Shown here: positions 1-64,000 of the stretch, one piece after another
How positions within the stretch are numbered: position 1 is the stretch's first letter
How the letters are laid out: each line of letters opens with the position of its first letter
DNA from: Rhizobiales bacterium Y(2018)
GTDB lineage: Bacteria > Pseudomonadota > Alphaproteobacteria > Rhizobiales > Aestuariivirgaceae
Direction of reading: 5' to 3'
NCBI GenBank assembly: GCA_005502925.1
Contig: SCPD01000024.1
Span: 1 to 64,000 of the forward strand
DNA: 64,000 nt
The notes under the pieces: generated by a model
Told to the model about the DNA's origin: nothing
Seen by the model: only the letters and a program-made list of their open reading frames with translations
Databases searched by the model: none
Position numbers and translations under genes: made by a program

Positions 1-3
1 CCA

Positions 4-37
4 AGCGAGGGATCTGGCGGCCGCCAGATCCCTCGCT
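4..37. repeat. 34-bp perfect palindrome
   Basis: Two 17-base arms beginning AGCGAGGGATCTGG are perfect reverse complements with no spacer, so the site could form a cruciform or a strong hairpin in either transcript. It lies about 245 bp downstream of the last gene of the leucine-type ABC operon and could act as a bidirectional terminator or a repeat fragment. No poly-T tract follows on either strand, so a simple Rho-independent terminator is not well supported. Confidence 0.7.
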
Positions 38-84
38 ACGTCGATCCTGCAACAGGAGTCGACATCAAACTACAGATACAAGGG

Positions 85-245
85 TGGCGCGCGGAACGCG
101 CGACGGGTGGGGTGTCTCCGTAAGGGAGATCTATCACACCAATTGATGAATACTTCTCGCCGGAGAGACCCCACCCGTCCGCCCTTTGGGCGGACACCCT
201 CCCCGCGCTTCGCGCGGCGGAGGGAGGTTTGTTCCATGCGCGTTT
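85..245. repeat. dispersed inverted-repeat element (CCCCACCC/CCCTCCCC type)
   Basis: This intergenic stretch of bases 1-281 holds no convincing gene. Positions 103-120 (ACGGGTGGGGTGTCTCCG) and 161-178 are reverse complements at 17 of 18 bases. Further short hairpins sit inside and outside these arms, for example GTCCGCC/GGCGGAC and CGCGCTTCGCGCG. The GGGTGGGG and CCCTCCCC blocks recur in the element at 18857-18965, which marks this as a member of the same repeat family. It lies downstream of the liv-type operon. Confidence 0.65.
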
Positions 246-281
246 GCGATCCAGAGCGTGCGAGCGCCCTAGTCCTCACTT

Positions 282-1211
282 CTAGCCGAGGCTGCCCGTG
301 CCCTTTTCGCTTCCCAGATCAGCCCTGATCTCTTCGCCCAATATCTTCTCCAGTCCGCGCACGACAGCGGTGCTGTCCTCGTCGCCGAAGCCGAGCGCCC
401 GGCCAAGCTGAAAGACCTCGGTCGCGGCATTGGCGATGCCGAGCGGCAGATTGGTCATCTCGCGGCCCATCTTCACGGCCTGGCTCATATCCTTGTAGGC
501 GATATCGAGTCGGGCCTCCGCCTCGAAGGCGCCGGCAAAAATCTTGGGCACCATCCATTGGATGATCGGGCTGTTCGAATGCGAGTTGGTCAGCATGTCG
601 AAGAACATCTTCGAATCGAGCCCGAGCGCCTTCGACAGAGCGAGGCCTTCGGCCACGGCGGCGACCTCGACGAAGCCGATCATGTTCTGGACCAGCTTGG
701 CGGCATGGCCGGAGCCGAGCGCGCCGAAATGATAGAGATGCGCCGAGAAAGCCTTGAGCAGGGGCGTCACTTCCTCGAATGCCGTCACGTCGCCGCCGCC
801 CATGATCGCCAGCGTGCCGTTGCGCGCACCTTCGGTGCCGCCGGTGACCGGCGCATCGATCAGTCTTCCGCCCGCCGCAGCGAAACGTTCGGCGAGCTTC
901 TTGGTGTCGGCGGGGTAGCAGGTCCCCATATCGACGGTGAGGTAGCCCGGACGCATGCCGGCTGCGAGGCCCTTATCGCCGAACAACACGGCCTCGACCT
1001 CCCGCGAGGTCGGCAGGATCATCAAGGCGACGTCGCTCGCCGCCGCTGCGGCGGCAGGGGAAGCGACTTCGATCGCGCCCGCCGCCACCAGTCTTTCCAC
1101 GGGACCACGATTGCGATGCGCCGTGACAAAAACCTGATGGCCGGCGCGCAGCAGATGGCCCGCCATCGGTTCGCCCATCAGGCCGGCTCCGAGGAACGCT
1201 ACTTTCATCAT
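282..1211 (-). CDS. 3-hydroxyisobutyrate dehydrogenase-family NAD(P)-dependent oxidoreductase
   Basis: This 309-residue protein has the Rossmann motif GAGLMG at residues 8-13 and the conserved GPVTGGT-like segment (APVTGGTEGA) of the beta-hydroxyacid dehydrogenase family. The family lysine occurs in the AKLVQNM helix. The family oxidises 3-hydroxyisobutyrate, tartronate semialdehyde, 6-phosphogluconate and related beta-hydroxyacids; the sequence does not settle the substrate. The start ATG ATG overlaps the stop of the ATPase gene upstream, so it is the last gene of the livHM-binding protein-GF operon. This suggests the enzyme acts on whatever that transporter imports, which is an inference. 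Confidence 0.85.
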   Translation of the reverse strand: MMKVAFLGAGLMGEPMAGHLLRAGHQVFVTAHRNRGPVERLVAAGAIEVASPAAAAAASDVALMILPTSREVEAVLFGDKGLAAGMRPGYLTVDMGTCYPADTKKLAERFAAAGGRLIDAPVTGGTEGARNGTLAIMGGGDVTAFEEVTPLLKAFSAHLYHFGALGSGHAAKLVQNMIGFVEVAAVAEGLALSKALGLDSKMFFDMLTNSHSNSPIIQWMVPKIFAGAFEAEARLDIAYKDMSQAVKMGREMTNLPLGIANAATEVFQLGRALGFGDEDSTAVVRGLEKILGEEIRADLGSEKGTGSLG

Positions 1212-1936
1212 TCACCTTTTGGTTCGAGGTCTTCAAGAACGTTGACGCCTAGATAACGATCGATCACCCGGGCCGAAACCAATTCAGCGGGCGAGCCATG
1301 CCATTTGACCTGGCCCTTCTCGACGATATGGATGAGGTCGCCGATCTCCTGGACGAGCCCGACATTCTGCTCGACGATCACCACCGCGACCCCCTCGGCC
1401 GCGAGGCGGCGCAGCACGACGCCGACCTGATTGACCAGCCGCGGCATCAAGCCTTCCGTCGGCTCGTCCATCAGCAGCAGCTGGCAGCGCATGGAGAGAC
1501 TCCTCGCCATGCTGACCAGTTGCTGCTGGCCGCCGCTCAATGTACCGGCCAAGGCGTCGAGCTTCGGCTCGATCTCCGGCAGAACATCGAGAATTTCGCG
1601 TAAAGGCCGAGGCGTGGCGACTGTGCTCGCCGCGACCTCGATATTCTCGCGCACCGACAGGCGTGGAAAGACGCGCACATCCTGCGGCACGTAGGCGACG
1701 CCGAGCCGTGCGATCGCATCCGGCGCCAGGCCGGCGATCGGCTTGCCGAGGACGGAGATGTCGCCCTCGACGCGCGGCCCCAGCCCCATGAGCGATTGAA
1801 GCAGCGTCGTCTTGCCGGCGCCGTTGCGGCCGAGGATCGCCGTCACGGTGCCAAGCCGCGCGGCGAGGTTGATGCCGTGCAGCACCTGGGCTTTGCCGTA
1901 ATAGGCGCGTAGATCAGTGACCTGCAGCGCTTCCAA
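1208..1936 (-). CDS. livF: branched-chain amino acid-type ABC transporter ATPase (LivF-like)
   Basis: This 242-residue cytoplasmic ATPase energises the HAAT-family transporter encoded upstream. Walker A is GRNGAGKTT at residues 36-44, the signature is LSGGQQQ and Walker B is LLLMDEPTEGL. The short form without the LivG C-terminal extension is typical of LivF. The start codon is TTG and lies inside the 3' end of livG, a 23-base overlap that implies translational coupling. No in-frame ATG is available nearby. Imported substrates of this class include branched-chain amino acids, amides, urea and aromatic acids. Confidence 0.92.
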   Translation of the reverse strand: MEALQVTDLRAYYGKAQVLHGINLAARLGTVTAILGRNGAGKTTLLQSLMGLGPRVEGDISVLGKPIAGLAPDAIARLGVAYVPQDVRVFPRLSVRENIEVAASTVATPRPLREILDVLPEIEPKLDALAGTLSGGQQQLVSMARSLSMRCQLLLMDEPTEGLMPRLVNQVGVVLRRLAAEGVAVVIVEQNVGLVQEIGDLIHIVEKGQVKWHGSPAELVSARVIDRYLGVNVLEDLEPKGE

Positions 1937-2639
1937 GATAGAGCTCCTTGACCAGGGGATCGCGCAGGACGATGTCCGGCGTTCCGGATGTGGCGACCGC
2001 GCCGGCGGCGAGAACGGTGACCTGATCGCTGGTCTGGGTGACCACGCTCATGTCGTGCTCGACGATGATGACGCCGACCTTGCCGCGCAGCCGGTCACCG
2101 ATGAGGCGGATCATCCGGTCGGTTTCGGCGACGCTCATGCCGGCGGTGGGCTCGTCGAGCAGCAGGAATTTGGGCTTCAGCACCATCGCCATCGCCATTT
2201 CGAGAATGCGCTGGTCGCCATGCGAAAGCGTCTGCACGTCGCGGTCGGCGAAGGCAGAGAGCCCCATGCGGTCGAGCAGCTCGGTCCGTTCATGTCGGTC
2301 CGTGTCCCTGCCGCGCACCGCCAGCTCCATATGCTCAGCAATCGTCATGCCGCGAAACAGGCTGGCGATCTGGAAGGTGCGCGCCAGGCCGAGTCTCGCC
2401 CGCTTCTGCGGCGGCAAGCCCGTGATGTCGGCGCCGTCGAGAATGACCCGTCCCTTGCTCGGCCGATAGACGCCGCTGACGATATTGACGAAGGTCGTCT
2501 TGCCGGCGCCGTTCGGTCCGATGATCGCGCGGATCTCGTCGTGGCGGACGCTCAAGGATACATCCGTCAACGCGTTGAAGACGCCAAAGCTCTTGCTGAC
2601 GCCTTCCACGCTGAAGACAGGATGTGAAGTCCCGGACAA
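1914..2639 (-). CDS. livG: branched-chain amino acid-type ABC transporter ATPase (LivG-like)
   Basis: The second ATPase of the transporter has 241 residues. Walker A is GPNGAGKTT at residues 41-49, and Walker B is KFLLLDEPTAGM. The signature reads LSHGDQRILE instead of LSGGQ, a variant common in LivG/UrtD-type ATPases. The TTG start follows the binding-protein stop by three bases, so the two are probably coupled. It pairs with the downstream LivF as a heterodimer under the LivH and LivM permeases. Confidence 0.92.
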   Translation of the reverse strand: MSGTSHPVFSVEGVSKSFGVFNALTDVSLSVRHDEIRAIIGPNGAGKTTFVNIVSGVYRPSKGRVILDGADITGLPPQKRARLGLARTFQIASLFRGMTIAEHMELAVRGRDTDRHERTELLDRMGLSAFADRDVQTLSHGDQRILEMAMAMVLKPKFLLLDEPTAGMSVAETDRMIRLIGDRLRGKVGVIIVEHDMSVVTQTSDQVTVLAAGAVATSGTPDIVLRDPLVKELYLGSAAGH

Positions 2640-2642
2640 GTC

Positions 2643-3887
2643 CTAGCCCTTCGTCAGATCGACATCGGCGGGATAGATCGTGCTGTCCTTGGGCGCGACC
2701 GCATATTTCGCGACCACTCCGCCCTGGATCTGCAGCAGGTAGATGTCCATGAAGGCCTGATGGTCCTGGGCTCGCATCGTCACGTCGCCGAGCGGGAACA
2801 GCGGCCCCTTGGCATAGGTCGCTATCGTCTCCGCATGTTTGATCAAGGCGGCGGTGTCGTCCTTCGTCTTCCAGCCGCTCTGCTCGACATTCGCTTTCAG
2901 GAAGCCGAGCGACTGGACGATGCCGAGCAGCATCGAGCCGCCGACAACTTTGCCGTTCTCGGCCCAGATGCCATCGGCGCCGATGCCGAGGGCCTTGTAG
3001 ATGTTTTCCATATCGGGCGACGCCATGTCCTTCAGCAGCAAAGGCGCGGTCTCGATGCCGAAGGTCCCTTCGCCCATCTCACCCAGCTCGCGGTAGTCGA
3101 AGAGCGAGAAGCTCAGGCCGGCAAGCACGATCTTCTGCGCGTAGCCGGAGCTGCGCAGCAGCTGGATCGCCTGCAGGGCATTGAGGACGGGGATGTAGAT
3201 CCCGTCGGCGGAGCTGTCGAGCTGGGCGACGAAGGGCAGCAGGTCCGGCGCATCGACGGGAAGCGCCACGGCGGTCGCCGCCTCGCCACCGGCGGCGGCG
3301 ACGCCCTTCTGCCACCAGTCGCGCTCCGACTGGCCCCATTTGATATCGGCGAACAAGGTGGTCCAGCGCTTGCCGACCAGATCGACATATTTGCGCGCCG
3401 CGCCGGCGGCGGTCGCCGCCGAATTCGTGTTCATGCGGAACTGGTAGGGCACCGCATTGGCCTTGGCGGTGGTCGCCTCCGACGTGCTCATCGTCATGTA
3501 GAGCGTCTTGTGCTCATTGGCGACCTTGCTGCTCGCCAAAGCGATGGAGGAGATTTCGGAGCCGATCACGAAGTCGACCTTCTCCTCGAGGATCAGCTTG
3601 CGGAGCTGATTGACGCCGGTATCGACGTCCGACTTGGTGTCGACGGTGACGAGCTTGATCGGGCGTCCGGCGATGCCGCCATTCTGATTGAGCCAGTCGC
3701 ACATGCCGGTCGCCGCCATGTTGCGCCAGAAGCCGGTGGCCGAATCCCATCCTGTAAGCTCGCATTGATGACCGATGACGATCGGATCACCGGATGTGCC
3801 GGCCGCGAGAACCTTGACCGCCGGGAGGGACAGCATGGCAGCCGCCGCCGTTCCGGATTGAAGGAAGGCACGCCTGGAAAAACTCAT
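2643..3887 (-). CDS. HAAT-family ABC substrate-binding protein (Tat-exported)
   Basis: This 414-residue periplasmic binding protein is of the Leu/Ile/Val-binding type (type I periplasmic fold). The N-terminus MSFSRRAFLQSG is a twin-arginine signal, and cleavage is likely after the VLAAG region. The mature part begins with DPIVIGHQCELTG, the usual first strand of the family. The ATG at 3887 overlaps the livM stop as ATGA, which favours it over the in-frame ATG four codons upstream (3899). The ligand cannot be read from the sequence. Neighbours are LivM upstream and LivG downstream. Confidence 0.9.
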   Translation of the reverse strand: MSFSRRAFLQSGTAAAAMLSLPAVKVLAAGTSGDPIVIGHQCELTGWDSATGFWRNMAATGMCDWLNQNGGIAGRPIKLVTVDTKSDVDTGVNQLRKLILEEKVDFVIGSEISSIALASSKVANEHKTLYMTMSTSEATTAKANAVPYQFRMNTNSAATAAGAARKYVDLVGKRWTTLFADIKWGQSERDWWQKGVAAAGGEAATAVALPVDAPDLLPFVAQLDSSADGIYIPVLNALQAIQLLRSSGYAQKIVLAGLSFSLFDYRELGEMGEGTFGIETAPLLLKDMASPDMENIYKALGIGADGIWAENGKVVGGSMLLGIVQSLGFLKANVEQSGWKTKDDTAALIKHAETIATYAKGPLFPLGDVTMRAQDHQAFMDIYLLQIQGGVVAKYAVAPKDSTIYPADVDLTKG

Positions 3888-4852
3888 GTCCGTCTCCATT
3901 GCTTGATCGTTGATATCCAATTGGCATTGCGGGTGCGCAATCCCATCACGCCCTGCGGCAGCCAGAGCGCCACGGCCACCAGCATGAGGCCGATGATCAG
4001 ATCGACGCGCACGGTCCAGCGCAGCAGCACTTCGGAGGCGAGCTGGATGGCCAGCACGCCGATCGGTCCGCCATAGATCGAGGAGATGCCGCCGACGGCC
4101 GCCCACAGAATCGATTTGAGCGACATCGACAGGCCGATGGTTTCGATCGCCACATGGCGCGAGACCAGCGCATAGAGGCCGCCGCCAAGACCGGCGATGC
4201 AACCGCTGATCACATATATCGCGATGCGATAGGCGACGGCATTGTAGCCCAGCACCTGCGCCCGCAATGCGTTCTGCTGAACGGCGCGCACGATGCGCCA
4301 GATGCGCCTGCCCGAGATGTACCAGAAGCCGGCGAGCAAAATGGCGAGCAGGACAGCGCCTAGCAGCAGCATGCCGATATTGGGGCCGGCCGTGATCGGA
4401 ATGCCGAAGAGATGGAACGCCTCACTGGCGAGAGGCAGACCGTCGGTGCCGCCGGTCAGGCCGATCGCCGCATTGCCCAGCATCGAGAAGGCGACCGCCA
4501 GGATGATCGTGCCGATCGCGGCGCCCGAATGCGACATGCGCAGAACGAGAAGCCCGAAGACCAGCGCCACGGCGCCGCCGGCGATCATGCTGGCGAGCAG
4601 CATCAGAGCGATATTGCCGGCGATCGCCGGTGCCGCCCAGATCACCGCATAGGCGCCGGCGCCGAACACCGTCGCCTGCGCCACGCTCGGAATGTTGGCG
4701 TAGGAATAGGCCAGCGTGAAACTGATCGCGAGGAACATCCAGGTGACGCAACGCGCCAGCACGCCGGTCCAGAACTCGCCGATCAGTGTCGCCAGGAGGC
4801 AGGTCGCCAGGAGGATGGAAAGGGATACGATCAGACCGACGGTATCCCTCAT
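3884..4852 (-). CDS. livM: branched-chain amino acid-type ABC permease (LivM-like)
   Basis: This 322-residue integral membrane permease has about eight to ten hydrophobic segments and the LivM-type motif GGIAGLGGGLYAL-like (SGCIAGLGGGLYALVS) near residues 215-230, followed by the GGISSIYGGPIGV cytoplasmic loop that contacts the ATPases. It overlaps the binding-protein start downstream and the livH stop upstream by four bases each. It forms the translocation pore with LivH. Confidence 0.92.
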   Translation of the reverse strand: MRDTVGLIVSLSILLATCLLATLIGEFWTGVLARCVTWMFLAISFTLAYSYANIPSVAQATVFGAGAYAVIWAAPAIAGNIALMLLASMIAGGAVALVFGLLVLRMSHSGAAIGTIILAVAFSMLGNAAIGLTGGTDGLPLASEAFHLFGIPITAGPNIGMLLLGAVLLAILLAGFWYISGRRIWRIVRAVQQNALRAQVLGYNAVAYRIAIYVISGCIAGLGGGLYALVSRHVAIETIGLSMSLKSILWAAVGGISSIYGGPIGVLAIQLASEVLLRWTVRVDLIIGLMLVAVALWLPQGVMGLRTRNANWISTIKQWRRT

Positions 4853-5718
4853 GAGCGGGCCCCGAAGATGCCGTTCGGACGCAGGAGAAGCAGTGGCAGG
4901 AAAAGCGCGATGGCGCCGACTTCGGCATAGGTCGGCGGCAAATAGATCGACAGGACGCCGCGGGCGATGCCCATGAGGATCGCCGCGGCCACGGCACCGC
5001 CGAGACTGCCCAATCCACCGACGACGACGACTATGAAGGCCGGCCCCAGAATGGACAGGCCCATCTGATGGCTGACGGTCGTCATCGGCGCGACCAGGAC
5101 ACCCGCCAGAGCGGCGAGCGCCGCGCTCAGGACCACGATGATCAGATAGACACGCTCGACCGGGACGCCCGACGCCATGGCCAGCGTCGGCGATTGCGCC
5201 ACGCAGCGGATCCAGAGGCCCATCGCGGTGGATTTGAGGAAGAGCCAGAAAGCGATCAATATGGCAGCGGCAAGCGCTGCCGCGACCAGGCGGTAGGTGG
5301 GATAGATGATGCCCAGAAAGCGCACGCCGCCGGCGATCGGCGGCTGCACCAGGCCCGGAGATCCGCCATAGAGCGCCAGCAGCGTGTCATTGATGATGAA
5401 GAGGAGCCCGGATGTGGCGACGAGGCCGATCATCATGTCCTTGCCGATGGTCGGGCGCAGGACGAGCTTGTAGATGGGGATGCTGACCGCCGCCGCGATG
5501 GCGGGTGCTACGATCGCCGCCATCCAGAAGCTTCCCAATTGATGCACCATATACCAGGCGATCACGGCGCCGATCGCATAGACGGCGCCATGGGCCATGT
5601 TGAGCAGTCCCAGCAATCCGAAGATCGCATTGAGGCCGAGCGCGATCAGCCCCAGGAACATGGCCCAGACGACACCGTTGACGATTTGAAATGCAAGCAC
5701 TTGCCAAGTGAACGCCAT
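4849..5718 (-). CDS. livH: branched-chain amino acid-type ABC permease (LivH-like)
   Basis: This 289-residue permease is rich in hydrophobic segments, with the LivH hallmark GLIALGLNAIFGLLGLLNMAHG near residues 23-44 (shortened here as LNAIFGLLGLLNMAHG) and the conserved VVGGLGSLGGAV coupling loop near residue 235. It is the first gene of the transporter operon. The 164-bp gap to the FAD monooxygenase upstream leaves room for its own promoter. Confidence 0.92.
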   Translation of the reverse strand: MAFTWQVLAFQIVNGVVWAMFLGLIALGLNAIFGLLGLLNMAHGAVYAIGAVIAWYMVHQLGSFWMAAIVAPAIAAAVSIPIYKLVLRPTIGKDMMIGLVATSGLLFIINDTLLALYGGSPGLVQPPIAGGVRFLGIIYPTYRLVAAALAAAILIAFWLFLKSTAMGLWIRCVAQSPTLAMASGVPVERVYLIIVVLSAALAALAGVLVAPMTTVSHQMGLSILGPAFIVVVVGGLGSLGGAVAAAILMGIARGVLSIYLPPTYAEVGAIALFLPLLLLRPNGIFGARS

Positions 5719-5872
5719 GCCGTCCTCAGCAACGCTTCCGTGCGTCGAGACGGGATGCGAGATTATTTGGCGTCGCGTTGAGCACCGGAGATGCCGCCTT
5801 TACTGGGCCCGTTCGGGTCGATTGTCGTTTCCTCGTGGGGAATGCTATGGGCGCGGTACCGTTCGGGCAACC

Positions 5873-5886
5873 ATGACTGCCGTCAT
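5873..5886. promoter_or_regulatory. candidate operator ATGACTGCCGTCAT upstream of livH
   Basis: The 14-mer is an inverted repeat with arms ATGAC/GTCAT around TGCC. It overlaps the stop codon of the FAD monooxygenase gene and sits about 155 bp upstream of livH. A copy with 12 of 14 identical bases (ATTACTGCCGTCAC) lies at 7064-7077, 69 bp upstream of the monooxygenase start. Two similar sites in front of two co-directed transcription units suggest one shared regulator. No regulator gene is in the immediate neighbourhood. Confidence 0.3.
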
Positions 5887-6995
5887 TGGTTCGGCACGCC
5901 GCGGCGCTCGACGATGCGGTCGTAACGATCGAAGAGCGGGTTGCGGTCGGACTTCGTCAGTTCGTGATTGTCGTCGAAGTCGAACAAGGAGCGTGAATAA
6001 CGCACGACCGGCGCCACTTGCGGCATGCGCGTCTGTTCGTAAGTCCGAAGGGCCTGCTCGACATCGTCATGCGCGGCGAGCGCCGTGCCCAGCGCGGCGA
6101 TATCCTCGAGCGCCTGATTGGCGCCCTGCGCCATGCCGGGCAGCATCGGATGGGCGGCATCGCCGGCGATCGTCACGCGCCCTTTCGACCAATGGGACAG
6201 AGGCTCGACGAAATCATGGAGATCGCTGCGGATGATCGTCGCTTCGTCGGTCGCCGCGACGAGCCCCGGCACCGGGCTGCCTTTCCAGGCGGCGAAATGG
6301 GCGACCACCGCTTTGGGATCATGGGTTATGCCGTCGGCAGCGGCGAACCAATAGGCCTTGCCGTGGCCTATGGGCAAATAGCCGAAATGGCCGTCCTCGC
6401 CCCAAACCTCGGCTTCCGAGAGCGGGTCGACATCGACATCGCAGAGGTCGAAAAGGCCGCGCCAGCGCACCAATCCCGCCGCAGTGAAGGACTGCTGGCC
6501 GAAGACGGCGCTACGCACAATCGAACCGATGCCATCGGCGCCCACCAGGAGATCGCCTTCCGCGACCTGGCCATTGGTAAAGCGGCAGACGACCTGATCG
6601 TCCTGCTCGACCTCAGAGAGCTGGTGCCCGAAGCGGATACGCTCGGATCCCAGGGCATCGAGGAGCATTCGGCTCAGGTCGCGCCGGTAGACGCCGGACA
6701 GATAAGCACCGTAGCGTTCCGGCCAGTCGCGCAGATCCTCGATGGCGACGACCTCGCCTGTCGACGAATAAGTGCGATAGCGCTCCAGGCTGCAGGAGAT
6801 CTCGGCATAAGGCGCTCCGAGCCCCAACGACTTCAGGACACGGACGCCGTTCGGCCAGAGATTGAGGCCGGCGCCGGCGGTGCGCAGCTCGCTGTCCTTC
6901 TCGAAGACCGTAACATGCCAGCCCAATCGCTTGAGGCAGATGCCGGCCGACAGGCCGCTGATGCCCGCTCCGCAAATAAGCGCACGCTTTTGCAT
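5883..6995 (-). CDS. FAD-dependent aromatic-ring-type monooxygenase
   Basis: This 370-residue group A flavin monooxygenase is of the p-hydroxybenzoate/salicylate hydroxylase fold. It has GAGISGLSAG (FAD ADP-binding) at residues 8-17, the DG motif LVGADGIGS near residue 155, and the GD motif VTIAGDAAHPMLPGMAQG near residue 275. The family uses NAD(P)H and O2 to hydroxylate aromatic or heteroaromatic compounds; the exact substrate is not visible. It is co-directed with the liv-type operon and the 3-hydroxyisobutyrate-dehydrogenase homologue, so a shared catabolic route is plausible but unproven. No signal peptide is present. Confidence 0.85.
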   Translation of the reverse strand: MQKRALICGAGISGLSAGICLKRLGWHVTVFEKDSELRTAGAGLNLWPNGVRVLKSLGLGAPYAEISCSLERYRTYSSTGEVVAIEDLRDWPERYGAYLSGVYRRDLSRMLLDALGSERIRFGHQLSEVEQDDQVVCRFTNGQVAEGDLLVGADGIGSIVRSAVFGQQSFTAAGLVRWRGLFDLCDVDVDPLSEAEVWGEDGHFGYLPIGHGKAYWFAAADGITHDPKAVVAHFAAWKGSPVPGLVAATDEATIIRSDLHDFVEPLSHWSKGRVTIAGDAAHPMLPGMAQGANQALEDIAALGTALAAHDDVEQALRTYEQTRMPQVAPVVRYSRSLFDFDDNHELTKSDRNPLFDRYDRIVERRGVPNQ

Positions 6996-7063
6996 GATGT
7001 GAGGCCTCCCGTTTCTTCGTTTCTTGTCGGAGGAGCTTACCGCTCAGGCGCAGCCTGCCAAGC

Positions 7064-7077
7064 ATTACTGCCGTCAC
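7064..7077. promoter_or_regulatory. second copy of the candidate operator (ATTACTGCCGTCAC)
   Basis: It is identical at 12 of 14 positions to the site at 5873-5886 and lies 69 bp upstream of the FAD monooxygenase start, a usual place for a promoter-proximal operator. The arms are less perfect here (TTAC/GTCA). The recurrence is what is seen; the regulatory role is inferred. Confidence 0.3.
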
Positions 7078-7109
7078 TATTGCCCACAGTTTTTCGGAAC
7101 CAGGGCATT

Positions 7110-7300
7110 CCCCCTTCTCCCGCTTGCGGGAGAAGGTGCCCGATAGGGCGGATGAGGGTGCTGGTTCAGCTCACGACTGCTTTTCAAGAGAACAAAAATG
7201 ACGAAGCTTCAACACTTCCCGTGCTTGCGGCACTACAGAAGCTGAGAGAACACCCTCATCCGGCCTTCGGCCACCTTCTCCCGCAAGCGGGAGAAGGGGA
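7110..7300. repeat. dispersed repeat with TTCTCCCGC...GCGGGAGAA arms
   Basis: The gap of 343 bp between the monooxygenase and the transglycosylase is mostly this element. The left arm (7110-7160) contains a CTTCTCCCGC/GCGGGAGAAGG hairpin and then GGCGGATGAGGGTG. The right arm (7251-7299) is its inverted copy, CACCCTCATCCGGCCTTCGG followed by the same hairpin. About 90 bp of unrelated sequence lies between the arms. A near-identical copy is at 27246-27429. Elements of this shape are widespread in intergenic DNA of Hyphomicrobiales. Confidence 0.8.
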
Positions 7301-7338
7301 AATGAAGCCGACAGTTTACTGAGTTGAGAGAGGGGCTT

Positions 7339-8553
7339 CTACGACCCGGCCTTGCTCGTCTTGCTCGACGAGACCTGGCTGGAACTGCGCAGGCGCTGCA
7401 GCAGCGCGCGCGAGGGATGGCCGTCGGCGAGCAGGCCTTCGCGCTTCTGGAATTTGATGATGGCGAGACGCCCTGTGGGGCTCAGTATGCCATCGGACTT
7501 GCTCGCGTCATAACCCTTGTCCGCCATCAGATCCTCGAGCTCGCGGCGCTCCTCACGCGTCAAGGGCATCATGTCGGCGGGCCAGGCCTGCACGAACTCG
7601 GCGCCACCCTCGATGCGGTCGGCCAGATGCGCCACGGCGAGCGCGTAGGAGTCGGCGTTATTGTAGCGCTTGATGACCTCGAAATTCTTGAGCACCAGGA
7701 AGACCGGACCATTGCCGCCGGCCGGCTGATAGAAACGCGCGCCCTCGCTCGTCTGCGGCAAGGGCTTGCCGGTGATCCGGACGATGCCGAGCTTCGACCA
7801 GTCGCGCAAGGTCATGCTGGCATTCTTCTTCCACACCTTGCCGAAATCGAAACCGGTTGGAAGCTTCACCTCATAACCCCAGTCGCCGCCGCGCCGCCAC
7901 CCCTTCTCCTTCAGGAAGTTGGCGGTGGAGGCGAGCGAATCCGGCACGGAATTCCACAGGTCCTTGCGCCCGTCGCCATCCTGGTCGACCGCATAGGTCA
8001 GATAGTTGGACGGCATGAACTGGGTCTGGCCTATGGCGCCGGCCCAGGATCCGGTCATTTGCGATTTCTTGGCATGGCCGTCGCGGATCATTTCTTCCGC
8101 GGCAGACAATTCGGCGCGGAAATAATCGGAGCGATGGCCGCCATCAGCGAGGGCGGCGAGCGAGCCCAGCACGCTATGGTCGCCCATGTTCTTGCCGAAG
8201 TTGGATTCGATGCCCCAGATCGAGACCAGCGTTTCGGCGGGAATGCCGTATTTCTTCTCGATGGTGGCGATCGTGTCCTTCCACTCGGCCGCCTTTTCCT
8301 GGCCGGTCGCGATGCGCCGCGCCGAGACCCGGAGCTTGATGTAATCCTCGACGCTGGACAGGACTTCCGGCTGGCTGCGCGCCAGATCGAGAACGCTCTT
8401 ATAGGAGCTGGTCCACAGTGAGGCGACGAACCGGCCAATATTGCCGGGGCCATACATATATAAAGTGATACTGGAGGCGAGAGTCAGCACCGTCGCCACA
8501 CACAGCGCGCCGGTCTTCCACGACCTGAATCTAGGCCAGTTCCTCTTCGCCAT
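7339..8553 (-). CDS. lytic murein transglycosylase (MltB family)
   Basis: This 404-residue protein cleaves the MurNAc-GlcNAc bond of peptidoglycan with formation of 1,6-anhydroMurNAc. An N-terminal hydrophobic segment (residues 14-34) anchors or exports it. The SLT/MltB domain follows, with the catalytic glutamate at residue 116 in SIWGIESNFG, and then the conserved GAIGQTQFMPSNY and QDGDGRKDLWN segments. The C-terminal 60 residues match a peptidoglycan-binding domain (GYDASKSDGILSPTGRLAI). The ATG at 8553 is preferred over a GTG two codons earlier because GGAG lies five bases before it. Confidence 0.9.
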   Translation of the reverse strand: MAKRNWPRFRSWKTGALCVATVLTLASSITLYMYGPGNIGRFVASLWTSSYKSVLDLARSQPEVLSSVEDYIKLRVSARRIATGQEKAAEWKDTIATIEKKYGIPAETLVSIWGIESNFGKNMGDHSVLGSLAALADGGHRSDYFRAELSAAEEMIRDGHAKKSQMTGSWAGAIGQTQFMPSNYLTYAVDQDGDGRKDLWNSVPDSLASTANFLKEKGWRRGGDWGYEVKLPTGFDFGKVWKKNASMTLRDWSKLGIVRITGKPLPQTSEGARFYQPAGGNGPVFLVLKNFEVIKRYNNADSYALAVAHLADRIEGGAEFVQAWPADMMPLTREERRELEDLMADKGYDASKSDGILSPTGRLAIIKFQKREGLLADGHPSRALLQRLRSSSQVSSSKTSKAGS

Positions 8554-8672
8554 TCTCACTCCATTAACGGCGAATATGATTAAAATAAGGATACCAATCG
8601 AGACGATTTGCGGATCACGATCTTGTCAGCCGGATGTCCCTTAAGCTGATGATCGGGCTTAGAAATTGCCCT

Positions 8673-9548
8673 TTACGTCTTGGGCGGGGCGAAGACCGTC
8701 ACCGCCTTGGCCCTTATGCGGAAGGTGGCCGGCGTCTCGCTGACGATCTCGCCATCGGCATTAATGTCATGCGGCCTTTTGGTCCGGATCACGAGATCGG
8801 TCGCCGAAAAAGCCCTCACCTTTCGCCAATTTCCATGCGTGCCCCGGCGCAGCGACGGCGCCAAAGCCAGTAATTCCCACCAATGGTCGATCTCAAGGCT
8901 GTAGACATCGAGACGGCCGTCATCGGGCGCCGCGTCCTTCTCGACCGTCATGCCGCCGCCATAGAAGCGGCCATTGCCGACGCTGATCTGCACCGTCTTC
9001 ACCCGTTCGATCGTCCCGTCATGGTCGATCTCGACGGTGAAGGGCCGGCTCTGGCGCAGGAGATTGAAGGCGGCGAGCGCATAACCGAGCGTGCCCCAGC
9101 GCCGTTTTGCTTCCGCGGTCAGCTGGCGCGCCAAGGCGGCGGAAAAGCCGATGCTCGCCACATTGAAGAAGAAATGGCCGTTCACTTCGCCCAGATCGAC
9201 GGGACGGCGATGGCCGTCGATGATGATCTGCGCGGCGCGCGCCAGGTCGCGCGGCACGCCGATGGTGCGGGCGAAATCATTGGCGGTGCCGAGCGGCAGC
9301 ACGCCGAAGGGCAATTGCGTTTCCTGAAGGGCGGCCGCGGCGCCGTTGAGCGTGCCGTCGCCGCCGCCCAGGATCACCATGTCGACATGCTTCGCCTCGG
9401 CGCGGATGTCATCGCTCAGCGAGCGGCTGACATCGCGCTCGATCGTCTCGATGCCGGCGTCGTTGAGGCGCTCGATCGCGGCCCGCAAGGACTGACCGCC
9501 GCGGCGCGCCCGCCGGTTCGCGAAAATCAGGGCACGGGATTTCGGCAC
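8673..9548 (-). CDS. diacylglycerol kinase-family lipid kinase (YegS/DgkB type)
   Basis: This 291-residue protein has the nucleotide-binding motif GGGDGTLNG at residues 61-69 and PLGTANDFART near residue 85, both diagnostic of the DAGK catalytic domain. The family phosphorylates diacylglycerol or related lipids with ATP at the inner membrane face. The start is GTG. Immediately upstream lies the displaced end of an aldose-epimerase gene (9622-9718), so before the insertion described here this gene probably followed the sugar operon at 16-21 kb. Confidence 0.85.
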   Translation of the reverse strand: MPKSRALIFANRRARRGGQSLRAAIERLNDAGIETIERDVSRSLSDDIRAEAKHVDMVILGGGDGTLNGAAAALQETQLPFGVLPLGTANDFARTIGVPRDLARAAQIIIDGHRRPVDLGEVNGHFFFNVASIGFSAALARQLTAEAKRRWGTLGYALAAFNLLRQSRPFTVEIDHDGTIERVKTVQISVGNGRFYGGGMTVEKDAAPDDGRLDVYSLEIDHWWELLALAPSLRRGTHGNWRKVRAFSATDLVIRTKRPHDINADGEIVSETPATFRIRAKAVTVFAPPKT

Positions 9549-9621
9549 GGCGTCTCCGGATCAGGACGAGGGATGGGCCGGATGCTCTATGGTCGGGGCA
9601 AGGCGGATATGTGGCAGGAAA

Positions 9622-9718
9622 CTAGCTAGGGTTTCGCACCGGCAACGCACGGCTTTCGTCATCGAGGCCCGTAACTGGTCCCCCTGGCGTAAGGGCCTGG
9701 AGGCGCAGCGTCGTGGCG
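9622..9718 (-). pseudogene. displaced 3' end of an aldose-epimerase-like gene
   Basis: The minus strand encodes a tail reading TTLRLQALTPGGP... and ending in RALPVRNPS and a TAG stop. This aligns with the last residues of the intact epimerase at 16080-17078 (TTLRFQAFTPTGP... RALPVRIAR). At DNA level 9635-9718 and 16093-16176 align without gaps at 67 of 84 bases, and the last 16 bases (GCGCAGCGTCGTGGCG) are identical. The fragment stops five bases from the fabF stop codon. It has no start of its own and is read as a gene remnant. Confidence 0.75.
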
Positions 9719-9723
9719 GGCAA

Positions 9724-11004
9724 TCATGAGCCGATCGGTTCGTCCGCCCAGCGTCGGAACAACGCGCTGGCGTTGACTCCTCCGAAGCCGAAGCCATTGG
9801 AAATTGCGTAGTCCATCGCCATCGGCCGGGCGTGGCTTGCGACGAAGTCAATCCCATCGCCGGCCGGATCGGGCGCGCTCAGATTGAGTGTCGGCGGTGC
9901 CACTTGGTCCCTAAGCGCCAGGATCGCAAAGATGGCACCAAGCCCGCCGGCGGCGCCGAGCAGATGTCCTGTCGCCGATTTCGTCGCGCTGACAGCTATC
10001 GCGAATTCGCGACCGAACACGCTCTTAATCGCTTCGATCTCTCCCAGATCGCCTACCAGCGTAGAGGTCGCATGCGCGTTGAGGTGACGAACCTCGCGCG
10101 GCGAAATCCCCGCTTGGATAACCGCGATCTGCATGGCCCGGCGCGCGCCATCGCCGTCCTCGGGACCGGACGTGACATGGTGAGCATCCGCGGTCGTGCC
10201 GTAGCCTACAAGCTCGGCGACCGGTTTCGCACCGCGCGTGAGCGCGTGGCTCAATTCCTCGATAACCAGGATACCGGCTCCTTCACCCATGACGAAACCG
10301 TCCCGTGAGACATCGAAAGGCCGTGATGCTCGAGCCGGTGCGTCATTGAAGCCGACGGAAAGAGAGCGTGCGGCAGCAAAGCCACCGAGACTGACTGTGT
10401 TCATGCATGCTTCTGTCCCACCGCACACGGCGATATCTGCTTCGTTTGCGCGGATAAGGCGAGCCGCATCGCCGATCGCTTGGATGCCGGCCGCGCACGC
10501 CGTCACCGGCGCGCCGAGTGGGCCTTTGAATCTATGTCGGATCGAGATATGACCCGCCGCGAGATTCACCAAGAAGGACGGTATCGTAAACGGCGACAGG
10601 CGCCGGACGCCGCGCCGGTCGACCGTGCGCACCGCCTCGGTGATGGCGGGAAAACCGCCAATGCCCGAAGCGACGACCGTTGCAGTGCGTAAGCTGTCCG
10701 CTTCCGAAACAGGGTTCCACTTCGCCTGAGCGAGTGCCTCTCGTGCGGCGGCGAGGCCGAAGAGGATGAACCGGTCTACCTTGCGTTGATCCTTCTGCGC
10801 AAAGACGGTCATTGGATCGAAGCCAGCATCGTCTTCTTCGAGGGAGGGTACGACCCCGCCGATCTTAGCCGGCAGATCTCCCACCACGTCGTCCGGAAGC
10901 TTTCGGATGCCCGAACAACCGGCCAGGAGACGCGACCAAGACGTTTCGACATCGGCGGCGAGGGGCGTGACCGCACCCATGCCTGTTACAACAATCCGTC
11001 TCAT
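9724..11004 (-). CDS. fabF: beta-ketoacyl-ACP synthase II (FabF-like)
   Basis: This 426-residue condensing enzyme has the Cys-His-His triad: Cys170 (VTACAAG), His311 (NAHATST) and His347 (KSATGHLLGAAG). The family adds malonyl-ACP to acyl-ACP in fatty acid elongation. The gene stands alone, away from acpP or fabG, which suggests an extra copy and not the housekeeping enzyme. It lies in the putative inserted segment with a TetR regulator and an RND pump. A role in tolerance to a synthase inhibitor or in making a special acyl chain is possible but not shown. Confidence 0.85.
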   Translation of the reverse strand: MRRIVVTGMGAVTPLAADVETSWSRLLAGCSGIRKLPDDVVGDLPAKIGGVVPSLEEDDAGFDPMTVFAQKDQRKVDRFILFGLAAAREALAQAKWNPVSEADSLRTATVVASGIGGFPAITEAVRTVDRRGVRRLSPFTIPSFLVNLAAGHISIRHRFKGPLGAPVTACAAGIQAIGDAARLIRANEADIAVCGGTEACMNTVSLGGFAAARSLSVGFNDAPARASRPFDVSRDGFVMGEGAGILVIEELSHALTRGAKPVAELVGYGTTADAHHVTSGPEDGDGARRAMQIAVIQAGISPREVRHLNAHATSTLVGDLGEIEAIKSVFGREFAIAVSATKSATGHLLGAAGGLGAIFAILALRDQVAPPTLNLSAPDPAGDGIDFVASHARPMAMDYAISNGFGFGGVNASALFRRWADEPIGS

Positions 11005-11129
11005 CTATCGTCCTATCGATCTGGATAGGGAGGCAGCGATGCCCAGCCGTGGCCCAGTCCTGTATGATACGCGCGCATGTCGCTTTCGTCTTCCGGGACA
11101 CATGGCATTACGTTGAACCCGTCTTATGC

Positions 11130-11735
11130 TCACTGGTGCGGTCCTTTCTGGGCATCGCCCGCAGATGACACCGCCAGCACGCTTTCGGCGGCCGCTTGCA
11201 GGAACCGCTTCGAAAGCTGCTCGTCATTGACGGCCCGCGAGAGGAGCACCGCACCGACCATTGTCGAGAGAATGGCCATGGTCTTGCCGCCGGGCTCCTC
11301 GCCGTCGGCCTCGCCAATCCAGCTGCCGAGCATCTCGCTATATTCCCTGATCCCGGCTTCGAAGGACGCTCTCACGTCGGCGCCCTGCCTCGCAGCATCC
11401 GAGCCGAGCGCAACGACCGGGCAGCCGTCCGACCTTTCTGCGCGATGCTCCATGCTGAGATAGAACGCGATCACCGCGCCAAGCGGATCTTTTGGATTGG
11501 CTTCGGCTGCGATTGACCACCGGCGGAAGGCGCTCTCCATCGCCCGCCTGGATGCCTGCGCCGCCAGGTCGTCCTTGGATGTGAACTGCTTGTAGAAGGC
11601 GCCCTGGGTCAGCCCCGCACTCTCCATCAGGTCCTTCAGCCCGATGCCATCAAAGCCGTGCTTCCGAAAAAGGCGGCTTGCCACATTGATCACGGTTTCG
11701 CGGTTCTCCGCGGCCTGAATGCGACTTACCCGCAT
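11130..11735 (-). CDS. TetR/AcrR-family transcriptional regulator
   Basis: This 201-residue regulator has an N-terminal TetR helix-turn-helix at residues 13-57 (VINVASRLFRKHGFDGIGL... LTQGAFYKQF). The C-terminal effector domain resembles that of small-molecule-sensing repressors. The ATG at 11735 is chosen because the TetR domain normally begins about ten residues from the start. It is transcribed divergently from the RND genes across an 85-bp intergenic region with palindromes, the normal arrangement for a repressor controlling its efflux pump. Confidence 0.88.
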   Translation of the reverse strand: MRVSRIQAAENRETVINVASRLFRKHGFDGIGLKDLMESAGLTQGAFYKQFTSKDDLAAQASRRAMESAFRRWSIAAEANPKDPLGAVIAFYLSMEHRAERSDGCPVVALGSDAARQGADVRASFEAGIREYSEMLGSWIGEADGEEPGGKTMAILSTMVGAVLLSRAVNDEQLSKRFLQAAAESVLAVSSAGDAQKGPHQ

Positions 11736-11750
11736 CGCTGGTTTCCTTTT

Positions 11751-11783
11751 TAGATTGTGTTCGTAATCTATATACGATATAGA
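11751..11783. promoter_or_regulatory. palindromes in the tetR-RND intergenic region, likely operator
   Basis: Two inverted repeats abut in the divergent promoter region. TAGATT-N8-AATCTA spans 11751-11770 and TCTATAT-ACG-ATATAGA spans 11767-11783. The region is AT-rich compared with its surroundings. TetR dimers bind such palindromes, so this is the best candidate for autoregulation and repression of the efflux genes. Confidence 0.5.
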
Positions 11784-11820
11784 GGTCAAACGCAATCTAT
11801 TTTTTGATGAGGTCACGCGC

Positions 11821-12924
11821 ATGAAAAAGAGGACCGTTATTGTGCTGGGGGGCGTCTTGATCGCGATGACAGGGGGGGCGGCATTCGCCACATTTGCCAT
11901 TCCCACGAAGGAAGCCTCTGCAGTGGGCGACCCTAGGCAGGAGCCGCCGATCGTCAGTTTGGTGACGGCCGAGCCGGTGACCGGATCCGAGCGCGGTTTC
12001 ACCGGCACCATCGGGGCGAGGGTTGAGAGCGATCTCGGCTTTCGCGTACCGGGCAAGATTGTGGAACGGCTCGTGGACGTCGGCCAGGAAGTCAAATCCG
12101 GTCAGCCGTTGATGCGGATAGACGATACCGACCTGCGCTTCGCGCTCGCGGCGAAGCGCAATGCAGTTGCCGCAGCGCGCGCACTCGTTGTTCAGGCGGA
12201 ACCGGATGAACGGCGATACGCCAAACTGCTCGCCGGTGGGTGGGTTCCACGGCAGCGCCACGAGCAGGCGCGGGCTGCGTTGGATACGGCCGAGGCACAG
12301 CTTGCTGCCGCCGATGCCGAGGCAAGGGTCGCCGAGAACGAAGCAGCCTATGCGGTGCTGTTGGCGGACGCGGATGGAACGGTGGTTGAAACGTTGGGCG
12401 AGCCTGGTCAGGTCGTCGCCTCCGGTCAGACAGTGGTCCGGGTTGCCCAGGCCGGCCCGCGCGAAGCGGTGGTGGCGCTTCCCGAAACAATCCGGCCGGC
12501 GATCGGGTCGGCGGCCGAGGCCAGCCTGTATGGCGGCGATGGACGCCGCTATACGGCACATCTCCGGCAATTATCGAACTCCGCCGATGCCAAGACGCGT
12601 ACCTATGAGGCCCGTTATGTGCTCGACGGTGCCGCGGCAGCGCCGCTTGGCGCAACGGTAACCATTCGGCTAGCAAGCCAGGCACGCCAGCCGGAAGTCC
12701 AGGTGCCGCTCGGAGCCCTGCTCGATGACGGCGAGAGGACCGGCGTCTGGGTCTTGGATAGCGCCAACTCGACCGTACGCTTTCTGCCCGTCAAACTCAT
12801 TCGAGTGACCGGCGAAGCCGCCGTGATCTCCGGACTGAACTCCAGCGATCGGATTGTATCGCTCGGCGCTCATCTCCTGCGGGAGGGCGCTCGTGTCAGG
12901 ACTGCATCCGTAAGCGGGGGCTGA
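11821..12924 (+). CDS. RND efflux periplasmic adaptor subunit (HlyD/AcrA family)
   Basis: This 367-residue membrane fusion protein links the inner membrane pump to an outer membrane channel. An N-terminal hydrophobic signal (residues 6-26) precedes the biotinyl-lipoyl-like half motif GARVESDLGFRVPGKIVE and VDVGQEVKSGQPLMRID. A short alpha-hairpin region (ALAAKRN... DAEARVAENEA) follows, then the second lipoyl half (ADADGTVVETLGEPGQVV) and the beta-barrel. The stop is two bases before the pump gene. No outer membrane factor is encoded here, so a shared TolC-like protein is presumably used. Confidence 0.9.
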   Translation: MKKRTVIVLGGVLIAMTGGAAFATFAIPTKEASAVGDPRQEPPIVSLVTAEPVTGSERGFTGTIGARVESDLGFRVPGKIVERLVDVGQEVKSGQPLMRIDDTDLRFALAAKRNAVAAARALVVQAEPDERRYAKLLAGGWVPRQRHEQARAALDTAEAQLAAADAEARVAENEAAYAVLLADADGTVVETLGEPGQVVASGQTVVRVAQAGPREAVVALPETIRPAIGSAAEASLYGGDGRRYTAHLRQLSNSADAKTRTYEARYVLDGAAAAPLGATVTIRLASQARQPEVQVPLGALLDDGERTGVWVLDSANSTVRFLPVKLIRVTGEAAVISGLNSSDRIVSLGAHLLREGARVRTASVSGG

Positions 12925-12926
12925 CG

Positions 12927-15900
12927 ATGAACCTCAATCTTTCCGCGATCGCCGTTCGCGAACGCGCCGTCACCCTCTTCTTTATCCTCCTGCTGGTGGC
13001 CGCCGGTGCCTACGCTTTCGTCATGCTCGGGCGGGCGGAGGACCCCAACTTCACCATCAAGACCCTGACGGTCACGACGGCATGGCCGGGTGCCACGGCG
13101 CGCGAGATGCAGGACCTCGTCGCCGAACCGCTGGAGAAGCGGCTTCAGGAGCTGACATGGTACGACCGGGTGGAGACGACCACGCGGCCGGGTTATGCGT
13201 ATATGACGCTTACGCTGAAAGACAGCACACCGCCATCCGCCGTGCAGGAGGAGTTCTACCAGGCCCGCAAGAAGCTCGGGGACGAAGCCCGCAACCTGCC
13301 GTCCGGCGTCTATGGGCCCTTCGTCAACGACGAATATTCGGATGTGAGCTTCGCCCTTTATGCCCTGAAAGCGCCGGGCATGCCGATGCGTGAGCTGGCC
13401 CGGCAGGCCGAGGTGATCCGCCAGGACCTCCTGCACGTGCCCGGCGTCAAGAAGATCAACATCCTGGGTGAACGTCCCGAACAGATATTCGTCGAGTTCT
13501 CCTATGCCAGGCTGGCAACCCTCGGTGTGTCGGCGCAGGACATCGTCGCCGCCTTGCAGCGGCAGAACACCGTCACCCCGGCGGGCTCGATCGACACAAA
13601 GGGGCCGCAGGTCTTCATTCGGATCGACGGCGCTTATGACAGCGTTCAGGCGATCGCCGACACGCCGATTGTCGCGGCGGGTCGAACGCTGAAGCTCTCC
13701 GACATCGCGGAGGTCCGCCGCGGCTATGAAGACCCTCCCACCTACCTCATCCGGCACCGGAGCGAGCCCATCATCATGCTCGCGGCGGTGATGCAGGAGG
13801 GCTGGGATGGTCTGGCGCTCGGCAAGGCGCTCGAGGACAGGACGGCGGCCATCGCACAGACGCTGCCGCTCGGGATGACACTCGACAAGGTGACCGACCA
13901 GGCTGTCAACATCGCCTCGGCGGTCGACGAATTCATGGTGAAGTTCGCGATGGCGCTGGGCGTGGTGCTGCTGGTGAGCCTCCTCAGCCTCGGATGGCGC
14001 GTCGGCATCGTCGTGGCAGCTGCCGTCCCCCTGACGCTTGCCGTCGTGTTCCTCATCATGCTGGAAACCGGCCGGTTCTTCGACCGCATCACGCTCGGTG
14101 CCCTCATCCTGGCGCTCGGCCTTCTCGTCGACGACGCCATCATCGCCATCGAGGTGATGGTGGTGAAGATGGAAGAGGGCATGGACCGCATCAAGGCCGC
14201 GGCCTATGCGTGGAGCCACACCGCGGCGCCGATGCTGTCCGGAACCCTTGTGACGGTCGCCGGCTTCCTGCCAGTCGGCTTCGCGCCCTCGACGGCCGGC
14301 GAATACGCCGGCAACATCTTCTGGGTCGTGGGGTTCGCGCTCATGGTTTCCTGGATCGTCGCGGTGGCCTTCACGCCCTATCTCGGCGTGAAGATGCTGC
14401 CCGCGATCAAACCGATCGAAGGCGGTCACCATGCGATCTACGGCACGCCGAATTATCGGCGTCTGCGGCAACTCATCACCTTTGCTGTCCGCCATAAGTT
14501 CGTGACCTGCGGCATCGTCGGTATCGCCTTTGCGCTGTCCGTCATCGGCATGAGTGGCGTCAAGCAGCAATTCTTCCCGACATCCGATCGTCCCGAAGTG
14601 CTGGTGGAGGTTCGCCTGCCGGAAGGAACCAGCATCGAGACGACGACGGCTGCGGTCGAAAAGCTCGAGCACTGGCTCGACAAGCAGCCCGAGGCCAAGA
14701 TCGTCACGAGCTATGTCGGCCAGGGCGCGCCGCGGTTCTTCCTGGCGCTGTCGCCGGAGCTGCCTGATCCTGCCTTCGCCAAGATCGTCGTGCTGACAAC
14801 GGACGCGGAGGCGCGTGAAGCTCTGAAGCACCGGCTCCGTGAGGCGGTGGCCCAGGGGCTCACGCCCGAGGCTTATGTGCGCGTCACACAGTTCGTCTTC
14901 GGTCCCCCATCCGTCTTCCCGGTCGAGTTCCGGATCATGGGGCCCGATCCCGCGCAACTCTACGCCATTTCCGAAAAGGCGCTCGACATCATGCGGAGCG
15001 TCCCCGACGTGCGGGAGGCCAACCGCGACTGGGGCAACCGTACGCCCGTGCTGCGCTTCGTGCCCGATCAGGATCGGCTGAACCTCATCGGCCTCTCGCC
15101 AGCGGAGGTCGGCCAGCAGCTCCAGTTCCTGCTCACCGGCGTTCCCGTCACGCAGGTTCGCGAGGACATCCGCAATGTGCCCGTCGTGGCGCGCAGCGCC
15201 GGGGCTGAGCGGTTGGATCCGGCGCGGCTGGCGGATTTTTCGCTGATGAGCCGGGACGGCCGGCAGGTTCCGCTCGATCAGATCGGACACTCCGAAATCC
15301 GCCTGGAAGAGCCGATCCTGAAGCGTCGCGATCGCACAGCCGTGATCACGGTCCGCTCCGATATCAATGAGGCCACGCAGCCTCCGGAGGTCTCCAAGCA
15401 GGTTATGACGGCGCTGCAGCCGCTCATTGCATCTCTTCCGGCCGGCTACCGCATCGAAATGGGCGGATCGATTGAGGAGGCCACTAAGGCAAACGACGCG
15501 TTGGGCAAGATCTTCCCGGCCATGATAGCGGCCACGCTGATCATCATCATGCTGCAGGTGCGATCCTTCTCGACGATGGCCATGGTGCTGCTGACGGCGC
15601 CGCTCGGCCTTGTTGGCGTCGTACCTGCGCTCCTCATCTTCAACCAACCCTTCGGATTCAATGCCATCCTGGGCCTGACAGGATTGGCCGGCATCCTCAT
15701 GCGCAATACGCTGATCCTGACCGAACAGATCAAGGAGAACCGCGCGGCCGGCCTCGACGCCTATCACGCCGTGGTCGAGGCCACTGTGCAACGCACGCGG
15801 CCTGTGGTCCTGACGGCACTTGCCGCCGTGCTGGCCTTCATCCCTCTCACACACTCCGTCTTCTGGGGATCGATGGCCTATACGCTGATCGGTGGTACTG

Positions 15901-16028
15901 CCGTCGGTACGGTGCTGATTCTGCTTTTCCTTCCTGCGCTCTATGCCGCCTGGTTCCGGATCAAGCCGGCTGCGGGTGATATCCATGAGGTTTCGACGGA
16001 GGCACCGGGACTGCGAGCAGTTGCGTGA
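12927..16028 (+). CDS. RND-family multidrug efflux permease (AcrB/MdtC type)
   Basis: This 1033-residue pump has 12 predicted membrane helices and two large periplasmic loops, the normal size of the HAE1 group. The proton-relay aspartate pair appears in helix 4 as LGLLVDDAIIAIEV near residues 400-412. The ending helices contain AILGLTGLAGILMRN and RTRPVVLTALAA, both conserved in the family. It forms a tripartite pump with the adaptor upstream. Substrates cannot be read from sequence; control by the divergent TetR gene is likely. Confidence 0.92.
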   Translation: MNLNLSAIAVRERAVTLFFILLLVAAGAYAFVMLGRAEDPNFTIKTLTVTTAWPGATAREMQDLVAEPLEKRLQELTWYDRVETTTRPGYAYMTLTLKDSTPPSAVQEEFYQARKKLGDEARNLPSGVYGPFVNDEYSDVSFALYALKAPGMPMRELARQAEVIRQDLLHVPGVKKINILGERPEQIFVEFSYARLATLGVSAQDIVAALQRQNTVTPAGSIDTKGPQVFIRIDGAYDSVQAIADTPIVAAGRTLKLSDIAEVRRGYEDPPTYLIRHRSEPIIMLAAVMQEGWDGLALGKALEDRTAAIAQTLPLGMTLDKVTDQAVNIASAVDEFMVKFAMALGVVLLVSLLSLGWRVGIVVAAAVPLTLAVVFLIMLETGRFFDRITLGALILALGLLVDDAIIAIEVMVVKMEEGMDRIKAAAYAWSHTAAPMLSGTLVTVAGFLPVGFAPSTAGEYAGNIFWVVGFALMVSWIVAVAFTPYLGVKMLPAIKPIEGGHHAIYGTPNYRRLRQLITFAVRHKFVTCGIVGIAFALSVIGMSGVKQQFFPTSDRPEVLVEVRLPEGTSIETTTAAVEKLEHWLDKQPEAKIVTSYVGQGAPRFFLALSPELPDPAFAKIVVLTTDAEAREALKHRLREAVAQGLTPEAYVRVTQFVFGPPSVFPVEFRIMGPDPAQLYAISEKALDIMRSVPDVREANRDWGNRTPVLRFVPDQDRLNLIGLSPAEVGQQLQFLLTGVPVTQVREDIRNVPVVARSAGAERLDPARLADFSLMSRDGRQVPLDQIGHSEIRLEEPILKRRDRTAVITVRSDINEATQPPEVSKQVMTALQPLIASLPAGYRIEMGGSIEEATKANDALGKIFPAMIAATLIIIMLQVRSFSTMAMVLLTAPLGLVGVVPALLIFNQPFGFNAILGLTGLAGILMRNTLILTEQIKENRAAGLDAYHAVVEATVQRTRPVVLTALAAVLAFIPLTHSVFWGSMAYTLIGGTAVGTVLILLFLPALYAAWFRIKPAAGDIHEVSTEAPGLRAVA

Positions 16029-16079
16029 TTGCAAGGCCCTGCCTCGTCCGAGATAGAAAGACAAAGGCGGGCGCCACGC

Positions 16080-17078
16080 TCATCTTGCAATGCGCACCGG
16101 CAACGCGCGGCCTTCGCCGTCGAGAGCAGTGATGGGACCCGTCGGCGTAAAAGCCTGGAAGCGCAGCGTCGTGGCGAGTTCGTCGCCCGGTTTGAGCGTG
16201 AGCAGCGCGCCGCCCGCCTGTTTCGCCTTGGCGAGGCCCCAGGCCGGCCAGGTCGTGTTGGGCTCGATGCCGATGAGGCGGGTGCGGTTGAACCAGGGCG
16301 CATCCGGATTGCCGGCGAGCTCATACCAGAGCCAGGCGCAGGGAAAGCGTTTCTCGTCCCAGGACAAAGCGACGGCCACCTTGTTGTCGAGGCGGCGCAC
16401 CGCGATCCAGGCGTCGTCATCGAAATCGGTGAGATAGGCCAGACTTGCCATCGGCTCCTGCGGCTGGCTCAGATCGAAGGCGCCGGTCTTGCCGGCGACG
16501 ATCGGCCATCGGCCTTCGGCGCCGAGCGCCAAGGGATTGCTGGCCAGATCATGGCTGGTGCAGACCCGCGCTTTGCGGGCGCCCGAGGTGATCTCGATCG
16601 GGGCGGCGAGGAGATCTGTCCCCAAGGTCGGGTGATGGCCCCACATCACCTCGATCGGGCGTGACCCGGTCATGCTGAGATGCTCGGTCAAAATCAGGAG
16701 ATCGCCTTCGAGGCGTATTTCGCGCCGCATGGTCACGGGCACGATGTCGAAACGCCGCGAGAGGACGATGCGGTCGACGGCGCTCGCCACCACATCCCAG
16801 GGCGTAATCGCGCCTTCGCCATGAAAGCCGTGGAACGCCCCGTCGAAGTCGCAGGCATCGCCGGCATTGGGAAAGAGCAGGGGCCAGCCGCCGGTAAAAC
16901 GCGTCAGGAATTCGGGCTCGTCACGCGCCGCGCCACTGGCGATCGGTTCATCGGTCACCGGCCAGGGGACTTCGCCCAGCACATCGAGGCCGCTTGCCTT
17001 GACGGTGATACGCGTGATGCTGCCGCCGACTTGGCAGCTGACCGCGACCTGGAGATCGGCGCTTTCGAGGTTGATCAT
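16080..17078 (-). CDS. aldose 1-epimerase (galactose mutarotase)-family protein
   Basis: This 332-residue protein has the mutarotase fold. Catalytic-site candidates are the histidines in GAFHGFHGEG near residue 80 and WGHHPTLG near residue 165, and the glutamate in IGIEPNTTW near residue 285. The family interconverts alpha and beta anomers of free sugars. Its ATG overlaps the stop of the permease gene upstream as ATGA, so it is the last gene of the sugar ABC operon. Its 3' 84 bases have a diverged direct copy at 9635-9718, which suggests that its end was exchanged during an insertion event. Confidence 0.85.
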   Translation of the reverse strand: MINLESADLQVAVSCQVGGSITRITVKASGLDVLGEVPWPVTDEPIASGAARDEPEFLTRFTGGWPLLFPNAGDACDFDGAFHGFHGEGAITPWDVVASAVDRIVLSRRFDIVPVTMRREIRLEGDLLILTEHLSMTGSRPIEVMWGHHPTLGTDLLAAPIEITSGARKARVCTSHDLASNPLALGAEGRWPIVAGKTGAFDLSQPQEPMASLAYLTDFDDDAWIAVRRLDNKVAVALSWDEKRFPCAWLWYELAGNPDAPWFNRTRLIGIEPNTTWPAWGLAKAKQAGGALLTLKPGDELATTLRFQAFTPTGPITALDGEGRALPVRIAR

Positions 17079-17944
17079 TTGATGGCTCCGGCCATGAGGC
17101 CGCGGATGAAATGCTTCTGGAAGGCAATATAGAGAATGAACATCGGGGCGCTGGCGATCACCATGCCGGCCATGGTCAAGGGCACCTGGTTGTTGTAGCG
17201 GCCCTGGAAGACGCTGATGCCGGCCATCAGCGTCCGCTTGGCATCTTCCTGCAGAAAGATGATGGCGATCAAGAGGTCGTTCCAGACATAAAGCGAGTTC
17301 ACCACCACCAGCGTCATCAATGCCGGCAGCGACAGCGGCAGCACGATCTTCCACAGGATCAAGAGATCGCCGGCGCCGTCGAGCTTCGCCGATTCGAACA
17401 ATTCCTTCGGCACGGTACGGAAGAAGGTGGTGAGCAGATAGACCGAAAAGGGCGTGATCAGGCCGGCATAGATGATGATGGCGCCCTGATAGGTGCTGAT
17501 CAGATCGAGCTGGGTATAGAGCACGAAGAGCGGCACGATCATCACCACCGGCGGCACCGCCATCAGCGAGGTGCTGAGCGCCAGCAGCGTGTCGCGGCCC
17601 TTGAACTCCATCCGCGCAATCGCGTAGGCGGCGAGGCATGAGACCACGATACTGAGCGCGACCGACCCCACCACCAGAATGAAGCTGTTGACCATCCAGG
17701 CGAGGAACGGGCTGTCGACGAGCACGGCGCGGAAATTATCGAGGATCGGCGCATCGGGCAGGCCGAGCTTGTCGATCGCATATTCCTCCTCGCTCTTGAG
17801 CGCCGTCATGATCATGTAGAAGGTCGGCACCAGAGCGACGAAGGAGGCGATGAGGAGGACACCCTGCTTGAGCGCATCGCCGAGCGCGGTCTGCGTGCGG
17901 GCGCGGCGTCTTCTGCCCTGAGTGGCGGTCTCGGCCATGGTCAT
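17075..17944 (-). CDS. carbohydrate ABC transporter permease (MalG-like)
   Basis: This 289-residue inner membrane permease has about six hydrophobic segments. The EAA-type coupling loop ESAKLDGAGDLLILWKIVLP near residue 205 contacts the ATPase. The start MTMAETA at 17944 overlaps the stop of the partner permease as ATGA and is preferred over the ATG at 17938. No ATP-binding subunit follows in this operon. Confidence 0.9.
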   Translation of the reverse strand: MTMAETATQGRRRRARTQTALGDALKQGVLLIASFVALVPTFYMIMTALKSEEEYAIDKLGLPDAPILDNFRAVLVDSPFLAWMVNSFILVVGSVALSIVVSCLAAYAIARMEFKGRDTLLALSTSLMAVPPVVMIVPLFVLYTQLDLISTYQGAIIIYAGLITPFSVYLLTTFFRTVPKELFESAKLDGAGDLLILWKIVLPLSLPALMTLVVVNSLYVWNDLLIAIIFLQEDAKRTLMAGISVFQGRYNNQVPLTMAGMVIASAPMFILYIAFQKHFIRGLMAGAIK

Positions 17945-18825
17945 GCCTCCTCTTCCCGGACCCGGCGGCGGGCGCGGAACATCGGGAAAATGAGCAGCAC
18001 CGAGACCAGGAACAGCAGTACAGAGGCGGCCGCCGCGATGCCGGGCAGGCTGGTGCGGATCAAGGCGTTGAAGATGTAGAATTCGATGACCATGGTGGCG
18101 GTGCCGGGCCCGCCGCGGCCGCCGCCCACCACATAGACATAAGAGAACACGGCGGCGAGAATGGTGATGACCGAGACCACGACATAAAATTCGATGACGC
18201 CGCGCATCTGCGGCAGGATGATGTTCCAGACGCGCTGCCACCAATTGGCGCCTTCGAGGCGTGCCGCTTCGAGCATCGATTCATCGAGGCTCAGAAGCCG
18301 GGCGAGGAACAGGATGATGCCGAGCGCCGATTCACGCCAGACGATCAGGATCATCACCGTCCACAGGGCCACATCGGAGGAGCCGATCCAGTCGAGCGCC
18401 AGGAAATCGAGGCTCAGCCAGCGCAGCACTTCATTCACCGGGCCGGAAAACTGGAACATGCGCTTCATCACCACCGCGATGATCGGAATGGCGAGCACGA
18501 AGGGCACGAAGACGATGATGCGGTAGAGCTTCCAGCCGGCGATGCGCTCATACAGCAGGATGGAGATGAGGAGCGAGATCACCACCATGGCCGGGATCGC
18601 CAGCAGGAGCTGGATATTATGCAGCACCGATTCCCAGAACAGCGACTGGCCGAGGATCAATTCGTAATTGCGCAAGCCGATCCAGGGCCCGTCGACGCCG
18701 CGCACCAGCTTGAAGCTGAATTCGAAGATGCGCAGCAAGGGATAGCCGAAGACGAAAGCCAGCAGCAGGATCAGCGGCAGCACATAGAGATAGGGCTTGA
18801 GCTTCTGGCTTTGTAATACGGTCAT
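17941..18825 (-). CDS. carbohydrate ABC transporter permease (MalF-like)
   Basis: This 294-residue permease has six hydrophobic segments and the coupling loop MLEAARLEGANWWQRVWNII near residue 205. The start MTVLQSQKLKPYLYVLP at 18825 places the first membrane helix at residues 12-30, as usual in the family. A longer in-frame start would read through the repeat element upstream and is rejected. It is coupled to the MalG-like gene by a four-base overlap. Confidence 0.9.
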   Translation of the reverse strand: MTVLQSQKLKPYLYVLPLILLLAFVFGYPLLRIFEFSFKLVRGVDGPWIGLRNYELILGQSLFWESVLHNIQLLLAIPAMVVISLLISILLYERIAGWKLYRIIVFVPFVLAIPIIAVVMKRMFQFSGPVNEVLRWLSLDFLALDWIGSSDVALWTVMILIVWRESALGIILFLARLLSLDESMLEAARLEGANWWQRVWNIILPQMRGVIEFYVVVSVITILAAVFSYVYVVGGGRGGPGTATMVIEFYIFNALIRTSLPGIAAAASVLLFLVSVLLIFPMFRARRRVREEEA

Positions 18826-18856
18826 TGAAAATCGTTGTCCGAAGGATGGATGAAGG

Positions 18857-18965
18857 CCCCACCCGGCGCTTCGCGCCACCCTCCCCGCAAGATGCGAGGA
18901 GGGAGGAGTCACAGTCCTCCCTCCCCAGAACGGGGAGGGTGGCGAGCGCAGCGAGCCGGGTGGGG
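18857..18965. repeat. inverted-repeat element between binding-protein and permease genes
   Basis: The left arm (18857-18886) begins CCCCACCCGGCGCTTCGCG and the right arm (18932-18965) is its inverted counterpart ending GCCGGGTGGGG. An inner perfect hairpin GGAGGGAGGA/TCCTCCCTCC lies between them. The element starts 10 bases after the binding-protein stop in the direction of transcription. The position recalls REP elements behind malE, which protect the upstream message and lower distal expression. Confidence 0.75.
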
Positions 18966-18975
18966 ACTCTTTTCG

Positions 18976-20319
18976 TTACAGCGGCGCCGACAGATCGAGC
19001 GCCCATTTGCGGTAGTTCTCGACCATGTCGGGGTTGAATTCGCGCCATTCCTTGGCGGTGTTGGAGGCGAGCTCGCCCGCCTGCTCGCCGGTCATCGAGC
19101 CCTGGACGATCTGCTGTCCGGTCGGGATGGCGGCGCGCTCATAGAACTGGCCGGGCACGAGGTTGGTCACGTTGGAGATATTGGGCTTCAAGCCCCAATT
19201 CTCCCACAGGCCGCGCACCGAGGCATCGGTGATGACGCTGGTGTCGAAGTTCTTGTTGGACGGGATCCAACCGGTCGCGTCCCAGAAGGCCTTCAGCCGC
19301 TCCGGCGAATGGAGATATTCGAGGAAAGCGGCGGCCGCCTTCGGATCTTCGGCATTGGTCGAGATGCCGAGGCCCTGCACGTCGACCACCGGCATGCCGG
19401 CGAGCTTGCCCTTGCCGAAGACCGGCATGGTCATGTAGCCGATCTTGCCGCCGGTCGCCTTGCTGTCGGCCGGAAGCCTGGTGCCGATCGACTGGCCGAT
19501 GGCGAGCTTGCCGGCGGCGACGAGGTCGATGCCCGGATAGAGCTCGAGCGAGGACATGTCCTTGTTGAGATAGCCGCGGGTCTTCAGCTCCGCCAGCTTC
19601 GTCCAATGCTCATGATACTTGGGATCGCGGAAATCCTTCTCGCCGATGAAGAGCTCGACCGCTTCGCCGAGCGTGTCGAGATTCTGTGGCAGCGAATGGG
19701 TGATGTACCACTCGCTCCAGTAACCGTCCTGAATGCCGCCGCCGAGAGGCTCGATGCCGGCGGTCTTAAGCTTTTCGCAGGCGGCGAGCAGCGCATCCCA
19801 AGTGGCGGGCGGGGCTTCCGGATCGAGGCCTGCCTTTTCGAAGAGCGTCTTGTTGTAGCACCAGAACATCGGCAGCGGATACCAGCCGACGCGGTAGATA
19901 TCGCCGCCGAAGCGGCTGAGGGCGGTCGGGTTGGAGGCGGTGAGCACGTCGTCGCTCACCAGGCCCTTGAGGCCCTTCAGATAACCGAGCCACACGCTTT
20001 CCATGTGATAGACGCCGTTCCAGAGATACTGGATATCAGGCGCCTTGCCGGCGGCGGCGGCCGTCTGGAACTGCGAGATCACCACGGCGGTGTCCTGCAG
20101 CATCGGCTTGACGGTTGCTTCCTTGTAGCCGGCGATCGAGCTGTCGACGAATTTCTGCAGGCCGGGCAATTCCTGCTCGCCCCACCACCACATATCGAGC
20201 GTCTTGTCCTGCGCCTGTGCGGCGAAGGAGGGGAGAAGGCCCGAAAGCGCCGAGCCCGCGCCCAGCATGGCCGAAGTCTTCAGGAGATCGCGGCGCGAGA
20301 GGTATCTTCTACTGTCCAT
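18976..20319 (-). CDS. sugar ABC transporter substrate-binding protein (Tat-exported)
   Basis: This 447-residue periplasmic protein belongs to the large family 1 binding proteins (MalE/UgpB fold). The N-terminus has the twin-arginine motif SRRDLLKTSAMLG, with likely cleavage after AAQAQ. The mature start DKTLDMWWWGEQELPG and the later VDVQGLGISTNAED-like segment are typical of this group. Ligand specificity is not visible; the mutarotase and the SDR gene nearby point to a sugar or sugar acid. It is the first transporter gene of the operon, after the SDR gene. Confidence 0.9.
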   Translation of the reverse strand: MDSRRYLSRRDLLKTSAMLGAGSALSGLLPSFAAQAQDKTLDMWWWGEQELPGLQKFVDSSIAGYKEATVKPMLQDTAVVISQFQTAAAAGKAPDIQYLWNGVYHMESVWLGYLKGLKGLVSDDVLTASNPTALSRFGGDIYRVGWYPLPMFWCYNKTLFEKAGLDPEAPPATWDALLAACEKLKTAGIEPLGGGIQDGYWSEWYITHSLPQNLDTLGEAVELFIGEKDFRDPKYHEHWTKLAELKTRGYLNKDMSSLELYPGIDLVAAGKLAIGQSIGTRLPADSKATGGKIGYMTMPVFGKGKLAGMPVVDVQGLGISTNAEDPKAAAAFLEYLHSPERLKAFWDATGWIPSNKNFDTSVITDASVRGLWENWGLKPNISNVTNLVPGQFYERAAIPTGQQIVQGSMTGEQAGELASNTAKEWREFNPDMVENYRKWALDLSAPL

Positions 20320-20358
20320 TGTTTGCCCTTCCCTGTTTCCACTTATGACTGCATCTAA

Positions 20359-21135
20359 TCAGAACGTGCTCATCAGGCCGCCATCGACCACCAGAAGCTG
20401 GCCGGTCATGTAACGGCAATAGTCGGAGGCGAGGAACACTACCGTCCCCGCGACATCCTCCGGTTGACCGCTGCGGGCCAGGGGGATCTTGCGGCGGGTG
20501 ATGTACCATTCGATGTAGTCCGGCGTCGTCGTCTCATCGACGCCATTGACCACCGACATCGGCGTCACCATGAAACCCGGCGCCACCGAATTCACGAGGA
20601 TGTTGTAGCGGCCGAGCTCGACCGCCATGGATTGCGTATAAGCGATGATGCCGCCCTTGGCCGCGTTATAGGGGCCGCAATCGCCGCTCGAGGCGAAGCC
20701 CTGGATCGAGGCGATATGGATGATGCGGCCGTCCTGCTGCTTCACCATATGCGGCGCCACCAGCTTGCTGCCCATATAGACGGCTTCGAGATTGATGGTG
20801 ATGGTGCGCCGCCACTCCTCCAGCGTGTCGTTGAGGATGGTGCGGGTCGGCGGGTTGATCGCCGCATTGTTGACCAGCACGTCGATGCGGCCATGGCGGG
20901 CGGCGACGTCGGCGACGATCTCGCCGTAACGGTCATAGTCGGTGACATCGAGCGCATGGGCTTCGGCCCGGCCACCCGCTTGCGTGATCTCTTTCGCGAC
21001 GGCGGCGGCCGTGTCGGGATTGCGCTCGAGCAGGATGGCGACGGCGCCTTCCTTGGCCATCTCACAGGCGATGGCGCGACCGAGCCCCTGGCCCGCGCCG
21101 CTGACGATGCAAGTCTTGTCGGCGAGCAAGCCCAT
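20359..21135 (-). CDS. short-chain dehydrogenase/reductase (SDR), sugar-operon type
   Basis: This 258-residue NAD(P)-dependent dehydrogenase has the cofactor motif GAGQGLGRA near residues 14-22, NNAA near residue 90, and the catalytic YNAAKGG (Tyr-x-x-x-Lys) near residue 157. The ATG at 21135 is chosen with GGAAAG six bases upstream; a TTG nine codons earlier is less likely. It is 39 bp upstream of the binding-protein gene and co-directed. Oxidation of the imported sugar or polyol is the likely role, by context only. Confidence 0.85.
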   Translation of the reverse strand: MGLLADKTCIVSGAGQGLGRAIACEMAKEGAVAILLERNPDTAAAVAKEITQAGGRAEAHALDVTDYDRYGEIVADVAARHGRIDVLVNNAAINPPTRTILNDTLEEWRRTITINLEAVYMGSKLVAPHMVKQQDGRIIHIASIQGFASSGDCGPYNAAKGGIIAYTQSMAVELGRYNILVNSVAPGFMVTPMSVVNGVDETTTPDYIEWYITRRKIPLARSGQPEDVAGTVVFLASDYCRYMTGQLLVVDGGLMSTF

Positions 21136-21585
21136 GGCGCTTTCCGTAATGGTGGACTTCAATCTGAGATATCGGACACCACTATAATCCGGGCCGACTG
21201 AGCGTCAAGGGGCGGCGCCCGGCCGGCCCCGCCCATCTTATTCCCCGCCCAGCTCTCAGGGCCATGTCGATGTCGAGCCCTGCCAAAGCCTCACGCCGCA
21301 AGGTGTCGGCGCGCATGATCCCGCGGTGCAGTGCGGTCCGTCGATCCCTTCGCGCGTTCATTTCACCCCGATCGTGGTGCCGTAGATTCCGTCATCCCTG
21401 AGTGTTCGGAGGTGTCAGGAAGTGACAGCTGCTGCGATTGTGAAGAATATTCAGAGTACCTACCTTGGAGAAAGGGGCGGTATCGATTCCCTGAGTGCAA
21501 AGATGCGGTTCCGTACCGTTGAACTACAAGTTCTGCTTCGAAGATGGCGACAGGAGGCGCGCCCTTTTCCAGGGAGGGGCGCGCC
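21136..21585. other. 450-bp intergenic region without a confident gene
   Basis: It holds the promoter region of the sugar operon on the minus strand and the leader of the MscS gene on the plus strand. A perfect inverted repeat TGTCA-GGAAG-TGACA is at 21413-21427. A GTG-initiated frame of 59 codons (21422-21601, plus strand) is open but has no recognisable domain and a poor ribosome site, so it is not called. A GGCGCGCC...GGCGCGCC hairpin lies just before the small frame at 21586. Confidence 0.5.
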
Positions 21586-21660
21586 ATGTCGCACCTGTTA
21601 GGCGTACTCGCTGTTTCGGCCGGAATCGTTGAGCTCGCGAAGCACATGGCGGGGAAATAA
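21586..21660 (+). CDS. possible 24-residue leader peptide of the MscS gene
   Basis: The short frame reads MSHLLGVLAVSAGIVELAKH plus MAGK and ends with TAA. It has a strong purine-rich site (AGGGAGGGG) a few bases before its ATG. Its stop overlaps the MscS start as TAATG, the standard geometry for termination-reinitiation coupling. Its ribosome site is part of a GC-rich hairpin with arms GGCGCGCC. No family is recognised. It could be a regulatory leader or just a chance frame that supplies the ribosome for the channel gene. Confidence 0.4.
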   Translation: MSHLLGVLAVSAGIVELAKHMAGK

Positions 21661-22907
21661 TGACGATCGACCAGGCCGAAATCGAAGCGACGAAGTTATT
21701 GGATATTCTGCTGGGCTGGCTGGTCAGCCCGCAATTCTATGCCCAGATCGGCGCCGTCATCGTTGCCTTGGCGATCGCCCATTTCGCCAATCGCCAGATC
21801 AAGGCGAAGACCCCCTATTTCAGGAGCCCGCCGGAGCAGGAGTCGCTGCTCAAGGCGCGGCGCTGGCTCTATAGCTGCCGTGACCTTCTGTTTCCGATCC
21901 TGTGCGTCCTGATGCTCGCCATCGCCGTCCAGGTGGCGGAAGGTTCGGTGGGCTCGTCCTGGCTCGTCCGTTTCGCCCAGAGCATCGCGGTGATCGCTGT
22001 GCTTTATGCAGCGATCAAGCGTTTCGTCCGCCACCCGCTGATCAATGCCGCGGCGCGCTGGATCGGCATTCCGATCGCGACGCTGCAGGTGTTCGGCGTC
22101 CTCGACAACGTCTCGCTCTATCTCGATTCGGTATCGCTCGAGGCCGGCAACATCAGGCTCTCGCTTTATACGCTGGTCAAGGCCGCGGTGTTCGGCGGCG
22201 TCCTGTTCTGGCTCGGCCGGCTCTCCAACGACGCCGGCCAGAAGGCCATCCGCAAGCAGGAAGCGCTGGATATCCCGACGCGCGAATTGCTGGCCAAGAT
22301 ATTCCAAACCGGCCTGTTCGTGCTGCTGTTCATCCTGCTGCTGCAGGTGCTCGGCCTCGATCTGACGGCGCTCACCGTCTTCGGCGGCGCCTTGGGTGTC
22401 GGCCTCGGTTTCGGCCTGCAGCAGATCGCCTCCAACTTCATCTCCGGCATGATTCTCCTGTTCGAGCGCTCGATGAAGGTGGGCGACTATGTCGAGGTGG
22501 GCGGCGGCATGGCCGGCACGCTGCGCGAGATCAATATGCGCTCCTCGACGCTCCATACCGGCGATGGCAAGGAGATCACGGTGCCGAACGAGAAGTTCAT
22601 CACCTCCGCCTTCGTCAACTGGACCAAATCCGATCCGCTGCAGCGCTTCGAAGTGGCTTTCTCGGTGCCTTATGACGCCGATATCCATCGGATTCCCGAC
22701 CTCATCCAGATCGCCGCCGCCAACCACCCCCAAATCCTGGCGAGGCCCTCGGGCCCGGCTTGCGAGATCAAGCTATTCGGCGACAAAGGCATCCAGTTCG
22801 GCCTGACTTATTGGGTCGCCGGGACCAACGGTTATGGCTCTGATGTCCATTTCCTGGTGTGGGATACGCTGAAAGAGGCTGGGATCGCCCTGGCGCCGTT
22901 AAAATAA
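21660..22907 (+). CDS. mechanosensitive ion channel (MscS family)
   Basis: This 415-residue protein has four or five membrane helices before the conserved pore helix and beta domain (VFGGALGVGLGFGLQQIASN near residues 240-260). These are followed by LLFERSMKVGDYVEV and VPNEKF, the MscS beta-domain signatures. The family opens on membrane tension to release solutes in osmotic down-shock. No MscS-type ribosome site precedes the ATG other than that of the small upstream frame, which supports coupled translation. Confidence 0.9.
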   Translation: MTIDQAEIEATKLLDILLGWLVSPQFYAQIGAVIVALAIAHFANRQIKAKTPYFRSPPEQESLLKARRWLYSCRDLLFPILCVLMLAIAVQVAEGSVGSSWLVRFAQSIAVIAVLYAAIKRFVRHPLINAAARWIGIPIATLQVFGVLDNVSLYLDSVSLEAGNIRLSLYTLVKAAVFGGVLFWLGRLSNDAGQKAIRKQEALDIPTRELLAKIFQTGLFVLLFILLLQVLGLDLTALTVFGGALGVGLGFGLQQIASNFISGMILLFERSMKVGDYVEVGGGMAGTLREINMRSSTLHTGDGKEITVPNEKFITSAFVNWTKSDPLQRFEVAFSVPYDADIHRIPDLIQIAAANHPQILARPSGPACEIKLFGDKGIQFGLTYWVAGTNGYGSDVHFLVWDTLKEAGIALAPLK

Positions 22908-23356
22908 GTATCGCATTGCTTGAGAGGCGGTTGATCCACATTCCATGCATGTCCGAGCGGAGATCTGCCGGGCGCATCGAGGGGGATATCCGAAGTTTCT
23001 GATCTTCAACGTGGGGCGTGTCGCGTGCCAAGTCCTGATTTCGCTTTTGATGGGCCCCCGGACATCATCAGAATTCCAGCCGTCGCCTCGACAGACTCGG
23101 CGCGCCGTAACCATGTGCTTCCCCGGTCTCCGAAGGTCCGACGTGGCGCAATCTCCTGCTGCAGGGCGGGCGGATGCCGGTCATTGCCAATTTGTGCGGT
23201 TGGACGGTAAATATTTCGCCGGTGGCGGTGCCCGGCCTCAAGCTTCGCTATCCGCTGTTAAAAGGGAATCGGCGAAATTCCCTGTAGATCCCTGCAGATC
23301 CGCTGTTAATCCGCTGCAGAATTCCGCTGCTCCTGAAAAAGAACAGCGGATCTGGC
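22908..23356. other. 449-bp intergenic region with TCCGCTG repeats
   Basis: No gene is supported. The heptamer TCCGCTG occurs four times in the same orientation at 23251-23257, 23299-23305, 23310-23316 and 23323-23329. It occurs once inverted at 23344-23350, so that AACAGCGGA pairs with the earlier TCCGCTGTT copies. Open frames here are short and lack family features. The region separates the convergent ends of the MscS gene and the phosphonate operon and may contain a terminator-like hairpin. Confidence 0.5.
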
Positions 23357-24001
23357 TCAGCCCGCCGCGCGGCGCTCCACGGCTTCAGAGGTCTCGTATC
23401 TCTCGAGGAAGGCTTCCGCCGACAGCGCCCGGAAGTCCGGCAGCGCTTGGCGCAAGGTCTCGTGATCCCAGTCCCACCAGGCGAGCGCCTGCAAACGCTC
23501 AGCGATATCCTGCGGGTGGCGCCATTTGAGGAACTGCGCCGGCTTACCCGCGACGATGGCATAGGGCGGCACGTCCCTGGTGACGACCGACAGCGAGCCG
23601 ACGATGGCGCCGTCACCGATGGTGACGCCTTTCATGATCACCGAGCCATGGCCGATCCAGGTATCATGGCCGAGCGTCACGGGCCTCGAGCGGCGCCAGT
23701 CGAAAAGCGCCTTCTCACTTTTCTCTTCGGGCCAGTAATATTCCGAGCGGTACATGAAGTGATGCAAGGAGGCGCGCTGATAGGGATGCTCGCTCGGATT
23801 GAGGCGCACGAAGGCCGCGATATTGGCGAATTTGCCGAGCGTCGAATAGGCGATATCGGCATAACGGTCGGTGTAGCTGTAATCGCCGAAGGTGCTCTCG
23901 ACGATGCGGGCGCCGGCGCCGATTTCCACATAGCGGCCCAAGGTCGAGCCGGTGACGGTGGCGCCCTCATGCAGATAAGGCTTCTCAGACAGCTGCGGCA
24001 T
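23357..24001 (-). CDS. phn-operon hexapeptide-repeat acetyltransferase
   Basis: This 214-residue protein has the left-handed beta-helix repeats of the hexapeptide transferase family (GRYVEIGAGARIVEST, LGHDTWIGHGSVIMKGVTIG, DGAIVGSLSVVTRDVPPYAIV). Proteins of this subgroup sit in phn operons of many proteobacteria and are annotated as phosphonate-metabolism transferases. The acceptor is unknown; detoxifying N-acetylation of aminophosphonates, as by E. coli PhnO, is an analogy only. It overlaps phnN by 17 bases and is the last gene of the phnC-led operon. Confidence 0.8.
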   Translation of the reverse strand: MPQLSEKPYLHEGATVTGSTLGRYVEIGAGARIVESTFGDYSYTDRYADIAYSTLGKFANIAAFVRLNPSEHPYQRASLHHFMYRSEYYWPEEKSEKALFDWRRSRPVTLGHDTWIGHGSVIMKGVTIGDGAIVGSLSVVTRDVPPYAIVAGKPAQFLKWRHPQDIAERLQALAWWDWDHETLRQALPDFRALSAEAFLERYETSEAVERRAAG

Positions 24002-24563
24002 AGGACTCCTTGGAGAACTGCAGGAGGGCGGCGGTGAAAGCGCGCGCCGCCGCGTCGAGCGTGGTGTCGTTCACGATGGTGAGGGTCTCGATGCGTGCAT
24101 AGTAACGCGGCACCTCGCGGGCGATGCGCTGGGCGATGTCGGCCGGCGCCTCGCGGCCGCGCTGGGCCAGACGCTGCGCGATGATCTCGGCCGGCGCCGT
24201 CACATTGAGGACGGCGACACTCGGAAAACGCGTCGCGGCTTCTGTGACGATGGCGCGAGAGACATTGACGGCGGCGGTGCGGCCCGCTTTCAGCTCGTCG
24301 AGGAGAGAGGCCGGGATGCCGTAATGCAGCCCATGCGCCTGCCAGGACAGCGCGAAGCGACCTTGTCTTTGCGCTTCGATGAATTCTTCGACGGTGAGGC
24401 TGTCATGCGCCTCCGCCGCGTCATGACTGAGTCTCGTGATGACGCGGCGTGGAAAGATGATGTGGCGGTCGGCTGCGAGCGTCTGCGCCGCTTCGCGCAA
24501 CAGGCTGTCCTTGCCGGCGCCGCTCGGGCCGACGACGAGAACCAATCTTCCGGCGCGGGGCAT
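23985..24563 (-). CDS. phnN: ribose 1,5-bisphosphate phosphokinase PhnN
   Basis: This 192-residue kinase is of the guanylate-kinase-like fold, with the P-loop GPSGAGKDS at residues 12-20 and the typical PRRVITR and FALSWQAHGLHYGIP segments. It converts ribose 1,5-bisphosphate to PRPP with ATP, the last step of the C-P lyase route. It follows phnM by five bases and overlaps the acetyltransferase gene. Confidence 0.92.
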   Translation of the reverse strand: MPRAGRLVLVVGPSGAGKDSLLREAAQTLAADRHIIFPRRVITRLSHDAAEAHDSLTVEEFIEAQRQGRFALSWQAHGLHYGIPASLLDELKAGRTAAVNVSRAIVTEAATRFPSVAVLNVTAPAEIIAQRLAQRGREAPADIAQRIAREVPRYYARIETLTIVNDTTLDAAARAFTAALLQFSKESYAAAV

Positions 24564-24568
24564 GGCGA

Positions 24569-25714
24569 TCAGAGAACGCGCTCGCCGGCGCGCCAGACCG
24601 AGCGCACCACCGGATGTTTGTCGACGAGCCGCACCTCGATGACATCGGCGCGTTTACCAAGGGCGATCTCGCCCCGATCATCGAGGCCCATCACCCGGGC
24701 CGGGTTACGCGAAACTACCTTGACAGCTTGCGGCAGGGTGATGCCCGGAGCATTATCCGGCAGCGCGAAGGCCGCGTGCAGGAGGCTCGCCGGCACATAA
24801 TCCGACGACATCACGTCGAGACAGCCGGCCTTGGCGACGTCGGCGGTCGGGATGTTGCCCGAATGCGAGCCGCCGCGCACCAGATTAGGCGCGCCCATCA
24901 GCACCGCGAGGCCGCTGTCATGGGCGATACGTGCCGCGGCTTCAGTGGTCGGGAATTCGGCGATCACGACACCGTCGGCGATCGCCTCGGCGACATGCGC
25001 CTCGGTCGCATCGTCATGGCTCGCAATCTTCAGCCCCTTGGAGAGGGCGAGATTTACGACGGCGCGGCGGTTGCGCTCGGAATGGAGCTGGTTCAGCTCG
25101 CGGCGCTCCACGATGAAGACTTCCAGCCGTTCCGGGCTCATGATGCCCTTGCCGAGATAATATTCGCGGAACTTGTCGATGCTGACGAACTGCCGCTCGC
25201 CCGGCGTATGATCCATGACCGAGAGCAGCTCGACCTGGCCCTGCTCCACCAGCTCCTCGACCGTGTCGAAGGTGTCGGCGCAGGGCAGTTCGCAACGCAG
25301 ATGCACGCGATGATCGGCACGCAGCATATTGGCCTTGCGCGCTTCGCTGATGGCACCCGAGAGCTGATCATTGGCGCGGCGCAGGCCGCCCGTTTCCGAA
25401 TCGAACGTGCCGGCGCGCAAGGCGTCGAAGACGGTGGTGATGCCGGCCGCGGCGATCTGTGCATCATGGGCGAGCAGTGCCCCGATGGCGGGCCAGCTCA
25501 CGCCCGGACGCGGGCGGTAGTGGCTTTCGAGGTGATCGGTGTGGAGCTCGACCAGGCCCGGCAGCAGATAGGCGCCGTCGAGATCGACATCGGACTTGGC
25601 GACCGCGCTCGTGCTGATATCCGCGATCACACCGTCGCGGACGAGGACCGCGCCGTCGATGATCTCATCCGCCGTCACGATCTTCGCGTTGTTGAAGATC
25701 TTTTCCTTCGTCAT
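24569..25714 (-). CDS. phnM: RPnTP hydrolase PhnM
   Basis: This 381-residue amidohydrolase-superfamily enzyme removes pyrophosphate from alpha-D-ribose 1-methylphosphonate 5-triphosphate. The metal-binding motif appears as LPGLVELHTDHLESH near residues 51-65, and SHDDATEAHV lies further on. The start MTKEKIFNN at 25714 overlaps the stop of the DUF1045 gene as ATGA, so the longer frame upstream is rejected. Length and motifs fit the family. Confidence 0.92.
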   Translation of the reverse strand: MTKEKIFNNAKIVTADEIIDGAVLVRDGVIADISTSAVAKSDVDLDGAYLLPGLVELHTDHLESHYRPRPGVSWPAIGALLAHDAQIAAAGITTVFDALRAGTFDSETGGLRRANDQLSGAISEARKANMLRADHRVHLRCELPCADTFDTVEELVEQGQVELLSVMDHTPGERQFVSIDKFREYYLGKGIMSPERLEVFIVERRELNQLHSERNRRAVVNLALSKGLKIASHDDATEAHVAEAIADGVVIAEFPTTEAAARIAHDSGLAVLMGAPNLVRGGSHSGNIPTADVAKAGCLDVMSSDYVPASLLHAAFALPDNAPGITLPQAVKVVSRNPARVMGLDDRGEIALGKRADVIEVRLVDKHPVVRSVWRAGERVL

Positions 25715-26433
25715 CTTACACCCAATTTCCAGATTTCCGGCCAGATCGTGTCGGATTTGCCGGTGAGGGCGAAACGCTCCTCGGCCCGGAAAGCCGTTCC
25801 TTTTTCGGCCTCGCAAAAGATGGTGATCGCATCGAGCCGGACCGGTACGCCGATCACGGGTGCGAAATGCCGCTCGGCCTCGGCGCGGAGCCTGGCCATG
25901 TCGGCGGCGCCCAGCTTGTTGCTGAGCGTCATGTGAAAGCGGAACTGGTCGAGCACATGGGGATAACCCCAATTGAGCAGGAGCCGGCCCTGGCGATGGC
26001 TGAGGCCCGAGCGATGGCGACGTGCGATCTCATCGGGCAGTAAGGGCCCGCGGAAGGCATCGAAATCCATGACGCAGCAGGCGGCGAGCTCATGCAGGTG
26101 ATCGGTCTCGTTGTCGGGCACCAGAGCGAGGAAGCCGTCGAGCGCCGCGAGCCGCAGTTTCGGCAGCATCACCGGCGCCTGGCGGCGAGAAAATTCTTCG
26201 GCGAAAGAGGAAAGGTCCGCCCGGCCCTTGCAAGGTGTGAGCTCGAAGGGCGCCTTCAGTGTCGCGTGGAAGCCATAGCGGCGCGGTTCGGTGGTGAGAC
26301 CGGTAATGTTCTCTACGGCCGGCTGGCCCGTCGCCGCGCCCGACCAGGCGTCGCGGCCGAGCCAACTGGCGCCCAGCGCGTGAAACAACGTGTCGGGAGC
26401 CGGCGCGTAATAGAGAGCGTAGCGGGCGCTCAT
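25711..26433 (-). CDS. DUF1045 phosphonate-operon protein, 2H phosphoesterase-like
   Basis: This 240-residue protein belongs to the DUF1045 family found in phn operons. Two H-x-T motifs are visible: His56-Ala-Thr58 (YGFHATLKAPF) and His167-Met-Thr169 (FRFHMTLSNKL), about 110 residues apart. This is the signature of the 2H phosphoesterase fold, whose members open cyclic phosphodiesters. The C-P lyase pathway produces a ribosyl 1,2-cyclic phosphate normally opened by PhnP, and no PhnP is present in this cluster. The inference is that this protein performs that step. It overlaps phnM and phnE by four bases each. Confidence 0.85.
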   Translation of the reverse strand: MSARYALYYAPAPDTLFHALGASWLGRDAWSGAATGQPAVENITGLTTEPRRYGFHATLKAPFELTPCKGRADLSSFAEEFSRRQAPVMLPKLRLAALDGFLALVPDNETDHLHELAACCVMDFDAFRGPLLPDEIARRHRSGLSHRQGRLLLNWGYPHVLDQFRFHMTLSNKLGAADMARLRAEAERHFAPVIGVPVRLDAITIFCEAEKGTAFRAEERFALTGKSDTIWPEIWKLGVR

Positions 26434-27224
26434 ACCAGCACCTTGCGTAGGCGCTGCGAGATGATGTCGATGATGGCGACGGTGATCACGACGACGATCA
26501 TGATCGCGGCGGTCTCGCCATAATAGAAGCCGCGGATATTCTCGAAGAGCAATTGGCCGATGCCGCCGGCGCCGACGATGCCCAGCACGGTGGCGCCGCG
26601 TACATTGGATTCAAAACGGTAGAGGCCATAGCTCAGCCACAGCGGCATCACTTGCGGGACGATGCCGTAAATCACTTCCTGCAGCTTGGTGGCGCCGGTG
26701 GCGCGGATGCCCTCGACCGGACGTGGGTCGGCGGCTTCGACGGCTTCCGAGAAAAGCTTCGAGACGATGCCGAGATTATGCACGAAGACGGCCATCACGC
26801 CGGCAAAGGGGCCCAAGCCCACGGCGACGACGAACAATACCGCGAAGACGAGTTCGTTGATGGCACGGCAGGCATCCATCAGGCGGCGCACCGGCTGGAC
26901 GACCCAGACCGGCGCCACGTTGTTGGAGGCGAGAAGGGAGAGGGGGATGCCGAACAGCACCGCCAGGAACGTGCCCCAGATGGCGATATGCACGGTGATC
27001 AGCATCTCGCTGACATAAAGCTTCCAGTCGGCGAAATTGGGCGCCAGGAAGCCCGACGCATAACGCGCCATATTGCCGGCATCGGTGACGAGGAGGGGGG
27101 CGCGGTAGATCTCGGCCGGGTAGAAGCTCCAGGCCAGAAGCACAGCGAGGATCGACCAGAAGGCCAGACGGCCATAACGCTGGGCCGCCGGCACGGGTGG
27201 AATGTGGATCGCGGTGGTGGTCAT
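26430..27224 (-). CDS. phnE: phosphonate ABC transporter permease PhnE
   Basis: This 264-residue permease has a first helix at residues 20-37 and the binding-protein-dependent transport domain from about residue 75. The coupling-loop region reads GIRATGATKLQEVIYGIVPQ and the ending has AGGIGQLLFENIRGF, both conserved in PhnE. Only one permease gene is present, whereas many rhizobia have two; a homodimer would be needed. It is separated from phnD by a 307-bp gap that contains a repeat and a hairpin. Confidence 0.92.
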   Translation of the reverse strand: MTTTAIHIPPVPAAQRYGRLAFWSILAVLLAWSFYPAEIYRAPLLVTDAGNMARYASGFLAPNFADWKLYVSEMLITVHIAIWGTFLAVLFGIPLSLLASNNVAPVWVVQPVRRLMDACRAINELVFAVLFVVAVGLGPFAGVMAVFVHNLGIVSKLFSEAVEAADPRPVEGIRATGATKLQEVIYGIVPQVMPLWLSYGLYRFESNVRGATVLGIVGAGGIGQLLFENIRGFYYGETAAIMIVVVITVAIIDIISQRLRKVLV

Positions 27225-27245
27225 CGTCGCATCAAACTTTCAAAT

Positions 27246-27429
27246 CCCCCTTCTCCCGCTTGCGGGAGAAGGTGCCCGAAGGGCGGATGAGGGTGTCTTT
27301 GTGACATCCGCGGTGTTTCGGAATATTCAGCTGGAGAAATATCAATCCCGCCGGTCAGCATGCATGTTCGACTGCCCAACACCCTCATCCGGCCTGTCGG
27401 CCACCTTCTCCCGCAAGCGGGAGAAGGGG
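27246..27429. repeat. dispersed TTCTCCCGC/GCGGGAGAA repeat between phnD and phnE
   Basis: This is a second copy of the element at 7110-7300: left arm 27246-27294, inverted right arm 27380-27429, and unrelated sequence of about 85 bp between. It fills most of the 307-bp gap between phnD and phnE in an otherwise overlapping operon. In the message it would fold into a long structured spacer after the binding-protein gene. Confidence 0.8.
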
Positions 27430-27497
27430 AAAATGAATGAGGACGATGCCTCAGTCTGGAAAGTGCAGTGTGCATCGGTGGTTTCTTGAGATAAGCG

Positions 27498-27520
27498 GCG
27501 GGAGGGGCTCGCCCTCCCGC
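27498..27520 (-). terminator. GC-rich hairpin just downstream of phnD
   Basis: Arms GCGGGAGGG and CCCTCCCGC are perfect complements with a five-base loop, and begin 11 bases after the phnD stop. There is no U-run after it in the phnD direction (the sequence continues TTATCTCAAG), so it more likely attenuates or protects the 3' end of phnD message than ends transcription fully. Confidence 0.5.
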
Positions 27521-27531
27521 CTGTCTTGGGA

Positions 27532-28533
27532 TCAGGTCTGGGGTACTTCGGCCATCAGCTTCTCGAACTCGGCCTTCTTGGCCTCGAGTTCCTTGAGCTT
27601 GGCGTCCTTGTCGGCCTGGGCCAGTTGCTCGTCGGCCTTGATCTTGTTCATGGCCTTGGAGATTTCCAGGATGCGGATCGGATAGAGCTGCGCATCGGAG
27701 GAGGGCTTGAAGGGGGCCCAGTTCAGCTTCTTGAGGTTCTCGCGCGCCGTCTTCACTTCATCGACCGAGCCCTGGCGGCCATAGGTCATGAAGAAGGAGA
27801 GCAGCTTGTCCTTGGTCGGCTGGTCGAGATCCTTGCGCCAGACGATCGGGTCGGCCGGAATGAGCGGCGAGCGCCAGACTTCCTTGATCTTCTTCAGCTC
27901 TTCCGGATGCGACTTGGCGAAGTTGCGCATATTCTCGGTGTTGTTGGTGGCGAAGTCGACCTGCTTGTTCACCACCGCCATGAGGTTGGTCTCATGATTG
28001 GCGTTGGTGACGGTCTTGTAGCAAGCCTTGGGATCGACATTATGGGCGCCGAAGACGAAGACCGACGGAACCAGGAAGCCCGAGGTCGAATTCGGGTCGC
28101 CATTGCCGAAGCTCAGCGTCTTGTCGCATTTGAGGACGTCGTCGACCGTGTTGATGCTGTTGTTGTCGACATTGGTGACCAGCAGCGACCAGTAGCCGGG
28201 ATTGCCTTCGACATCGACGGACTGGGCGAAGACTTCGCCGTCGGCGCGGTCGACCGCTTCCATCGCGGATTTATTGCCGTACCAGGCCATCTGCACCTTG
28301 CCGAAGCGCATGCCCTCGATAATGCCGGCGTAGTCGGAGGCGAAGAACGGATTGATCTTGATGCCGGTTTCCTTTTCCAGGTCGGAGAGGAACGGCGTCC
28401 AATACTGCTTCAGATTCTGCGTCGACTCGGTCGATATGATGCCGAAATTGATTTCCTTGGTCTCGGCATAGGCGGCCGTGGCCATGAAGGCGGCCGCTGC
28501 CATGGTGGCAAGCGGTCTTGCGATCCAATTCAT
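27532..28533 (-). CDS. phnD: phosphonate ABC transporter substrate-binding protein PhnD
   Basis: This 333-residue periplasmic protein has a Sec signal (MNWIARPLATMAAAAFMATA, cleavage near AYA-ETK). PhnD features include INFGIISTESTQNLKQYW, WYGNKSAMEAV and GNGDPNSTSGFLVPSVFVF, where the Ser-Thr-Ser-Gly segment binds the phosphonate group. The C-terminal 40 residues are charged and likely a coiled coil (EQLAQADKDAKLKELEAKKA). It is 38 bp downstream of phnC. Confidence 0.93.
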   Translation of the reverse strand: MNWIARPLATMAAAAFMATAAYAETKEINFGIISTESTQNLKQYWTPFLSDLEKETGIKINPFFASDYAGIIEGMRFGKVQMAWYGNKSAMEAVDRADGEVFAQSVDVEGNPGYWSLLVTNVDNNSINTVDDVLKCDKTLSFGNGDPNSTSGFLVPSVFVFGAHNVDPKACYKTVTNANHETNLMAVVNKQVDFATNNTENMRNFAKSHPEELKKIKEVWRSPLIPADPIVWRKDLDQPTKDKLLSFFMTYGRQGSVDEVKTARENLKKLNWAPFKPSSDAQLYPIRILEISKAMNKIKADEQLAQADKDAKLKELEAKKAEFEKLMAEVPQT

Positions 28534-28571
28534 CTGACTTCTCCTGATATGTAGTTCTTTTATAGACTCGA

Positions 28572-29417
28572 CTATGCGGCGGCCGCCGCGAGCCCTTCAA
28601 CGAGAGAGGAGGGCCGGCGGACTTCGCCCGCATCTGGCAGGATCAGCTCTTCACTGGCCGATCCGTAAATCTGGCGAAGACGCTCATTCGAGAGCAGAGT
28701 GCTCGGGCCGTCGAAGACGACCTTGCCTGCCTGCATGGCGATGGTGCGCGTGCAGAAGCGGCGGGCATATTCGACCTGGTGCAGCGCCACGACGACGGTG
28801 ATGCCGTCCTGGCGGTTGATGTTCTCGAGAGTTTCCATCACGCGGCGGGCCGAAGCGGGATCGAGCGAGGCGATCGGCTCATCGGCGAGGAGGATGCGGG
28901 CGCCTTGAACGAGGGCGCGGGCGATGGCGGCGCGCTGCTGCTGGCCGCCGGAAAGCGTGGAGGCACGCTGGCGTGCCGTCTCGGCGATGCCGACGCGCGT
29001 CAGGGCCACCATGGCGGCCCGCTGCTCGGCGAGCGGGAAGGCGCCGATGCTGCCGCGCCAGGCCGGGATCCTGCCGAGCACGCCGGTCAGCACATTGGTG
29101 AGCACCGACATGCGGCCGACGAGATTGAACTGCTGGAAGATGACGCCGATCTCACGGCGGATGTCGCGTACATTGGGGGCGATGCGGCCCTGAGCCTGTA
29201 CCGCTTGGTCATGGACGGAAATGGCGCAGCCTTGCGCCTTGTCGGCGGTGACGAGGCCGGCGATGTGACGGATGAGGGTGGACTTGCCTGAACCGGAAGC
29301 GCCGATCAGCGCGACCATCTCGCCCTGGCCGATGGTCAGTGAAATATCGTCCAATCCTCGTTTGCCGCTGCTGAACGTCTTGCTCAATCGTTCGATACGG
29401 ATAGCGTCCAACGTCAT
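28572..29417 (-). CDS. phnC: phosphonate ABC transporter ATPase PhnC
   Basis: This 281-residue ATPase has Walker A GASGSGKST at residues 39-47, a Q-loop in IFQQFNLVGR, signature LSGGQQQR and Walker B ILLADEPIASLDP. The ATG at 29417 is preferred, because a TTG fourteen codons upstream (29459) lies inside the Pho box. It is the first gene of the phnC-D-E-DUF1045-M-N-acetyltransferase unit and is likely induced by phosphate starvation. Confidence 0.92.
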   Translation of the reverse strand: MTLDAIRIERLSKTFSSGKRGLDDISLTIGQGEMVALIGASGSGKSTLIRHIAGLVTADKAQGCAISVHDQAVQAQGRIAPNVRDIRREIGVIFQQFNLVGRMSVLTNVLTGVLGRIPAWRGSIGAFPLAEQRAAMVALTRVGIAETARQRASTLSGGQQQRAAIARALVQGARILLADEPIASLDPASARRVMETLENINRQDGITVVVALHQVEYARRFCTRTIAMQAGKVVFDGPSTLLSNERLRQIYGSASEELILPDAGEVRRPSSLVEGLAAAAA

Positions 29418-29452
29418 CCCCTTTATGGTTTCCAGACGCGTAGCGGCGTTGT

Positions 29453-29481
29453 GTGACAATCGTCTGAAGGCTTTGTGTCAG
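29453..29481 (-). promoter_or_regulatory. tandem Pho box upstream of phnC
   Basis: Reading towards phnC, three heptamers lie at an exact 11-base period: CTGACAC, CCTTCAG and TTGTCAC, each followed by a four-base spacer (AAAG, ACGA). The first and third match the PhoB half-site CTGTCAC at 6 of 7 bases, the middle one at 4 of 7. Helical phasing of this kind is the hallmark of PhoB direct-repeat sites. It lies 36 bp before the phnC ATG and also in front of the divergent gene at 29572. Confidence 0.65.
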
Positions 29482-29571
29482 TCGGACTAAGAGACGTGGT
29501 GTTCCACTGCCTGTGGAAAAACGCGGCCTTTCCGCTTAAATTTCCATTTCACGATTGCGGGAGGATTTGTG

Positions 29572-29919
29572 ATGACGACGGAAAAGGCGCGCGACCCTCA
29601 GGATCTCGAGCGGTTCCTGATCGAGCGGCAGTGGGTGGGCGATATCGACGGCATGGTGGCCCTGTTCGCGCCCGATGCCGTCATCGACACGGGCGAGGGG
29701 GCGTTGATCCGCGGCCATGAGGCCATCCGGGTGCTGTTTGACGGTTTTGCCGCCGATGGCCGGAAATTCGCCAAGGGCAAGCAGAGCCCGGCCGTGATCA
29801 ATGGCAACCTGGCGCTGACCTCGACGCATCTGCCCGACGGCAGCATCACCGCCGAGGTCGCCCGCCGGCAGCCGGACGGCACGTGGCTGTGGGTGATCGA
29901 TCGCTATTCGGTGACTTAA
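29572..29919 (+). CDS. SnoaL/NTF2-like small protein in the phn cluster
   Basis: This 115-residue protein has the cone-shaped NTF2-like fold signature: ERQWVGDIDGMVALFAPDAVIDTG, then IRGHEAIRVLFDGF and the ending PDGTWLWVIDRYSVT. The ATG at 29572 has GGGAGG seven bases upstream. It is transcribed against its neighbours, between divergent phnC and convergent phnL, and overlaps the phnL end by four bases. Members include isomerases, hydrolases and non-catalytic binding proteins, so no reaction is assigned. The shared Pho box region may also drive it. Confidence 0.75.
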   Translation: MTTEKARDPQDLERFLIERQWVGDIDGMVALFAPDAVIDTGEGALIRGHEAIRVLFDGFAADGRKFAKGKQSPAVINGNLALTSTHLPDGSITAEVARRQPDGTWLWVIDRYSVT

Positions 29920-30605
29920 GCCGCTCGGCTCAAGTCGAATTCACGCGTGCACACGGCCCTGCGGTCGGATGCGTCGTGGAAGATGCCGATGATGGCGGAG
30001 CCCTGGTCGCGCGCTTCGTCGATCATCTTGAGGACGCGCGCCTTGTTCTCCTGATCGAGCGAGGCGGTCGGCTCATCGAGAAGCAGGATCGGATAATGCG
30101 CGGCGAAACCACGGGCGATGTTCACGCGCTGCTGCTCGCCGCCAGAGAAGGTCATGGGTGACAGCGACCACAGGCGCTCGGGGATGTTCAGCCTTTCAAG
30201 CAGCAAGGCGGCACGCTCGCGCGCCAGCTCCGGAGCAATACCGCGTTCGAGCAAGGGCTCGGAGACGATATCGAGAGTCGGCACGCGCGGAATGACGCGC
30301 AGGAACTGAGTGACATAACCAATAGTGCGGCGGCGTGCTTCCAGCACCTGGCGCGGTTCGGCCCGCGCGAGATCGACCCAGCTGTCGTCATGGCGCACCA
30401 GGATCTCGCCCTGACCCGCTTTGTAGGTGCCGTAGATGATCTTGAGCAGCGAGCTCTTGCCCTTGCCGGACGGGCCGGTGACGGCCAGCGCCTCACCTTC
30501 GGCGAGCTCGAGATGGAGATCGTCGAAGACCGGAATGCGCACGCCGCCCTGGAGATGCAGGCGGAACTGCTTGGCGAGGTTGCGGATCTTGAGAATGGTG
30601 CGCAT
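29916..30605 (-). CDS. phnL: C-P lyase accessory ABC protein PhnL
   Basis: This 229-residue ABC-type ATPase has Walker A GPSGKGKSS near residue 40, with Lys in place of the usual Ser/Ala, signature FSGGEQQRVNIARG and Walker B LLLDEPTASLD. PhnL is needed with PhnGHIJ for attachment of phosphonate to ribose or for C-P lyase function and is not a transporter subunit. The start MRTILKIRN at 30605 follows phnK by four bases. Confidence 0.92.
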   Translation of the reverse strand: MRTILKIRNLAKQFRLHLQGGVRIPVFDDLHLELAEGEALAVTGPSGKGKSSLLKIIYGTYKAGQGEILVRHDDSWVDLARAEPRQVLEARRRTIGYVTQFLRVIPRVPTLDIVSEPLLERGIAPELARERAALLLERLNIPERLWSLSPMTFSGGEQQRVNIARGFAAHYPILLLDEPTASLDQENKARVLKMIDEARDQGSAIIGIFHDASDRRAVCTREFDLSRAA

Positions 30606-30609
30606 TGAA

Positions 30610-31383
30610 TCACACTTGCAGGACGGAGGAGACGAGAAGCTGGGTATAAGGCGCCTGCGGGTCCTCGAGCACCTGATCGGTGAGGCCGGTCTCGATGACC
30701 TTGCCCTGCTGCATGACCAGGATGCGGGTGGAGAGAAGGCGCGCCACCGCGAGGTCATGCGTCACGATGACGACCGACAGGCCCAAAGTGCGCACGAGAC
30801 CGCGCAGGAGATCGAGCAGTCGGGCCTGGACCGAGACGTCAAGGCCGCCGGTCGGCTCGTCCATGAAAACCAGGCGGGGTGCGGTAACGAGGTTGCGGGC
30901 GATCTGGAGGCGCTGGCGCATGCCGCCCGAATAATTGCGCGGGCTTTCATCGATGCGGTCGCCGGCGATCTCGACGCGGTTGAGCCAGTCGAGCGCGGTC
31001 GACCGGATACGGCCGTAGTGGCGCTCGCCCACCGCCATCAGGCGTTCACCGACATTGGCGCCGGCCGATACGCCCATGCGCAGGCCTTCGCGCGGATCCT
31101 GATGCACGAAACCCCAGTCGGTGCGCATCAGGAAGCGGCGCTCGGCCTCGCTCAGATCGGAAAGCGATTCGGTGCGTCCGTCGCGCAGGGAATAGAGAGC
31201 GCGCCCCGCATTGGGGGCGATCTGCATCGACAGGCATTTGAGCAAGGTGGTCTTGCCCGAGCCCGATTCCCCGACGATCGCCAGGACTTCGCCTGGCCAC
31301 AACTCGAAATTCACCTTCTCGCAGGCGACGCGGCCGTCATAGTATTTGCTGATATTCTCGGCAATGAGCAGAGGCTTGGTCAT
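30610..31383 (-). CDS. phnK: C-P lyase ABC protein PhnK
   Basis: This 257-residue ABC ATPase has Walker A GESGSGKTT near residue 38, signature YSGGMRQRLQIARN and Walker B LVFMDEPTGGLDVS. PhnK docks on the PhnGHIJ core via PhnJ and its ATPase activity drives the catalytic cycle. The ATG overlaps the phnJ stop as ATGA. Confidence 0.93.
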   Translation of the reverse strand: MTKPLLIAENISKYYDGRVACEKVNFELWPGEVLAIVGESGSGKTTLLKCLSMQIAPNAGRALYSLRDGRTESLSDLSEAERRFLMRTDWGFVHQDPREGLRMGVSAGANVGERLMAVGERHYGRIRSTALDWLNRVEIAGDRIDESPRNYSGGMRQRLQIARNLVTAPRLVFMDEPTGGLDVSVQARLLDLLRGLVRTLGLSVVIVTHDLAVARLLSTRILVMQQGKVIETGLTDQVLEDPQAPYTQLLVSSVLQV

Positions 31384-32216
31384 GCCGCTTTCTCCTGCGA
31401 CTTGCGGCAATGGTCGGTGTCGGAGCAGACGAACATGCGCTTGCCCTTGTCGTCGAGAATGATCTCGTCGAGATAGGTGGTGGTCGAGCCGCAGAGTGCG
31501 CAAGGCTCTTCCCATTTCTGCACGCTGAAAGGATGATCCTCGAAATCGAGGCTCCTCACCTTCGTATAAGGCGGCACGGCATAGATGCGCTTCTCGCGGC
31601 CGGCGCCGAAAAGCTGCAAGGCGGCGCAGTCGTCGAGCTTGGGATTGTCGAATTTGGGGATCGGCGAGGGATCGAAGACATAACGCCCGTTCACCTTGGC
31701 CGGATAGGCGTAAGCTGTGGCGATATGGCCGTGACGCGCAATGTCCTCATAAAGCTTCACATGCATGATGCCATATTCCTCGAGCGCATGCATCTTGCGG
31801 GTCTCGGTCTCGCGCGGCTCGAGAAAACGCAAAGGCTCCGGGATCGGCACCTGATAGACGAGGATCTGGTCTTCGCGCAGCGCCGCTTCCGGCACGCGAT
31901 GCCGGGTCTGGATGATCGACGCCTTTTCGGTCTCCTCGGTCGTCGCCACGCCCGCGGTGCGGACGAAGAACTTGCGGATGCTCACCGCATTGGTCGTGTC
32001 GTCGGCACCCTGGTCGATGACCTTGAGCGTGTCCTGAGGGGTTAGGATCGAAGCCGTCACCTGGACGCCGCCGGTGCCCCAGCCATAGGGCATCGGCATT
32101 TCGCGGCTGGCGAAGGGCACTTGGTAGCCCGGAATGGCGACCGCCTTCAGAAGCGCCCGCCGGATCATGCGTTTGGTCTGTTCGTTGAGATAAGCGAAGT
32201 TGTAGCCGGTGGTCAT
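31380..32216 (-). CDS. phnJ: C-P lyase radical SAM subunit PhnJ
   Basis: This 278-residue subunit cleaves the carbon-phosphorus bond of ribosyl alkylphosphonate 5-phosphate. Four cysteines at residues 239, 242, 264 and 270 (CALC... VCSDTDHC) match the spacing of E. coli Cys241, 244, 266 and 272, including the iron-sulfur ligands and the catalytic Cys272. Gly30 in VAIPGYQVPF corresponds to the proposed glycyl-radical Gly32. The ATG at 32216 overlaps the phnI stop, so the open frame running further upstream is not part of the gene. Confidence 0.96.
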   Translation of the reverse strand: MTTGYNFAYLNEQTKRMIRRALLKAVAIPGYQVPFASREMPMPYGWGTGGVQVTASILTPQDTLKVIDQGADDTTNAVSIRKFFVRTAGVATTEETEKASIIQTRHRVPEAALREDQILVYQVPIPEPLRFLEPRETETRKMHALEEYGIMHVKLYEDIARHGHIATAYAYPAKVNGRYVFDPSPIPKFDNPKLDDCAALQLFGAGREKRIYAVPPYTKVRSLDFEDHPFSVQKWEEPCALCGSTTTYLDEIILDDKGKRMFVCSDTDHCRKSQEKAA

Positions 32217-33295
32217 TCCGCCGCCTCCTGATCGAGGCCTTGCACTTCGCGGCGCAGGCGCCTCAGCAATTCGAGCTCGGCCTGGAAATCCACATAATGC
32301 GGCAGCTTCAGATGCTCGACGAAACCCGTCGCCTGCACATTGTCGGCATGCGAGAGCACGAATTCCTCGTCCTGGGCCGGCGCCGTCTGCTCCTCGTCGA
32401 GCTCGCGCACCCGCAGAGCGCGATCGACGAGCGCCATCGACATGGCCTTGCGCTCGCACTGGCCGAAGCTCAGGCCGTAGCCGCGGGTGAATTGCGGCGG
32501 CACGCCGGCCGAACCTTTGAACTGGTTGATCATCTCGCATTCGGTGATGTCGATGGCGCCGATCTCGATCTCGAAACCGAGCTCTTCCGGCGTGAAGCTC
32601 ACCGATACCTCGCCATAACGAATCTCGCCGGCGAAAGGATGCGAGCGGCCATAACCGCGCTGGGTCGAATAGCCGAGCGCCAACAGGAAACCTTCGTCGC
32701 CGCGCACCAGGCTCTGCAGGCGCAGGTCGCGGTCGGCCGGGAAAGCGAGCGGCTCGCGGGTGAGGTCGCCCGGCTCGCCCGAGGTCGAGGAAGCGGCCTC
32801 GATCAGGCCTTCGGCGCCGATCAGGTCGAGAACGCGCGGCATGGTGCGGTCGAGATCGGCCGGGCCGGTTTCGACGGGGGCCGCGGGCGTTTCGCTCGCC
32901 TCGAATTCGAGGAGGCGATGGGTGTAATCGAAAGTGGGGCCTAAGATCTGGCCGCCCGGCATGTCCTTGAAGGCGGCCGAGATGCGGCGGCGGATCAGCA
33001 TGTCCGAGGTCTCGATCGGCGTCGAATAGCCATAGCGTGGCAAGGTGGTGCGCGAGGCGCGGATGAGGAAGATCGCCTCGATGAGGTCGCCGCGCGCCTG
33101 CTTGATCGCCACGGCCGCGAGTTCGCGGTCGTACAGCGAGCCTTCGGTCATCACCCGGTCGACGGCCAGAGTGAGCTGCTCGCCGATCTGCGTGGTGGTG
33201 ATTTCGGGAATCTCGGGATTGCCCCGGCGTTCCTCGCCAAGGAGGCGATGCGCCGCATCGATCGCCTTTTCTCCGCCTTTGACCGCGACATACAT
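32213..33295 (-). CDS. phnI: C-P lyase core subunit PhnI
   Basis: This 360-residue subunit begins MYVAVKGGEKAIDAAHRLL, the conserved PhnI start, and contains the ARGDLIEAIFLIRASRTT and GYGRSHPFAGEIRYG segments. With PhnG, PhnH and PhnL it displaces adenine from ATP by phosphonate. Its start shares one base with the phnH stop and its end overlaps phnJ by four bases. Confidence 0.94.
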   Translation of the reverse strand: MYVAVKGGEKAIDAAHRLLGEERRGNPEIPEITTTQIGEQLTLAVDRVMTEGSLYDRELAAVAIKQARGDLIEAIFLIRASRTTLPRYGYSTPIETSDMLIRRRISAAFKDMPGGQILGPTFDYTHRLLEFEASETPAAPVETGPADLDRTMPRVLDLIGAEGLIEAASSTSGEPGDLTREPLAFPADRDLRLQSLVRGDEGFLLALGYSTQRGYGRSHPFAGEIRYGEVSVSFTPEELGFEIEIGAIDITECEMINQFKGSAGVPPQFTRGYGLSFGQCERKAMSMALVDRALRVRELDEEQTAPAQDEEFVLSHADNVQATGFVEHLKLPHYVDFQAELELLRRLRREVQGLDQEAAE

Positions 33296-33894
33296 CAGGC
33301 CTGACCTTCTCTCTTGATTTGTGTCGAGCGCGGCAAGGCCGCGATTTCCTTTGGTGCGGCGAAATAGACGTCGCGTCCCAATGGGAAGAGCTGGTGATTT
33401 TCATCCATCAGCGCCCAGAAACGGGCGCCGAGGCCGGCTGTGGTGAAAACGCGTTCGTCCTTGATACCGGGGCCTTTCAGCGTCAGCCTGTCACCTGAGA
33501 AATCGGGGACCTGGATGATGAGGGTCGCCGAGGCATCGGGATATTCGGCATTGCCGATACTGGCCTGGGCCAGCGCTTCGGCGGCGGTTGCCGGCGTGCA
33601 GAGAAGGAAGCTCGCCTGCGGCCTGTCATTCTCGATGCGGGCGCCGGTGTGGAAGCGCAGATAATCGATGACGGCCGTCTCTCGTAGGCTGTCGTCGAGC
33701 CAGAGCGGCGTGTCATAGTCGCACAGGGTCAGGCAGATCGCCGCGGTGGAGGCGAAAAGCGGCGCCGGCGCCGCGAAATCGGGCGTCAGAGGCAGGATGC
33801 GGCCCGGCTGCGCCATGGCATCGAGCATCACCCGGAAGGCTTCGGCGCTGCTGCGCGCATGGTCGGTGAAACCGCTCAAGAGTTCAGTCGACAT
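33295..33894 (-). CDS. phnH: C-P lyase core subunit PhnH
   Basis: This 199-residue subunit has the characteristic FRVMLDAMAQPGRIL near residues 20-34 and LTLCDYDTPLWLDD near residue 55. The ending LPLGRDVYFAAPKEIAALPRST is typical. It binds the PhnGIJ core. It overlaps the phnG end by 11 bases. Confidence 0.93.
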   Translation of the reverse strand: MSTELLSGFTDHARSSAEAFRVMLDAMAQPGRILPLTPDFAAPAPLFASTAAICLTLCDYDTPLWLDDSLRETAVIDYLRFHTGARIENDRPQASFLLCTPATAAEALAQASIGNAEYPDASATLIIQVPDFSGDRLTLKGPGIKDERVFTTAGLGARFWALMDENHQLFPLGRDVYFAAPKEIAALPRSTQIKREGQA

Positions 33895-34351
33895 CGCCCC
33901 TCACCATCGTAAAGAAGTCCACCTTCGTCGCGGCGTTCTTGAGTGCCATCTGGCGTTCGCGCTCGGCGCGCTCGCGGGCCAGCGGTGTGATCACCGCTTC
34001 CGTCAACTGCGCGTTTTCGGGGCCCTGGAGCAGAGCGTCGCAGACCGCGGCGCTCACCGCATGCTCATGCGAGCGGCCCATCACGAAAGCGTGGCCGATC
34101 GTGCCATTGGTGAGGCGGATGCTGCAGCGCGTCAGCGTGGTTTCGCCGATATTGAACGGGCTGCCGGTGCCGCCCTGGCGGCCGCGCAGCATCACGAGAC
34201 CGGTCTCGGGCTTGCGCAAATAGGTGAATGAGGGGAGGCGATCGCGTGGAAAAAGCGTGTCGAGCCGCTCTTTTCTGGCGCCGGCGAGCAGCGACATCCA
34301 TTTCTGGCGTGCCGTTGTTTCTTTTTTGGATTGCGGGGAATCGAGGGCCAT
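33884..34351 (-). CDS. phnG: C-P lyase core subunit PhnG
   Basis: This 155-residue subunit has the PhnG segments LRKPETGLVMLRGRQGGTG and FNIGETTLTRCSIRL, and the GHAFVMGRSHEHA motif. It is the first gene of the phnGHIJKL unit. The ATG context lacks a strong ribosome site. A Pho box lies 24-41 bases upstream, and no phnF repressor gene accompanies the operon. Confidence 0.93.
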   Translation of the reverse strand: MALDSPQSKKETTARQKWMSLLAGARKERLDTLFPRDRLPSFTYLRKPETGLVMLRGRQGGTGSPFNIGETTLTRCSIRLTNGTIGHAFVMGRSHEHAVSAAVCDALLQGPENAQLTEAVITPLARERAERERQMALKNAATKVDFFTMVRGDVD

Positions 34352-34374
34352 GGCGGGCTATCAATCAGCCCATT

Positions 34375-34392
34375 GTAAAAGTTCTGTGACAG
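34375..34392 (-). promoter_or_regulatory. Pho box upstream of phnG
   Basis: In the phnG direction the sequence is CTGTCAC-AGAA-CTTTTAC: two heptamers with a four-base spacer, the first matching the PhoB half-site fully and the second at 5 of 7 bases. It ends 23 bases before the phnG ATG, leaving room for a -10 element (TGATAG region). Together with the site before phnC it indicates PhoB control of both phn transcription units. Confidence 0.6.
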
Positions 34393-34424
34393 AAAAGCAG
34401 ACTCATGCTTGAATGGAGCTTGAC

Positions 34425-34542
34425 CTAGATCACGATGAGTTTGGATCGTTACGATCCAAACTCGTGAACGTGATCGATTTCAATATTTTAGCGCGGGATT
34501 CTCGCGAAAAACCGGTATCCACTTTTTCGCATCCCGCGCTAG
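34425..34542. repeat. RIME-type double-hairpin repeat
   Basis: The 118-bp element begins and ends with CTAG. It contains two palindromes. One is centred on 34450 (12-base arms GAGTTTGGATCG/CGATCCAAACTC, flanked by GATCACG/CGTGATC). The second runs from 34489 to 34541 (arms TAGCGCGGGAT/ATCCCGCGCTA with inner GCGAAAAA/TTTTTCGC around AACCGGTATCC). The layout and the 'AAAAACCGG..TCCACTTTTT' core fit rhizobial intergenic mosaic elements. It sits between the phnG and ccoN promoters. Confidence 0.8.
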
Positions 34543-34571
34543 GGGCTGTCTGGTCGAGCTGGCGGCGGAAT

Positions 34572-34585
34572 TTGCGCCAGATCAA
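34572..34585 (+). promoter_or_regulatory. FNR/FixK-type box upstream of ccoN
   Basis: The site TTGCG-CCAG-ATCAA has the TTG-N8-CAA frame of FNR/FixK boxes with a perfect right half. Its centre is 36 bp before a GATAGT -10-like hexamer at 34613-34618, close to the spacing of a class II activator site, and 89 bp before the ccoN ATG. Low-oxygen induction of the cco operon is inferred. Confidence 0.55.
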
Positions 34586-34667
34586 AGACGGGCCGGGAAG
34601 TGCTCGTCTAGAGATAGTGCAAGGGGGGTCACGCGATGATCATCTTGGCTATAGTGGCAGCAACATC

Positions 34668-36326
34668 ATGATTGCACGGTTGACGGTCGCCGAACGGCAA
34701 TCGGCTTTACTCATTCTCATTGTGATGTCGTTTCTGGGCCTCGCTATGGCGGCGGCTGGACGCGGCACGCCTTTCGGCCTGCATGGCTTCCTGGTCATTG
34801 CGGCCTCGATCGGCGTCGGCCTCCCGCTCTTGCGTAAATTTTACGCACCGGAGCCGGATCCCGCGCAATTTGAACAGTATTACGACGATCCGACCAAGGT
34901 CGGCATCGTGCTCGCGATGCTGTGGGCGATCGCCGGCATGTTCGTGGGGGTCTGGGTCGCGGCGCTGCTCGCCTGGCCAGACCTCACCATCGATGCCGCC
35001 TGGGCGAGCTTCGGCCGCCTCCGTCCCATCCATACCAGCGGCGTCATCTTCGGCTTCGGCGGCAATGCGCTGATCGCCACTTCCTTCCATGTGCTGCAGC
35101 GCACCTCGCGGGCCCGCCTTCCGGACCAGCTGAGCCCGTGGTTCGTGCTCCTCGGCTACAATCTGTTCTGCGTCGTCGCCGCCACCGGCTATATGATGGG
35201 CGTCACCCAGTCGAAGGAATATGCCGAGCCCGAATGGTATGCCGATATCTGGCTGGTCATCGTCTGGGTCGTCTATTTCCTGATCTATATCCGCACCCTG
35301 GCGCGCCGCAAGGAGCCGCATATCTATGTGGCCAACTGGTACTACATGGCCTTCATCCTGGTCGTGGCGATCCTCCATATCGTCAACAACCTGGCGGTGC
35401 CGGTGTCGTTTGGCGACTTCAAGAGCTACTCGGCTTTCTCGGGCGTCCAGGATGCGATGACGCAATGGTGGTACGGCCATAATGCGGTGGCCTTCTTCCT
35501 GACCGCCGGTTTCCTCGGCATGCTCTATTACTATCTGCCGAAGCGTGCCGGCCGACCGATCTTCTCCTACCGGCTGTCGATCATCAGCTTCTGGGGCATC
35601 ACCTTCATGTATATGTGGGCGGGCTCGCACCATCTGCATTACACGGCGCTGCCGCAATGGGTGCAGACCCTCGGCATGACTTTCTCGATCGTGCTCCTGG
35701 TGCCGTCCTGGGCATCGGCGGGCAACGCGCTCGCCACTCTCAACGGCGCCTGGCACAAGGTGCGCGACGACGCCACCTTGCGCTTCATGATGGTTGCCGC
35801 CGTCTTCTACGGCATCTCGACCTTCGAAGGCTCCTTCATGGCGATCCGCGCCGTCAATTCACTGTCGCATTACACCGACTGGACCGTCGGCCATGTGCAT
35901 GCGGGGGCGCTTGGCTGGGTGGCGATGATCACTTTCGGCTCGATCTACGCGCTGGTGCCGTGGATGTGGAAGCGCGAGACGATGTATTCGGCGCGCCTCA
36001 TCGAGGTGCATTTCTGGCTCGCTCTTGCCGGGACCGTCGTCTACGTCTTCGCGATGTGGAATTCCGGCATCATCCAGGGGCTGATGTGGCGGACCTACAC
36101 CGACAGCGGGACATTGGCCTATTCTTTCATCGACTCGCTCGTCGCGATGCATCCTTATTATATCGCGCGCGCCTTTGGCGGGCTGCTGTTCCTCCTGGGC
36201 GCGATCGTCGGCACCTATAATGTGCTGATGACGATCCGCGTCGCCAAGCGGGAGCGGGCGCAAAGCGGTGGTGGGACGGATGTGCCGAGCTACGGCCGCG
36301 ATCCGGTCCTGCAGGCGGGGGAGTGA
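34668..36326 (+). CDS. ccoN: cbb3-type cytochrome c oxidase subunit I, CcoN
   Basis: This 552-residue, twelve-helix-type subunit carries heme b and the heme b3-CuB centre where O2 is reduced. Conserved histidines occur in RPIHTSGVIFGFGGN, HNAVAFFLTAGFLGMLYYYLP, AGSHHLHYTALP and WTVGHVHAGALGW. The ATG at 34668 is used because the open frame further upstream runs through the repeat element. It starts the ccoNOQP operon. Confidence 0.95.
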   Translation: MIARLTVAERQSALLILIVMSFLGLAMAAAGRGTPFGLHGFLVIAASIGVGLPLLRKFYAPEPDPAQFEQYYDDPTKVGIVLAMLWAIAGMFVGVWVAALLAWPDLTIDAAWASFGRLRPIHTSGVIFGFGGNALIATSFHVLQRTSRARLPDQLSPWFVLLGYNLFCVVAATGYMMGVTQSKEYAEPEWYADIWLVIVWVVYFLIYIRTLARRKEPHIYVANWYYMAFILVVAILHIVNNLAVPVSFGDFKSYSAFSGVQDAMTQWWYGHNAVAFFLTAGFLGMLYYYLPKRAGRPIFSYRLSIISFWGITFMYMWAGSHHLHYTALPQWVQTLGMTFSIVLLVPSWASAGNALATLNGAWHKVRDDATLRFMMVAAVFYGISTFEGSFMAIRAVNSLSHYTDWTVGHVHAGALGWVAMITFGSIYALVPWMWKRETMYSARLIEVHFWLALAGTVVYVFAMWNSGIIQGLMWRTYTDSGTLAYSFIDSLVAMHPYYIARAFGGLLFLLGAIVGTYNVLMTIRVAKRERAQSGGGTDVPSYGRDPVLQAGE

Positions 36327-36331
36327 CGGAC

Positions 36332-37066
36332 ATGTCCGAATTCCACCGCAAGATCGAGCGCAATACGATGCGCTTCGTGCTCGCCATCATCGTCGTCGCC
36401 TCGATCGGCGGCATCGTCGAGATCGCACCGCTCTTCACCATCAAGAGCACGGTCGAGGCCGCGCCCAATATGAGGGTCTATACGCCGCTCGAACTTGCCG
36501 GACGCAGCATCTATATGCGGGAAGGCTGTTATGCCTGCCATTCGCAGATGATCCGCACCTTGCGCGACGAGGTCGAGCGCTATGGGCCTTATTCGCTGGC
36601 GGTCGAGTCGCAATATGACCATCCGATGCTGTGGGGCTCGAAGCGCACCGGGCCCGATATTGCCCGCGTCGGTGAGAAATATTCCGACGCCTGGCATGTC
36701 GCGCATCTCTACAATCCACGCGACGTGGTGCCGGAATCGGTCATGCCGGCCTATCGCTGGCTCTTGCGCAACGAGCTCCGGATCGATGACCTTCCCGGCC
36801 ATCTGCGAGCCATGCGCGATGTCGGCGTGCCCTATACGGATGCGATGATCGAGAATGCGGCGAAGGATGCCTTCGGCCAAGCCGCTCCCGAAAGCGACGC
36901 GGCGGTGGGCGTCACCGAGCGCTATGGCGCGGCGACGCATATGCGCGCCTTTGACGGCAATGCCGGACGGCTCACCGAGATGGATGCGCTCGTCGCTTAT
37001 CTGCAGATCATGGGCAAACTCACCGACGCCGCCCAGAAGACCGAACAGACCAAGATCGGAGAATGA
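36332..37066 (+). CDS. ccoO: cbb3-type cytochrome c oxidase subunit II, CcoO
   Basis: This 244-residue mono-heme cytochrome c is anchored by an N-terminal helix (residues 14-33). The heme-binding motif is CYACH near residue 63, with axial Met candidates in ESVMPAYRWL. The ATG has GGGGAG about nine bases upstream; a GTG three codons earlier overlapping the ccoN stop is also possible. It passes electrons from CcoP to CcoN. Confidence 0.95.
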   Translation: MSEFHRKIERNTMRFVLAIIVVASIGGIVEIAPLFTIKSTVEAAPNMRVYTPLELAGRSIYMREGCYACHSQMIRTLRDEVERYGPYSLAVESQYDHPMLWGSKRTGPDIARVGEKYSDAWHVAHLYNPRDVVPESVMPAYRWLLRNELRIDDLPGHLRAMRDVGVPYTDAMIENAAKDAFGQAAPESDAAVGVTERYGAATHMRAFDGNAGRLTEMDALVAYLQIMGKLTDAAQKTEQTKIGE

Positions 37067-37068
37067 TC

Positions 37069-37230
37069 ATGCATGATATGGTCGTCGCCTTCTCCAAGAG
37101 CTGGGGCCTCTTCTATCTCGTCGCGCTGGCGGTGGGCGTGGTGATCTATGCCTATTGGCCGGCCAACCGCGCCAGATTCACCCGCGCCAAGAACAGCATT
37201 CTCGACAAGGATGACAGACCGTGGAGCTAG
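37069..37230 (+). CDS. ccoQ: cbb3 oxidase small subunit CcoQ
   Basis: This 53-residue protein has one membrane helix (FYLVALAVGVVIYAYWPANR) and the usual CcoQ tail NRARFTRAKNSILDKDD. GGAGA precedes the ATG at 37069 by seven bases, better spaced than the in-frame ATG at 37063. It stabilises the oxidase complex. Its last ten bases overlap the GTG start of ccoP in another frame. Confidence 0.9.
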   Translation: MHDMVVAFSKSWGLFYLVALAVGVVIYAYWPANRARFTRAKNSILDKDDRPWS

Positions 37231-38099
37231 GCAAGCGTGATCCCATCACCGGCCGGGTGACGACCGGTCATGAATGGAACGGCATCGAGGAGCTCGACAC
37301 GCCGGTGCCGCGCGTCGTGCTGTTCTTCCTCACCGTCACGACACTGTTCGCCATCGGCTACTGGATCGCCATGCCGGCCTGGCCTTTGTGGTCGACCTAT
37401 ACCAAGGGCATATTGGGCGTCGACCAGCGCGAGATCGTCGCCAGGCAAGTGGCGGAGGCCCGCCAGGAGCGGGCGCCCTGGGTGGACAAGATCGCTTCGA
37501 TGGATTTCGCCGCCATTCAGGCCGATCCCGATCTCATGGGCCGGGTCCAGCTTGCCGGTCGTACGCTGTTCGAAGACAATTGCGCCGCCTGCCATGGTGT
37601 GAAGGCCTCGGGCGGTCCGGGCTTCCCCAATCTGAGCGCCAAGTCCTGGCTGTGGGGTGGTACGCCTGACAAGATCGCCGAGACGATCCGCATCGGCATC
37701 AATTCGACCAATGAAGATACGCGCATCTCACAGATGACGGCCTTCGGCCGCGACGGCGTGCTCGATGCGACGCAGATCAGCAATGTCGTCGCCTATGTGC
37801 GCGCGCTCTCCGGTCCTGGAAGTGACGATCCGGCCGAGGCGCCGGCCATCGCCGCGGGCAAGGAAGTCTTTGCCGCCAATTGCGTGAGCTGCCATGGCGA
37901 GGACGCCAAGGGCAAGCAGGATATGGGCGCGCCGGACCTCACCGACAAATACTGGATCTATGGCGGCAGTCTCGATACCGTCTTCACCAGCGTCTATTCC
38001 GGTCGGCAAGGTCACATGCCGCATTGGGGCACGAGGCTCTCGGATGTCGATATCAAGATCCTGGCGCTTTATGTCGAAGCACTGAGGCCGCAACAATGA
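37221..38099 (+). CDS. ccoP: cbb3-type cytochrome c oxidase subunit III, CcoP
   Basis: This 292-residue di-heme cytochrome c starts with GTG. The N-terminal part EWNGIEELDTPVPR is the conserved CcoP entry and a membrane helix follows at residues 32-52. Two heme motifs are seen: CAACH near residue 120 and CVSCH near residue 220, with Met ligands in the later HMPHW segment. It receives electrons from cytochrome c. The stop overlaps the next small gene as ATGA. Confidence 0.95.
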   Translation: MELGKRDPITGRVTTGHEWNGIEELDTPVPRVVLFFLTVTTLFAIGYWIAMPAWPLWSTYTKGILGVDQREIVARQVAEARQERAPWVDKIASMDFAAIQADPDLMGRVQLAGRTLFEDNCAACHGVKASGGPGFPNLSAKSWLWGGTPDKIAETIRIGINSTNEDTRISQMTAFGRDGVLDATQISNVVAYVRALSGPGSDDPAEAPAIAAGKEVFAANCVSCHGEDAKGKQDMGAPDLTDKYWIYGGSLDTVFTSVYSGRQGHMPHWGTRLSDVDIKILALYVEALRPQQ

Positions 38100-38284
38100 C
38101 GACGTTGGCCAGAGGGCGGTGGTCGTGGCGGCTCTTCGCCTATGCCGTGGCGGCGCTGTGCCTCGTTATCTTCGTCGCCGCCAATGCGCATCTCATTTAT
38201 GTCGCGGTGACATCACAGCCCGATTGCGTGCCGCATCAAAAGGGCGAAGGCGGCGCCTATCAGGCCGCGAAGTCAGCCTGTTGA
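38096..38284 (+). CDS. 62-residue single-span membrane protein in the cco operon
   Basis: The protein reads from MTTLARGRWSWRLFAYAV through one hydrophobic helix (AVAALCLVIFVAANAHLIYV) to a short polar tail containing DCVPHQK and the ending AAKSAC, with one Cys in each. No family name can be given. It overlaps ccoP by four bases and precedes the DUF2189 gene, where ccoG and ccoH are normally found. The topology (short N-terminus, one helix, periplasmic tail) resembles a very short CcoH, which is only a suggestion. Confidence 0.75.
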   Translation: MTTLARGRWSWRLFAYAVAALCLVIFVAANAHLIYVAVTSQPDCVPHQKGEGGAYQAAKSAC

Positions 38285-38298
38285 AAGGGAGATCCGGG

Positions 38299-39087
38299 AT
38301 GACTGCCTCGAGCACTACGAATGAGACCGGCGATCGGCCCTATATCGAGCGCAACCGCCGCAATCTGGCGGCCGGCGCCGCTTTCGTCTGGCTCAAGGCC
38401 GGATGGCGCGATTTAGTTACCCAGCCGGGACCGAGTCTTATCTATGGCCTCGCCGTTTTCGCTGTGTCGCTCGCCATCGTCTGGGGCCTCTACCGGCTTG
38501 GCTATGACTACATCCTCTTCCCGGCCCTTGCCGGCTTCATGGTAGTCGGACCGCTCCTCGCCGTCGGCCTCTATGAGAAGAGCCGCGCCATCGCCAATAA
38601 GGAGCCGGTCTCGCTCGGACGGATGATCTTTGTCAGGCCCCGCTCGGGCGGCCAGATCTGGTTCACTGGCGCCATCCTGTGCGGCTTGATGCTTCTGTGG
38701 ATGCGCGCCGCCGTGCTGATCTATGCCTTGTTCTTCGGGCTGACGCCGTTTCCGGGCCTCGACCACATCGCCCAGATGCTGTTCACCACTTGGACCGGCT
38801 GGGCCATGCTGCTGGTCGGCACGGCGGTCGGTGGACTCTTCGCCGCCTTCTCCTTCGCCATCAGCACTTTCTCAATCCCGATGCTGCTCAACGAGGATGT
38901 CGACGCCTTCACCGCCATGGGCACCAGCATCTCGCTGGTGTGGAACAATCTGCCGGTGATGATCGCCTGGGGCATCATCGTGCTGGCGCTGTTTCTGGTG
39001 AGCGTGGCGACAGCCCTTATCGGGCTCATCATCGTCTTCCCGCTGCTCGGCCATGCCACCTGGCATGCCTATAAGGCCATGAGATGA
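38299..39087 (+). CDS. DUF2189 integral membrane protein
   Basis: This 262-residue protein has about six hydrophobic segments and the family features AAFVWLKAGWRDL, VGPLLAVGLYEKSR and FAISTFSIPMLLNEDVDA. DUF2189 proteins often accompany cytochrome oxidase operons in alphaproteobacteria; their role is not established. The ATG at 38299 lies 14 bases after the small gene and has GGGA upstream. It overlaps ccoI by four bases, so it is firmly embedded in the oxidase operon. Confidence 0.82.
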   Translation: MTASSTTNETGDRPYIERNRRNLAAGAAFVWLKAGWRDLVTQPGPSLIYGLAVFAVSLAIVWGLYRLGYDYILFPALAGFMVVGPLLAVGLYEKSRAIANKEPVSLGRMIFVRPRSGGQIWFTGAILCGLMLLWMRAAVLIYALFFGLTPFPGLDHIAQMLFTTWTGWAMLLVGTAVGGLFAAFSFAISTFSIPMLLNEDVDAFTAMGTSISLVWNNLPVMIAWGIIVLALFLVSVATALIGLIIVFPLLGHATWHAYKAMR

Positions 39088-41249
39088 GCTGCTGTGGCCA
39101 AGTGGCGACGGCCGGCGCCCAGTTGCTCGGGCCACCGTCGGCCGACGAGGTCGTTCTCGCCAGCCGCGACCTCGGCGACGGCCTGCGCCAGAGTGACCTT
39201 TCGGTTCCCGGCATTCATTGCGCACATTGCATCGGCGCCATCGAAAGCGCCTTCAGACATATCGCCGGCGTCGAAGCGGCGCGGGTGAATCTGTCGAGCA
39301 AACGGGTCGCGGTGAAATGGCGGGGCGACACGGCGCCGCCGATCATCGAGACCCTGCGCGATCTGGGCTATGACGCGCATCTCTTCACGCCGGAGGAGCG
39401 CAGCGATCCCGAACTCGCCCGTCTCATCCGCGCCATGGCGGTGGCCGGCTTCTGCTCGATGAACATCATGCTGCTGTCGGTGTCGGTGTGGTCGGGCGCC
39501 GAGCCCGGCACGCGCCAGGCGTTTCACTGGATATCGGCCGGCCTCGCTCTGCCGGCACTCGTTTATTCGGGGCGCATCTTCTTTCTCTCCGCCTGGTCGG
39601 CGCTGAAGCGCGGGCGCACCAACATGGACGTGCCGATCTCGATCGGCGTGCTGCTCGCTTTCGGTTTGAGCCTCTATGATACGATCATCGGCGGCGCGCA
39701 TGCCTATTTCGACGCCGCCGTCTCGCTCATCTTCTTCCTGCTGATCGGGCGCGTGCTCGATCATCTGATGCGTGAGAAGGCGCGTTCGGCGGTCCAGGGG
39801 CTCGTGCGGCTCACGCCCCGCGGCGCCACCGTCATCCATGCCGATGGCGCCAGAGACTATCTGCCCGCCCAGGCCATCGAGCCCGGCATGCTGCTGCAGG
39901 TGACGCCGGGCGAGCGCATATTGGTCGATGGCGTGGTCGAGAGCGGCCAGTCCGACATCGACTGCTCGCTCGCCACCGGCGAGACGCAGCCGCAAAAAGT
40001 GGCGGCCGGCGATAAGCTCCGCTCCGGCATGCTCAATCTCACCGGCGCCCTCACCTTGCGGGCGCAGTCGAACGTCGCCAATTCCTTCCTCGCCGAGATG
40101 ACGCAATTGATGGAGGCGGCCGAAAGCAGCCGCGGCCATTATCGCCGTGTCGCCGACCGGGCCGCCAGCTATTACGCGCCAGTGGTGCACAGCCTGGCGC
40201 TGCTCACTCTCATCGGCTGGCTCATCGCCACTGGCGACTGGTACCGCTCAATCAGCATCGCCATCGCCGTCCTCATTATCACCTGTCCCTGCGCGCTGGG
40301 GCTTGCCGTGCCGATCGTGCAGGCAGTGGCAGCGCGGCGATTGTTCGAAAGCGGTATCATGGTCAAGGATGGCGCCGCGCTCGAGCGCCTGGCGGAGATC
40401 GACCAGGTCGCCTTCGACAAGACCGGCACGCTCACTCTGGGCCGCCCGCGCCTCGTCAATGAGGCGGTGATCGACAAGCGGGCGCTCGGAATTGCCGCTG
40501 CCTTGGCGCAGCAATCGAACCACCCGCTCTGCCGGGCGCTGTCACTTCATGGCGATGGCCGAACTCATGTGACGACGGATTTCACCGAGGTTCCAGGATC
40601 CGGCATCGAAGCGAGGATCGACGGGCATTTCTATCGGCTCGGGCGTTCCGCGTGGGCCGGCGGTGGCGAGGCGGACGCAACCGTGTTGTGTGAAGACGGC
40701 AAGCCGATCGCCAGTTTCATCTTCGAGGACAATCTGCGGCCGGGCGCGGAAGAAGCGGTGATGGAAGTTCGAGCCTTGGGAGCGACACCTCGCATTCTCT
40801 CGGGCGATGCACGGCCCATCGTGCGCCGTCTCGCCGAGGGTCTCGGCATCGCAGAGGCGATGGGCGCCATGCTCCCCAAGGAGAAGACGGACTATGTCGC
40901 TGGCCTCGGCAAGGCGCTGATGGTGGGCGACGGTCTCAATGACGCTCCGGCGCTGGCGCGCGCTCATGCCTCGATGGCGCCCGCAAGTGCTGCCGATATC
41001 GGGCGCAATGCCGCCGATTTCGTCTTCCTGCACGGATCGCTCACCGCCGTGCCCTTCGCCATGCGCATAGCGCGGGAGGCAAAGAAGCTGGTGGGACAGA
41101 ATTTCGCGCTCGCCATTCTCTACAATGTGCTGGCGCTGCCTTTCGCCATGGCCGGCTATGTCACGCCGCTGCTTGCGGCGCTTGCGATGTCGGCATCATC
41201 GATCGTCGTCGTCGCCAATGCGCTCCGATTGCGCGGGAGGGCCACATGA
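39084..41249 (+). CDS. ccoI: copper-exporting P-type ATPase CcoI (FixI)
   Basis: This 721-residue P1B-type ATPase has an N-terminal metal-binding domain (IHCAHC near residue 50). Other motifs are TGE in SLATGETQ, the CPC membrane motif in ITCPCALGLAVP, the phosphorylation site DKTGTLT, SNHP of the nucleotide domain, and GDGLNDAPAL. In the cbb3 context this enzyme supplies copper for CuB of CcoN. An additional SCC motif is at residues 2-4. The start overlaps the DUF2189 stop as ATGA. Confidence 0.94.
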   Translation: MSCCGQVATAGAQLLGPPSADEVVLASRDLGDGLRQSDLSVPGIHCAHCIGAIESAFRHIAGVEAARVNLSSKRVAVKWRGDTAPPIIETLRDLGYDAHLFTPEERSDPELARLIRAMAVAGFCSMNIMLLSVSVWSGAEPGTRQAFHWISAGLALPALVYSGRIFFLSAWSALKRGRTNMDVPISIGVLLAFGLSLYDTIIGGAHAYFDAAVSLIFFLLIGRVLDHLMREKARSAVQGLVRLTPRGATVIHADGARDYLPAQAIEPGMLLQVTPGERILVDGVVESGQSDIDCSLATGETQPQKVAAGDKLRSGMLNLTGALTLRAQSNVANSFLAEMTQLMEAAESSRGHYRRVADRAASYYAPVVHSLALLTLIGWLIATGDWYRSISIAIAVLIITCPCALGLAVPIVQAVAARRLFESGIMVKDGAALERLAEIDQVAFDKTGTLTLGRPRLVNEAVIDKRALGIAAALAQQSNHPLCRALSLHGDGRTHVTTDFTEVPGSGIEARIDGHFYRLGRSAWAGGGEADATVLCEDGKPIASFIFEDNLRPGAEEAVMEVRALGATPRILSGDARPIVRRLAEGLGIAEAMGAMLPKEKTDYVAGLGKALMVGDGLNDAPALARAHASMAPASAADIGRNAADFVFLHGSLTAVPFAMRIAREAKKLVGQNFALAILYNVLALPFAMAGYVTPLLAALAMSASSIVVVANALRLRGRAT

Positions 41250-41395
41250 GCAGCCTCGTCTATCTCGTCCCTCTCGCATTGCTCCTCGGCGGAGCGGCGC
41301 TATGGGCGTTCCTGTGGTCGTTCAAAAGCGGCCAGTATGAGGATCTCGACGGCGCCGCCCAGCGCATCCTGCTCGATGATGAGATGGAGCGTTAG
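41246..41395 (+). CDS. ccoS: cbb3 oxidase maturation protein CcoS
   Basis: This 49-residue protein has one helix (YLVPLALLLGGAALWAFLW) and the typical CcoS tail SFKSGQYEDLDGAAQRIL followed by LDDEMER. CcoS is needed for heme and copper insertion into CcoN. It overlaps ccoI as ATGA and its end overlaps the stop of the convergent gene on the minus strand. Confidence 0.92.
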   Translation: MSSLVYLVPLALLLGGAALWAFLWSFKSGQYEDLDGAAQRILLDDEMER

Positions 41396-41607
41396 GCTCC
41401 CAGACGGTCGAGTTCGGATGCCAGGTTGCGGATAAGCAGTTTGGCGTGCCGTATCGCCAAAGCGTGCTTGTCATCCGGCGACTGTCCGAAATTGGTTCCG
41501 GGCAGGTCGGACTGCACCTGGATCGTCAGATCTCCAACGAAATCAATGCTGAAATGCGCGGTAGCTTTGCTGTCGTCTTCGGCCCAAACGAGTTTGCTCT
41601 GCTTCAT
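41392..41607 (-). CDS. small hypothetical protein, convergent to ccoS
   Basis: This 71-residue soluble protein reads MKQSKLVWAEDDSKATAHFS at its start, with a helical end HALAIRHAKLLIRNLASEL. No family is recognised. GGAGG lies eight bases before the ATG at 41607, better than a TTG two codons earlier. It is acidic, has no membrane segment and no Cys. Position between the cco and nir units does not indicate a role. Confidence 0.65.
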   Translation of the reverse strand: MKQSKLVWAEDDSKATAHFSIDFVGDLTIQVQSDLPGTNFGQSPDDKHALAIRHAKLLIRNLASELDRLGA

Positions 41608-41697
41608 CGCCAACGCCTCCTCACACCGTCCGTGAAAAGCCTATCATAGGACCGGAGTGCTGAGTATCCCCGAGACAAGTGCCCTAGGGTGAGCCCA

Positions 41698-42390
41698 TTA
41701 CACGCGCCCGACATGATCGAGCAGGCGCGCGCCATCGACGACGGTGACGCGCTTGCGGGTGCTGCGGACAAAACCCTGATGCTCCCAGGCGGTGAGCAGC
41801 CGGCTCACCGTGTGCAAGGTCGTGCCGGTCATGTCGGCGATGTCCTGGCGGGAAATCGGAAAGCCGATCTCGATGCCATATTCGGTCCGCCGTCCGGTCT
41901 GCTCGATGAGGCGCAGCAGCGCATGGGCGACGCGGCGGTCGACGAGGGCGGTGGCGAGCTCGACGACGCGCTCATGCGCTTCCTCCATCCGGGCGCTCAC
42001 CGTCTTGAAGGTATTGGCGGCGAAGGCCGGGTAGAGCGTGGCGAGCTCATGCCAGGCCTCGTTCGGCCAGGCGAGGGCCAGCGAATCGACGGCGGCGATC
42101 GCCGTCGCCGGATAGGTGGTGCGCCCAAGCGCCGTGGCGATGCCGATGAGCTGGCCGGCGCTGATGTAACGCATGATGACCTGCTGGCCATCGGCGGTGG
42201 TCTTGACGACGCGGACATGGCCATCGAGCAGCAGGAAGAAGGAAGGCGCCTCGGTGTCCTGCTCGAAGACCGCTTGCCCGGCGGCGACGCGGAGCGGCCG
42301 CGCCTTCTCCAGGATCACGTCGAGGTCGGGGCGGCTCAACCCTGAAAAGGGCGGCAGGCCGGCAATCAGTGATCGGTCAAGCGTGTACAC
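41698..42390 (-). CDS. Crp/Fnr-family regulator, probable NO/nitrite sensor (NnrR-like)
   Basis: This 230-residue regulator has an N-terminal cyclic-nucleotide-binding-type domain (residues 15-130) and a C-terminal winged helix (ISRQDIADMTGTTLHTVSRLLTAWEHQGFV near residues 173-203). No cysteines are seen, so it is not an oxygen-sensing FNR. Position next to pseudoazurin, nnrS and nirK suggests the NNR/NnrR branch, which responds to NO. The recognition helix TTLHTVSRLL has the S-R pair of FNR-type proteins. The start is GTG. It is divergent from paz with a shared box. Confidence 0.8.
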   Translation of the reverse strand: MYTLDRSLIAGLPPFSGLSRPDLDVILEKARPLRVAAGQAVFEQDTEAPSFFLLLDGHVRVVKTTADGQQVIMRYISAGQLIGIATALGRTTYPATAIAAVDSLALAWPNEAWHELATLYPAFAANTFKTVSARMEEAHERVVELATALVDRRVAHALLRLIEQTGRRTEYGIEIGFPISRQDIADMTGTTLHTVSRLLTAWEHQGFVRSTRKRVTVVDGARLLDHVGRV

Positions 42391-42452
42391 GCGAAAGGCG
42401 CTCCTGCCAGCTGCGGACGGGACGGAAGGTCGCAGTCCTACATGCTGGTTAT

Positions 42453-42466
42453 TTGCGGTGCAGCAA
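42453..42466 (+). promoter_or_regulatory. NNR/FNR-type box upstream of pseudoazurin
   Basis: The site TTGCGGTGCAGCAA has the TTG-N8-CAA frame. It shares 11 of 14 bases with the site before nirK (TTGCACTGCAACAA read towards nirK), giving a common form TTGC--TGCA-CAA. It lies between the Crp/Fnr gene and the pseudoazurin gene, its centre 67 bp before the paz ATG. Binding by the neighbouring Crp/Fnr protein is inferred. Confidence 0.55.
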
Positions 42467-42526
42467 AGTCAGAGAGGGCGGGACAAGTCAATAGTTGGCC
42501 GTAACGAAGCGAATGGAGACTGTGTC

Positions 42527-42967
42527 ATGAGAATTCTGGCCCTGCCGCTGGCCGTCCTCCTGGTGCTCGGCGCGGGCGATGCGCTCGCAGCGGATCATCA
42601 GGTCCACATGCTCAACAAGGGCGCCAAGGGCACCATGGTGTTCGAACCGGATTTCGTCGCGGCGGCGCCCGGCGACACGATTACTTTCATCCCCACCGAC
42701 AAGTCGCACAATGCCGAAGCGATCAAGGGCATGTTGCCGGAAGGGGCTCAGAGCTTCAAAAGCGCGGTGAACGAGACGTTCAAGGTCACTCTCGGTCAGG
42801 AGGGCGTCTATGGCATCAAATGCACGCCCCATTACGGCATGGGCATGGTGTTCCTGGCGGTGGCCGGCAAGCCGGTCAATCTCGATACGGCGAAGGCGGT
42901 GAAGCATCCGGGCTTCGCCAAAAAACGGTTCGAGGCGATTTTCGCGGAGATGCCGCCGAACAACTGA
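42527..42967 (+). CDS. pseudoazurin (blue copper electron donor)
   Basis: This 146-residue precursor has a Sec signal ending DALA-ADHQVHML (mature from residue 22). Type 1 copper ligands are His61, Cys99, His102 and Met107 (precursor numbering). These correspond exactly to His40, Cys78, His81 and Met86 of mature pseudoazurin. It carries electrons in the periplasm to copper nitrite reductase, encoded 1.2 kb away on the other strand. It precedes nnrS by 13 bases. Confidence 0.95.
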   Translation: MRILALPLAVLLVLGAGDALAADHQVHMLNKGAKGTMVFEPDFVAAAPGDTITFIPTDKSHNAEAIKGMLPEGAQSFKSAVNETFKVTLGQEGVYGIKCTPHYGMGMVFLAVAGKPVNLDTAKAVKHPGFAKKRFEAIFAEMPPNN

Positions 42968-42980
42968 GGACGTTAAACAC

Positions 42981-44183
42981 ATGGCGATCGCACGCGTCAG
43001 ACCTGGCAATTATCCGGCAGTCCTCTCTTACGGCTTCCGGCCATTCTTCCTGCTGGGGGCACTCCAGGCGGGGCTCGCGATCGTCTTCTGGCTGCCGCTC
43101 TTCACCGGCGAGCTCGCCACAAGGAGTCTGTTCGCGCCGGTCGACTGGCATGTGCATGAGATGCTGTTCGGCTATCTGCCCGCGGTCATGACCGGCTTCC
43201 TGCTGACCGCCATTCCCAACTGGACCGGGCGTCTGCCTGTCCAGGGCCTGCCGCTGCTCGGCCTCGTGCTGCTCTGGCTCGCCGGACGGGTCGTGGTGTT
43301 CTGCTCGGAGGAGACCGGCTGGATGATCGCGGCCGCGATCGACGGCGCCTTCCTCCTCGCCGTGGTCATGGTGGCGGCGCGCGAGATCATCACCGGCAAG
43401 AACTGGCGCAATCTCAAAGTGCTGGCGCCGGTCACCGTGCTCTTCGCGGCGAATCTCCTGTTCCATTGGGAGGCCAGCCACTATGGCATCACCGACTTCA
43501 GCCGCAGGCTCGGCCTCGGTGCGGTCATCGTGCTCATCATGGTCATTGGCGGGCGCATCATTCCGAGCTTCACCCATAACTGGCTCACGCGCGAGAATCC
43601 TGGACACCTTCCGATATCGTTCAATCGTTTCGATGCGGGAGTGATCCTGCTCTCGGCGGCGGCGTTGGCAGCCTGGGTCTTCGTGCCCGAACGTGCCGAG
43701 ACCGGCGTGCTGCTGATCCTCGCCGCCGGCCTCAATGCCGTGCGCCTTCTGCGCTGGGCCGGTTATCGCGCCTGGCGCGATCCGCTGGTGCTCATTCTGC
43801 ACATCGCTTACGCCTTCGTGCCCTTAGGCTTACTGCTCAGCGGCCTTGCGGCCCTGGTACCCGATCTCGTGCCGGCGGCGGCCGGCATTCATGCCTTCGG
43901 TTCTGGCGCTATCGGCGCGATGACGCTCGCGGTGATGACCCGCGCCACGCTCGGCCATACGGGGCACGCGCTCAAAGCCGGACCAGGCACATGTCTGGTC
44001 TTTCTGGCGGTCATCACCGCCGCGTTGCTGCGGCTTGCCGCTGCCTGTCATCCTTCCCTCGCCGGGCTGATGCCGTTCTCAGGCATGGCCTGGGCCGCGG
44101 CTTTTCTGGGATTCGCCGTCTTCTTCGGACCTGCGCTGCTCAAGCCCAGAAAGCGGGCGCAGCCTCTCGCCGCGCCCGCCTGA
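42981..44183 (+). CDS. nnrS: NnrS family membrane protein
   Basis: This 400-residue, multi-spanning protein has about twelve helices. Family features are YGFRPFFLLGALQAGLA near the start, DWHVHEMLFGYLPAVMTGFLL with conserved histidines, and GGRIIPSFTHNWL in the middle. NnrS is a heme- and copper-containing inner membrane protein linked to resistance to nitric oxide and often co-regulated with nir and nor genes. It forms an operon with pseudoazurin and is convergent with nirK, with three bases between the stops. Confidence 0.92.
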   Translation: MAIARVRPGNYPAVLSYGFRPFFLLGALQAGLAIVFWLPLFTGELATRSLFAPVDWHVHEMLFGYLPAVMTGFLLTAIPNWTGRLPVQGLPLLGLVLLWLAGRVVVFCSEETGWMIAAAIDGAFLLAVVMVAAREIITGKNWRNLKVLAPVTVLFAANLLFHWEASHYGITDFSRRLGLGAVIVLIMVIGGRIIPSFTHNWLTRENPGHLPISFNRFDAGVILLSAAALAAWVFVPERAETGVLLILAAGLNAVRLLRWAGYRAWRDPLVLILHIAYAFVPLGLLLSGLAALVPDLVPAAAGIHAFGSGAIGAMTLAVMTRATLGHTGHALKAGPGTCLVFLAVITAALLRLAAACHPSLAGLMPFSGMAWAAAFLGFAVFFGPALLKPRKRAQPLAAPA

Positions 44184-44186
44184 TAT

Positions 44187-45293
44187 TCAGGCCGGGATCG
44201 GCCCCGGGGCCACGACCTGGGTCATCAAGTCGTCGTTCCATTCGCCATCCACCATTACATGTGCGGTCGCGCCGAGTTCGGCCGCTTCGATCAGATTGTG
44301 GTTCACATAGGCATAGAGGCCGGGCTGCAGGAACGTGTAGAGGGCCGCGCCCGCCGATCCACCGCGGATGAACCAGGTCTCGAGATCGCGCGCCGGCGGG
44401 TTGTTGAACTTGCCCATCTCCCAGACGAAATCACCATGGCCGCCGATCAGATGCGGACGGGTGTCACGATTGGCCTGGGCGTGCACCATCAGCACGGTCT
44501 CGCCGACCTTGGCCTTGAGCGCTTTCTCGCCGGTGAGCGAAGCGACGGCGCCGTTGAACACGACATGGGTCGGGATCAGGCCGCGCATCACCTTCAACGT
44601 GTCCTCGTAGCTCTCGCCGATCGAGTCATAGGCCTTGTATTTGCCGTCGCCGTCGCGTGGGACATAGAGGTCGTGCTCGCTGACATAAAAGATACGGTCA
44701 TATTTGAGCGGATTGCCGTCTCCGTCCTTCAGGCCGTCGCGCGGCAGCACCATCAGCACGCCGCTCATGCCTGAAACGACATGCCAGGGAATCATGCCGG
44801 GCGGCGCGCAGTGATAGACAAAGGTGCCGGGGCGGGTCGCCTTGAAACGCAGGACCGCCTGTTCGCCGGGATTGATCTCGGTCAGCGCGCCGCCGCCCAG
44901 GGCGCCGGTAGCGGCATGGAAGTCGATATTATGCGGCAGCTCGTTGCTTGCCGGATTGATCAAGGTGAGCTCGACATAGTCACCCTGGTGAACGACCATC
45001 ATCGGGCCGGGCATGCTGCCATTATAAGTCATGGCCCAGATCCTGGTGCCATCGGGATCGACGACGAAAGGCTTCTCCTCGATGGTCAAGGTGAATTCGA
45101 CAACCTTCGGTCCGTCGGTCGCGACCTGCTTGTGGTCATGCACCAGAGGTGGGGCCACCAAGGTGATCTTCTCACGTGGCAGGCCGGCGATCTCGGCGGC
45201 CTGAACCGGTGTCGGGGCGAGGGGCAGGGAGGCGGCAGCGGCCGCTCCCATGGCGCCTGCCCACAGAGCTTCGCGGCGTGTCAGCATCGACAT
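44187..45293 (-). CDS. nirK: copper-containing nitrite reductase NirK
   Basis: This 368-residue precursor has a Tat-like signal ([16 protein letters not shown]). Two cupredoxin domains follow. Type 1 ligands are His121, Cys162, His171 and Met176; type 2 ligands are His126, His161 and His332. Catalytic Asp124 and His281 are also present. All are offset by 26 from the numbering of the Alcaligenes faecalis enzyme. It reduces nitrite to NO in the periplasm. The NosZ, Nor and NirV genes are not in the window. GGAG lies close before the ATG. Confidence 0.96.
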
Positions 45294-45351
45294 TCTCCTC
45301 CATCAAAGATGTCCATGACGGGAAGAGTAGGTGCGACCGCGCAATCGGTCT

Positions 45352-45365
45352 TTGTTGCAGTGCAA
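45352..45365 (-). promoter_or_regulatory. NNR/FNR-type box upstream of nirK
   Basis: Reading towards nirK the site is TTGCACTGCAACAA (TTG-N8-CAA), 65 bp before the ATG, with a weak -10 (TACTCT, 45324-45329) at about the distance expected of a class II site. It resembles the pseudoazurin site at 11 of 14 bases. It lies in the 85-bp gap between nirK and the upstream TetR gene. Confidence 0.55.
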
Positions 45366-45378
45366 AAAGAAAGTGGAT

Positions 45379-46002
45379 TTAATCTTTTTCCGTCGCGGCG
45401 GCGTCGAGCAGCAGCTTGTTCTGCCGCCGGATGGCGGCGCGCAGTTCGGCGATGGTCATGGCTTCGGTCTTCACGAAGACAGTGAACATCATATTGGTGT
45501 TGTTGAAGATCATCTCGCCGACGCTCCGCGCATCGATGTCGCGGCGAACCAGCTTCAACTCCTGCAGGCGCTTGATGAGCGCGCAGGTCTGGTCGGTCAG
45601 CGCCCGGTCGAGATCGCCATAGGTCTTGCCGAAGGGGCTTTCCGGCTGCTGCGTCGAGATCGCCATCGCCTGGCGCCACATCTCCTTGCTCAGATAGACG
45701 AGGGAATGTTCGATATAGCCGATGACGAGCTTGTCGACCGCCTTGGCGACATGGGCGGGCGGGTTCTCGATCACCTGGTGTCCGGCATTGAGGACCTCGT
45801 TGACCTCCATGGCGACGATGGCGACGAGCAGGTCGCCTTTGTTCTGGTAGTAATTATAGATCGTGCCGATTGAAACCTCGGCCAGAGAGGCGATAGCCTC
45901 GATCTTGGCGCCTTCGTAGCCGGAGCTGCGAAATAGCTCTGATGCGGCCTGTAGAATCCGCTGATGCCGATCGGCCTTCTGGCGTGCGCGCAGTCCTGTC
46001 AT
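45379..46002 (-). CDS. TetR/AcrR-family regulator of the PotDBCA-like operon
   Basis: This 207-residue regulator has a TetR helix-turn-helix at residues 13-57 (RILQAASELFRSSGYEGAKIE... SIGTIYNYYQNKG). It is divergent from the binding-protein gene over an 89-bp AT-rich gap containing a palindrome. It probably represses the transport operon and itself. The effector is unknown. Confidence 0.88.
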   Translation of the reverse strand: MTGLRARQKADRHQRILQAASELFRSSGYEGAKIEAIASLAEVSIGTIYNYYQNKGDLLVAIVAMEVNEVLNAGHQVIENPPAHVAKAVDKLVIGYIEHSLVYLSKEMWRQAMAISTQQPESPFGKTYGDLDRALTDQTCALIKRLQELKLVRRDIDARSVGEMIFNNTNMMFTVFVKTEAMTIAELRAAIRRQNKLLLDAAATEKD

Positions 46003-46026
46003 GGACTCACTCTGGCATATTTTTGG

Positions 46027-46039
46027 AATTGACTCAATT
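46027..46039. promoter_or_regulatory. palindrome AATTGA-C-TCAATT, likely TetR operator
   Basis: The perfect palindrome with six-base arms and one central base lies 24 bases from the TetR start and 52 bases from the start of the binding-protein gene. It is in the only AT-rich stretch of this region. Autoregulation plus control of the ABC operon is inferred from position. Confidence 0.45.
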
Positions 46040-46091
46040 TTAGAAATGGTTCATTTTTTATTTCATAACATAAATTCTGGGAGGAGCAGAC

Positions 46092-47165
46092 ATGAAAACT
46101 CTGTCGCGTTTCAAGAACGCTTTTCGCAAATTGGCGCTCTCCGCCACCGCTCTCGTGGCGCTCGGCCTTTCGCCGGCGCTCGCGGAGGAGATCAACGCGC
46201 TGGTCTGGTGCGATCACTCGTCGCCTGAATTCCTCAAGCCTTTCGAGGATGCGAGCGGCATCAAGGTGAATGTGAAGGAGTTCGAAGGCACCGGCGCCGG
46301 CCTGGCGCTGCTCGATCAGTCGCAACCCGGCGACTGGGACGTGATGGTGATCGATTCCATCGATGTGCGCCGCGGTGTCGAGAAGGGGCTGTTCGAGCCC
46401 TTGCCCGAGGACAAGCTGCCCTTAGGCGATCTCTATCCGCAAGTGGTCCTCGATGCCTTCACCAAGCTCGACGGCAAGCGCTACGGCATCACCGAGAAAT
46501 TCGGCTACAACACCATCGGCTTCAACAAGGACAAGGTCGATGGCAACGACATGCAGACCCTGCAGTCGCTGGTGAGCGACAAATACAAGGGCCGTATCGC
46601 CATCTATGACTATTATCTCCCGGTGATGGGCATGGCGGCGCTGGCCGCCGGCAAGAAGACCGCCGACCTCACCGAGGCCGATCTGCCCGCCATCAAGGAC
46701 GTGCTCCTCAAGATGAAGGCCAATGCCAAGCTCGTCGGCGAGGTGACCGCAAGCCAGACGGCGCTCGCCACTGGCGAGGTCGACATCCTGGTCGGCGGCG
46801 GCGAGTGGGTCACGGCCGGCCTCGCCAAGGAGAATCCGGCGCTCGACTTCTCCATCCCGAAAGAAGGCGGCATCCTGTGGTCGCAGTCGCTCGCGATGCT
46901 GGCGGCGAGCCAGAAGAAGGATGCGGCGCTCAAATTCATCCAATATGTGCTGAGCTCGGAAGGCCAGGCGCGGCTCGCCACCTCGCCCTGCTACTGGGGC
47001 ATGCCGTCGAACCAGAAAGCGGCGCTCACCGATGAGCAGAAGAAGGTGCTACGCTTCGACGAGCAGCCGGGTTTCCTCGCCCGCGCCCAGCTCTATCCCG
47101 CGCCCGACGAGAAGCTCGACAAGCAGATGCAGGATGTGTGGACCCAGATGCTGCAGGCGCAGTAG
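46092..47165 (+). CDS. PotD-like ABC substrate-binding protein
   Basis: This 357-residue periplasmic protein of the polyamine/Fe3+-type family has a Sec signal (LALSATALVALGLSPALAEE). The mature part begins EINALVWCDHSSPEFLKPFE and contains DWDVMVIDSIDV and the YGITEKFGYNTIGFN segment common to this family. The polyamine-binding aspartates of E. coli PotD cannot be assigned with confidence, so the ligand may be an amine or another small cation. GGGAGGAG precedes the ATG. Confidence 0.88.
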   Translation: MKTLSRFKNAFRKLALSATALVALGLSPALAEEINALVWCDHSSPEFLKPFEDASGIKVNVKEFEGTGAGLALLDQSQPGDWDVMVIDSIDVRRGVEKGLFEPLPEDKLPLGDLYPQVVLDAFTKLDGKRYGITEKFGYNTIGFNKDKVDGNDMQTLQSLVSDKYKGRIAIYDYYLPVMGMAALAAGKKTADLTEADLPAIKDVLLKMKANAKLVGEVTASQTALATGEVDILVGGGEWVTAGLAKENPALDFSIPKEGGILWSQSLAMLAASQKKDAALKFIQYVLSSEGQARLATSPCYWGMPSNQKAALTDEQKKVLRFDEQPGFLARAQLYPAPDEKLDKQMQDVWTQMLQAQ

Positions 47166-47196
47166 TCTGAAGGTCTGACCTCAGGCGGACTGTCTG

Positions 47197-48042
47197 ATGA
47201 CGCAAAGCGCGAATGCAAGTGGCGGCGCCGTGCCCTGGGTGGCGGTGGGGCCGGCGCTCCTGTGGACGCTGGCCTTCTTCGCGGCGCCCTTCATCGCCAT
47301 GGCGCTGGTCAGCGTCACGGTGAAGGGCGGCGGCTTCTCACTCGCCAATTATCAGCAGTTCTTCACCGATCCGAGCTACTATCGGGCGCTGTTCAACTCG
47401 CTCGAAGTCACGGCGCTCGTGACGGTGATCTCGATCCTGCTGGCCTACCCATTCGCCTGGATTCTCGCCGAACAAATCCCTGAGCGCTGGCAAAGGCTGG
47501 CGCTCATCCTGGCGATCCTGCCCTTCTGGACCTCCTATGTGGTGCGCTCCTATAGCTGGCTCCTGGTGCTCGCCGAGAAAGGCGTGGTCAACAACACGCT
47601 GGTGCAGCTGGGCCTCATCAGCGAACCGATCCAGCTCGCCAATACTCGCTTCGCCACCGTCACCGGCTTCGTGCATTTCTTCGTGATGCTGCTGACGCTG
47701 ACGATCTTCGCCAATCTCAAGCAGCTGAGCCCGAGCTACCGCAAGGCCGCCGCCGATCTGGGCGCAGGGCCGGTCAGGACCTTCCTGCATATCATTCTGC
47801 CACTGACCCTGCCTGGCATCATGGTCGGCGCCTTTCTTACTTTCGTGCTCGCGACCGGGGACTACATCACGCCGCAAATTCTCGGAGGCAACAACGAGCT
47901 GTTGATGCCGCAGCTCATCATGCTGCAGATCGGCCGACGCGGCGACTTTCCACTCGCCTCCGCCTTGTCGATCCTGCTCATGCTGGTGGTCACGGTCGCC
48001 TATCTCGCCTGCGCCCGCTGGCTCAAGATCGAACGGGCCTGA
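47197..48042 (+). CDS. PotB-like ABC transporter permease
   Basis: This 281-residue permease has six hydrophobic segments and the EAA coupling loop YRKAAADLGAGPVRTFLHIILP near residue 185. The region LPFWTSYVVRSYSWLLVL is a hallmark of the spermidine/putrescine permease family. It follows the binding-protein gene by 31 bp and precedes the partner permease by one base. Confidence 0.92.
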   Translation: MTQSANASGGAVPWVAVGPALLWTLAFFAAPFIAMALVSVTVKGGGFSLANYQQFFTDPSYYRALFNSLEVTALVTVISILLAYPFAWILAEQIPERWQRLALILAILPFWTSYVVRSYSWLLVLAEKGVVNNTLVQLGLISEPIQLANTRFATVTGFVHFFVMLLTLTIFANLKQLSPSYRKAAADLGAGPVRTFLHIILPLTLPGIMVGAFLTFVLATGDYITPQILGGNNELLMPQLIMLQIGRRGDFPLASALSILLMLVVTVAYLACARWLKIERA

Positions 48043-48043
48043 C

Positions 48044-48826
48044 ATGCGCAGCGCGATCCGCCTCGCCACCGTCATCTACGCCGTTCTCATCTATGGCTTC
48101 ATCTTCCTGCCGGTGGTGACGCTCGTCCTGTTCTCTTTCCAGGCCACGTCCTTTCCGATCCCGCCCTTCAGCGGCCCGTCCTTGCGCTGGTATCAGGCGG
48201 TGCTCGGCGACACGCGCCTCACTTCGGCGCTTCTCAATTCACTGCTCGTCGCGGTGATCTCCTCGGCGGTGGCGACGCTCTTGGGCTTCCTCGCCGCCTG
48301 GGGCTTCGCGCGTTTCCGGCTGCCGGCCTCCGCTCTCATGCGCGGCCTCATCACTCTGCCGCTGACGGTGAGCTATCTCATCATCGGCATGGGGCTCCTC
48401 GTCCTCTTCAACAGCATAGGCTTTCCCAAATCGCTCAGCGCCGCCGGCATCGGCCATGTGGTGATCAACCTGCCGCTGTGCTTCGCCATCCTCTATAGCC
48501 AGATGGGCGAGCATCAGGCGAATATCGAACGTGCCGCGCGCGATCTGGGGGCCAAGGAATGGCAGGTGCTGACGCTAGTCACCGCGCCGATGCTGTGGCC
48601 GGCCTTGTTCGCGAGCTTCTTCCTGTCGATGACCTTTTCCTGGGATGAATTCGTCATCTCGTTCCTCCTCACCCGTTTCGAAACGACGCTTCCCGTCGAG
48701 ATCTGGAACCTGCTGCGCTCCGGCCTGAACCCTAAGACCAATGCCGTGGGCTCGCTCGTTTTCCTGGTGTCGATCGCCTTCGTGCTCCTGTTCGAACTCG
48801 TCTTTTTCCGGAAATCCAGATCATGA
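48044..48826 (+). CDS. PotC-like ABC transporter permease
   Basis: This 260-residue permease has the coupling loop IERAARDLGAKEWQVLTLVTAP near residue 165 and FLSMTFSWDEFVISFLLTR, typical of PotC. It overlaps the ATPase gene by four bases (ATGA). Confidence 0.92.
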   Translation: MRSAIRLATVIYAVLIYGFIFLPVVTLVLFSFQATSFPIPPFSGPSLRWYQAVLGDTRLTSALLNSLLVAVISSAVATLLGFLAAWGFARFRLPASALMRGLITLPLTVSYLIIGMGLLVLFNSIGFPKSLSAAGIGHVVINLPLCFAILYSQMGEHQANIERAARDLGAKEWQVLTLVTAPMLWPALFASFFLSMTFSWDEFVISFLLTRFETTLPVEIWNLLRSGLNPKTNAVGSLVFLVSIAFVLLFELVFFRKSRS

Positions 48827-49869
48827 CACCACTGGTCCAGGTCAAATCCGTCTCGCAGAAATTCGGTACCATGTGCGCTCTCGATGATGTTTCGCTCGAT
48901 ATAGCGCCCAGAAGCTACACGGTGCTGCTCGGCCCCTCGGGCTCGGGCAAGACGACCTTACTGTCGATCCTCGGCGGCTTCCTGGTGCCGACGTCGGGCC
49001 AAGTGCTGATCGAAGGCCACGATTGCACCGGCATGCCGCCCGCCAAACGGCCGACCACGACCGTGTTCCAGGATTATGCGTTGTTCCCGCATATGACGGT
49101 CGGGGCCAATGTCGGCTTCGGCCTGCGCATGCGCGGCGTCGCCGCGGCGGAACGCGACAAGCGGGCGCAAGAGGTGCTGAAGCTCGTCGGCCTGCCGGAA
49201 GCCTTCGGCAAGAAGCCGCATCAACTGTCGGGTGGCCAGCGCCAGCGTGTGGCGCTCGCCCGTGCGCTGGTGGTCGAGCCATCGGTTCTGCTTCTCGACG
49301 AGCCCTTGGGCGCGCTCGATCTCAAGCTCCGGCGCCAGATGCAGGAGGAGCTGAAAGCTATCCAGAAGCGGGTCGGCACCGCCTTCGTCCATGTGACGCA
49401 TGACCAGGAGGAGGCGATGGCGCTCGCCGACCACTGTGTGGTGATGAGCAATGGCCGCATCGAGGATGAAGGCCCGGCCGAGCGCGTCTATTCGAAACCG
49501 GCGAGCCGCTTCAGCGCCACCTTCATGGGCGAAAGCACGATCTTCCCCGGCCGTGTCATAGGCTCAGGCGAGATCGAGACCGTCTTCGGCCGCTGGCAAC
49601 TCGCCAGCGACGCCAAACCCGGCAGCGAGATCGTCCTAGCGCTCCGGCCCGAACATGTCGTCATCGACCAGAAGCAGCTCCTGCCGCTCGGCGAGGCGCG
49701 CGTCAGCGATGTCGTCTTTCAAGGCAGCTTCAAACGTGTCACCGCAAGCCTCGCCAAGGACGAGAGCCTGACGCTGCTGGCGCGCCTTCCGGCCGATGCG
49801 GCAGTGCAGGCAGGTGATATGGTTCATTTCGCCTGTGATCCGAAACATGTGCTGGTGCTGACGCGATGA
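48823..49869 (+). CDS. PotA-like ABC transporter ATPase
   Basis: This 348-residue ATPase has Walker [10 protein letters not shown] near residue 38, signature LSGGQRQRVALARA and Walker B LLLDEPLGALDLK. A C-terminal TOBE domain (from about residue 270, LALRPEHVVI) gives the length of the MalK/PotA group. It overlaps the hydrolase gene downstream as ATGA. Confidence 0.93.
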   Translation: MTPLVQVKSVSQKFGTMCALDDVSLDIAPRSYTVLLGPSGSGKTTLLSILGGFLVPTSGQVLIEGHDCTGMPPAKRPTTTVFQDYALFPHMTVGANVGFGLRMRGVAAAERDKRAQEVLKLVGLPEAFGKKPHQLSGGQRQRVALARALVVEPSVLLLDEPLGALDLKLRRQMQEELKAIQKRVGTAFVHVTHDQEEAMALADHCVVMSNGRIEDEGPAERVYSKPASRFSATFMGESTIFPGRVIGSGEIETVFGRWQLASDAKPGSEIVLALRPEHVVIDQKQLLPLGEARVSDVVFQGSFKRVTASLAKDESLTLLARLPADAAVQAGDMVHFACDPKHVLVLTR

Positions 49870-50612
49870 TTGTATCTGCCGCCGACTGGTATGAGACGAT
49901 CCGCCTCGCGGATGATGTGACACTCATCCATGAGCCGTGGATCAAACCTTTCTATCGCTGCAATATGTGGCATGTGAGGGGGCGCGATCGCGACCTGCTG
50001 TTCGATACAGGGCTCGGTCATTTCAGCCTGCACCGGCATGTGGCGCTGGTGCGCGAGCGGCCCTTGCTGTGCGTCGCGAGCCATACGCATTTCGATCATA
50101 TCGGCTGCCATCACGAATTTCCCGACCGGGCGGTGCATGAAGCGGAGGCCGCCATTCTCGCCGACCCGCGCAACGAGCTGACCTGTGCCGACAACTATGC
50201 GACGGAAGAGATGTTCGACCGGACGCCTGAAGGCTGGAAGACGGAAGCCTATCGTATCAAGCCGGCACCGGCGGGACGTGTTCTCGAGGCCGGCGATATC
50301 GTCGATCTGGGCGACCGTGCCTTTGAGGTCATCCATACACCCGGCCATTCACCGGGTGGAATCGGGCTCTTCGAGCGCAAGACCGGCATCTTCCTATCGG
50401 GCGATGTCGTCTATGACGGGCCGCTCATCGATGATGCCTATCACTCCGACCGCCATGACTATCAAACAACCTTCGAGCGCATTCGTGCGCTGCCGGTGAG
50501 CATCGTGCATGGCGGCCACTTCCCGAGCTTCGGGCCCGTACGCTACCGGCAGTTGATCGATGAATATCTGGCGGGCCTGCGCAAGGCCGGATGTCATCTC
50601 CCTCTTTCCTGA
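49866..50612 (+). CDS. metallo-beta-lactamase-fold hydrolase
   Basis: This 248-residue protein has the zinc motif SHTHFDHIG (HxHxDH) near residue 77, the second ligand in HTPGHSPGG near residue 160, the aspartate in LSGDVVYDG near residue 180 and a late histidine in HGGHFPSF. The fold covers glyoxalase II, lactonases and many other hydrolases. It is the last gene of the PotDBCA-like operon, which suggests action on the imported compound. Its 3' end overlaps the convergent GntR gene by 19 bases. Confidence 0.85.
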   Translation: MIVSAADWYETIRLADDVTLIHEPWIKPFYRCNMWHVRGRDRDLLFDTGLGHFSLHRHVALVRERPLLCVASHTHFDHIGCHHEFPDRAVHEAEAAILADPRNELTCADNYATEEMFDRTPEGWKTEAYRIKPAPAGRVLEAGDIVDLGDRAFEVIHTPGHSPGGIGLFERKTGIFLSGDVVYDGPLIDDAYHSDRHDYQTTFERIRALPVSIVHGGHFPSFGPVRYRQLIDEYLAGLRKAGCHLPLS

Positions 50613-51286
50613 TGCTGCTGCATGCGCCGGACCCACATGGCAATGTGGCTGCGCCGGATATAACCGACACTTTCCCAGTCGCCGAGCTCCATGGCGGCGA
50701 GGATGTCAGCCACCTCGCGGCGGAAGACCGCCACCTCGTCTTTCAGATCGAGCAACGGTGCTGACCTGAGCCAGACGCGGTTGGTCAGGAAATAGAGGCG
50801 CTCGGAGATCTCGCGCAGCGGCCCGTTGCCGATCATCGCCGCGAGCTCATGGAAGAAATCCATATTGAGCCGGGCATAGGCCTTAGGGTCCGGGGCCTGG
50901 ATCAGCTCGTCGCAGCGGCCGAGTAAAGCGCGCACACGGGCGAGATCCTCTGGCGTTCGCGGGATTGGGTCGAGCTTGCCCATCAGGGCTGCGAGCTCCA
51001 TGCGCAAACGGTAGACGGGCAACAGGGCGTCAAGATCGACATTGATGACGAAGGTGCCGACGCCATGCCGGCTTTCGAGCAGGCCTTCGCCCTCGAGACG
51101 GCTCAGCACGCGGCGCAAGGGCGTGCGCGAGACGCCGAATTCGCGCGCCAGCTCCTCTTCGGCAAGGCGCGCCCCCGGCTCATATTCGATCAGGCAGATG
51201 CGGTCGCGGATCGTATTGTAGATGCGCTCGAAACGCTCGCGCGCCAAGGTCAGCGGCTTGTCGTCATTGTCGGCGGAAACGCTCAT
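50594..51286 (-). CDS. GntR-family (FCD) regulator of the ehu/eut cluster
   Basis: This 230-residue regulator has an N-terminal GntR winged helix (ARFERIYNTIRDRICLIEYEPGARLAEEELAREFGVSRTPLRRVLSRLEGEGLL; the recognition helix is SRTPLRRVLSRL near residues 50-61) and a C-terminal all-helical FCD domain. It overlaps the ehuA end by four bases and is the last gene of the transporter operon. Ectoine clusters commonly use the MocR-type EnuR; a short FCD regulator is unusual. Two TTGTNNACAT palindromes between ehuB and eutB are probable targets. Confidence 0.85.
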   Translation of the reverse strand: MSVSADNDDKPLTLARERFERIYNTIRDRICLIEYEPGARLAEEELAREFGVSRTPLRRVLSRLEGEGLLESRHGVGTFVINVDLDALLPVYRLRMELAALMGKLDPIPRTPEDLARVRALLGRCDELIQAPDPKAYARLNMDFFHELAAMIGNGPLREISERLYFLTNRVWLRSAPLLDLKDEVAVFRREVADILAAMELGDWESVGYIRRSHIAMWVRRMQQHQERGR

Positions 51287-52062
51287 CCGGCCTCCAGGAC
51301 GGCATGCAGGAACTGCTTGGTGCGCTCATTCTGTGGGTTGCCGAAGAAAGCCTTGGGCGGACCCTGCTCGCAGATCTTGCCTTGAGAGAAGAAGCAGACG
51401 CGGTCGGCGAATTCCTTGGCGAAGCCCATCTGATGGGTCACCATCAGCATGGTCAGATCATGTTCGCTGCCCAATCTGCGGATCACCTGAAGCACCTCTC
51501 CGACGAGCTCCGGGTCCAAGGCGGAGGTCACCTCGTCAAACAGCATGATTTTCGGGCGCATGGCAAGAGCCCGGGCGATGGCGACGCGCTGTTGCTGGCC
51601 GCCCGAGAGCTGGGCGGGATAATGCTCCTTCTTCTGGCTGAGCCCCACCATCTCGAGCAGGCCCGCGGCACGCTCCTCCGCTTCTTTGCGGCTCATGCCG
51701 AGCACCGTGATCGGCGCCTCGATGCAGTTGGCCATCGCCGTCATATGCGGGAAGAGATTGAAGGACTGGAACACCATGCCGATCTTGGCGCGGATCTTGC
51801 GGATATGGGCGCGATCGGCCGGGATCAGCTTGCCATTGCGCTCCATATGAGTGAGCGGTTCGCCCTCGACCCAGATCACGCCGTCATCGATCGCCTCGAG
51901 CGTCATCAGCATGCGCAGCACCGTGGTCTTGCCCGAGCCCGACGGGCCGATGATGGCGACCTTCTCATTGCGGGCGATGTCGAGCTCGAGCGAATCGAGC
52001 ACGGTCAGCGGGCCGTAGCGCTTCGAGACTTTTTCGAAACGAACCATCGGTCGGTCTGTCAT
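51283..52062 (-). CDS. ehuA: ectoine-type ABC transporter ATPase EhuA
   Basis: This 259-residue ATPase of the polar amino acid family has Walker [10 protein letters not shown] near residue 38, signature [14 protein letters not shown] and Walker [15 protein letters not shown]. The ehu name is based on the binding protein and the eut genes next to it. The insertion [22 protein letters not shown] before the Q-loop is common in EhuA-type ATPases. It overlaps the upstream permease by four bases. Confidence 0.85.
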
Positions 52063-52715
52063 CGGGCAGGTCTCCGGTTGAGCAGGCGTTCGGCGGCGCG
52101 GATGAAGGCGGCGGAGACGAGGCTCATCGCCAGGAAGAACAGGCCGACCATAGTAATGGGCTCGGTATAGCGGAAGGTCTCCGAGCCGATGATCTTGGCG
52201 GTCTGCATCAATTCGAGGACGGCGATGGCCGAGAGCAGCGGCGTCTCCTTGAAAAGCGCCACCAGATAATTACCGAGCGCCGGCACGATGGGTGGAATGG
52301 CCTGCGGAATGATGATGTCGCGGAAGGTCGTCCAGGGGCTCAGATTGAGGGCGATGGAGGCTTCCCACTGGCCGCGGGGGATATTGTCGAAGCCGGCGCG
52401 GTAGACCTCGGAGCAATAGGCGGCATAGTGGATGCCGAGCGCCAGGACGCCGGCGGTGAAGGCATCGAGGGTCACGCCGAAGGACGGGAAGACGAAATAG
52501 AGAAAGAAGATCTGGATGAGGAGCGGCGTCGAGCGGATGAGCTCGACGAGTACCGAGATCGGCCAGGCCGTCCACGGGACGGCGATGCGCGTCAGCGCGA
52601 GGACGAGGCCGAGCGTTGCGGCCAGCACGAAGCCCAGGAGCGTCGCCTCGATCGAAATCACCGCCGCCTTGGCGAGGGTGGGCAGGATCTCGAAGGTGAA
52701 GGCCCAGTCCCACAT
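52059..52715 (-). CDS. ehuD: ectoine-type ABC permease (EhuD-like)
   Basis: This 218-residue permease of the HisM/GlnP class has about five hydrophobic segments. Typical features are VELIRSTPLLIQIFFLYF and the YRAGFDNIPRGQWEAS coupling loop. The ATG at 52715 shares one base with the stop of the other permease, so the longer frame upstream is rejected. The C or D label of the two permeases is by gene order only. Confidence 0.85.
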   Translation of the reverse strand: MWDWAFTFEILPTLAKAAVISIEATLLGFVLAATLGLVLALTRIAVPWTAWPISVLVELIRSTPLLIQIFFLYFVFPSFGVTLDAFTAGVLALGIHYAAYCSEVYRAGFDNIPRGQWEASIALNLSPWTTFRDIIIPQAIPPIVPALGNYLVALFKETPLLSAIAVLELMQTAKIIGSETFRYTEPITMVGLFFLAMSLVSAAFIRAAERLLNRRPAR

Positions 52716-53443
52716 CAGGCGGTCCTCCCGCGGGCGAGGCCCTTTGCGGCCCGCTGCTCGAGCAGACGCATGCCGATGGTGATGAGAAGCGAGAGGACGA
52801 GATAGATCAGAAGAACGAGGGTGAAGATCGGGATGGTCTTCATCGTCGTCTGGTTCATCTGCTGCGCCTTGAAGGCGAGGTCGGACAGAGTGATGAGCGA
52901 GACGAGGGCTGTCGATTTCAACAGCTCGATGAAGAGATTGCCCCAGGGCGGGATCATCGCGACGAAGGCCTGCGGCAGGATGATCCGGCGCAGCATCTGA
53001 AGGCGCGTCATGTTGAGGGCGGTCGCCGCTTCCCACTGGCCGCGCGCCACCGACTGGATGGCGCCCCGCACGCATTCGGCGCCATAGGCCCCGATATTGA
53101 GGCCGAGGCCCAGCACCGCGACGGCGAAGGGCTCGAGACTCACGCCGAATTGCGGCAGGACGAAAAACAGCCAGAAGAGCTGGACCAATGCCGAGGTGCC
53201 GCGGAAGATCTCGATATAGAGATTGGCGAGCCAGCGCAGTGGTGCCGGGCCGTAGAGCTTGCCGAGCGCCGAGAGGACCGCCATGGCGACCGCGAGAAGG
53301 CAGCCGAGCACGGTGATCTCTGCGGTCAGCACCGCGCCCTGGAGGAGGCCGGGGAGAAACAGGCTGTACGTGTCGCGCGTCGCCAGATAGGCGATCAGCA
53401 GGATAGACGCCACCAGCATGACGATGAGCGTGCGAATGCCCAT
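52715..53443 (-). CDS. ehuC: ectoine-type ABC permease (EhuC-like)
   Basis: This 242-residue permease has the class features IEIFRGTSALVQLFWLFFVLP and AECVRGAIQSVARGQWEAA near residue 120. It pairs with the downstream permease to form the channel for the substrate delivered by the binding protein. It lies 66 bp after the binding-protein gene. Confidence 0.85.
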   Translation of the reverse strand: MGIRTLIVMLVASILLIAYLATRDTYSLFLPGLLQGAVLTAEITVLGCLLAVAMAVLSALGKLYGPAPLRWLANLYIEIFRGTSALVQLFWLFFVLPQFGVSLEPFAVAVLGLGLNIGAYGAECVRGAIQSVARGQWEAATALNMTRLQMLRRIILPQAFVAMIPPWGNLFIELLKSTALVSLITLSDLAFKAQQMNQTTMKTIPIFTLVLLIYLVLSLLITIGMRLLEQRAAKGLARGRTA

Positions 53444-53509
53444 GCGTTTGCCTCTCCCCGATGAGTTCCGGTCAAAGAGCGCTCGACGAGCGCCCTGCAG
53501 CAGGAAAGA

Positions 53510-54373
53510 CTATTCACCCTTGCAGAGCTGTTCCATCGTCTTGTTCGGCAGGTAGTCCTTGCCGAAGCCGAAGGGCGTCACCAGCGCGATATGCTCCGGC
53601 GTGCCGAGAAAGGCCTTCAGCTGGGTGTTGAAGGCTTCGATGAGATCGGTGTCGTCCTTGCGGAAGCCAAAGGCGCCATGGCCTTTCACCGACTTGCCGG
53701 CGACCTCGCCGAAAGGTGTCGTCGATTCCACGCCTTCACCCTTCTTCGCCATGTCGGCGATAGAAAGCGCGGTCAGGGCAGCGCCATCGGCGCGGTCGGA
53801 CTGCACGGCGGCGACGAGGCTCGATTGATCGGGAAGGATGACGAGCTGTTCTTGCGGCACGCCGGCCTCCTTGGCGTAGCCGGCTTCGACGGCGCCCGCC
53901 ATCACCGCGAGCTTGAGGGCGGAATTGTCCTTGAAGCTCGTATAGTCCTTGATGGCCTTGGGATTGCCCTTCTTCACCAGCATGGCCTGGCCGATGCCGT
54001 AAGAGGGTTCCGAGAAGGCGATCTCGGCGCAACGCTTCGGGTTGATGAACATGCCGGCGGCAATGACGTCGAAGCGGCCGGCCTTGAGGCCGGGAATGAG
54101 CGAGCCGAATTCGGTGAGCACGCCATCGACCTGGGCGACGCCCATCTTGGCGAGCACCGCCTTGGCAACCTCCGGCGCTTCGCCGGTGAGCTTGCCGTCC
54201 GGCGTTGCATAACCGAAGGGCGCTTCATTGGCGAAGCCGATGCGGATGTACCCTTGAGCCTTGGCGCGCTCCAGTGTCGTCTCGGCATGAGCGATCGATG
54301 TGAAAGTCGTGGCGGCGAAAGTGAGGCCGGCCGTACCCGTGAGCAGGCGGCGGCGCGTGATCATCTTGGACAT
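53510..54373 (-). CDS. ehuB: ectoine/hydroxyectoine-type ABC substrate-binding protein EhuB
   Basis: This 287-residue binding protein has a Tat-like signal (ITRRRLLTGTAGLTFAATTF). The mature sequence closely follows EhuB of Sinorhizobium meliloti in IRIGFANEAPFGY, GEAPEVAKAVLAKMGV and FGSLIPGLKAGRFDVIAAGMF, then RCAEIAFSEP. Those segments contribute the aromatic and Arg/Glu contacts of the ectoine site in EhuB. This is recognised from memory of the family, not by a search. The eutB and doeA genes next to it support the assignment; a related cyclic amino acid remains possible. Confidence 0.82.
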   Translation of the reverse strand: MSKMITRRRLLTGTAGLTFAATTFTSIAHAETTLERAKAQGYIRIGFANEAPFGYATPDGKLTGEAPEVAKAVLAKMGVAQVDGVLTEFGSLIPGLKAGRFDVIAAGMFINPKRCAEIAFSEPSYGIGQAMLVKKGNPKAIKDYTSFKDNSALKLAVMAGAVEAGYAKEAGVPQEQLVILPDQSSLVAAVQSDRADGAALTALSIADMAKKGEGVESTTPFGEVAGKSVKGHGAFGFRKDDTDLIEAFNTQLKAFLGTPEHIALVTPFGFGKDYLPNKTMEQLCKGE

Positions 54374-54429
54374 GCATATCTCCCGGAATTATCGCGTTTC
54401 CTGCCCGGTCTCATCGCCGGGTGTCACTG

Positions 54430-54439
54430 TTGTATACAT
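54430..54439. promoter_or_regulatory. GntR-type operator candidate TTGTATACAT
   Basis: The site is centred on the eight-base palindrome TGTATACA, a form widely used by FCD-type GntR regulators. It lies 57 bases from ehuB and about 100 from eutB in the divergent intergenic region. A related site, TTGTGCACAT, is at 54514-54523. Confidence 0.5.
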
Positions 54440-54513
54440 CTTATCTAGACATACCGCAAGCGAAGATGTAATTTGGCCGAAATAATACGAAAGGGCACGC
54501 CGGGAGCGCACCG

Positions 54514-54523
54514 TTGTGCACAT
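54514..54523. promoter_or_regulatory. second operator candidate TTGTGCACAT before eutB
   Basis: It shares 8 of 10 bases with the site at 54430-54439 and is itself centred on a palindrome (TGTGCACA). It directly precedes the ribosome site AGGGAG of eutB, a position where a bound repressor would block transcription. Confidence 0.45.
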
Positions 54524-54535
54524 TTAGGGAGTTCT

Positions 54536-55531
54536 ATGGGGTTTTCCCTTGAAGCCGTCCGGGAGGCGCACAGGCTCATTCAAGGCCTTGCGCGCACGAC
54601 GCCGCTGGTCGAAGCGTTAAGCTTCTCGGACCAGGCGGGCCAGCCCATCCTGCTCAAGCTCGAAACCCTGCAGCCGATCGGCGCCTTCAAGATCAGAGGG
54701 GCCGCGCATGCGCTGCTGCGTCTCGATGAAGAGGCGCGCCGGCGTGGTGTCGTCTGCTGCTCGACCGGCAACCACGGCAAGGCTGTCGCCTATGCGGCAC
54801 GCCATCTCGGCATCAAAGCAACCATCTGCCTCTCCACTCTCGTGCCCGAGGCGAAGGTCCAGGGCATCGCGGCGCTCGGCGCCACGATCCGGTGCTGCGG
54901 GACGAGCCAGGACGATGCGCAAAAGGAAGCCGACCGGCTGGTGCGCGAGAAGGGCTATACCGACATCTCGCCTTTCGATCATCGCGACGTAATCCTCGGC
55001 CAGGCGACGGTCGCGCTAGAGCTACTCACCGAATGTCCCGATCTCACCCAGATTGTCGTGCCGTTGTCGGGCGGCGGGCTGCTCGGAGGCATTGCCTTTG
55101 CCGCCAAGCAGATCAAGCCGTCGATCCGCGTGATCGGCGTCAGCATGGCAGAGGGCGCCGCCATGCATGAGAGCCTCAAGGCCGGCCGTCCGATCCTCGT
55201 CACCGAAGTTCCTTCGCTCGCCGACACACTGGGCGGCGGCATCAATCTCACCAATCAATGGACCTTCAAGCTGTGCCGCGATTTCGCCGATGAGACTTTT
55301 CTGGTGAGCGAAACGGAGATCTATCGCGGCATGCAGGCGCTGTTCCGGCGTGAACGTCTCATCGCCGAAGGCGGTGGCGCCGTTGGTATCGCAGCACTCC
55401 TCGCCGGCAAGCTCAAGCTCGACGGACCGACGGCCATGATTATCTCCGGGCAGAATGCCGATCTCGACCAGATCATCGCGGTGGCGCGCGGCGAAACGGT
55501 GCGCGTGGGCGACCGCATAGTGAAAGGATAG
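54536..55531 (+). CDS. eutB: EutB-like PLP-dependent threonine dehydratase-family enzyme
   Basis: This 331-residue fold-type II PLP enzyme has the lysine motif IGAFKIRGA near residue 50, the SxxNHG-type phosphate loop in CSTGNHGKAVAYAA, and the glycine-rich PLSGGGLLGG loop near residue 180. EutB of the ectoine route is proposed to dehydrate 3-hydroxy intermediates from hydroxyectoine. The ATG at 54536 has AGGGAG five bases upstream; the frame continues further but without support. It is followed two bases later by eutC. Confidence 0.85.
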   Translation: MGFSLEAVREAHRLIQGLARTTPLVEALSFSDQAGQPILLKLETLQPIGAFKIRGAAHALLRLDEEARRRGVVCCSTGNHGKAVAYAARHLGIKATICLSTLVPEAKVQGIAALGATIRCCGTSQDDAQKEADRLVREKGYTDISPFDHRDVILGQATVALELLTECPDLTQIVVPLSGGGLLGGIAFAAKQIKPSIRVIGVSMAEGAAMHESLKAGRPILVTEVPSLADTLGGGINLTNQWTFKLCRDFADETFLVSETEIYRGMQALFRRERLIAEGGGAVGIAALLAGKLKLDGPTAMIISGQNADLDQIIAVARGETVRVGDRIVKG

Positions 55532-55533
55532 AC

Positions 55534-56523
55534 ATGGGCGACATCGCGATTCTCACCGAAACCGATCTGCGCCGCGCGGTCACGCTCGGCGCGCCGGTGC
55601 TCAACGCGGTCGAGGAGGCCTTCCGGCTCCTCGCCTCGGGCAAGGTCATCATGCCGCCGATCCTCTCGATGGAAATCGCCGAAGCCCATGGCGAGGTCGA
55701 TGTGAAGACCGCCTATCTGCCGGGCTTCGAGCATTTCGCCATCAAGGTCAGTCCGGGTTTCTTCGACAATCCGAAGCTTGGCCTGCCGAGCCTCAACGGG
55801 CTGATGATCCTGTTCTCGGCGAAGACCGGGCTCGTCGCCGCGCTACTGCTCGACAATGGCTATCTGACCGATATCCGCACCGCCGCGGCCGGGGCCATCG
55901 CCGCCAAATATCTGGCGCCGAAACAGGTCGAAACCGCCGCCGTGCTCGGCACAGGCGCCCAGGCACGCCTGCAGATCATTGCCGCGCATCAGGTGCGACC
56001 CTTCAAGAAAGTGATGGTCTGGGGACGTGATGCGGCGCGTGCCCAAGCATGCGCCGAGGACATCGCGAGGGCGCTCAAGATCAAGGCGGACGTGGTGAAG
56101 GATGCCGCCGCCGCCGTGGCCGAGGCGCAATTGGTGGTGACGACGACCTCGGCGCGAAAAGCCATCCTGCGCGCCGAATGGCTGCATAAGGGATTGCATA
56201 TCACCGCCATGGGCGCCGACCAGGCCGGCAAGAACGAGATCGACCCGCGCGCCGTGGCGCTGGCCGACCTCTATGTCTGCGACCGCGTCAGCCAAGCGGC
56301 CGCTCTCGGAGAGCTACGCGCGGCGCGCGCCGCCGGCCTGATGAATGGCGAGACACCGTCCGAGCTCGGCGCCATCGTGGCCGGGACCCATCCGGGGCGC
56401 CCGTCCGAGGCCGCCATCACCCTTTGCGACCTCACCGGCACCGGCGCGCAGGATACCGCCATCGCTTCCTACGCCTTTGCCGCCGCGCAGCGGCTCGGCA
56501 TCGGCACCAGGATCACAGCTTGA
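55534..56523 (+). CDS. eutC: EutC-like ornithine cyclodeaminase/mu-crystallin-family enzyme
   Basis: This 329-residue NAD(P)-dependent enzyme has the family segments FAIKVSPGFFDNPKLGLPS near residues 69-88, the Rossmann motif GTGAQAR near residue 140, and LTDIRTAAAGAIAAKYLAP. The family includes ornithine cyclodeaminase, alanine dehydrogenase and ketimine reductases. EutC acts with EutB in hydroxyectoine catabolism. It lies between eutB and the hydrolase gene with spacings of 2 and 8 bases. Confidence 0.85.
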   Translation: MGDIAILTETDLRRAVTLGAPVLNAVEEAFRLLASGKVIMPPILSMEIAEAHGEVDVKTAYLPGFEHFAIKVSPGFFDNPKLGLPSLNGLMILFSAKTGLVAALLLDNGYLTDIRTAAAGAIAAKYLAPKQVETAAVLGTGAQARLQIIAAHQVRPFKKVMVWGRDAARAQACAEDIARALKIKADVVKDAAAAVAEAQLVVTTTSARKAILRAEWLHKGLHITAMGADQAGKNEIDPRAVALADLYVCDRVSQAAALGELRAARAAGLMNGETPSELGAIVAGTHPGRPSEAAITLCDLTGTGAQDTAIASYAFAAAQRLGIGTRITA

Positions 56524-56531
56524 GAGACAGA

Positions 56532-57710
56532 ATGAGCAGCATTCCCTTCACACGTGCCGAATATGCCGAAAGGCTTGCCCAGGTCAAAAGCCGCATGGCG
56601 AAAGCCGGCTTCGATCTCATCATCTGCCAGGATCCGGCCAATATGGGCTGGCTCACCGGCTTCGATGGCTGGTCCTTCTATGTGCCGCAATGTGTGCTGG
56701 TGCATCAGGACGAAGAAACGCCGATCTGGTTCGGCCGTGCGCAGGACGCGAAGAGCGCGCATCTCACCACCTATCTGCCGGCGCAGAATATCGTGCCTTT
56801 CTCGGAGCATCTGATTCAGCATCCGGTCGGCCATCCCTATGACGAGCTCGCCGCGCTCGTCCGGGCGCGCGGTTGGAGCAAAGCCCGCATCGGTGTCGAG
56901 ATGGATGCGCATTATTATACGGCGCGCTGCCATGCTCACCTGACCAAGGGGTTGCCGGAAGCGGCCTTCAGCAACAATGGCGATCTCGTCAATTGGGCGC
57001 GGCTGGTGAAGTCCGAAGCCGAGCTTACGTTCATGCGTGAGGCGGGACAAATCTGCAGTCACGCGATGAATCGCGCCATCGAAACGATGCGACCGGGCGT
57101 GTCGCAATATCAAGTGATCGCCGAGATCTATCACGCGCAGACCATGGGTGTGCCGGGCGCCGGCGGTGACTATGCAGCCATCTGCCCGCTGATGCCGGTG
57201 GGCGAGGGAACGAGCACGCCGCATCTCACCTGGAGCGATGCGCCCTTGCCGACATCAGGCCTCGCCATGCTGGAGATCGCCGGAGCCCGGCGGCGCTACC
57301 ACGCGCCGCTCACCCGCACCATCCATCTGGGCAAGCCGCCCGAGGTGATCAAGGACGTCGCCAAGGCGGTAGTCGAAGGCGTCGATGCCGGTCTCGCCAA
57401 GGCGAAAAGCGGCAGCACCGCGGCGGAAGTGGAAGCCGCCTGGCAGGCGGTGCTGCGCAAGCATGGCCTCAAGAAGGAAAGCCGCGTCGGCTATTCGATC
57501 GGGCTCGCTTATCCGCCGGATTGGGGCGAGCGCACGGTGAGCTTGAGGCCCGGCGATGAGACCGTGCTCCAGGCCGGCATGTGCTTCCATATTCAATCGG
57601 GTGTATGGCTCAAGGATTTCGGCGTCGCGATCTCGGAGTCCTTCGTCGTCACCGATAAAGGTGGCGAGCGGCTGTGCGACGTCGCGCGCGAATTGATCGT
57701 CATAGATTAA
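56532..57710 (+). CDS. doeA: ectoine hydrolase-like M24-fold enzyme (DoeA/EutD)
   Basis: This 392-residue protein has the creatinase/aminopeptidase P architecture: an N-terminal domain to about residue 160 and the pita-bread domain after it. The DoeA pattern is visible in ANMGWLTGFDGWSFYVPQCV, IGVEMDAHYYTARCHAHL and GYSIGLAYPPDWGERT. The metal-binding aspartates of true M24 peptidases are replaced (LEIAGARRRYHAPLTRT), as in creatinase. DoeA opens the ectoine ring to N-acetyl-diaminobutyrate. The ATG at 56532 is eight bases after eutC. Confidence 0.85.
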   Translation: MSSIPFTRAEYAERLAQVKSRMAKAGFDLIICQDPANMGWLTGFDGWSFYVPQCVLVHQDEETPIWFGRAQDAKSAHLTTYLPAQNIVPFSEHLIQHPVGHPYDELAALVRARGWSKARIGVEMDAHYYTARCHAHLTKGLPEAAFSNNGDLVNWARLVKSEAELTFMREAGQICSHAMNRAIETMRPGVSQYQVIAEIYHAQTMGVPGAGGDYAAICPLMPVGEGTSTPHLTWSDAPLPTSGLAMLEIAGARRRYHAPLTRTIHLGKPPEVIKDVAKAVVEGVDAGLAKAKSGSTAAEVEAAWQAVLRKHGLKKESRVGYSIGLAYPPDWGERTVSLRPGDETVLQAGMCFHIQSGVWLKDFGVAISESFVVTDKGGERLCDVARELIVID

Positions 57711-57711
57711 C

Positions 57712-58860
57712 ATGTTCGACAATCCCTTCAGTAGCGCGGAGATCGCGCGGCGTCTGCGCCGTGTGCGCGCCGGGCTCGAGCTCCAGGGCCTCGAGGCGGC
57801 GATCATCGCCAGTCCCGAGAATGTGTTTTATCTGACCGGCCTCGATCATTGGGGTTACTTCGCGCCGCATTTGCTCCTGGTGCCGCTCGAAGGCGAGCCG
57901 GTGCTGGTGACGCGCGCGATGGAACAGGTCTCCGTCGAGAAGCAAGTGAAATCGGCGCGCTTTTGCGGTCATCCAGACAGCGAGACAGCGGCTGACATGA
58001 TGGCGCGTGTGCTGCATGAGCTGAAGCTCGCGGACAAGGCGGTCGGCCTCGAATATTGGACCTCAGGGTTGAGCCATGGCCTCGCGATCTCGCTCACAAA
58101 GCAGGTCACGGCGCGATGGTCGGATGTGAGTGGACTGGTCGACACATTGCGCTTGGTGAAGAGCGCCGAGGAGCAAGCCCTGATGCGTCGTGCGGCACGG
58201 GTCAGCGATGCGGCGGGGGAGGCGGCAATCGCCGCCATCACCGATGGCGCGCGCGAAATTGATGTGGCGGCGGAATGTCTGGCGGCGATGATCCGCGCCG
58301 GCGGCCATCCGCCGGGCTTCGGTCCTTTCATCCGGCCGGGCAGCCGGCTTGGCGAGGAGCATGCGACCTGGGGAAACGGCACATATAAAAGGGGCGAGCC
58401 GGTCTTTCTCGAATTGTCGGGCTGCGTCTCGCGGTATCACGCACCCTTGGGTCGTCTCGTTCATATCGGCCTGATCCGTGACGGGGATGCGCGGATCGCA
58501 GGCATCGTCCGACAGGCTTTCGACGCGGTCGTCGCGGCGATCCGGCCGGGCACCAGAGCGCGCGATGTCTATGCCGCCTGGCAAGCGGTCGTCGATGCGG
58601 CCGGGCTCGCGCATTACCGGCGCCATCATTGTGGCTATTGCGTCGGTATCGGCCAGCCGCCTTCCTGGACAGGCGGCAATAGCGTGACGGGGCTTCGACA
58701 TGATTCCGATCTCGAGATCAGGACCGGCATGAGCTTTCACATCTTGTCCTGGCTGATGGGCAGTGGTCAGGGCGACGATTTCCTGTCGAACACCGTGCTC
58801 TTGACCGAGACCGGACCTGAAGTCCTGACGAAGCTGAAGAGCGGGCCGATCGTGGTCTAA
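57712..58860 (+). CDS. second M24-fold (creatinase-like) hydrolase
   Basis: This 382-residue paralogue of the preceding gene is separated from it by one base. N-terminal IIASPENVFYLTGLDHWGYF and the GYCVGIGQPPSW segment are those of the DoeA/creatinase group. The metal ligands are also missing: FLELSGCVSRYHAPLGR replaces the D-x-G...D-x-T-R pattern, and FLSNTVLLTE lacks the last glutamate. It may open a related ring or the hydroxylated substrate, or act as a partner of the first hydrolase. In S. meliloti this place is held by eutE, a desuccinylase-type deacetylase. Confidence 0.78.
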   Translation: MFDNPFSSAEIARRLRRVRAGLELQGLEAAIIASPENVFYLTGLDHWGYFAPHLLLVPLEGEPVLVTRAMEQVSVEKQVKSARFCGHPDSETAADMMARVLHELKLADKAVGLEYWTSGLSHGLAISLTKQVTARWSDVSGLVDTLRLVKSAEEQALMRRAARVSDAAGEAAIAAITDGAREIDVAAECLAAMIRAGGHPPGFGPFIRPGSRLGEEHATWGNGTYKRGEPVFLELSGCVSRYHAPLGRLVHIGLIRDGDARIAGIVRQAFDAVVAAIRPGTRARDVYAAWQAVVDAAGLAHYRRHHCGYCVGIGQPPSWTGGNSVTGLRHDSDLEIRTGMSFHILSWLMGSGQGDDFLSNTVLLTETGPEVLTKLKSGPIVV

Positions 58861-58869
58861 TCCTACTGG

Positions 58870-59694
58870 TCAAGCTTCCGCGAGCCAGCCGTCGCTCACT
58901 TCCGGCAAGGGAATGGAATCGCGCAGCAACCGCGTATAGGCATGCTGCGGCTTCTCGAAGAGCGTGGCGGTGTCGGCGTCCTCGACGATCTCGCCCTTGC
59001 GCATCACGATCACCCGGTCACACAAACGGCGCACCACCGACAGGTCATGGCTGATGAAGGCCATGGTGAAATTCATCCGGGCACGCAGCTCCATCAGCAG
59101 GGTCAGGATCTGCGCCTGGCTCGATACGTCGAGACCCGACACGATCTCGTCCGCCAGGATGAAACGCGGCTTGAGCGCCACGGCGCGGGCGATGCCGACG
59201 CGCTGGCGCTGTCCACCCGACAATTCATGCGGATAACGCGCGGCAAAGGAGGCCGGCAGGCCCACGTGGGTCAGCGCGTCCAGAGCGAGATCGCGGGCCT
59301 CGCCGCTGCTTGCCGCGACTTTGTGCAGGAGAAGCGGTGCGCCGATGATGGCGCCGACGGTCTTGCGCGGATTGAGGGACGAGAAGGGATCCTGAAAGAT
59401 GATCTGCAAGTCGCGCCGCAACGGCCTCAGCGCCTCTTCATCGAGACCGGCAATATCACGTCCGGCAAAGTCGATCCTGCCTGCATCGGGGTTAAGAAGG
59501 CGGATCAAAGTGCGGCCAAGCGAGGTTTTCCCTGAGCCCGATTCACCAACAATGCCGGTGATGGCGCCTTCCGGCACGGTGAAGCTCAGGCCTTTGAGGA
59601 TCGTGATGCGCGGCGTCGCGCCGAAGAGCGGCTTGCGCGCCAGATCGGGAAGCGAGAGATGCAGGTCCTCGATCTTGAACAGAGCGTCAGCCAT
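58870..59694 (-). CDS. peptide ABC transporter ATPase (DppF/OppF-like)
   Basis: This 274-residue ATPase has Walker A GESGSGKTS near residue 48, signature LSGGQRQRVGIARA and Walker B FILADEIVSGLDVS. The C-terminal region ends with the YTRLLRDSIP-type motif of the peptide/nickel family. The start MADALFKIED at 59694 overlaps the other ATPase by eight bases. It is convergent with the eut genes, ten bases from the M24 stop. Confidence 0.9.
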   Translation of the reverse strand: MADALFKIEDLHLSLPDLARKPLFGATPRITILKGLSFTVPEGAITGIVGESGSGKTSLGRTLIRLLNPDAGRIDFAGRDIAGLDEEALRPLRRDLQIIFQDPFSSLNPRKTVGAIIGAPLLLHKVAASSGEARDLALDALTHVGLPASFAARYPHELSGGQRQRVGIARAVALKPRFILADEIVSGLDVSSQAQILTLLMELRARMNFTMAFISHDLSVVRRLCDRVIVMRKGEIVEDADTATLFEKPQHAYTRLLRDSIPLPEVSDGWLAEA

Positions 59695-60577
59695 GGGCAC
59701 GCTCCTTCGCCCAAAGGGTGTCAGTCTCGGCCACCTCGCGGGCGAGCTCACCCATGAGCTCGGGCGAGGCGGGCTTGAGAGATTCTTCGGGGCGGTCGTA
59801 GCGTGGCGTCGCCGCCATCAAAGCGCGCGTGTAGGCATGTTGAGGATCGGCGAAGAGCTGGCGCACGCCCGTCTGCTCGACGACCTTGCCGGCATAAAGG
59901 ACCGATGCCGTCTGGCACAGCTTCGCCACTACGCCGAGATTATGAGTGATGAAAAGAAGGGCGGTGCCGTGGCGCGCCTGCATGCCGGCGATGAGCGCCA
60001 ATATCTGCCTCTGCACCGTGACGTCGAGCGCCGTCGTCGGCTCGTCGGCGACGATGAGCCGGGGCTCGCCGGCAAAAGCGGCTGCGATGAGCACACGCTG
60101 GCGCATGCCGCCCGACAATTCATGCGGATAGAGGCGCATCACCCGCTCGGGATCGGCGATCTTGACCTCTTCGAGAAGAGTGGCGGCGCGTGCATGGGCT
60201 TTGGCCTTGGGCATGCCCAGTATGTGGATCAGCCGGTCAGAGATCTGATCGGCGATCCTTTTCGACGGGTTGAGCGCGGTCAGCGGATCCTGCGGGATGA
60301 AGGCGGCGCGCTTGCCGATGAACAGACGGCGCGCGGCCTGCGACATGCCATTGAGATCCGCGCCTTCGATGGTCACCTGGCCTTCGAGGATCGTCACCGC
60401 TTTCGGCAGGATGCCGAAGACGGCGCGGGCGATCATGCTTTTGCCGGCGCCCGACTCGCCCACTAGAGCGTGGACCTCGCCCGGCTTCACGGCGAGCGAC
60501 ACCCCGCGCAGCAGGCGATCGCCGCTATGCTGGAGAGCGACGCTCAGATCGCTTATATCGAGATAGGCCTCGGTCAT
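59687..60577 (-). CDS. peptide ABC transporter ATPase (DppD/OppD-like)
   Basis: This 296-residue ATPase has Walker A GESGAGKSM near residue 38, signature LSGGMRQRVLIAAA and Walker B LIVADEPTTALDVT. It forms a heterodimer with the DppF-like protein. It overlaps the permease gene by four bases. Confidence 0.9.
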   Translation of the reverse strand: MTEAYLDISDLSVALQHSGDRLLRGVSLAVKPGEVHALVGESGAGKSMIARAVFGILPKAVTILEGQVTIEGADLNGMSQAARRLFIGKRAAFIPQDPLTALNPSKRIADQISDRLIHILGMPKAKAHARAATLLEEVKIADPERVMRLYPHELSGGMRQRVLIAAAFAGEPRLIVADEPTTALDVTVQRQILALIAGMQARHGTALLFITHNLGVVAKLCQTASVLYAGKVVEQTGVRQLFADPQHAYTRALMAATPRYDRPEESLKPASPELMGELAREVAETDTLWAKERAHG

Positions 60578-61422
60578 CGGAGCACCGGATCGAAGCGTTC
60601 TTTCAGTCCCTCACCGAACTGGCTGAAGGCCAGCACGGTCAGGAACAGAGCGATCATCGGGAAGACCAGCACCCACCAAGCCTGATAGATGATGCCGCGG
60701 CCTTCGGCGATCATGCTGCCCCAGGTTGCCTGATCGGTCGATACCGAGAGATTGACATAGGACAGAATGGCTTCGACGATCACCGCGATGCCCATTTCGA
60801 GCGACAGCAGCACGATGATAGCGGGGAGCACGTTGGGCAGCACTTCGCGCGCCAGGGTGGCGATCGAGGTCAGGCCCATGGCGCGGGCGCTTTCGACATA
60901 GTCCATGCGGCGTTGCTGCATCGTCTCGGCGCGCACCACACGGCAGAAGCGGGTCCAGTCGATGATGGCGATGGCGATGATGACCGACTGAAGGCTCGGA
61001 TTGAGGAAGGCGACCAGCAGGATGGAGAGGAGCACCGGCGGGAAGGCCATCCAGATGTCGACGATGCGCGAGATGATGCGGTCGGTCCAGCCGCCGAAGA
61101 AGCCAGCGAGCAATCCCAGCACCGAACCGAGTAGACAGGCGGCAAGGCCGGCGCCGATGGCGACGAACAGCGCCGGGCGTGCCGCCGAGATCAAGCGCGA
61201 CAGCACATCGCGGCCGAGACTGTCGGTGCCGAGCAGATAACCGGGCTCATGGCCGGTGACCCATGCCGGCGGCAATTTGCCGAGCATGAGATCCTGAGCG
61301 AGGGGATCATGCGGTACGATGAGGGGCGCAAAAATGGCGGCGAGCGCAAAGAATGTCAGCCAGAGGCCCGACAGCCACAAACGCGGGCCGGCTTTCACCC
61401 GGATGACGCGCGCCTCAGCCAT
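60574..61422 (-). CDS. peptide ABC transporter permease (DppC-like)
   Basis: This 282-residue permease has about six helices, with YLLGTDSLGRDVLSRLISAARPAL near residue 75 as the DppC hallmark and a coupling loop YVESARAMGLTSIATLAREVLP. The ATG at 61422 has GAGG seven bases upstream and overlaps the partner permease by eight bases; an ATG nine codons earlier is less likely. Confidence 0.9.
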   Translation of the reverse strand: MAEARVIRVKAGPRLWLSGLWLTFFALAAIFAPLIVPHDPLAQDLMLGKLPPAWVTGHEPGYLLGTDSLGRDVLSRLISAARPALFVAIGAGLAACLLGSVLGLLAGFFGGWTDRIISRIVDIWMAFPPVLLSILLVAFLNPSLQSVIIAIAIIDWTRFCRVVRAETMQQRRMDYVESARAMGLTSIATLAREVLPNVLPAIIVLLSLEMGIAVIVEAILSYVNLSVSTDQATWGSMIAEGRGIIYQAWWVLVFPMIALFLTVLAFSQFGEGLKERFDPVLR

Positions 61423-62419
61423 GACGGAGCCTCGGATTGAGCAGTGCATAGCTCAGATCGACGATGAGATTGATGATGACGAAGATCAGCGCGAAGACGA
61501 GGACGATGCCCTGGATCAGCGGCAGGTCGCGGTTGATGACGGCGTCGATCGCCATGTTGCCGAGACCCTCATAGGAGAAAAGCCGCTCGACGATCACCGT
61601 GCCGCCGATCAGGAAGGTGAACTGCACGCCGGCCAGCGTAAGCGTGGGGATCACCGCATTGCGCAAGGCTTCGGAGATCAGCACGCGGGTTTCGGAAAAA
61701 CCCTTGGTACGGGCGAGCATGACATAATCCTGCTGCATCGCCTCTTTCAGCGACGTCTTGAGCAACTGGGCGATGACGGCGGCGAGCGGTAGTGCCAGGG
61801 CCAAAGCCGGCATCAGCATATGGCGCATGAGGTCGAGGAAGATGTCGACGCGCAGGCGCAGGATGCTTTCGATCAGATAGAAGCCGGTGACGAAGGGCAG
61901 ATCGAGAGTCGGCGAGACGCGGCCCGATATGGCGAAGACCGGGATGAGGACGCCGAAAAGCAGAATGAAGGTCAGGCCCCAAAGGAAGTCGGGCATTGCG
62001 AGGCTGGCGCCATTGGCGAGATCGATGCCGGTCTCGACCGCGGTGCCGCGGAAACGCGCGGCGGTGATGGCAAGGGCGCCGCCGAGCGCCATGGCGATGA
62101 GAAGCGCCAAAGTGGCGAGCTCGAGAGTTGCCGGCAGACGGCCGAAGATCAGGCTCATCACGTCCTGGCGGAGCGAAATCGAGGTGCCGAAGTCACCCTG
62201 CAGCGCGCGGCCGAGCCAGATCCAGAACTGGGTCATAATCGGCTTGTCGAGGCCGTAATGGGCGGTCAGCAAAGCGATATCGGCATCGGATGCGCCGGGC
62301 GGCAGCATCATGGCGATGGGATTGCCGGGGACGACCCGCACCAGGATGAAGACGATGAGCGCCACACCGAACAGCGTGACCATCGTTGAGCCGAGGCGGA
62401 TCAGCAGATTTCGGCTCAT
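61415..62419 (-). CDS. peptide ABC transporter permease (DppB-like)
   Basis: This 334-residue permease has the DppB features FILVRVVPGNPIAMMLP near the start, FGTSISLRQDV, and the YVMLARTKGFSETRVLISEALRN coupling region near residue 230. It follows the binding-protein gene after a 62-bp gap that contains a hairpin. Confidence 0.9.
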   Translation of the reverse strand: MSRNLLIRLGSTMVTLFGVALIVFILVRVVPGNPIAMMLPPGASDADIALLTAHYGLDKPIMTQFWIWLGRALQGDFGTSISLRQDVMSLIFGRLPATLELATLALLIAMALGGALAITAARFRGTAVETGIDLANGASLAMPDFLWGLTFILLFGVLIPVFAISGRVSPTLDLPFVTGFYLIESILRLRVDIFLDLMRHMLMPALALALPLAAVIAQLLKTSLKEAMQQDYVMLARTKGFSETRVLISEALRNAVIPTLTLAGVQFTFLIGGTVIVERLFSYEGLGNMAIDAVINRDLPLIQGIVLVFALIFVIINLIVDLSYALLNPRLRHG

Positions 62420-62445
62420 ACTTTTGTGAAACCTTGCAAAGCGGC

Positions 62446-62475
62446 GCGGGAGGGGCGCCGGGGCGCTCCTCCCGC
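62446..62475 (-). terminator. GC-rich hairpin downstream of the peptide-binding protein gene
   Basis: Arms GCGGGAGGGGCGCC and GGCGCTCCTCCCGC pair over 14 bases with one mismatch or wobble and a two-base loop. It begins seven bases after the binding-protein stop, with no clear U-run after it, and probably protects the upstream message and limits read-through into dppB-like. Confidence 0.5.
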
Positions 62476-62481
62476 TTGACG

Positions 62482-64000
62482 TTAGGCCGGCGACATCAGC
62501 GCGGGCAAGAGGGCGCCCGAGACATGCGGCGTGACCTTGACCGACTTGGCATGGATGATCGGCTGCACATATTGCAGCAGCGGAATGACATAACCCTGCT
62601 CGGCGATGTACTTGCTGACCGCCTTCCAGCCCGCGATACGCTTGGTTTCGTCCTTCTCACCCCAGAGCGGGATGATCATGTCGATGAGGTCCTTCGAATC
62701 CCACACCGAATGCGGGCTCGGGCCGAACATGGCGAAGCCGGTCGAGGTGGTCGGGTCACCGATCGCGTTGCCCCAGTTATAGAAAGCGGCCGGCGCCAGC
62801 GTGTCGGCAGCGCGCAATTCGTAATGCTTGGCGATCTCGTAGATCTCGATCTCCGCCTCGATGCCGACCTTGCGCCACATGCCGACAATGGCCTGGATCA
62901 TCTCGTAATCCTTGGGCTTGAAACCCTTGGTGGTCTGGATCTTGAACTTCACCGGCTTGTCGGGCCCGAAGCCGGAGGCGGCCAGCAGTGTTTTGGCCTT
63001 CTCCGGATCGTAGCCGACCTTGATCGAGGCGTCATAGGCCGCATATTGCGGCGTCTCGAGCGTGTCGATCGGAATGCCATAGCCGTTGAGCAGGCGGTCG
63101 ATGATGAGCTGCTTGTCGATGGCGTGATGGGCGGCGAGGCGGACATTCTTGTCGAGCATCACATCGATGTCGTTCAGGAAGATCATGCCGATATCGGAGA
63201 TCGGCGTGGTGATGCCGGCAAGCCCGTCCTTGGCCTTCAAGCGGTCGAACTCGTCATAGGGAATTTCGAGCGTCACCTGCGAGGAACCGGATTCGACCTC
63301 GGCGACGCGGCTCGTCGAATCGGGCACGAATTTGATGATGACGGTTTCGAAAGCAGGCTTGCCGCCCCAGTAGTTCGGATTGGCCTTGAGACGCACGAAA
63401 GCGTTGCGCTCGAACTTCTCCATCATATAGGGGCCGGTACCGATCGGCGCCTTCTCGAAGCCTTCGGCGCCGACCTTCTCGTAATAGGCCTTGGGCAGCA
63501 CATAGCCGGTGAGGAAGGACATCCATTTGAACAGGACCGGCTCGAATTCCTTCACATCGGCGGTGATCTTGTTGCCGTCGACCTTGAAGTTGCCGATCTT
63601 GCTCCACACGAACTGGATCGGATTGCCGGTCTCTGGCTTGCCGGCACGCTCGAGCGACCAGGCGACGTCTTCTGCGGTGAAAGGCGAGCCGTCATGCCAG
63701 GTGACGCCGTCGCGTACTTCCATCTCGACTTTCGTCTTGTCGTCGTTCCAGCCCCATTTGGTGAGGAGGCCGGGCGCGAAGGAGAGATCGGGGTTCTGCG
63801 CGATATACATGTCGAAGACCGACTGATAGATCGCCTGGATGGTCGGGTTCACCGCCGAGGGACCGACCGTCGGGTCCCAGGAGGGCAAATTCACATTATA
63901 GGCAATGGTGAGCTCGGAGCCCTGGGCGGAGACTTCCGCGCCCGGAAATCCGGCTATCAGAGCGGCGCCGCCAAGGGCACCGATTTTCAACAGATCACGC
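62482..64000 (-). CDS. family 5 ABC substrate-binding protein (peptide/nickel type), partial at window edge
   Basis: At least 500 residues are visible; the N-terminus lies outside the window. The first residues seen, RDLLKIGALGGAALIAG, look like the end of a Tat signal. The mature part has LTIAYNVNLPSWDPTVGPSA, VTWHDGSPFTAEDVAWSLERA and IGTGPYMMEKFERN, all standard features of the DppA/OppA family. The ligand is not visible. It is the first gene of the peptide transporter operon. Confidence 0.9.
   Translation of the reverse strand, partial: RDLLKIGALGGAALIAGFPGAEVSAQGSELTIAYNVNLPSWDPTVGPSAVNPTIQAIYQSVFDMYIAQNPDLSFAPGLLTKWGWNDDKTKVEMEVRDGVTWHDGSPFTAEDVAWSLERAGKPETGNPIQFVWSKIGNFKVDGNKITADVKEFEPVLFKWMSFLTGYVLPKAYYEKVGAEGFEKAPIGTGPYMMEKFERNAFVRLKANPNYWGGKPAFETVIIKFVPDSTSRVAEVESGSSQVTLEIPYDEFDRLKAKDGLAGITTPISDIGMIFLNDIDVMLDKNVRLAAHHAIDKQLIIDRLLNGYGIPIDTLETPQYAAYDASIKVGYDPEKAKTLLAASGFGPDKPVKFKIQTTKGFKPKDYEMIQAIVGMWRKVGIEAEIEIYEIAKHYELRAADTLAPAAFYNWGNAIGDPTTSTGFAMFGPSPHSVWDSKDLIDMIIPLWGEKDETKRIAGWKAVSKYIAEQGYVIPLLQYVQPIIHAKSVKVTPHVSGALLPALMSPA

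Follow-up and report, generated by a model that had tools for sequence, protein, structure and literature searches.

The four genes that lie between a lipid kinase gene and an epimerase-like gene in the analysed DNA (64,000 nucleotides, hereafter the window) probably arrived as a mobile cassette in a single insertion. It would have entered the 3' end of the epimerase-like gene in an ancestor of the window's species and its congener Aestuariivirga sp. YIM B02566 (G003), duplicating approximately 84–88 bp of that gene end, most likely without a dedicated recombinase. The locus is arranged as follows:

8673–9548, minus strand: YegS-type lipid kinase gene (NCBIfam NF009604, 441 bits against a cut-off of 274).
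9549–9634, minus strand: former intergenic sequence plus the leader of the kinase gene, with homology to the empty site in the congener G002 (alignment of window, G003 and G002).
9635–9718, minus strand: remnant repeat copy, a 3' end of the epimerase-like gene that was displaced and is decaying (67 of 84 positions identical to 16093–16176).
9719–9723, no strand: junction, five bases between the remnant and the fabF stop codon (in G003 equal in length, with different bases).
9724–11004, minus strand: beta-ketoacyl-ACP synthase (fabF-like), cassette (NCBIfam NF004970, 713 bits; TIGR03150, 511 bits; both above cut-off).
11130–11735, minus strand: TetR-family regulator, cassette (Pfam TetR_N, 45.9 bits against a cut-off of 24).
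11821–12924, plus strand: RND efflux periplasmic adaptor, cassette (TIGR01730, 197 bits against a cut-off of 94.9).
12927–16028, plus strand: RND efflux permease, cassette (Pfam ACR_tran, 461 bits against a cut-off of 28).
16029–16092, no strand: 64-bp spacer, from which the epimerase-like gene takes its final three codons and the stop (among five genus genomes, matched over its full length in the own genome and G003 alone).
16093–16176, minus strand: functional repeat copy, the 3' terminus of the intact gene (all four differences to G003 at third positions).
16080–17078, minus strand: epimerase-like gene (DUF4432-like, below cut-off), open frame, its last codons altered by the insertion.

The block is bounded by an ungapped direct repeat of 84 nt, 9635–9718 and 16093–16176, with a spacing of 6458. 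The copies agree at 67 of 84 positions and their last 16 bases, at the fabF-side edge, are identical, exactly as an earlier note on this DNA had described. Even when one mismatch is tolerated, the window contains this 16-mer at these two sites only (0.01 expected), and a 201-nt query (9560–9760) searched against the organism's own 7.1-Mb genome returned itself and 16093–16176 (E 1.8e-14), with no third copy. In a self-comparison of 8500–17500 the repeat scored 76.1 bits while the best of 100 dinucleotide shuffles reached 32.8, and chance similarity was rejected. With both copies cut in the codon frame, a shift of one base, the 9635–9718 copy reads ATTLRLQALTPGGPVTGLDDESRALPVR against ATTLRFQAFTPTGPITALDGEGRALPVR. 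The second copy encodes the C-terminus of the open frame 16080–17078, and the first ends five bases short of the fabF stop codon, the "few bases" of the earlier note. That note had named the encoded protein an aldose epimerase; the C-terminal position holds, but judged from its sequence this identity is weakly supported, as the sole Pfam match is DUF4432 (27.8 bits, under the cut-off of 32.5), with no NCBIfam match and no PDB match at E 0.01.

Comparison of the locus rests on three informative congeners, G001, G002 and G003, in which the epimerase-like gene has matches at 64%, 72% and 93%, respectively. In G002 the site is empty: the epimerase-like gene (matched at C1:1851396–1852364) is followed directly by the lipid kinase (1852462–1853331), which begins 76 bp past the epimerase-like stop codon, and this genome holds no close cassette (best RND match 41%, best adaptor 34%). 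G001 retains the same order with a broken kinase, namely epimerase-like gene, kinase fragment and SLT_2 gene. The proposals that some 6.4 kb had been inserted at the 3' end of the epimerase-like gene, and that the kinase had originally followed it, are thus borne out. Furthermore, the remnants of both species run on beyond the repeat into sequence matching G002 downstream of the epimerase-like gene, which identifies the copy next to fabF as the old end that was displaced, as had been suggested. Tandem duplication of the gene was rejected, since among 60 genomes the five relatives with a full-length homologue (G001, G002, G003, G008 and G027) carry one each; in addition, G003 has a 27% partial match elsewhere. 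G003 was the only relative found to carry the block at this site; the four genes there are the same, their joins to the flanks fall at the same two positions, and a decayed second end is present as well. Neither of the findings that the earlier note would have taken as refutation thus turned up in the genomes searched, and the block was most likely inserted once, before the two species split.

The remnants have changed without coding constraint. Between the window and G003, 19 of their 84 sites differ, and codon positions 1 and 2 account for 11 of these differences, whereas the corresponding figure for the whole intact gene is 20 of 75 differences (Fisher p 0.014). This divergence is far above that of the intact gene body (7.9%, p 2e-5) and somewhat above that of the pooled fourfold sites of the flanks (13.7%, p 0.017), the latter excess counting against the single insertion. 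The frame of the intact gene is open, and its last three codons and stop differ from both the remnants and G002. What is demonstrably new at the present gene end comes down to these codons with their stop, plus the 64-bp spacer. The earlier note had the incoming DNA supply a replacement end; this stands for the final codons, but is less well supported for the repeated segment. In a tree of the ends, the repeat segment of the intact genes groups best with the remnants, as would a duplicate made within this lineage. A tree with a foreign end is 3.5 log units worse but not rejected (AU p 0.058), and one placing the intact ends with G002 gives AU p 0.52; with only 84 nt of repeat the test is weak. 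On the best grouping, the two ends probably matched closely when the block came in, the bulk of the 20% difference between them having arisen afterwards.

Outside the window and G003, the spacer yielded only short matches in five genus genomes (best E 0.0014) and in a plasmid collection (three records, E 0.2–0.6), the plasmid matches to 15990–16200 being just 23–36 nt long. A hairpin in the spacer, possibly a two-way terminator, was considered and is not claimed, because its fold z-score is −1.85 and 8 of 200 shuffles were equally good. No Rfam family matched at gathering score in 7000–17200.

The cassette itself is also found on plasmids: 36 plasmid records match at least 80% of the block, and the 15 matches listed come from rhizobia-like genera, covering 89–97% of the block at 71.3–86.0% identity. 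The order and orientation of the four genes are the same in L072, L081, L082 and two plasmid loci (L104 and L105), those of Methylobacterium nodulans pMNOD01 and Microvirga sp. VF16 pMVF16-2. In these two plasmids the fabF–tetR gap is longer than in the block. The plasmid cassettes have no flanks in common with the block, which sits in an epimerase-like gene end, at a site located in G002 on a 7.18-Mb contig. A literature search returned no work joining fabF, RND, TetR, symbiotic plasmid and efflux. Flanking repeats were surveyed within 1.5 kb of the cassette at 19 loci (the left flank of L075 is cut by the end of the stretch, and the right flank of L081 is shortened by a split RND match). The 84-nt repeat is present only in the window and at the G003 locus; 11 loci have none and six have weaker repeats (L105, 43 nt, 77%, E 1.7e-4; L074, L080, L082, L084 and L085, best E 0.007–0.025), which we read as chance or unrelated. 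Consequently, the idea that the cassette makes long flanking repeats wherever it inserts was rejected. Wider stretches were retrieved for 15 of the 30 loci returned by one search, the own locus and 14 others being left out, and one further comparison kept only matches longer than 200 nt.

Known element types were compared with the locus. Insertion sequences and transposons make short target duplications of 2–14 bp; the 84-nt duplication is too long for this and the four genes include no transposase, so that an origin of this kind was rejected. A tRNA-directed island was rejected as well, there being no tRNA in the window. A documented precedent is prophage e14 in icd of Escherichia coli, along with other islands at gene 3' ends, where passages of PMC6379469 and PMC10111431 describe a gene kept open by element-side sequence, its former end surviving as a pseudo-end on the opposite border, and identity blocks of up to ~250 bp. 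On this model, the element would have brought its own epimerase-like 3' end and attachment core, and a recombinase, either supplied in trans or subsequently lost, would have joined it at an internal site, displacing the old end. The geometry fits, and in the window the longest run of identity between the copies, 16 nt, is at the edge next to fabF, which is where a crossover would be expected. In G003, however, the longest such run, of 20 nt, falls within the repeat and away from that edge, where only 9 nt are identical in codon frame (12 with the preceding bases). The four-gene block leaves no room for an integrase, no tyrosine integrase (PF00589) was found on the window's contig, C16 (the own genome has four matches, none of them there), and the nearest of four in G003 is ~215 kb from the block on the same contig. 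Against the model stand also the lack of a comparable repeat at other cassette loci and the disfavoured foreign-end tree, and we consider it unlikely. The parallel with gene-end islands drawn by the earlier note, which had itself remarked on the missing integrase, accordingly survives for the displaced end and the open gene; the PF00589 search lent it no recombinase.

Divergence within the block is patchy. At fourfold sites fabF differs by 4.2% between the window and G003, compared to 13.7% for the pooled flanks, although it cannot be separated statistically from the flank gene with the lowest divergence (7.6%, p 0.17). The spacer differs at 1 of 64 positions, and the stretch 15850–16300 across the left junction is unusually similar in the two species (3.2–4.5%), while RND divergence exceeds that of the pooled flanks. 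Taken alone, the low values for fabF and spacer would make the block younger than the species split, in keeping with a separate entry into each species, or passage between them after the split, each remnant then being a native end of its own. Yet the low fabF divergence sets in only ~115 bp into the gene (differences at 10 of 117 versus 27 of 1164 positions, p 0.001 for a cut picked post hoc), which makes the junction seem older than this similarity; both junctions also fall at matching places in the two species, and the change in the remnants is free of constraint. Late or repeated entry is thus highly improbable. Another route is homologous capture, in which DNA of a congener already carrying the order epimerase end–RND–fabF would have come in by recombination at the epimerase end, while its fabF end was joined illegitimately. 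Such one-sided joining with no dedicated enzyme is known as homology-facilitated illegitimate recombination (described in PMC3240628), and the similarity across the left junction would suit it. The cassette loci fetched, however, include no donor with that gene order or a homologous anchor, the ends tree does not require one, and identical junction places in both genomes require either that it happened prior to the species split or that a further transfer followed. We regard this route as improbable, more so than an integrase.

The single insertion in the common ancestor remains the favoured reading, in which we infer one illegitimate, target-duplicating event that copied the gene's own end. 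Template switching with backward re-entry and repair of a widely staggered break are general mechanisms of target duplication, and either could have placed the horizontally moving cassette here. The copy joined to the gene body would have remained functional, ending in three codons and a stop taken from the inserted DNA, whereas that joined to the lipid kinase would have become a remnant and decayed. Since both neighbouring genes were left open, the insertion could be kept. The patchy divergence suggests later exchange of parts of the block with other cassette copies, probably after the species split. A fuller scenario is conceivable, and we advance it tentatively: the gene end served as landing place for a plasmid-type efflux cassette, set down by a recombinase-free event with ~85 bp of target duplication, and homologous exchange with cassettes from other genera later overwrote the copy piece by piece. 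Both junctions would then be old, and the RND interior now nearer to cassettes elsewhere than to the sister-species copy at the same site.

The block thus resembles e14 in its insertion near a gene 3' end, the open gene and the displaced end at the far border, but differs in that no integrase was found, no attachment core is demonstrated, the four genes include none of phage type, and the repeat probably derives from the host gene itself. It is a gene-transfer scar in a soil bacterium, of a kind already known and revealing no new kind of element. The locus offers a clean example from nature of the way in which an efflux cassette of plasmid type can settle at a gene end without a recombinase of its own and leave the gene unbroken, with the empty site, the filled site and the decaying scar all available in one genus. 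Moreover, the patchy divergence suggests that the settled copy may keep exchanging DNA with its relatives elsewhere.

The DNA between the two copies of the 84-nt repeat is filled, with little free space left, by four genes, and the block they form lies between a lipid kinase gene and an epimerase-like gene.

Genes of the block and its flanks
8673-9548, minus strand, YegS-type lipid kinase, outside the block
9724-11004, minus strand, fabF-like beta-ketoacyl-ACP synthase, block
11130-11735, minus strand, TetR regulator, block
11821-12924, plus strand, RND adaptor, block
12927-16028, plus strand, RND permease, block
16080-17078, minus strand, epimerase-like gene, outside the block

The epimerase label derives from a DUF4432 match under threshold (27.8 vs 32.5 bits), and the protein had no PDB match at E 0.01; judged by eye, the open frames beyond this gene look like a sugar ABC transporter. 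The repeat was recovered where the earlier note had placed it (9635-9718 and 16093-16176, 84 nt, ungapped, 67 identical). A chance origin is ruled out, as self-comparison scored 76.1 bits, whereas 100 dinucleotide shuffles of the 9-kb region reached at most 32.8, and a query spanning the 9635 copy matched only itself and the other copy in the 7.1-Mb genome.

The epimerase-like protein was searched at E 0.001 in 60 genomes, that of the window included, and matched in eight. The other full-length homologues were found in Aestuariivirga sp. YIM B02566 (G003, NZ_JAENHL010000007.1; 93%), the empty-site genome G002 (72%), Taklimakanibacter lacteus SYSU D60012 (G001; 64%), G008 and G027 (54% each), with only partial, weak matches in G045 (34% over 78 residues) and G050 (40% over 67). 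Only in the window's genome and in G003, which has the entire block in place, was the gene end matched a second time, by a short hit. The adjacency of epimerase and kinase genes expected by the earlier note where the block is missing is indeed seen in G002: the kinase start follows the epimerase-like stop codon by 76 bp, and the window's two flanks meet there by blastn. G001 keeps the order of epimerase-like gene and kinase, the latter as a fragment (43 codons, L016 7726-7854, between the epimerase-like gene and an SLT_2 gene). No kinase lies near the epimerase-like gene within the fetched stretches of G008 and G027, and G004 (87% complete), in a genus search of five genomes, had no match to the protein. 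G003 carries about 190 bp extra between epimerase remnant and kinase (L014 10209-10408), absent from the window and G002, containing a dispersed repeat that matches window 7245-7301. This belongs to an inverted pair at 7106-7330, presumably REP/BIME-like, without an Rfam family at gathering score; its half-unit is matched at least 82 times in the window's genome, most of these matches forming pairs that face each other at a spacing of about 130 bp (based on scoring 40 of 143 candidate places).

In both the window and G003, the remnant beside fabF continues beyond the repeat into DNA homologous to the G002 gene-kinase interval, while the present gene end leads into a 64-bp spacer, matched at full length only in these two among the five genus genomes, and then the RND gene. 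Thus, the old end is the copy beside fabF, displaced there as previously proposed. The proposal that the incoming DNA supplied a replacement end holds for the last three codons and stop of the present gene, which are new, but not evidently for the repeated segment. Over 84 nt taken in codon frame, one base off the repeat, window and G003 differ at 4 sites in the present ends and at 19 in the remnants; present end and own remnant differ at 18 (window) and 15 (G003), and against G002 the present ends show 18 and 22 differences, the remnants 25 and 24. Over the first 72 sites, with G001 as outgroup, three sites group the ends with the remnants, apart from G002 and G001, and two group the remnants with G002 and G001, apart from the ends. 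The best of five trees was duplication within the lineage, and a foreign end scored lower by 3.5 log units (AU p 0.058); the others gave AU p 0.52 (ends with G002), 0.25 (window remnant with G002) and 0.13 (pairs by genome). The data are too short for a decision, yet they do not favour an end from outside.

Differences between the remnants fall at codon positions 1, 2 and 3 as 9, 2 and 8, compared with 10, 10 and 55 in the intact gene (Fisher p 0.014), although the contrast with the present ends alone (4 third-position changes) is not significant (p 0.09). The remnants have thus changed free of coding constraint, unlike the intact gene. Their divergence (19/84) far exceeds that of the functional gene body (7.9%, p 2e-5) and somewhat exceeds the flank fourfold rate (13.7%, 247/1809 sites in ten genes, p 0.017). 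Together with junctions at the same places in both genomes, this unconstrained divergence points to a single insertion predating the split of window and G003.

Among 397 genomes from the order, the adaptor was matched at E 1e-60 in 47. All 15 fetched loci had matches to TetR, adaptor and RND (RND in three pieces in L081), with a fabF homologue on the same stretch in six, about 70 bp or less from tetR in L072 and L081 and farther in four. In G001, TetR-adaptor-RND sits at a different place (C18), with no fabF on the stretch and the closest homologue on C23. Among plasmids, 542 records match somewhere in the block, 36 of them over at least 80% of it and 18 at 80-90% identity; pMNOD01 of Methylobacterium nodulans carries all four, and behind its RND gene lies an IS6-like transposase. 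On a Microvirga plasmid (L105), a 43-nt direct repeat flanks the cassette (2549-2591 and 12334-12376, 77%, E 1.7e-4).

Divergence between window and G003 is patchy. Relative to the pooled flanks, fourfold differences are fewer in fabF (11/263, p 2e-6) and more numerous in RND (170/575, p 6e-17), with neither TetR (15/99, p 0.65) nor the adaptor (26/215, p 0.60) different; single flank genes span 7.6%-18.7%, fabF being indistinct from the lowest (p 0.17) and RND above the highest (p 0.004). When the window's block and its edges were divided into 22 segments of 300 nt and compared with G003 and 14 other cassettes, G003 was closest in 13 (9600-13199 and 15900-16199), and the nine at 13200-15899 were closest to M. 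nodulans (4), G001 (3), Microvirga (1) and G153 (1). From these similarities we infer that parts of the block were probably exchanged with other copies after insertion. The junction looks older than the fabF exchange, because the low-divergence tract starts about 115 bp inside the gene (10/117 vs 27/1164, p 0.001, with the cut picked after viewing the positions). Differences in fabF are spread fairly evenly over codon positions (10, 8, 19), which suggests relaxed constraint, though the frame is open in both genomes. G003 lacks about 99 bp of the fabF-tetR interval (window 11026-11124).

In anatomy the insertion resembles e14 in icd, as described in PMC6379469 and PMC10111431, which would fit an integrase-type event. 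However, the defining enzyme is absent: a tyrosine integrase had no match on the window's contig (C16), and in G003 the closest one sharing a contig with the block lies about 215 kb off. Nor was a common core found, as the longest stretch of identity, 16 nt in the window and 20 nt in G003, sits at the repeat edge in the former but within the repeat in the latter. The four block genes include no transposase, the window has no tRNA, and a comparable flanking repeat is absent at 17 other cassette loci, two of these only partly covered. We therefore prefer an illegitimate insertion of the cassette, which would have duplicated about 85 bp, and rank the integrase-type event second. As the window, G003 and G002 share conserved DNA immediately upstream of the kinase, its expression may have been left intact by the insertion.
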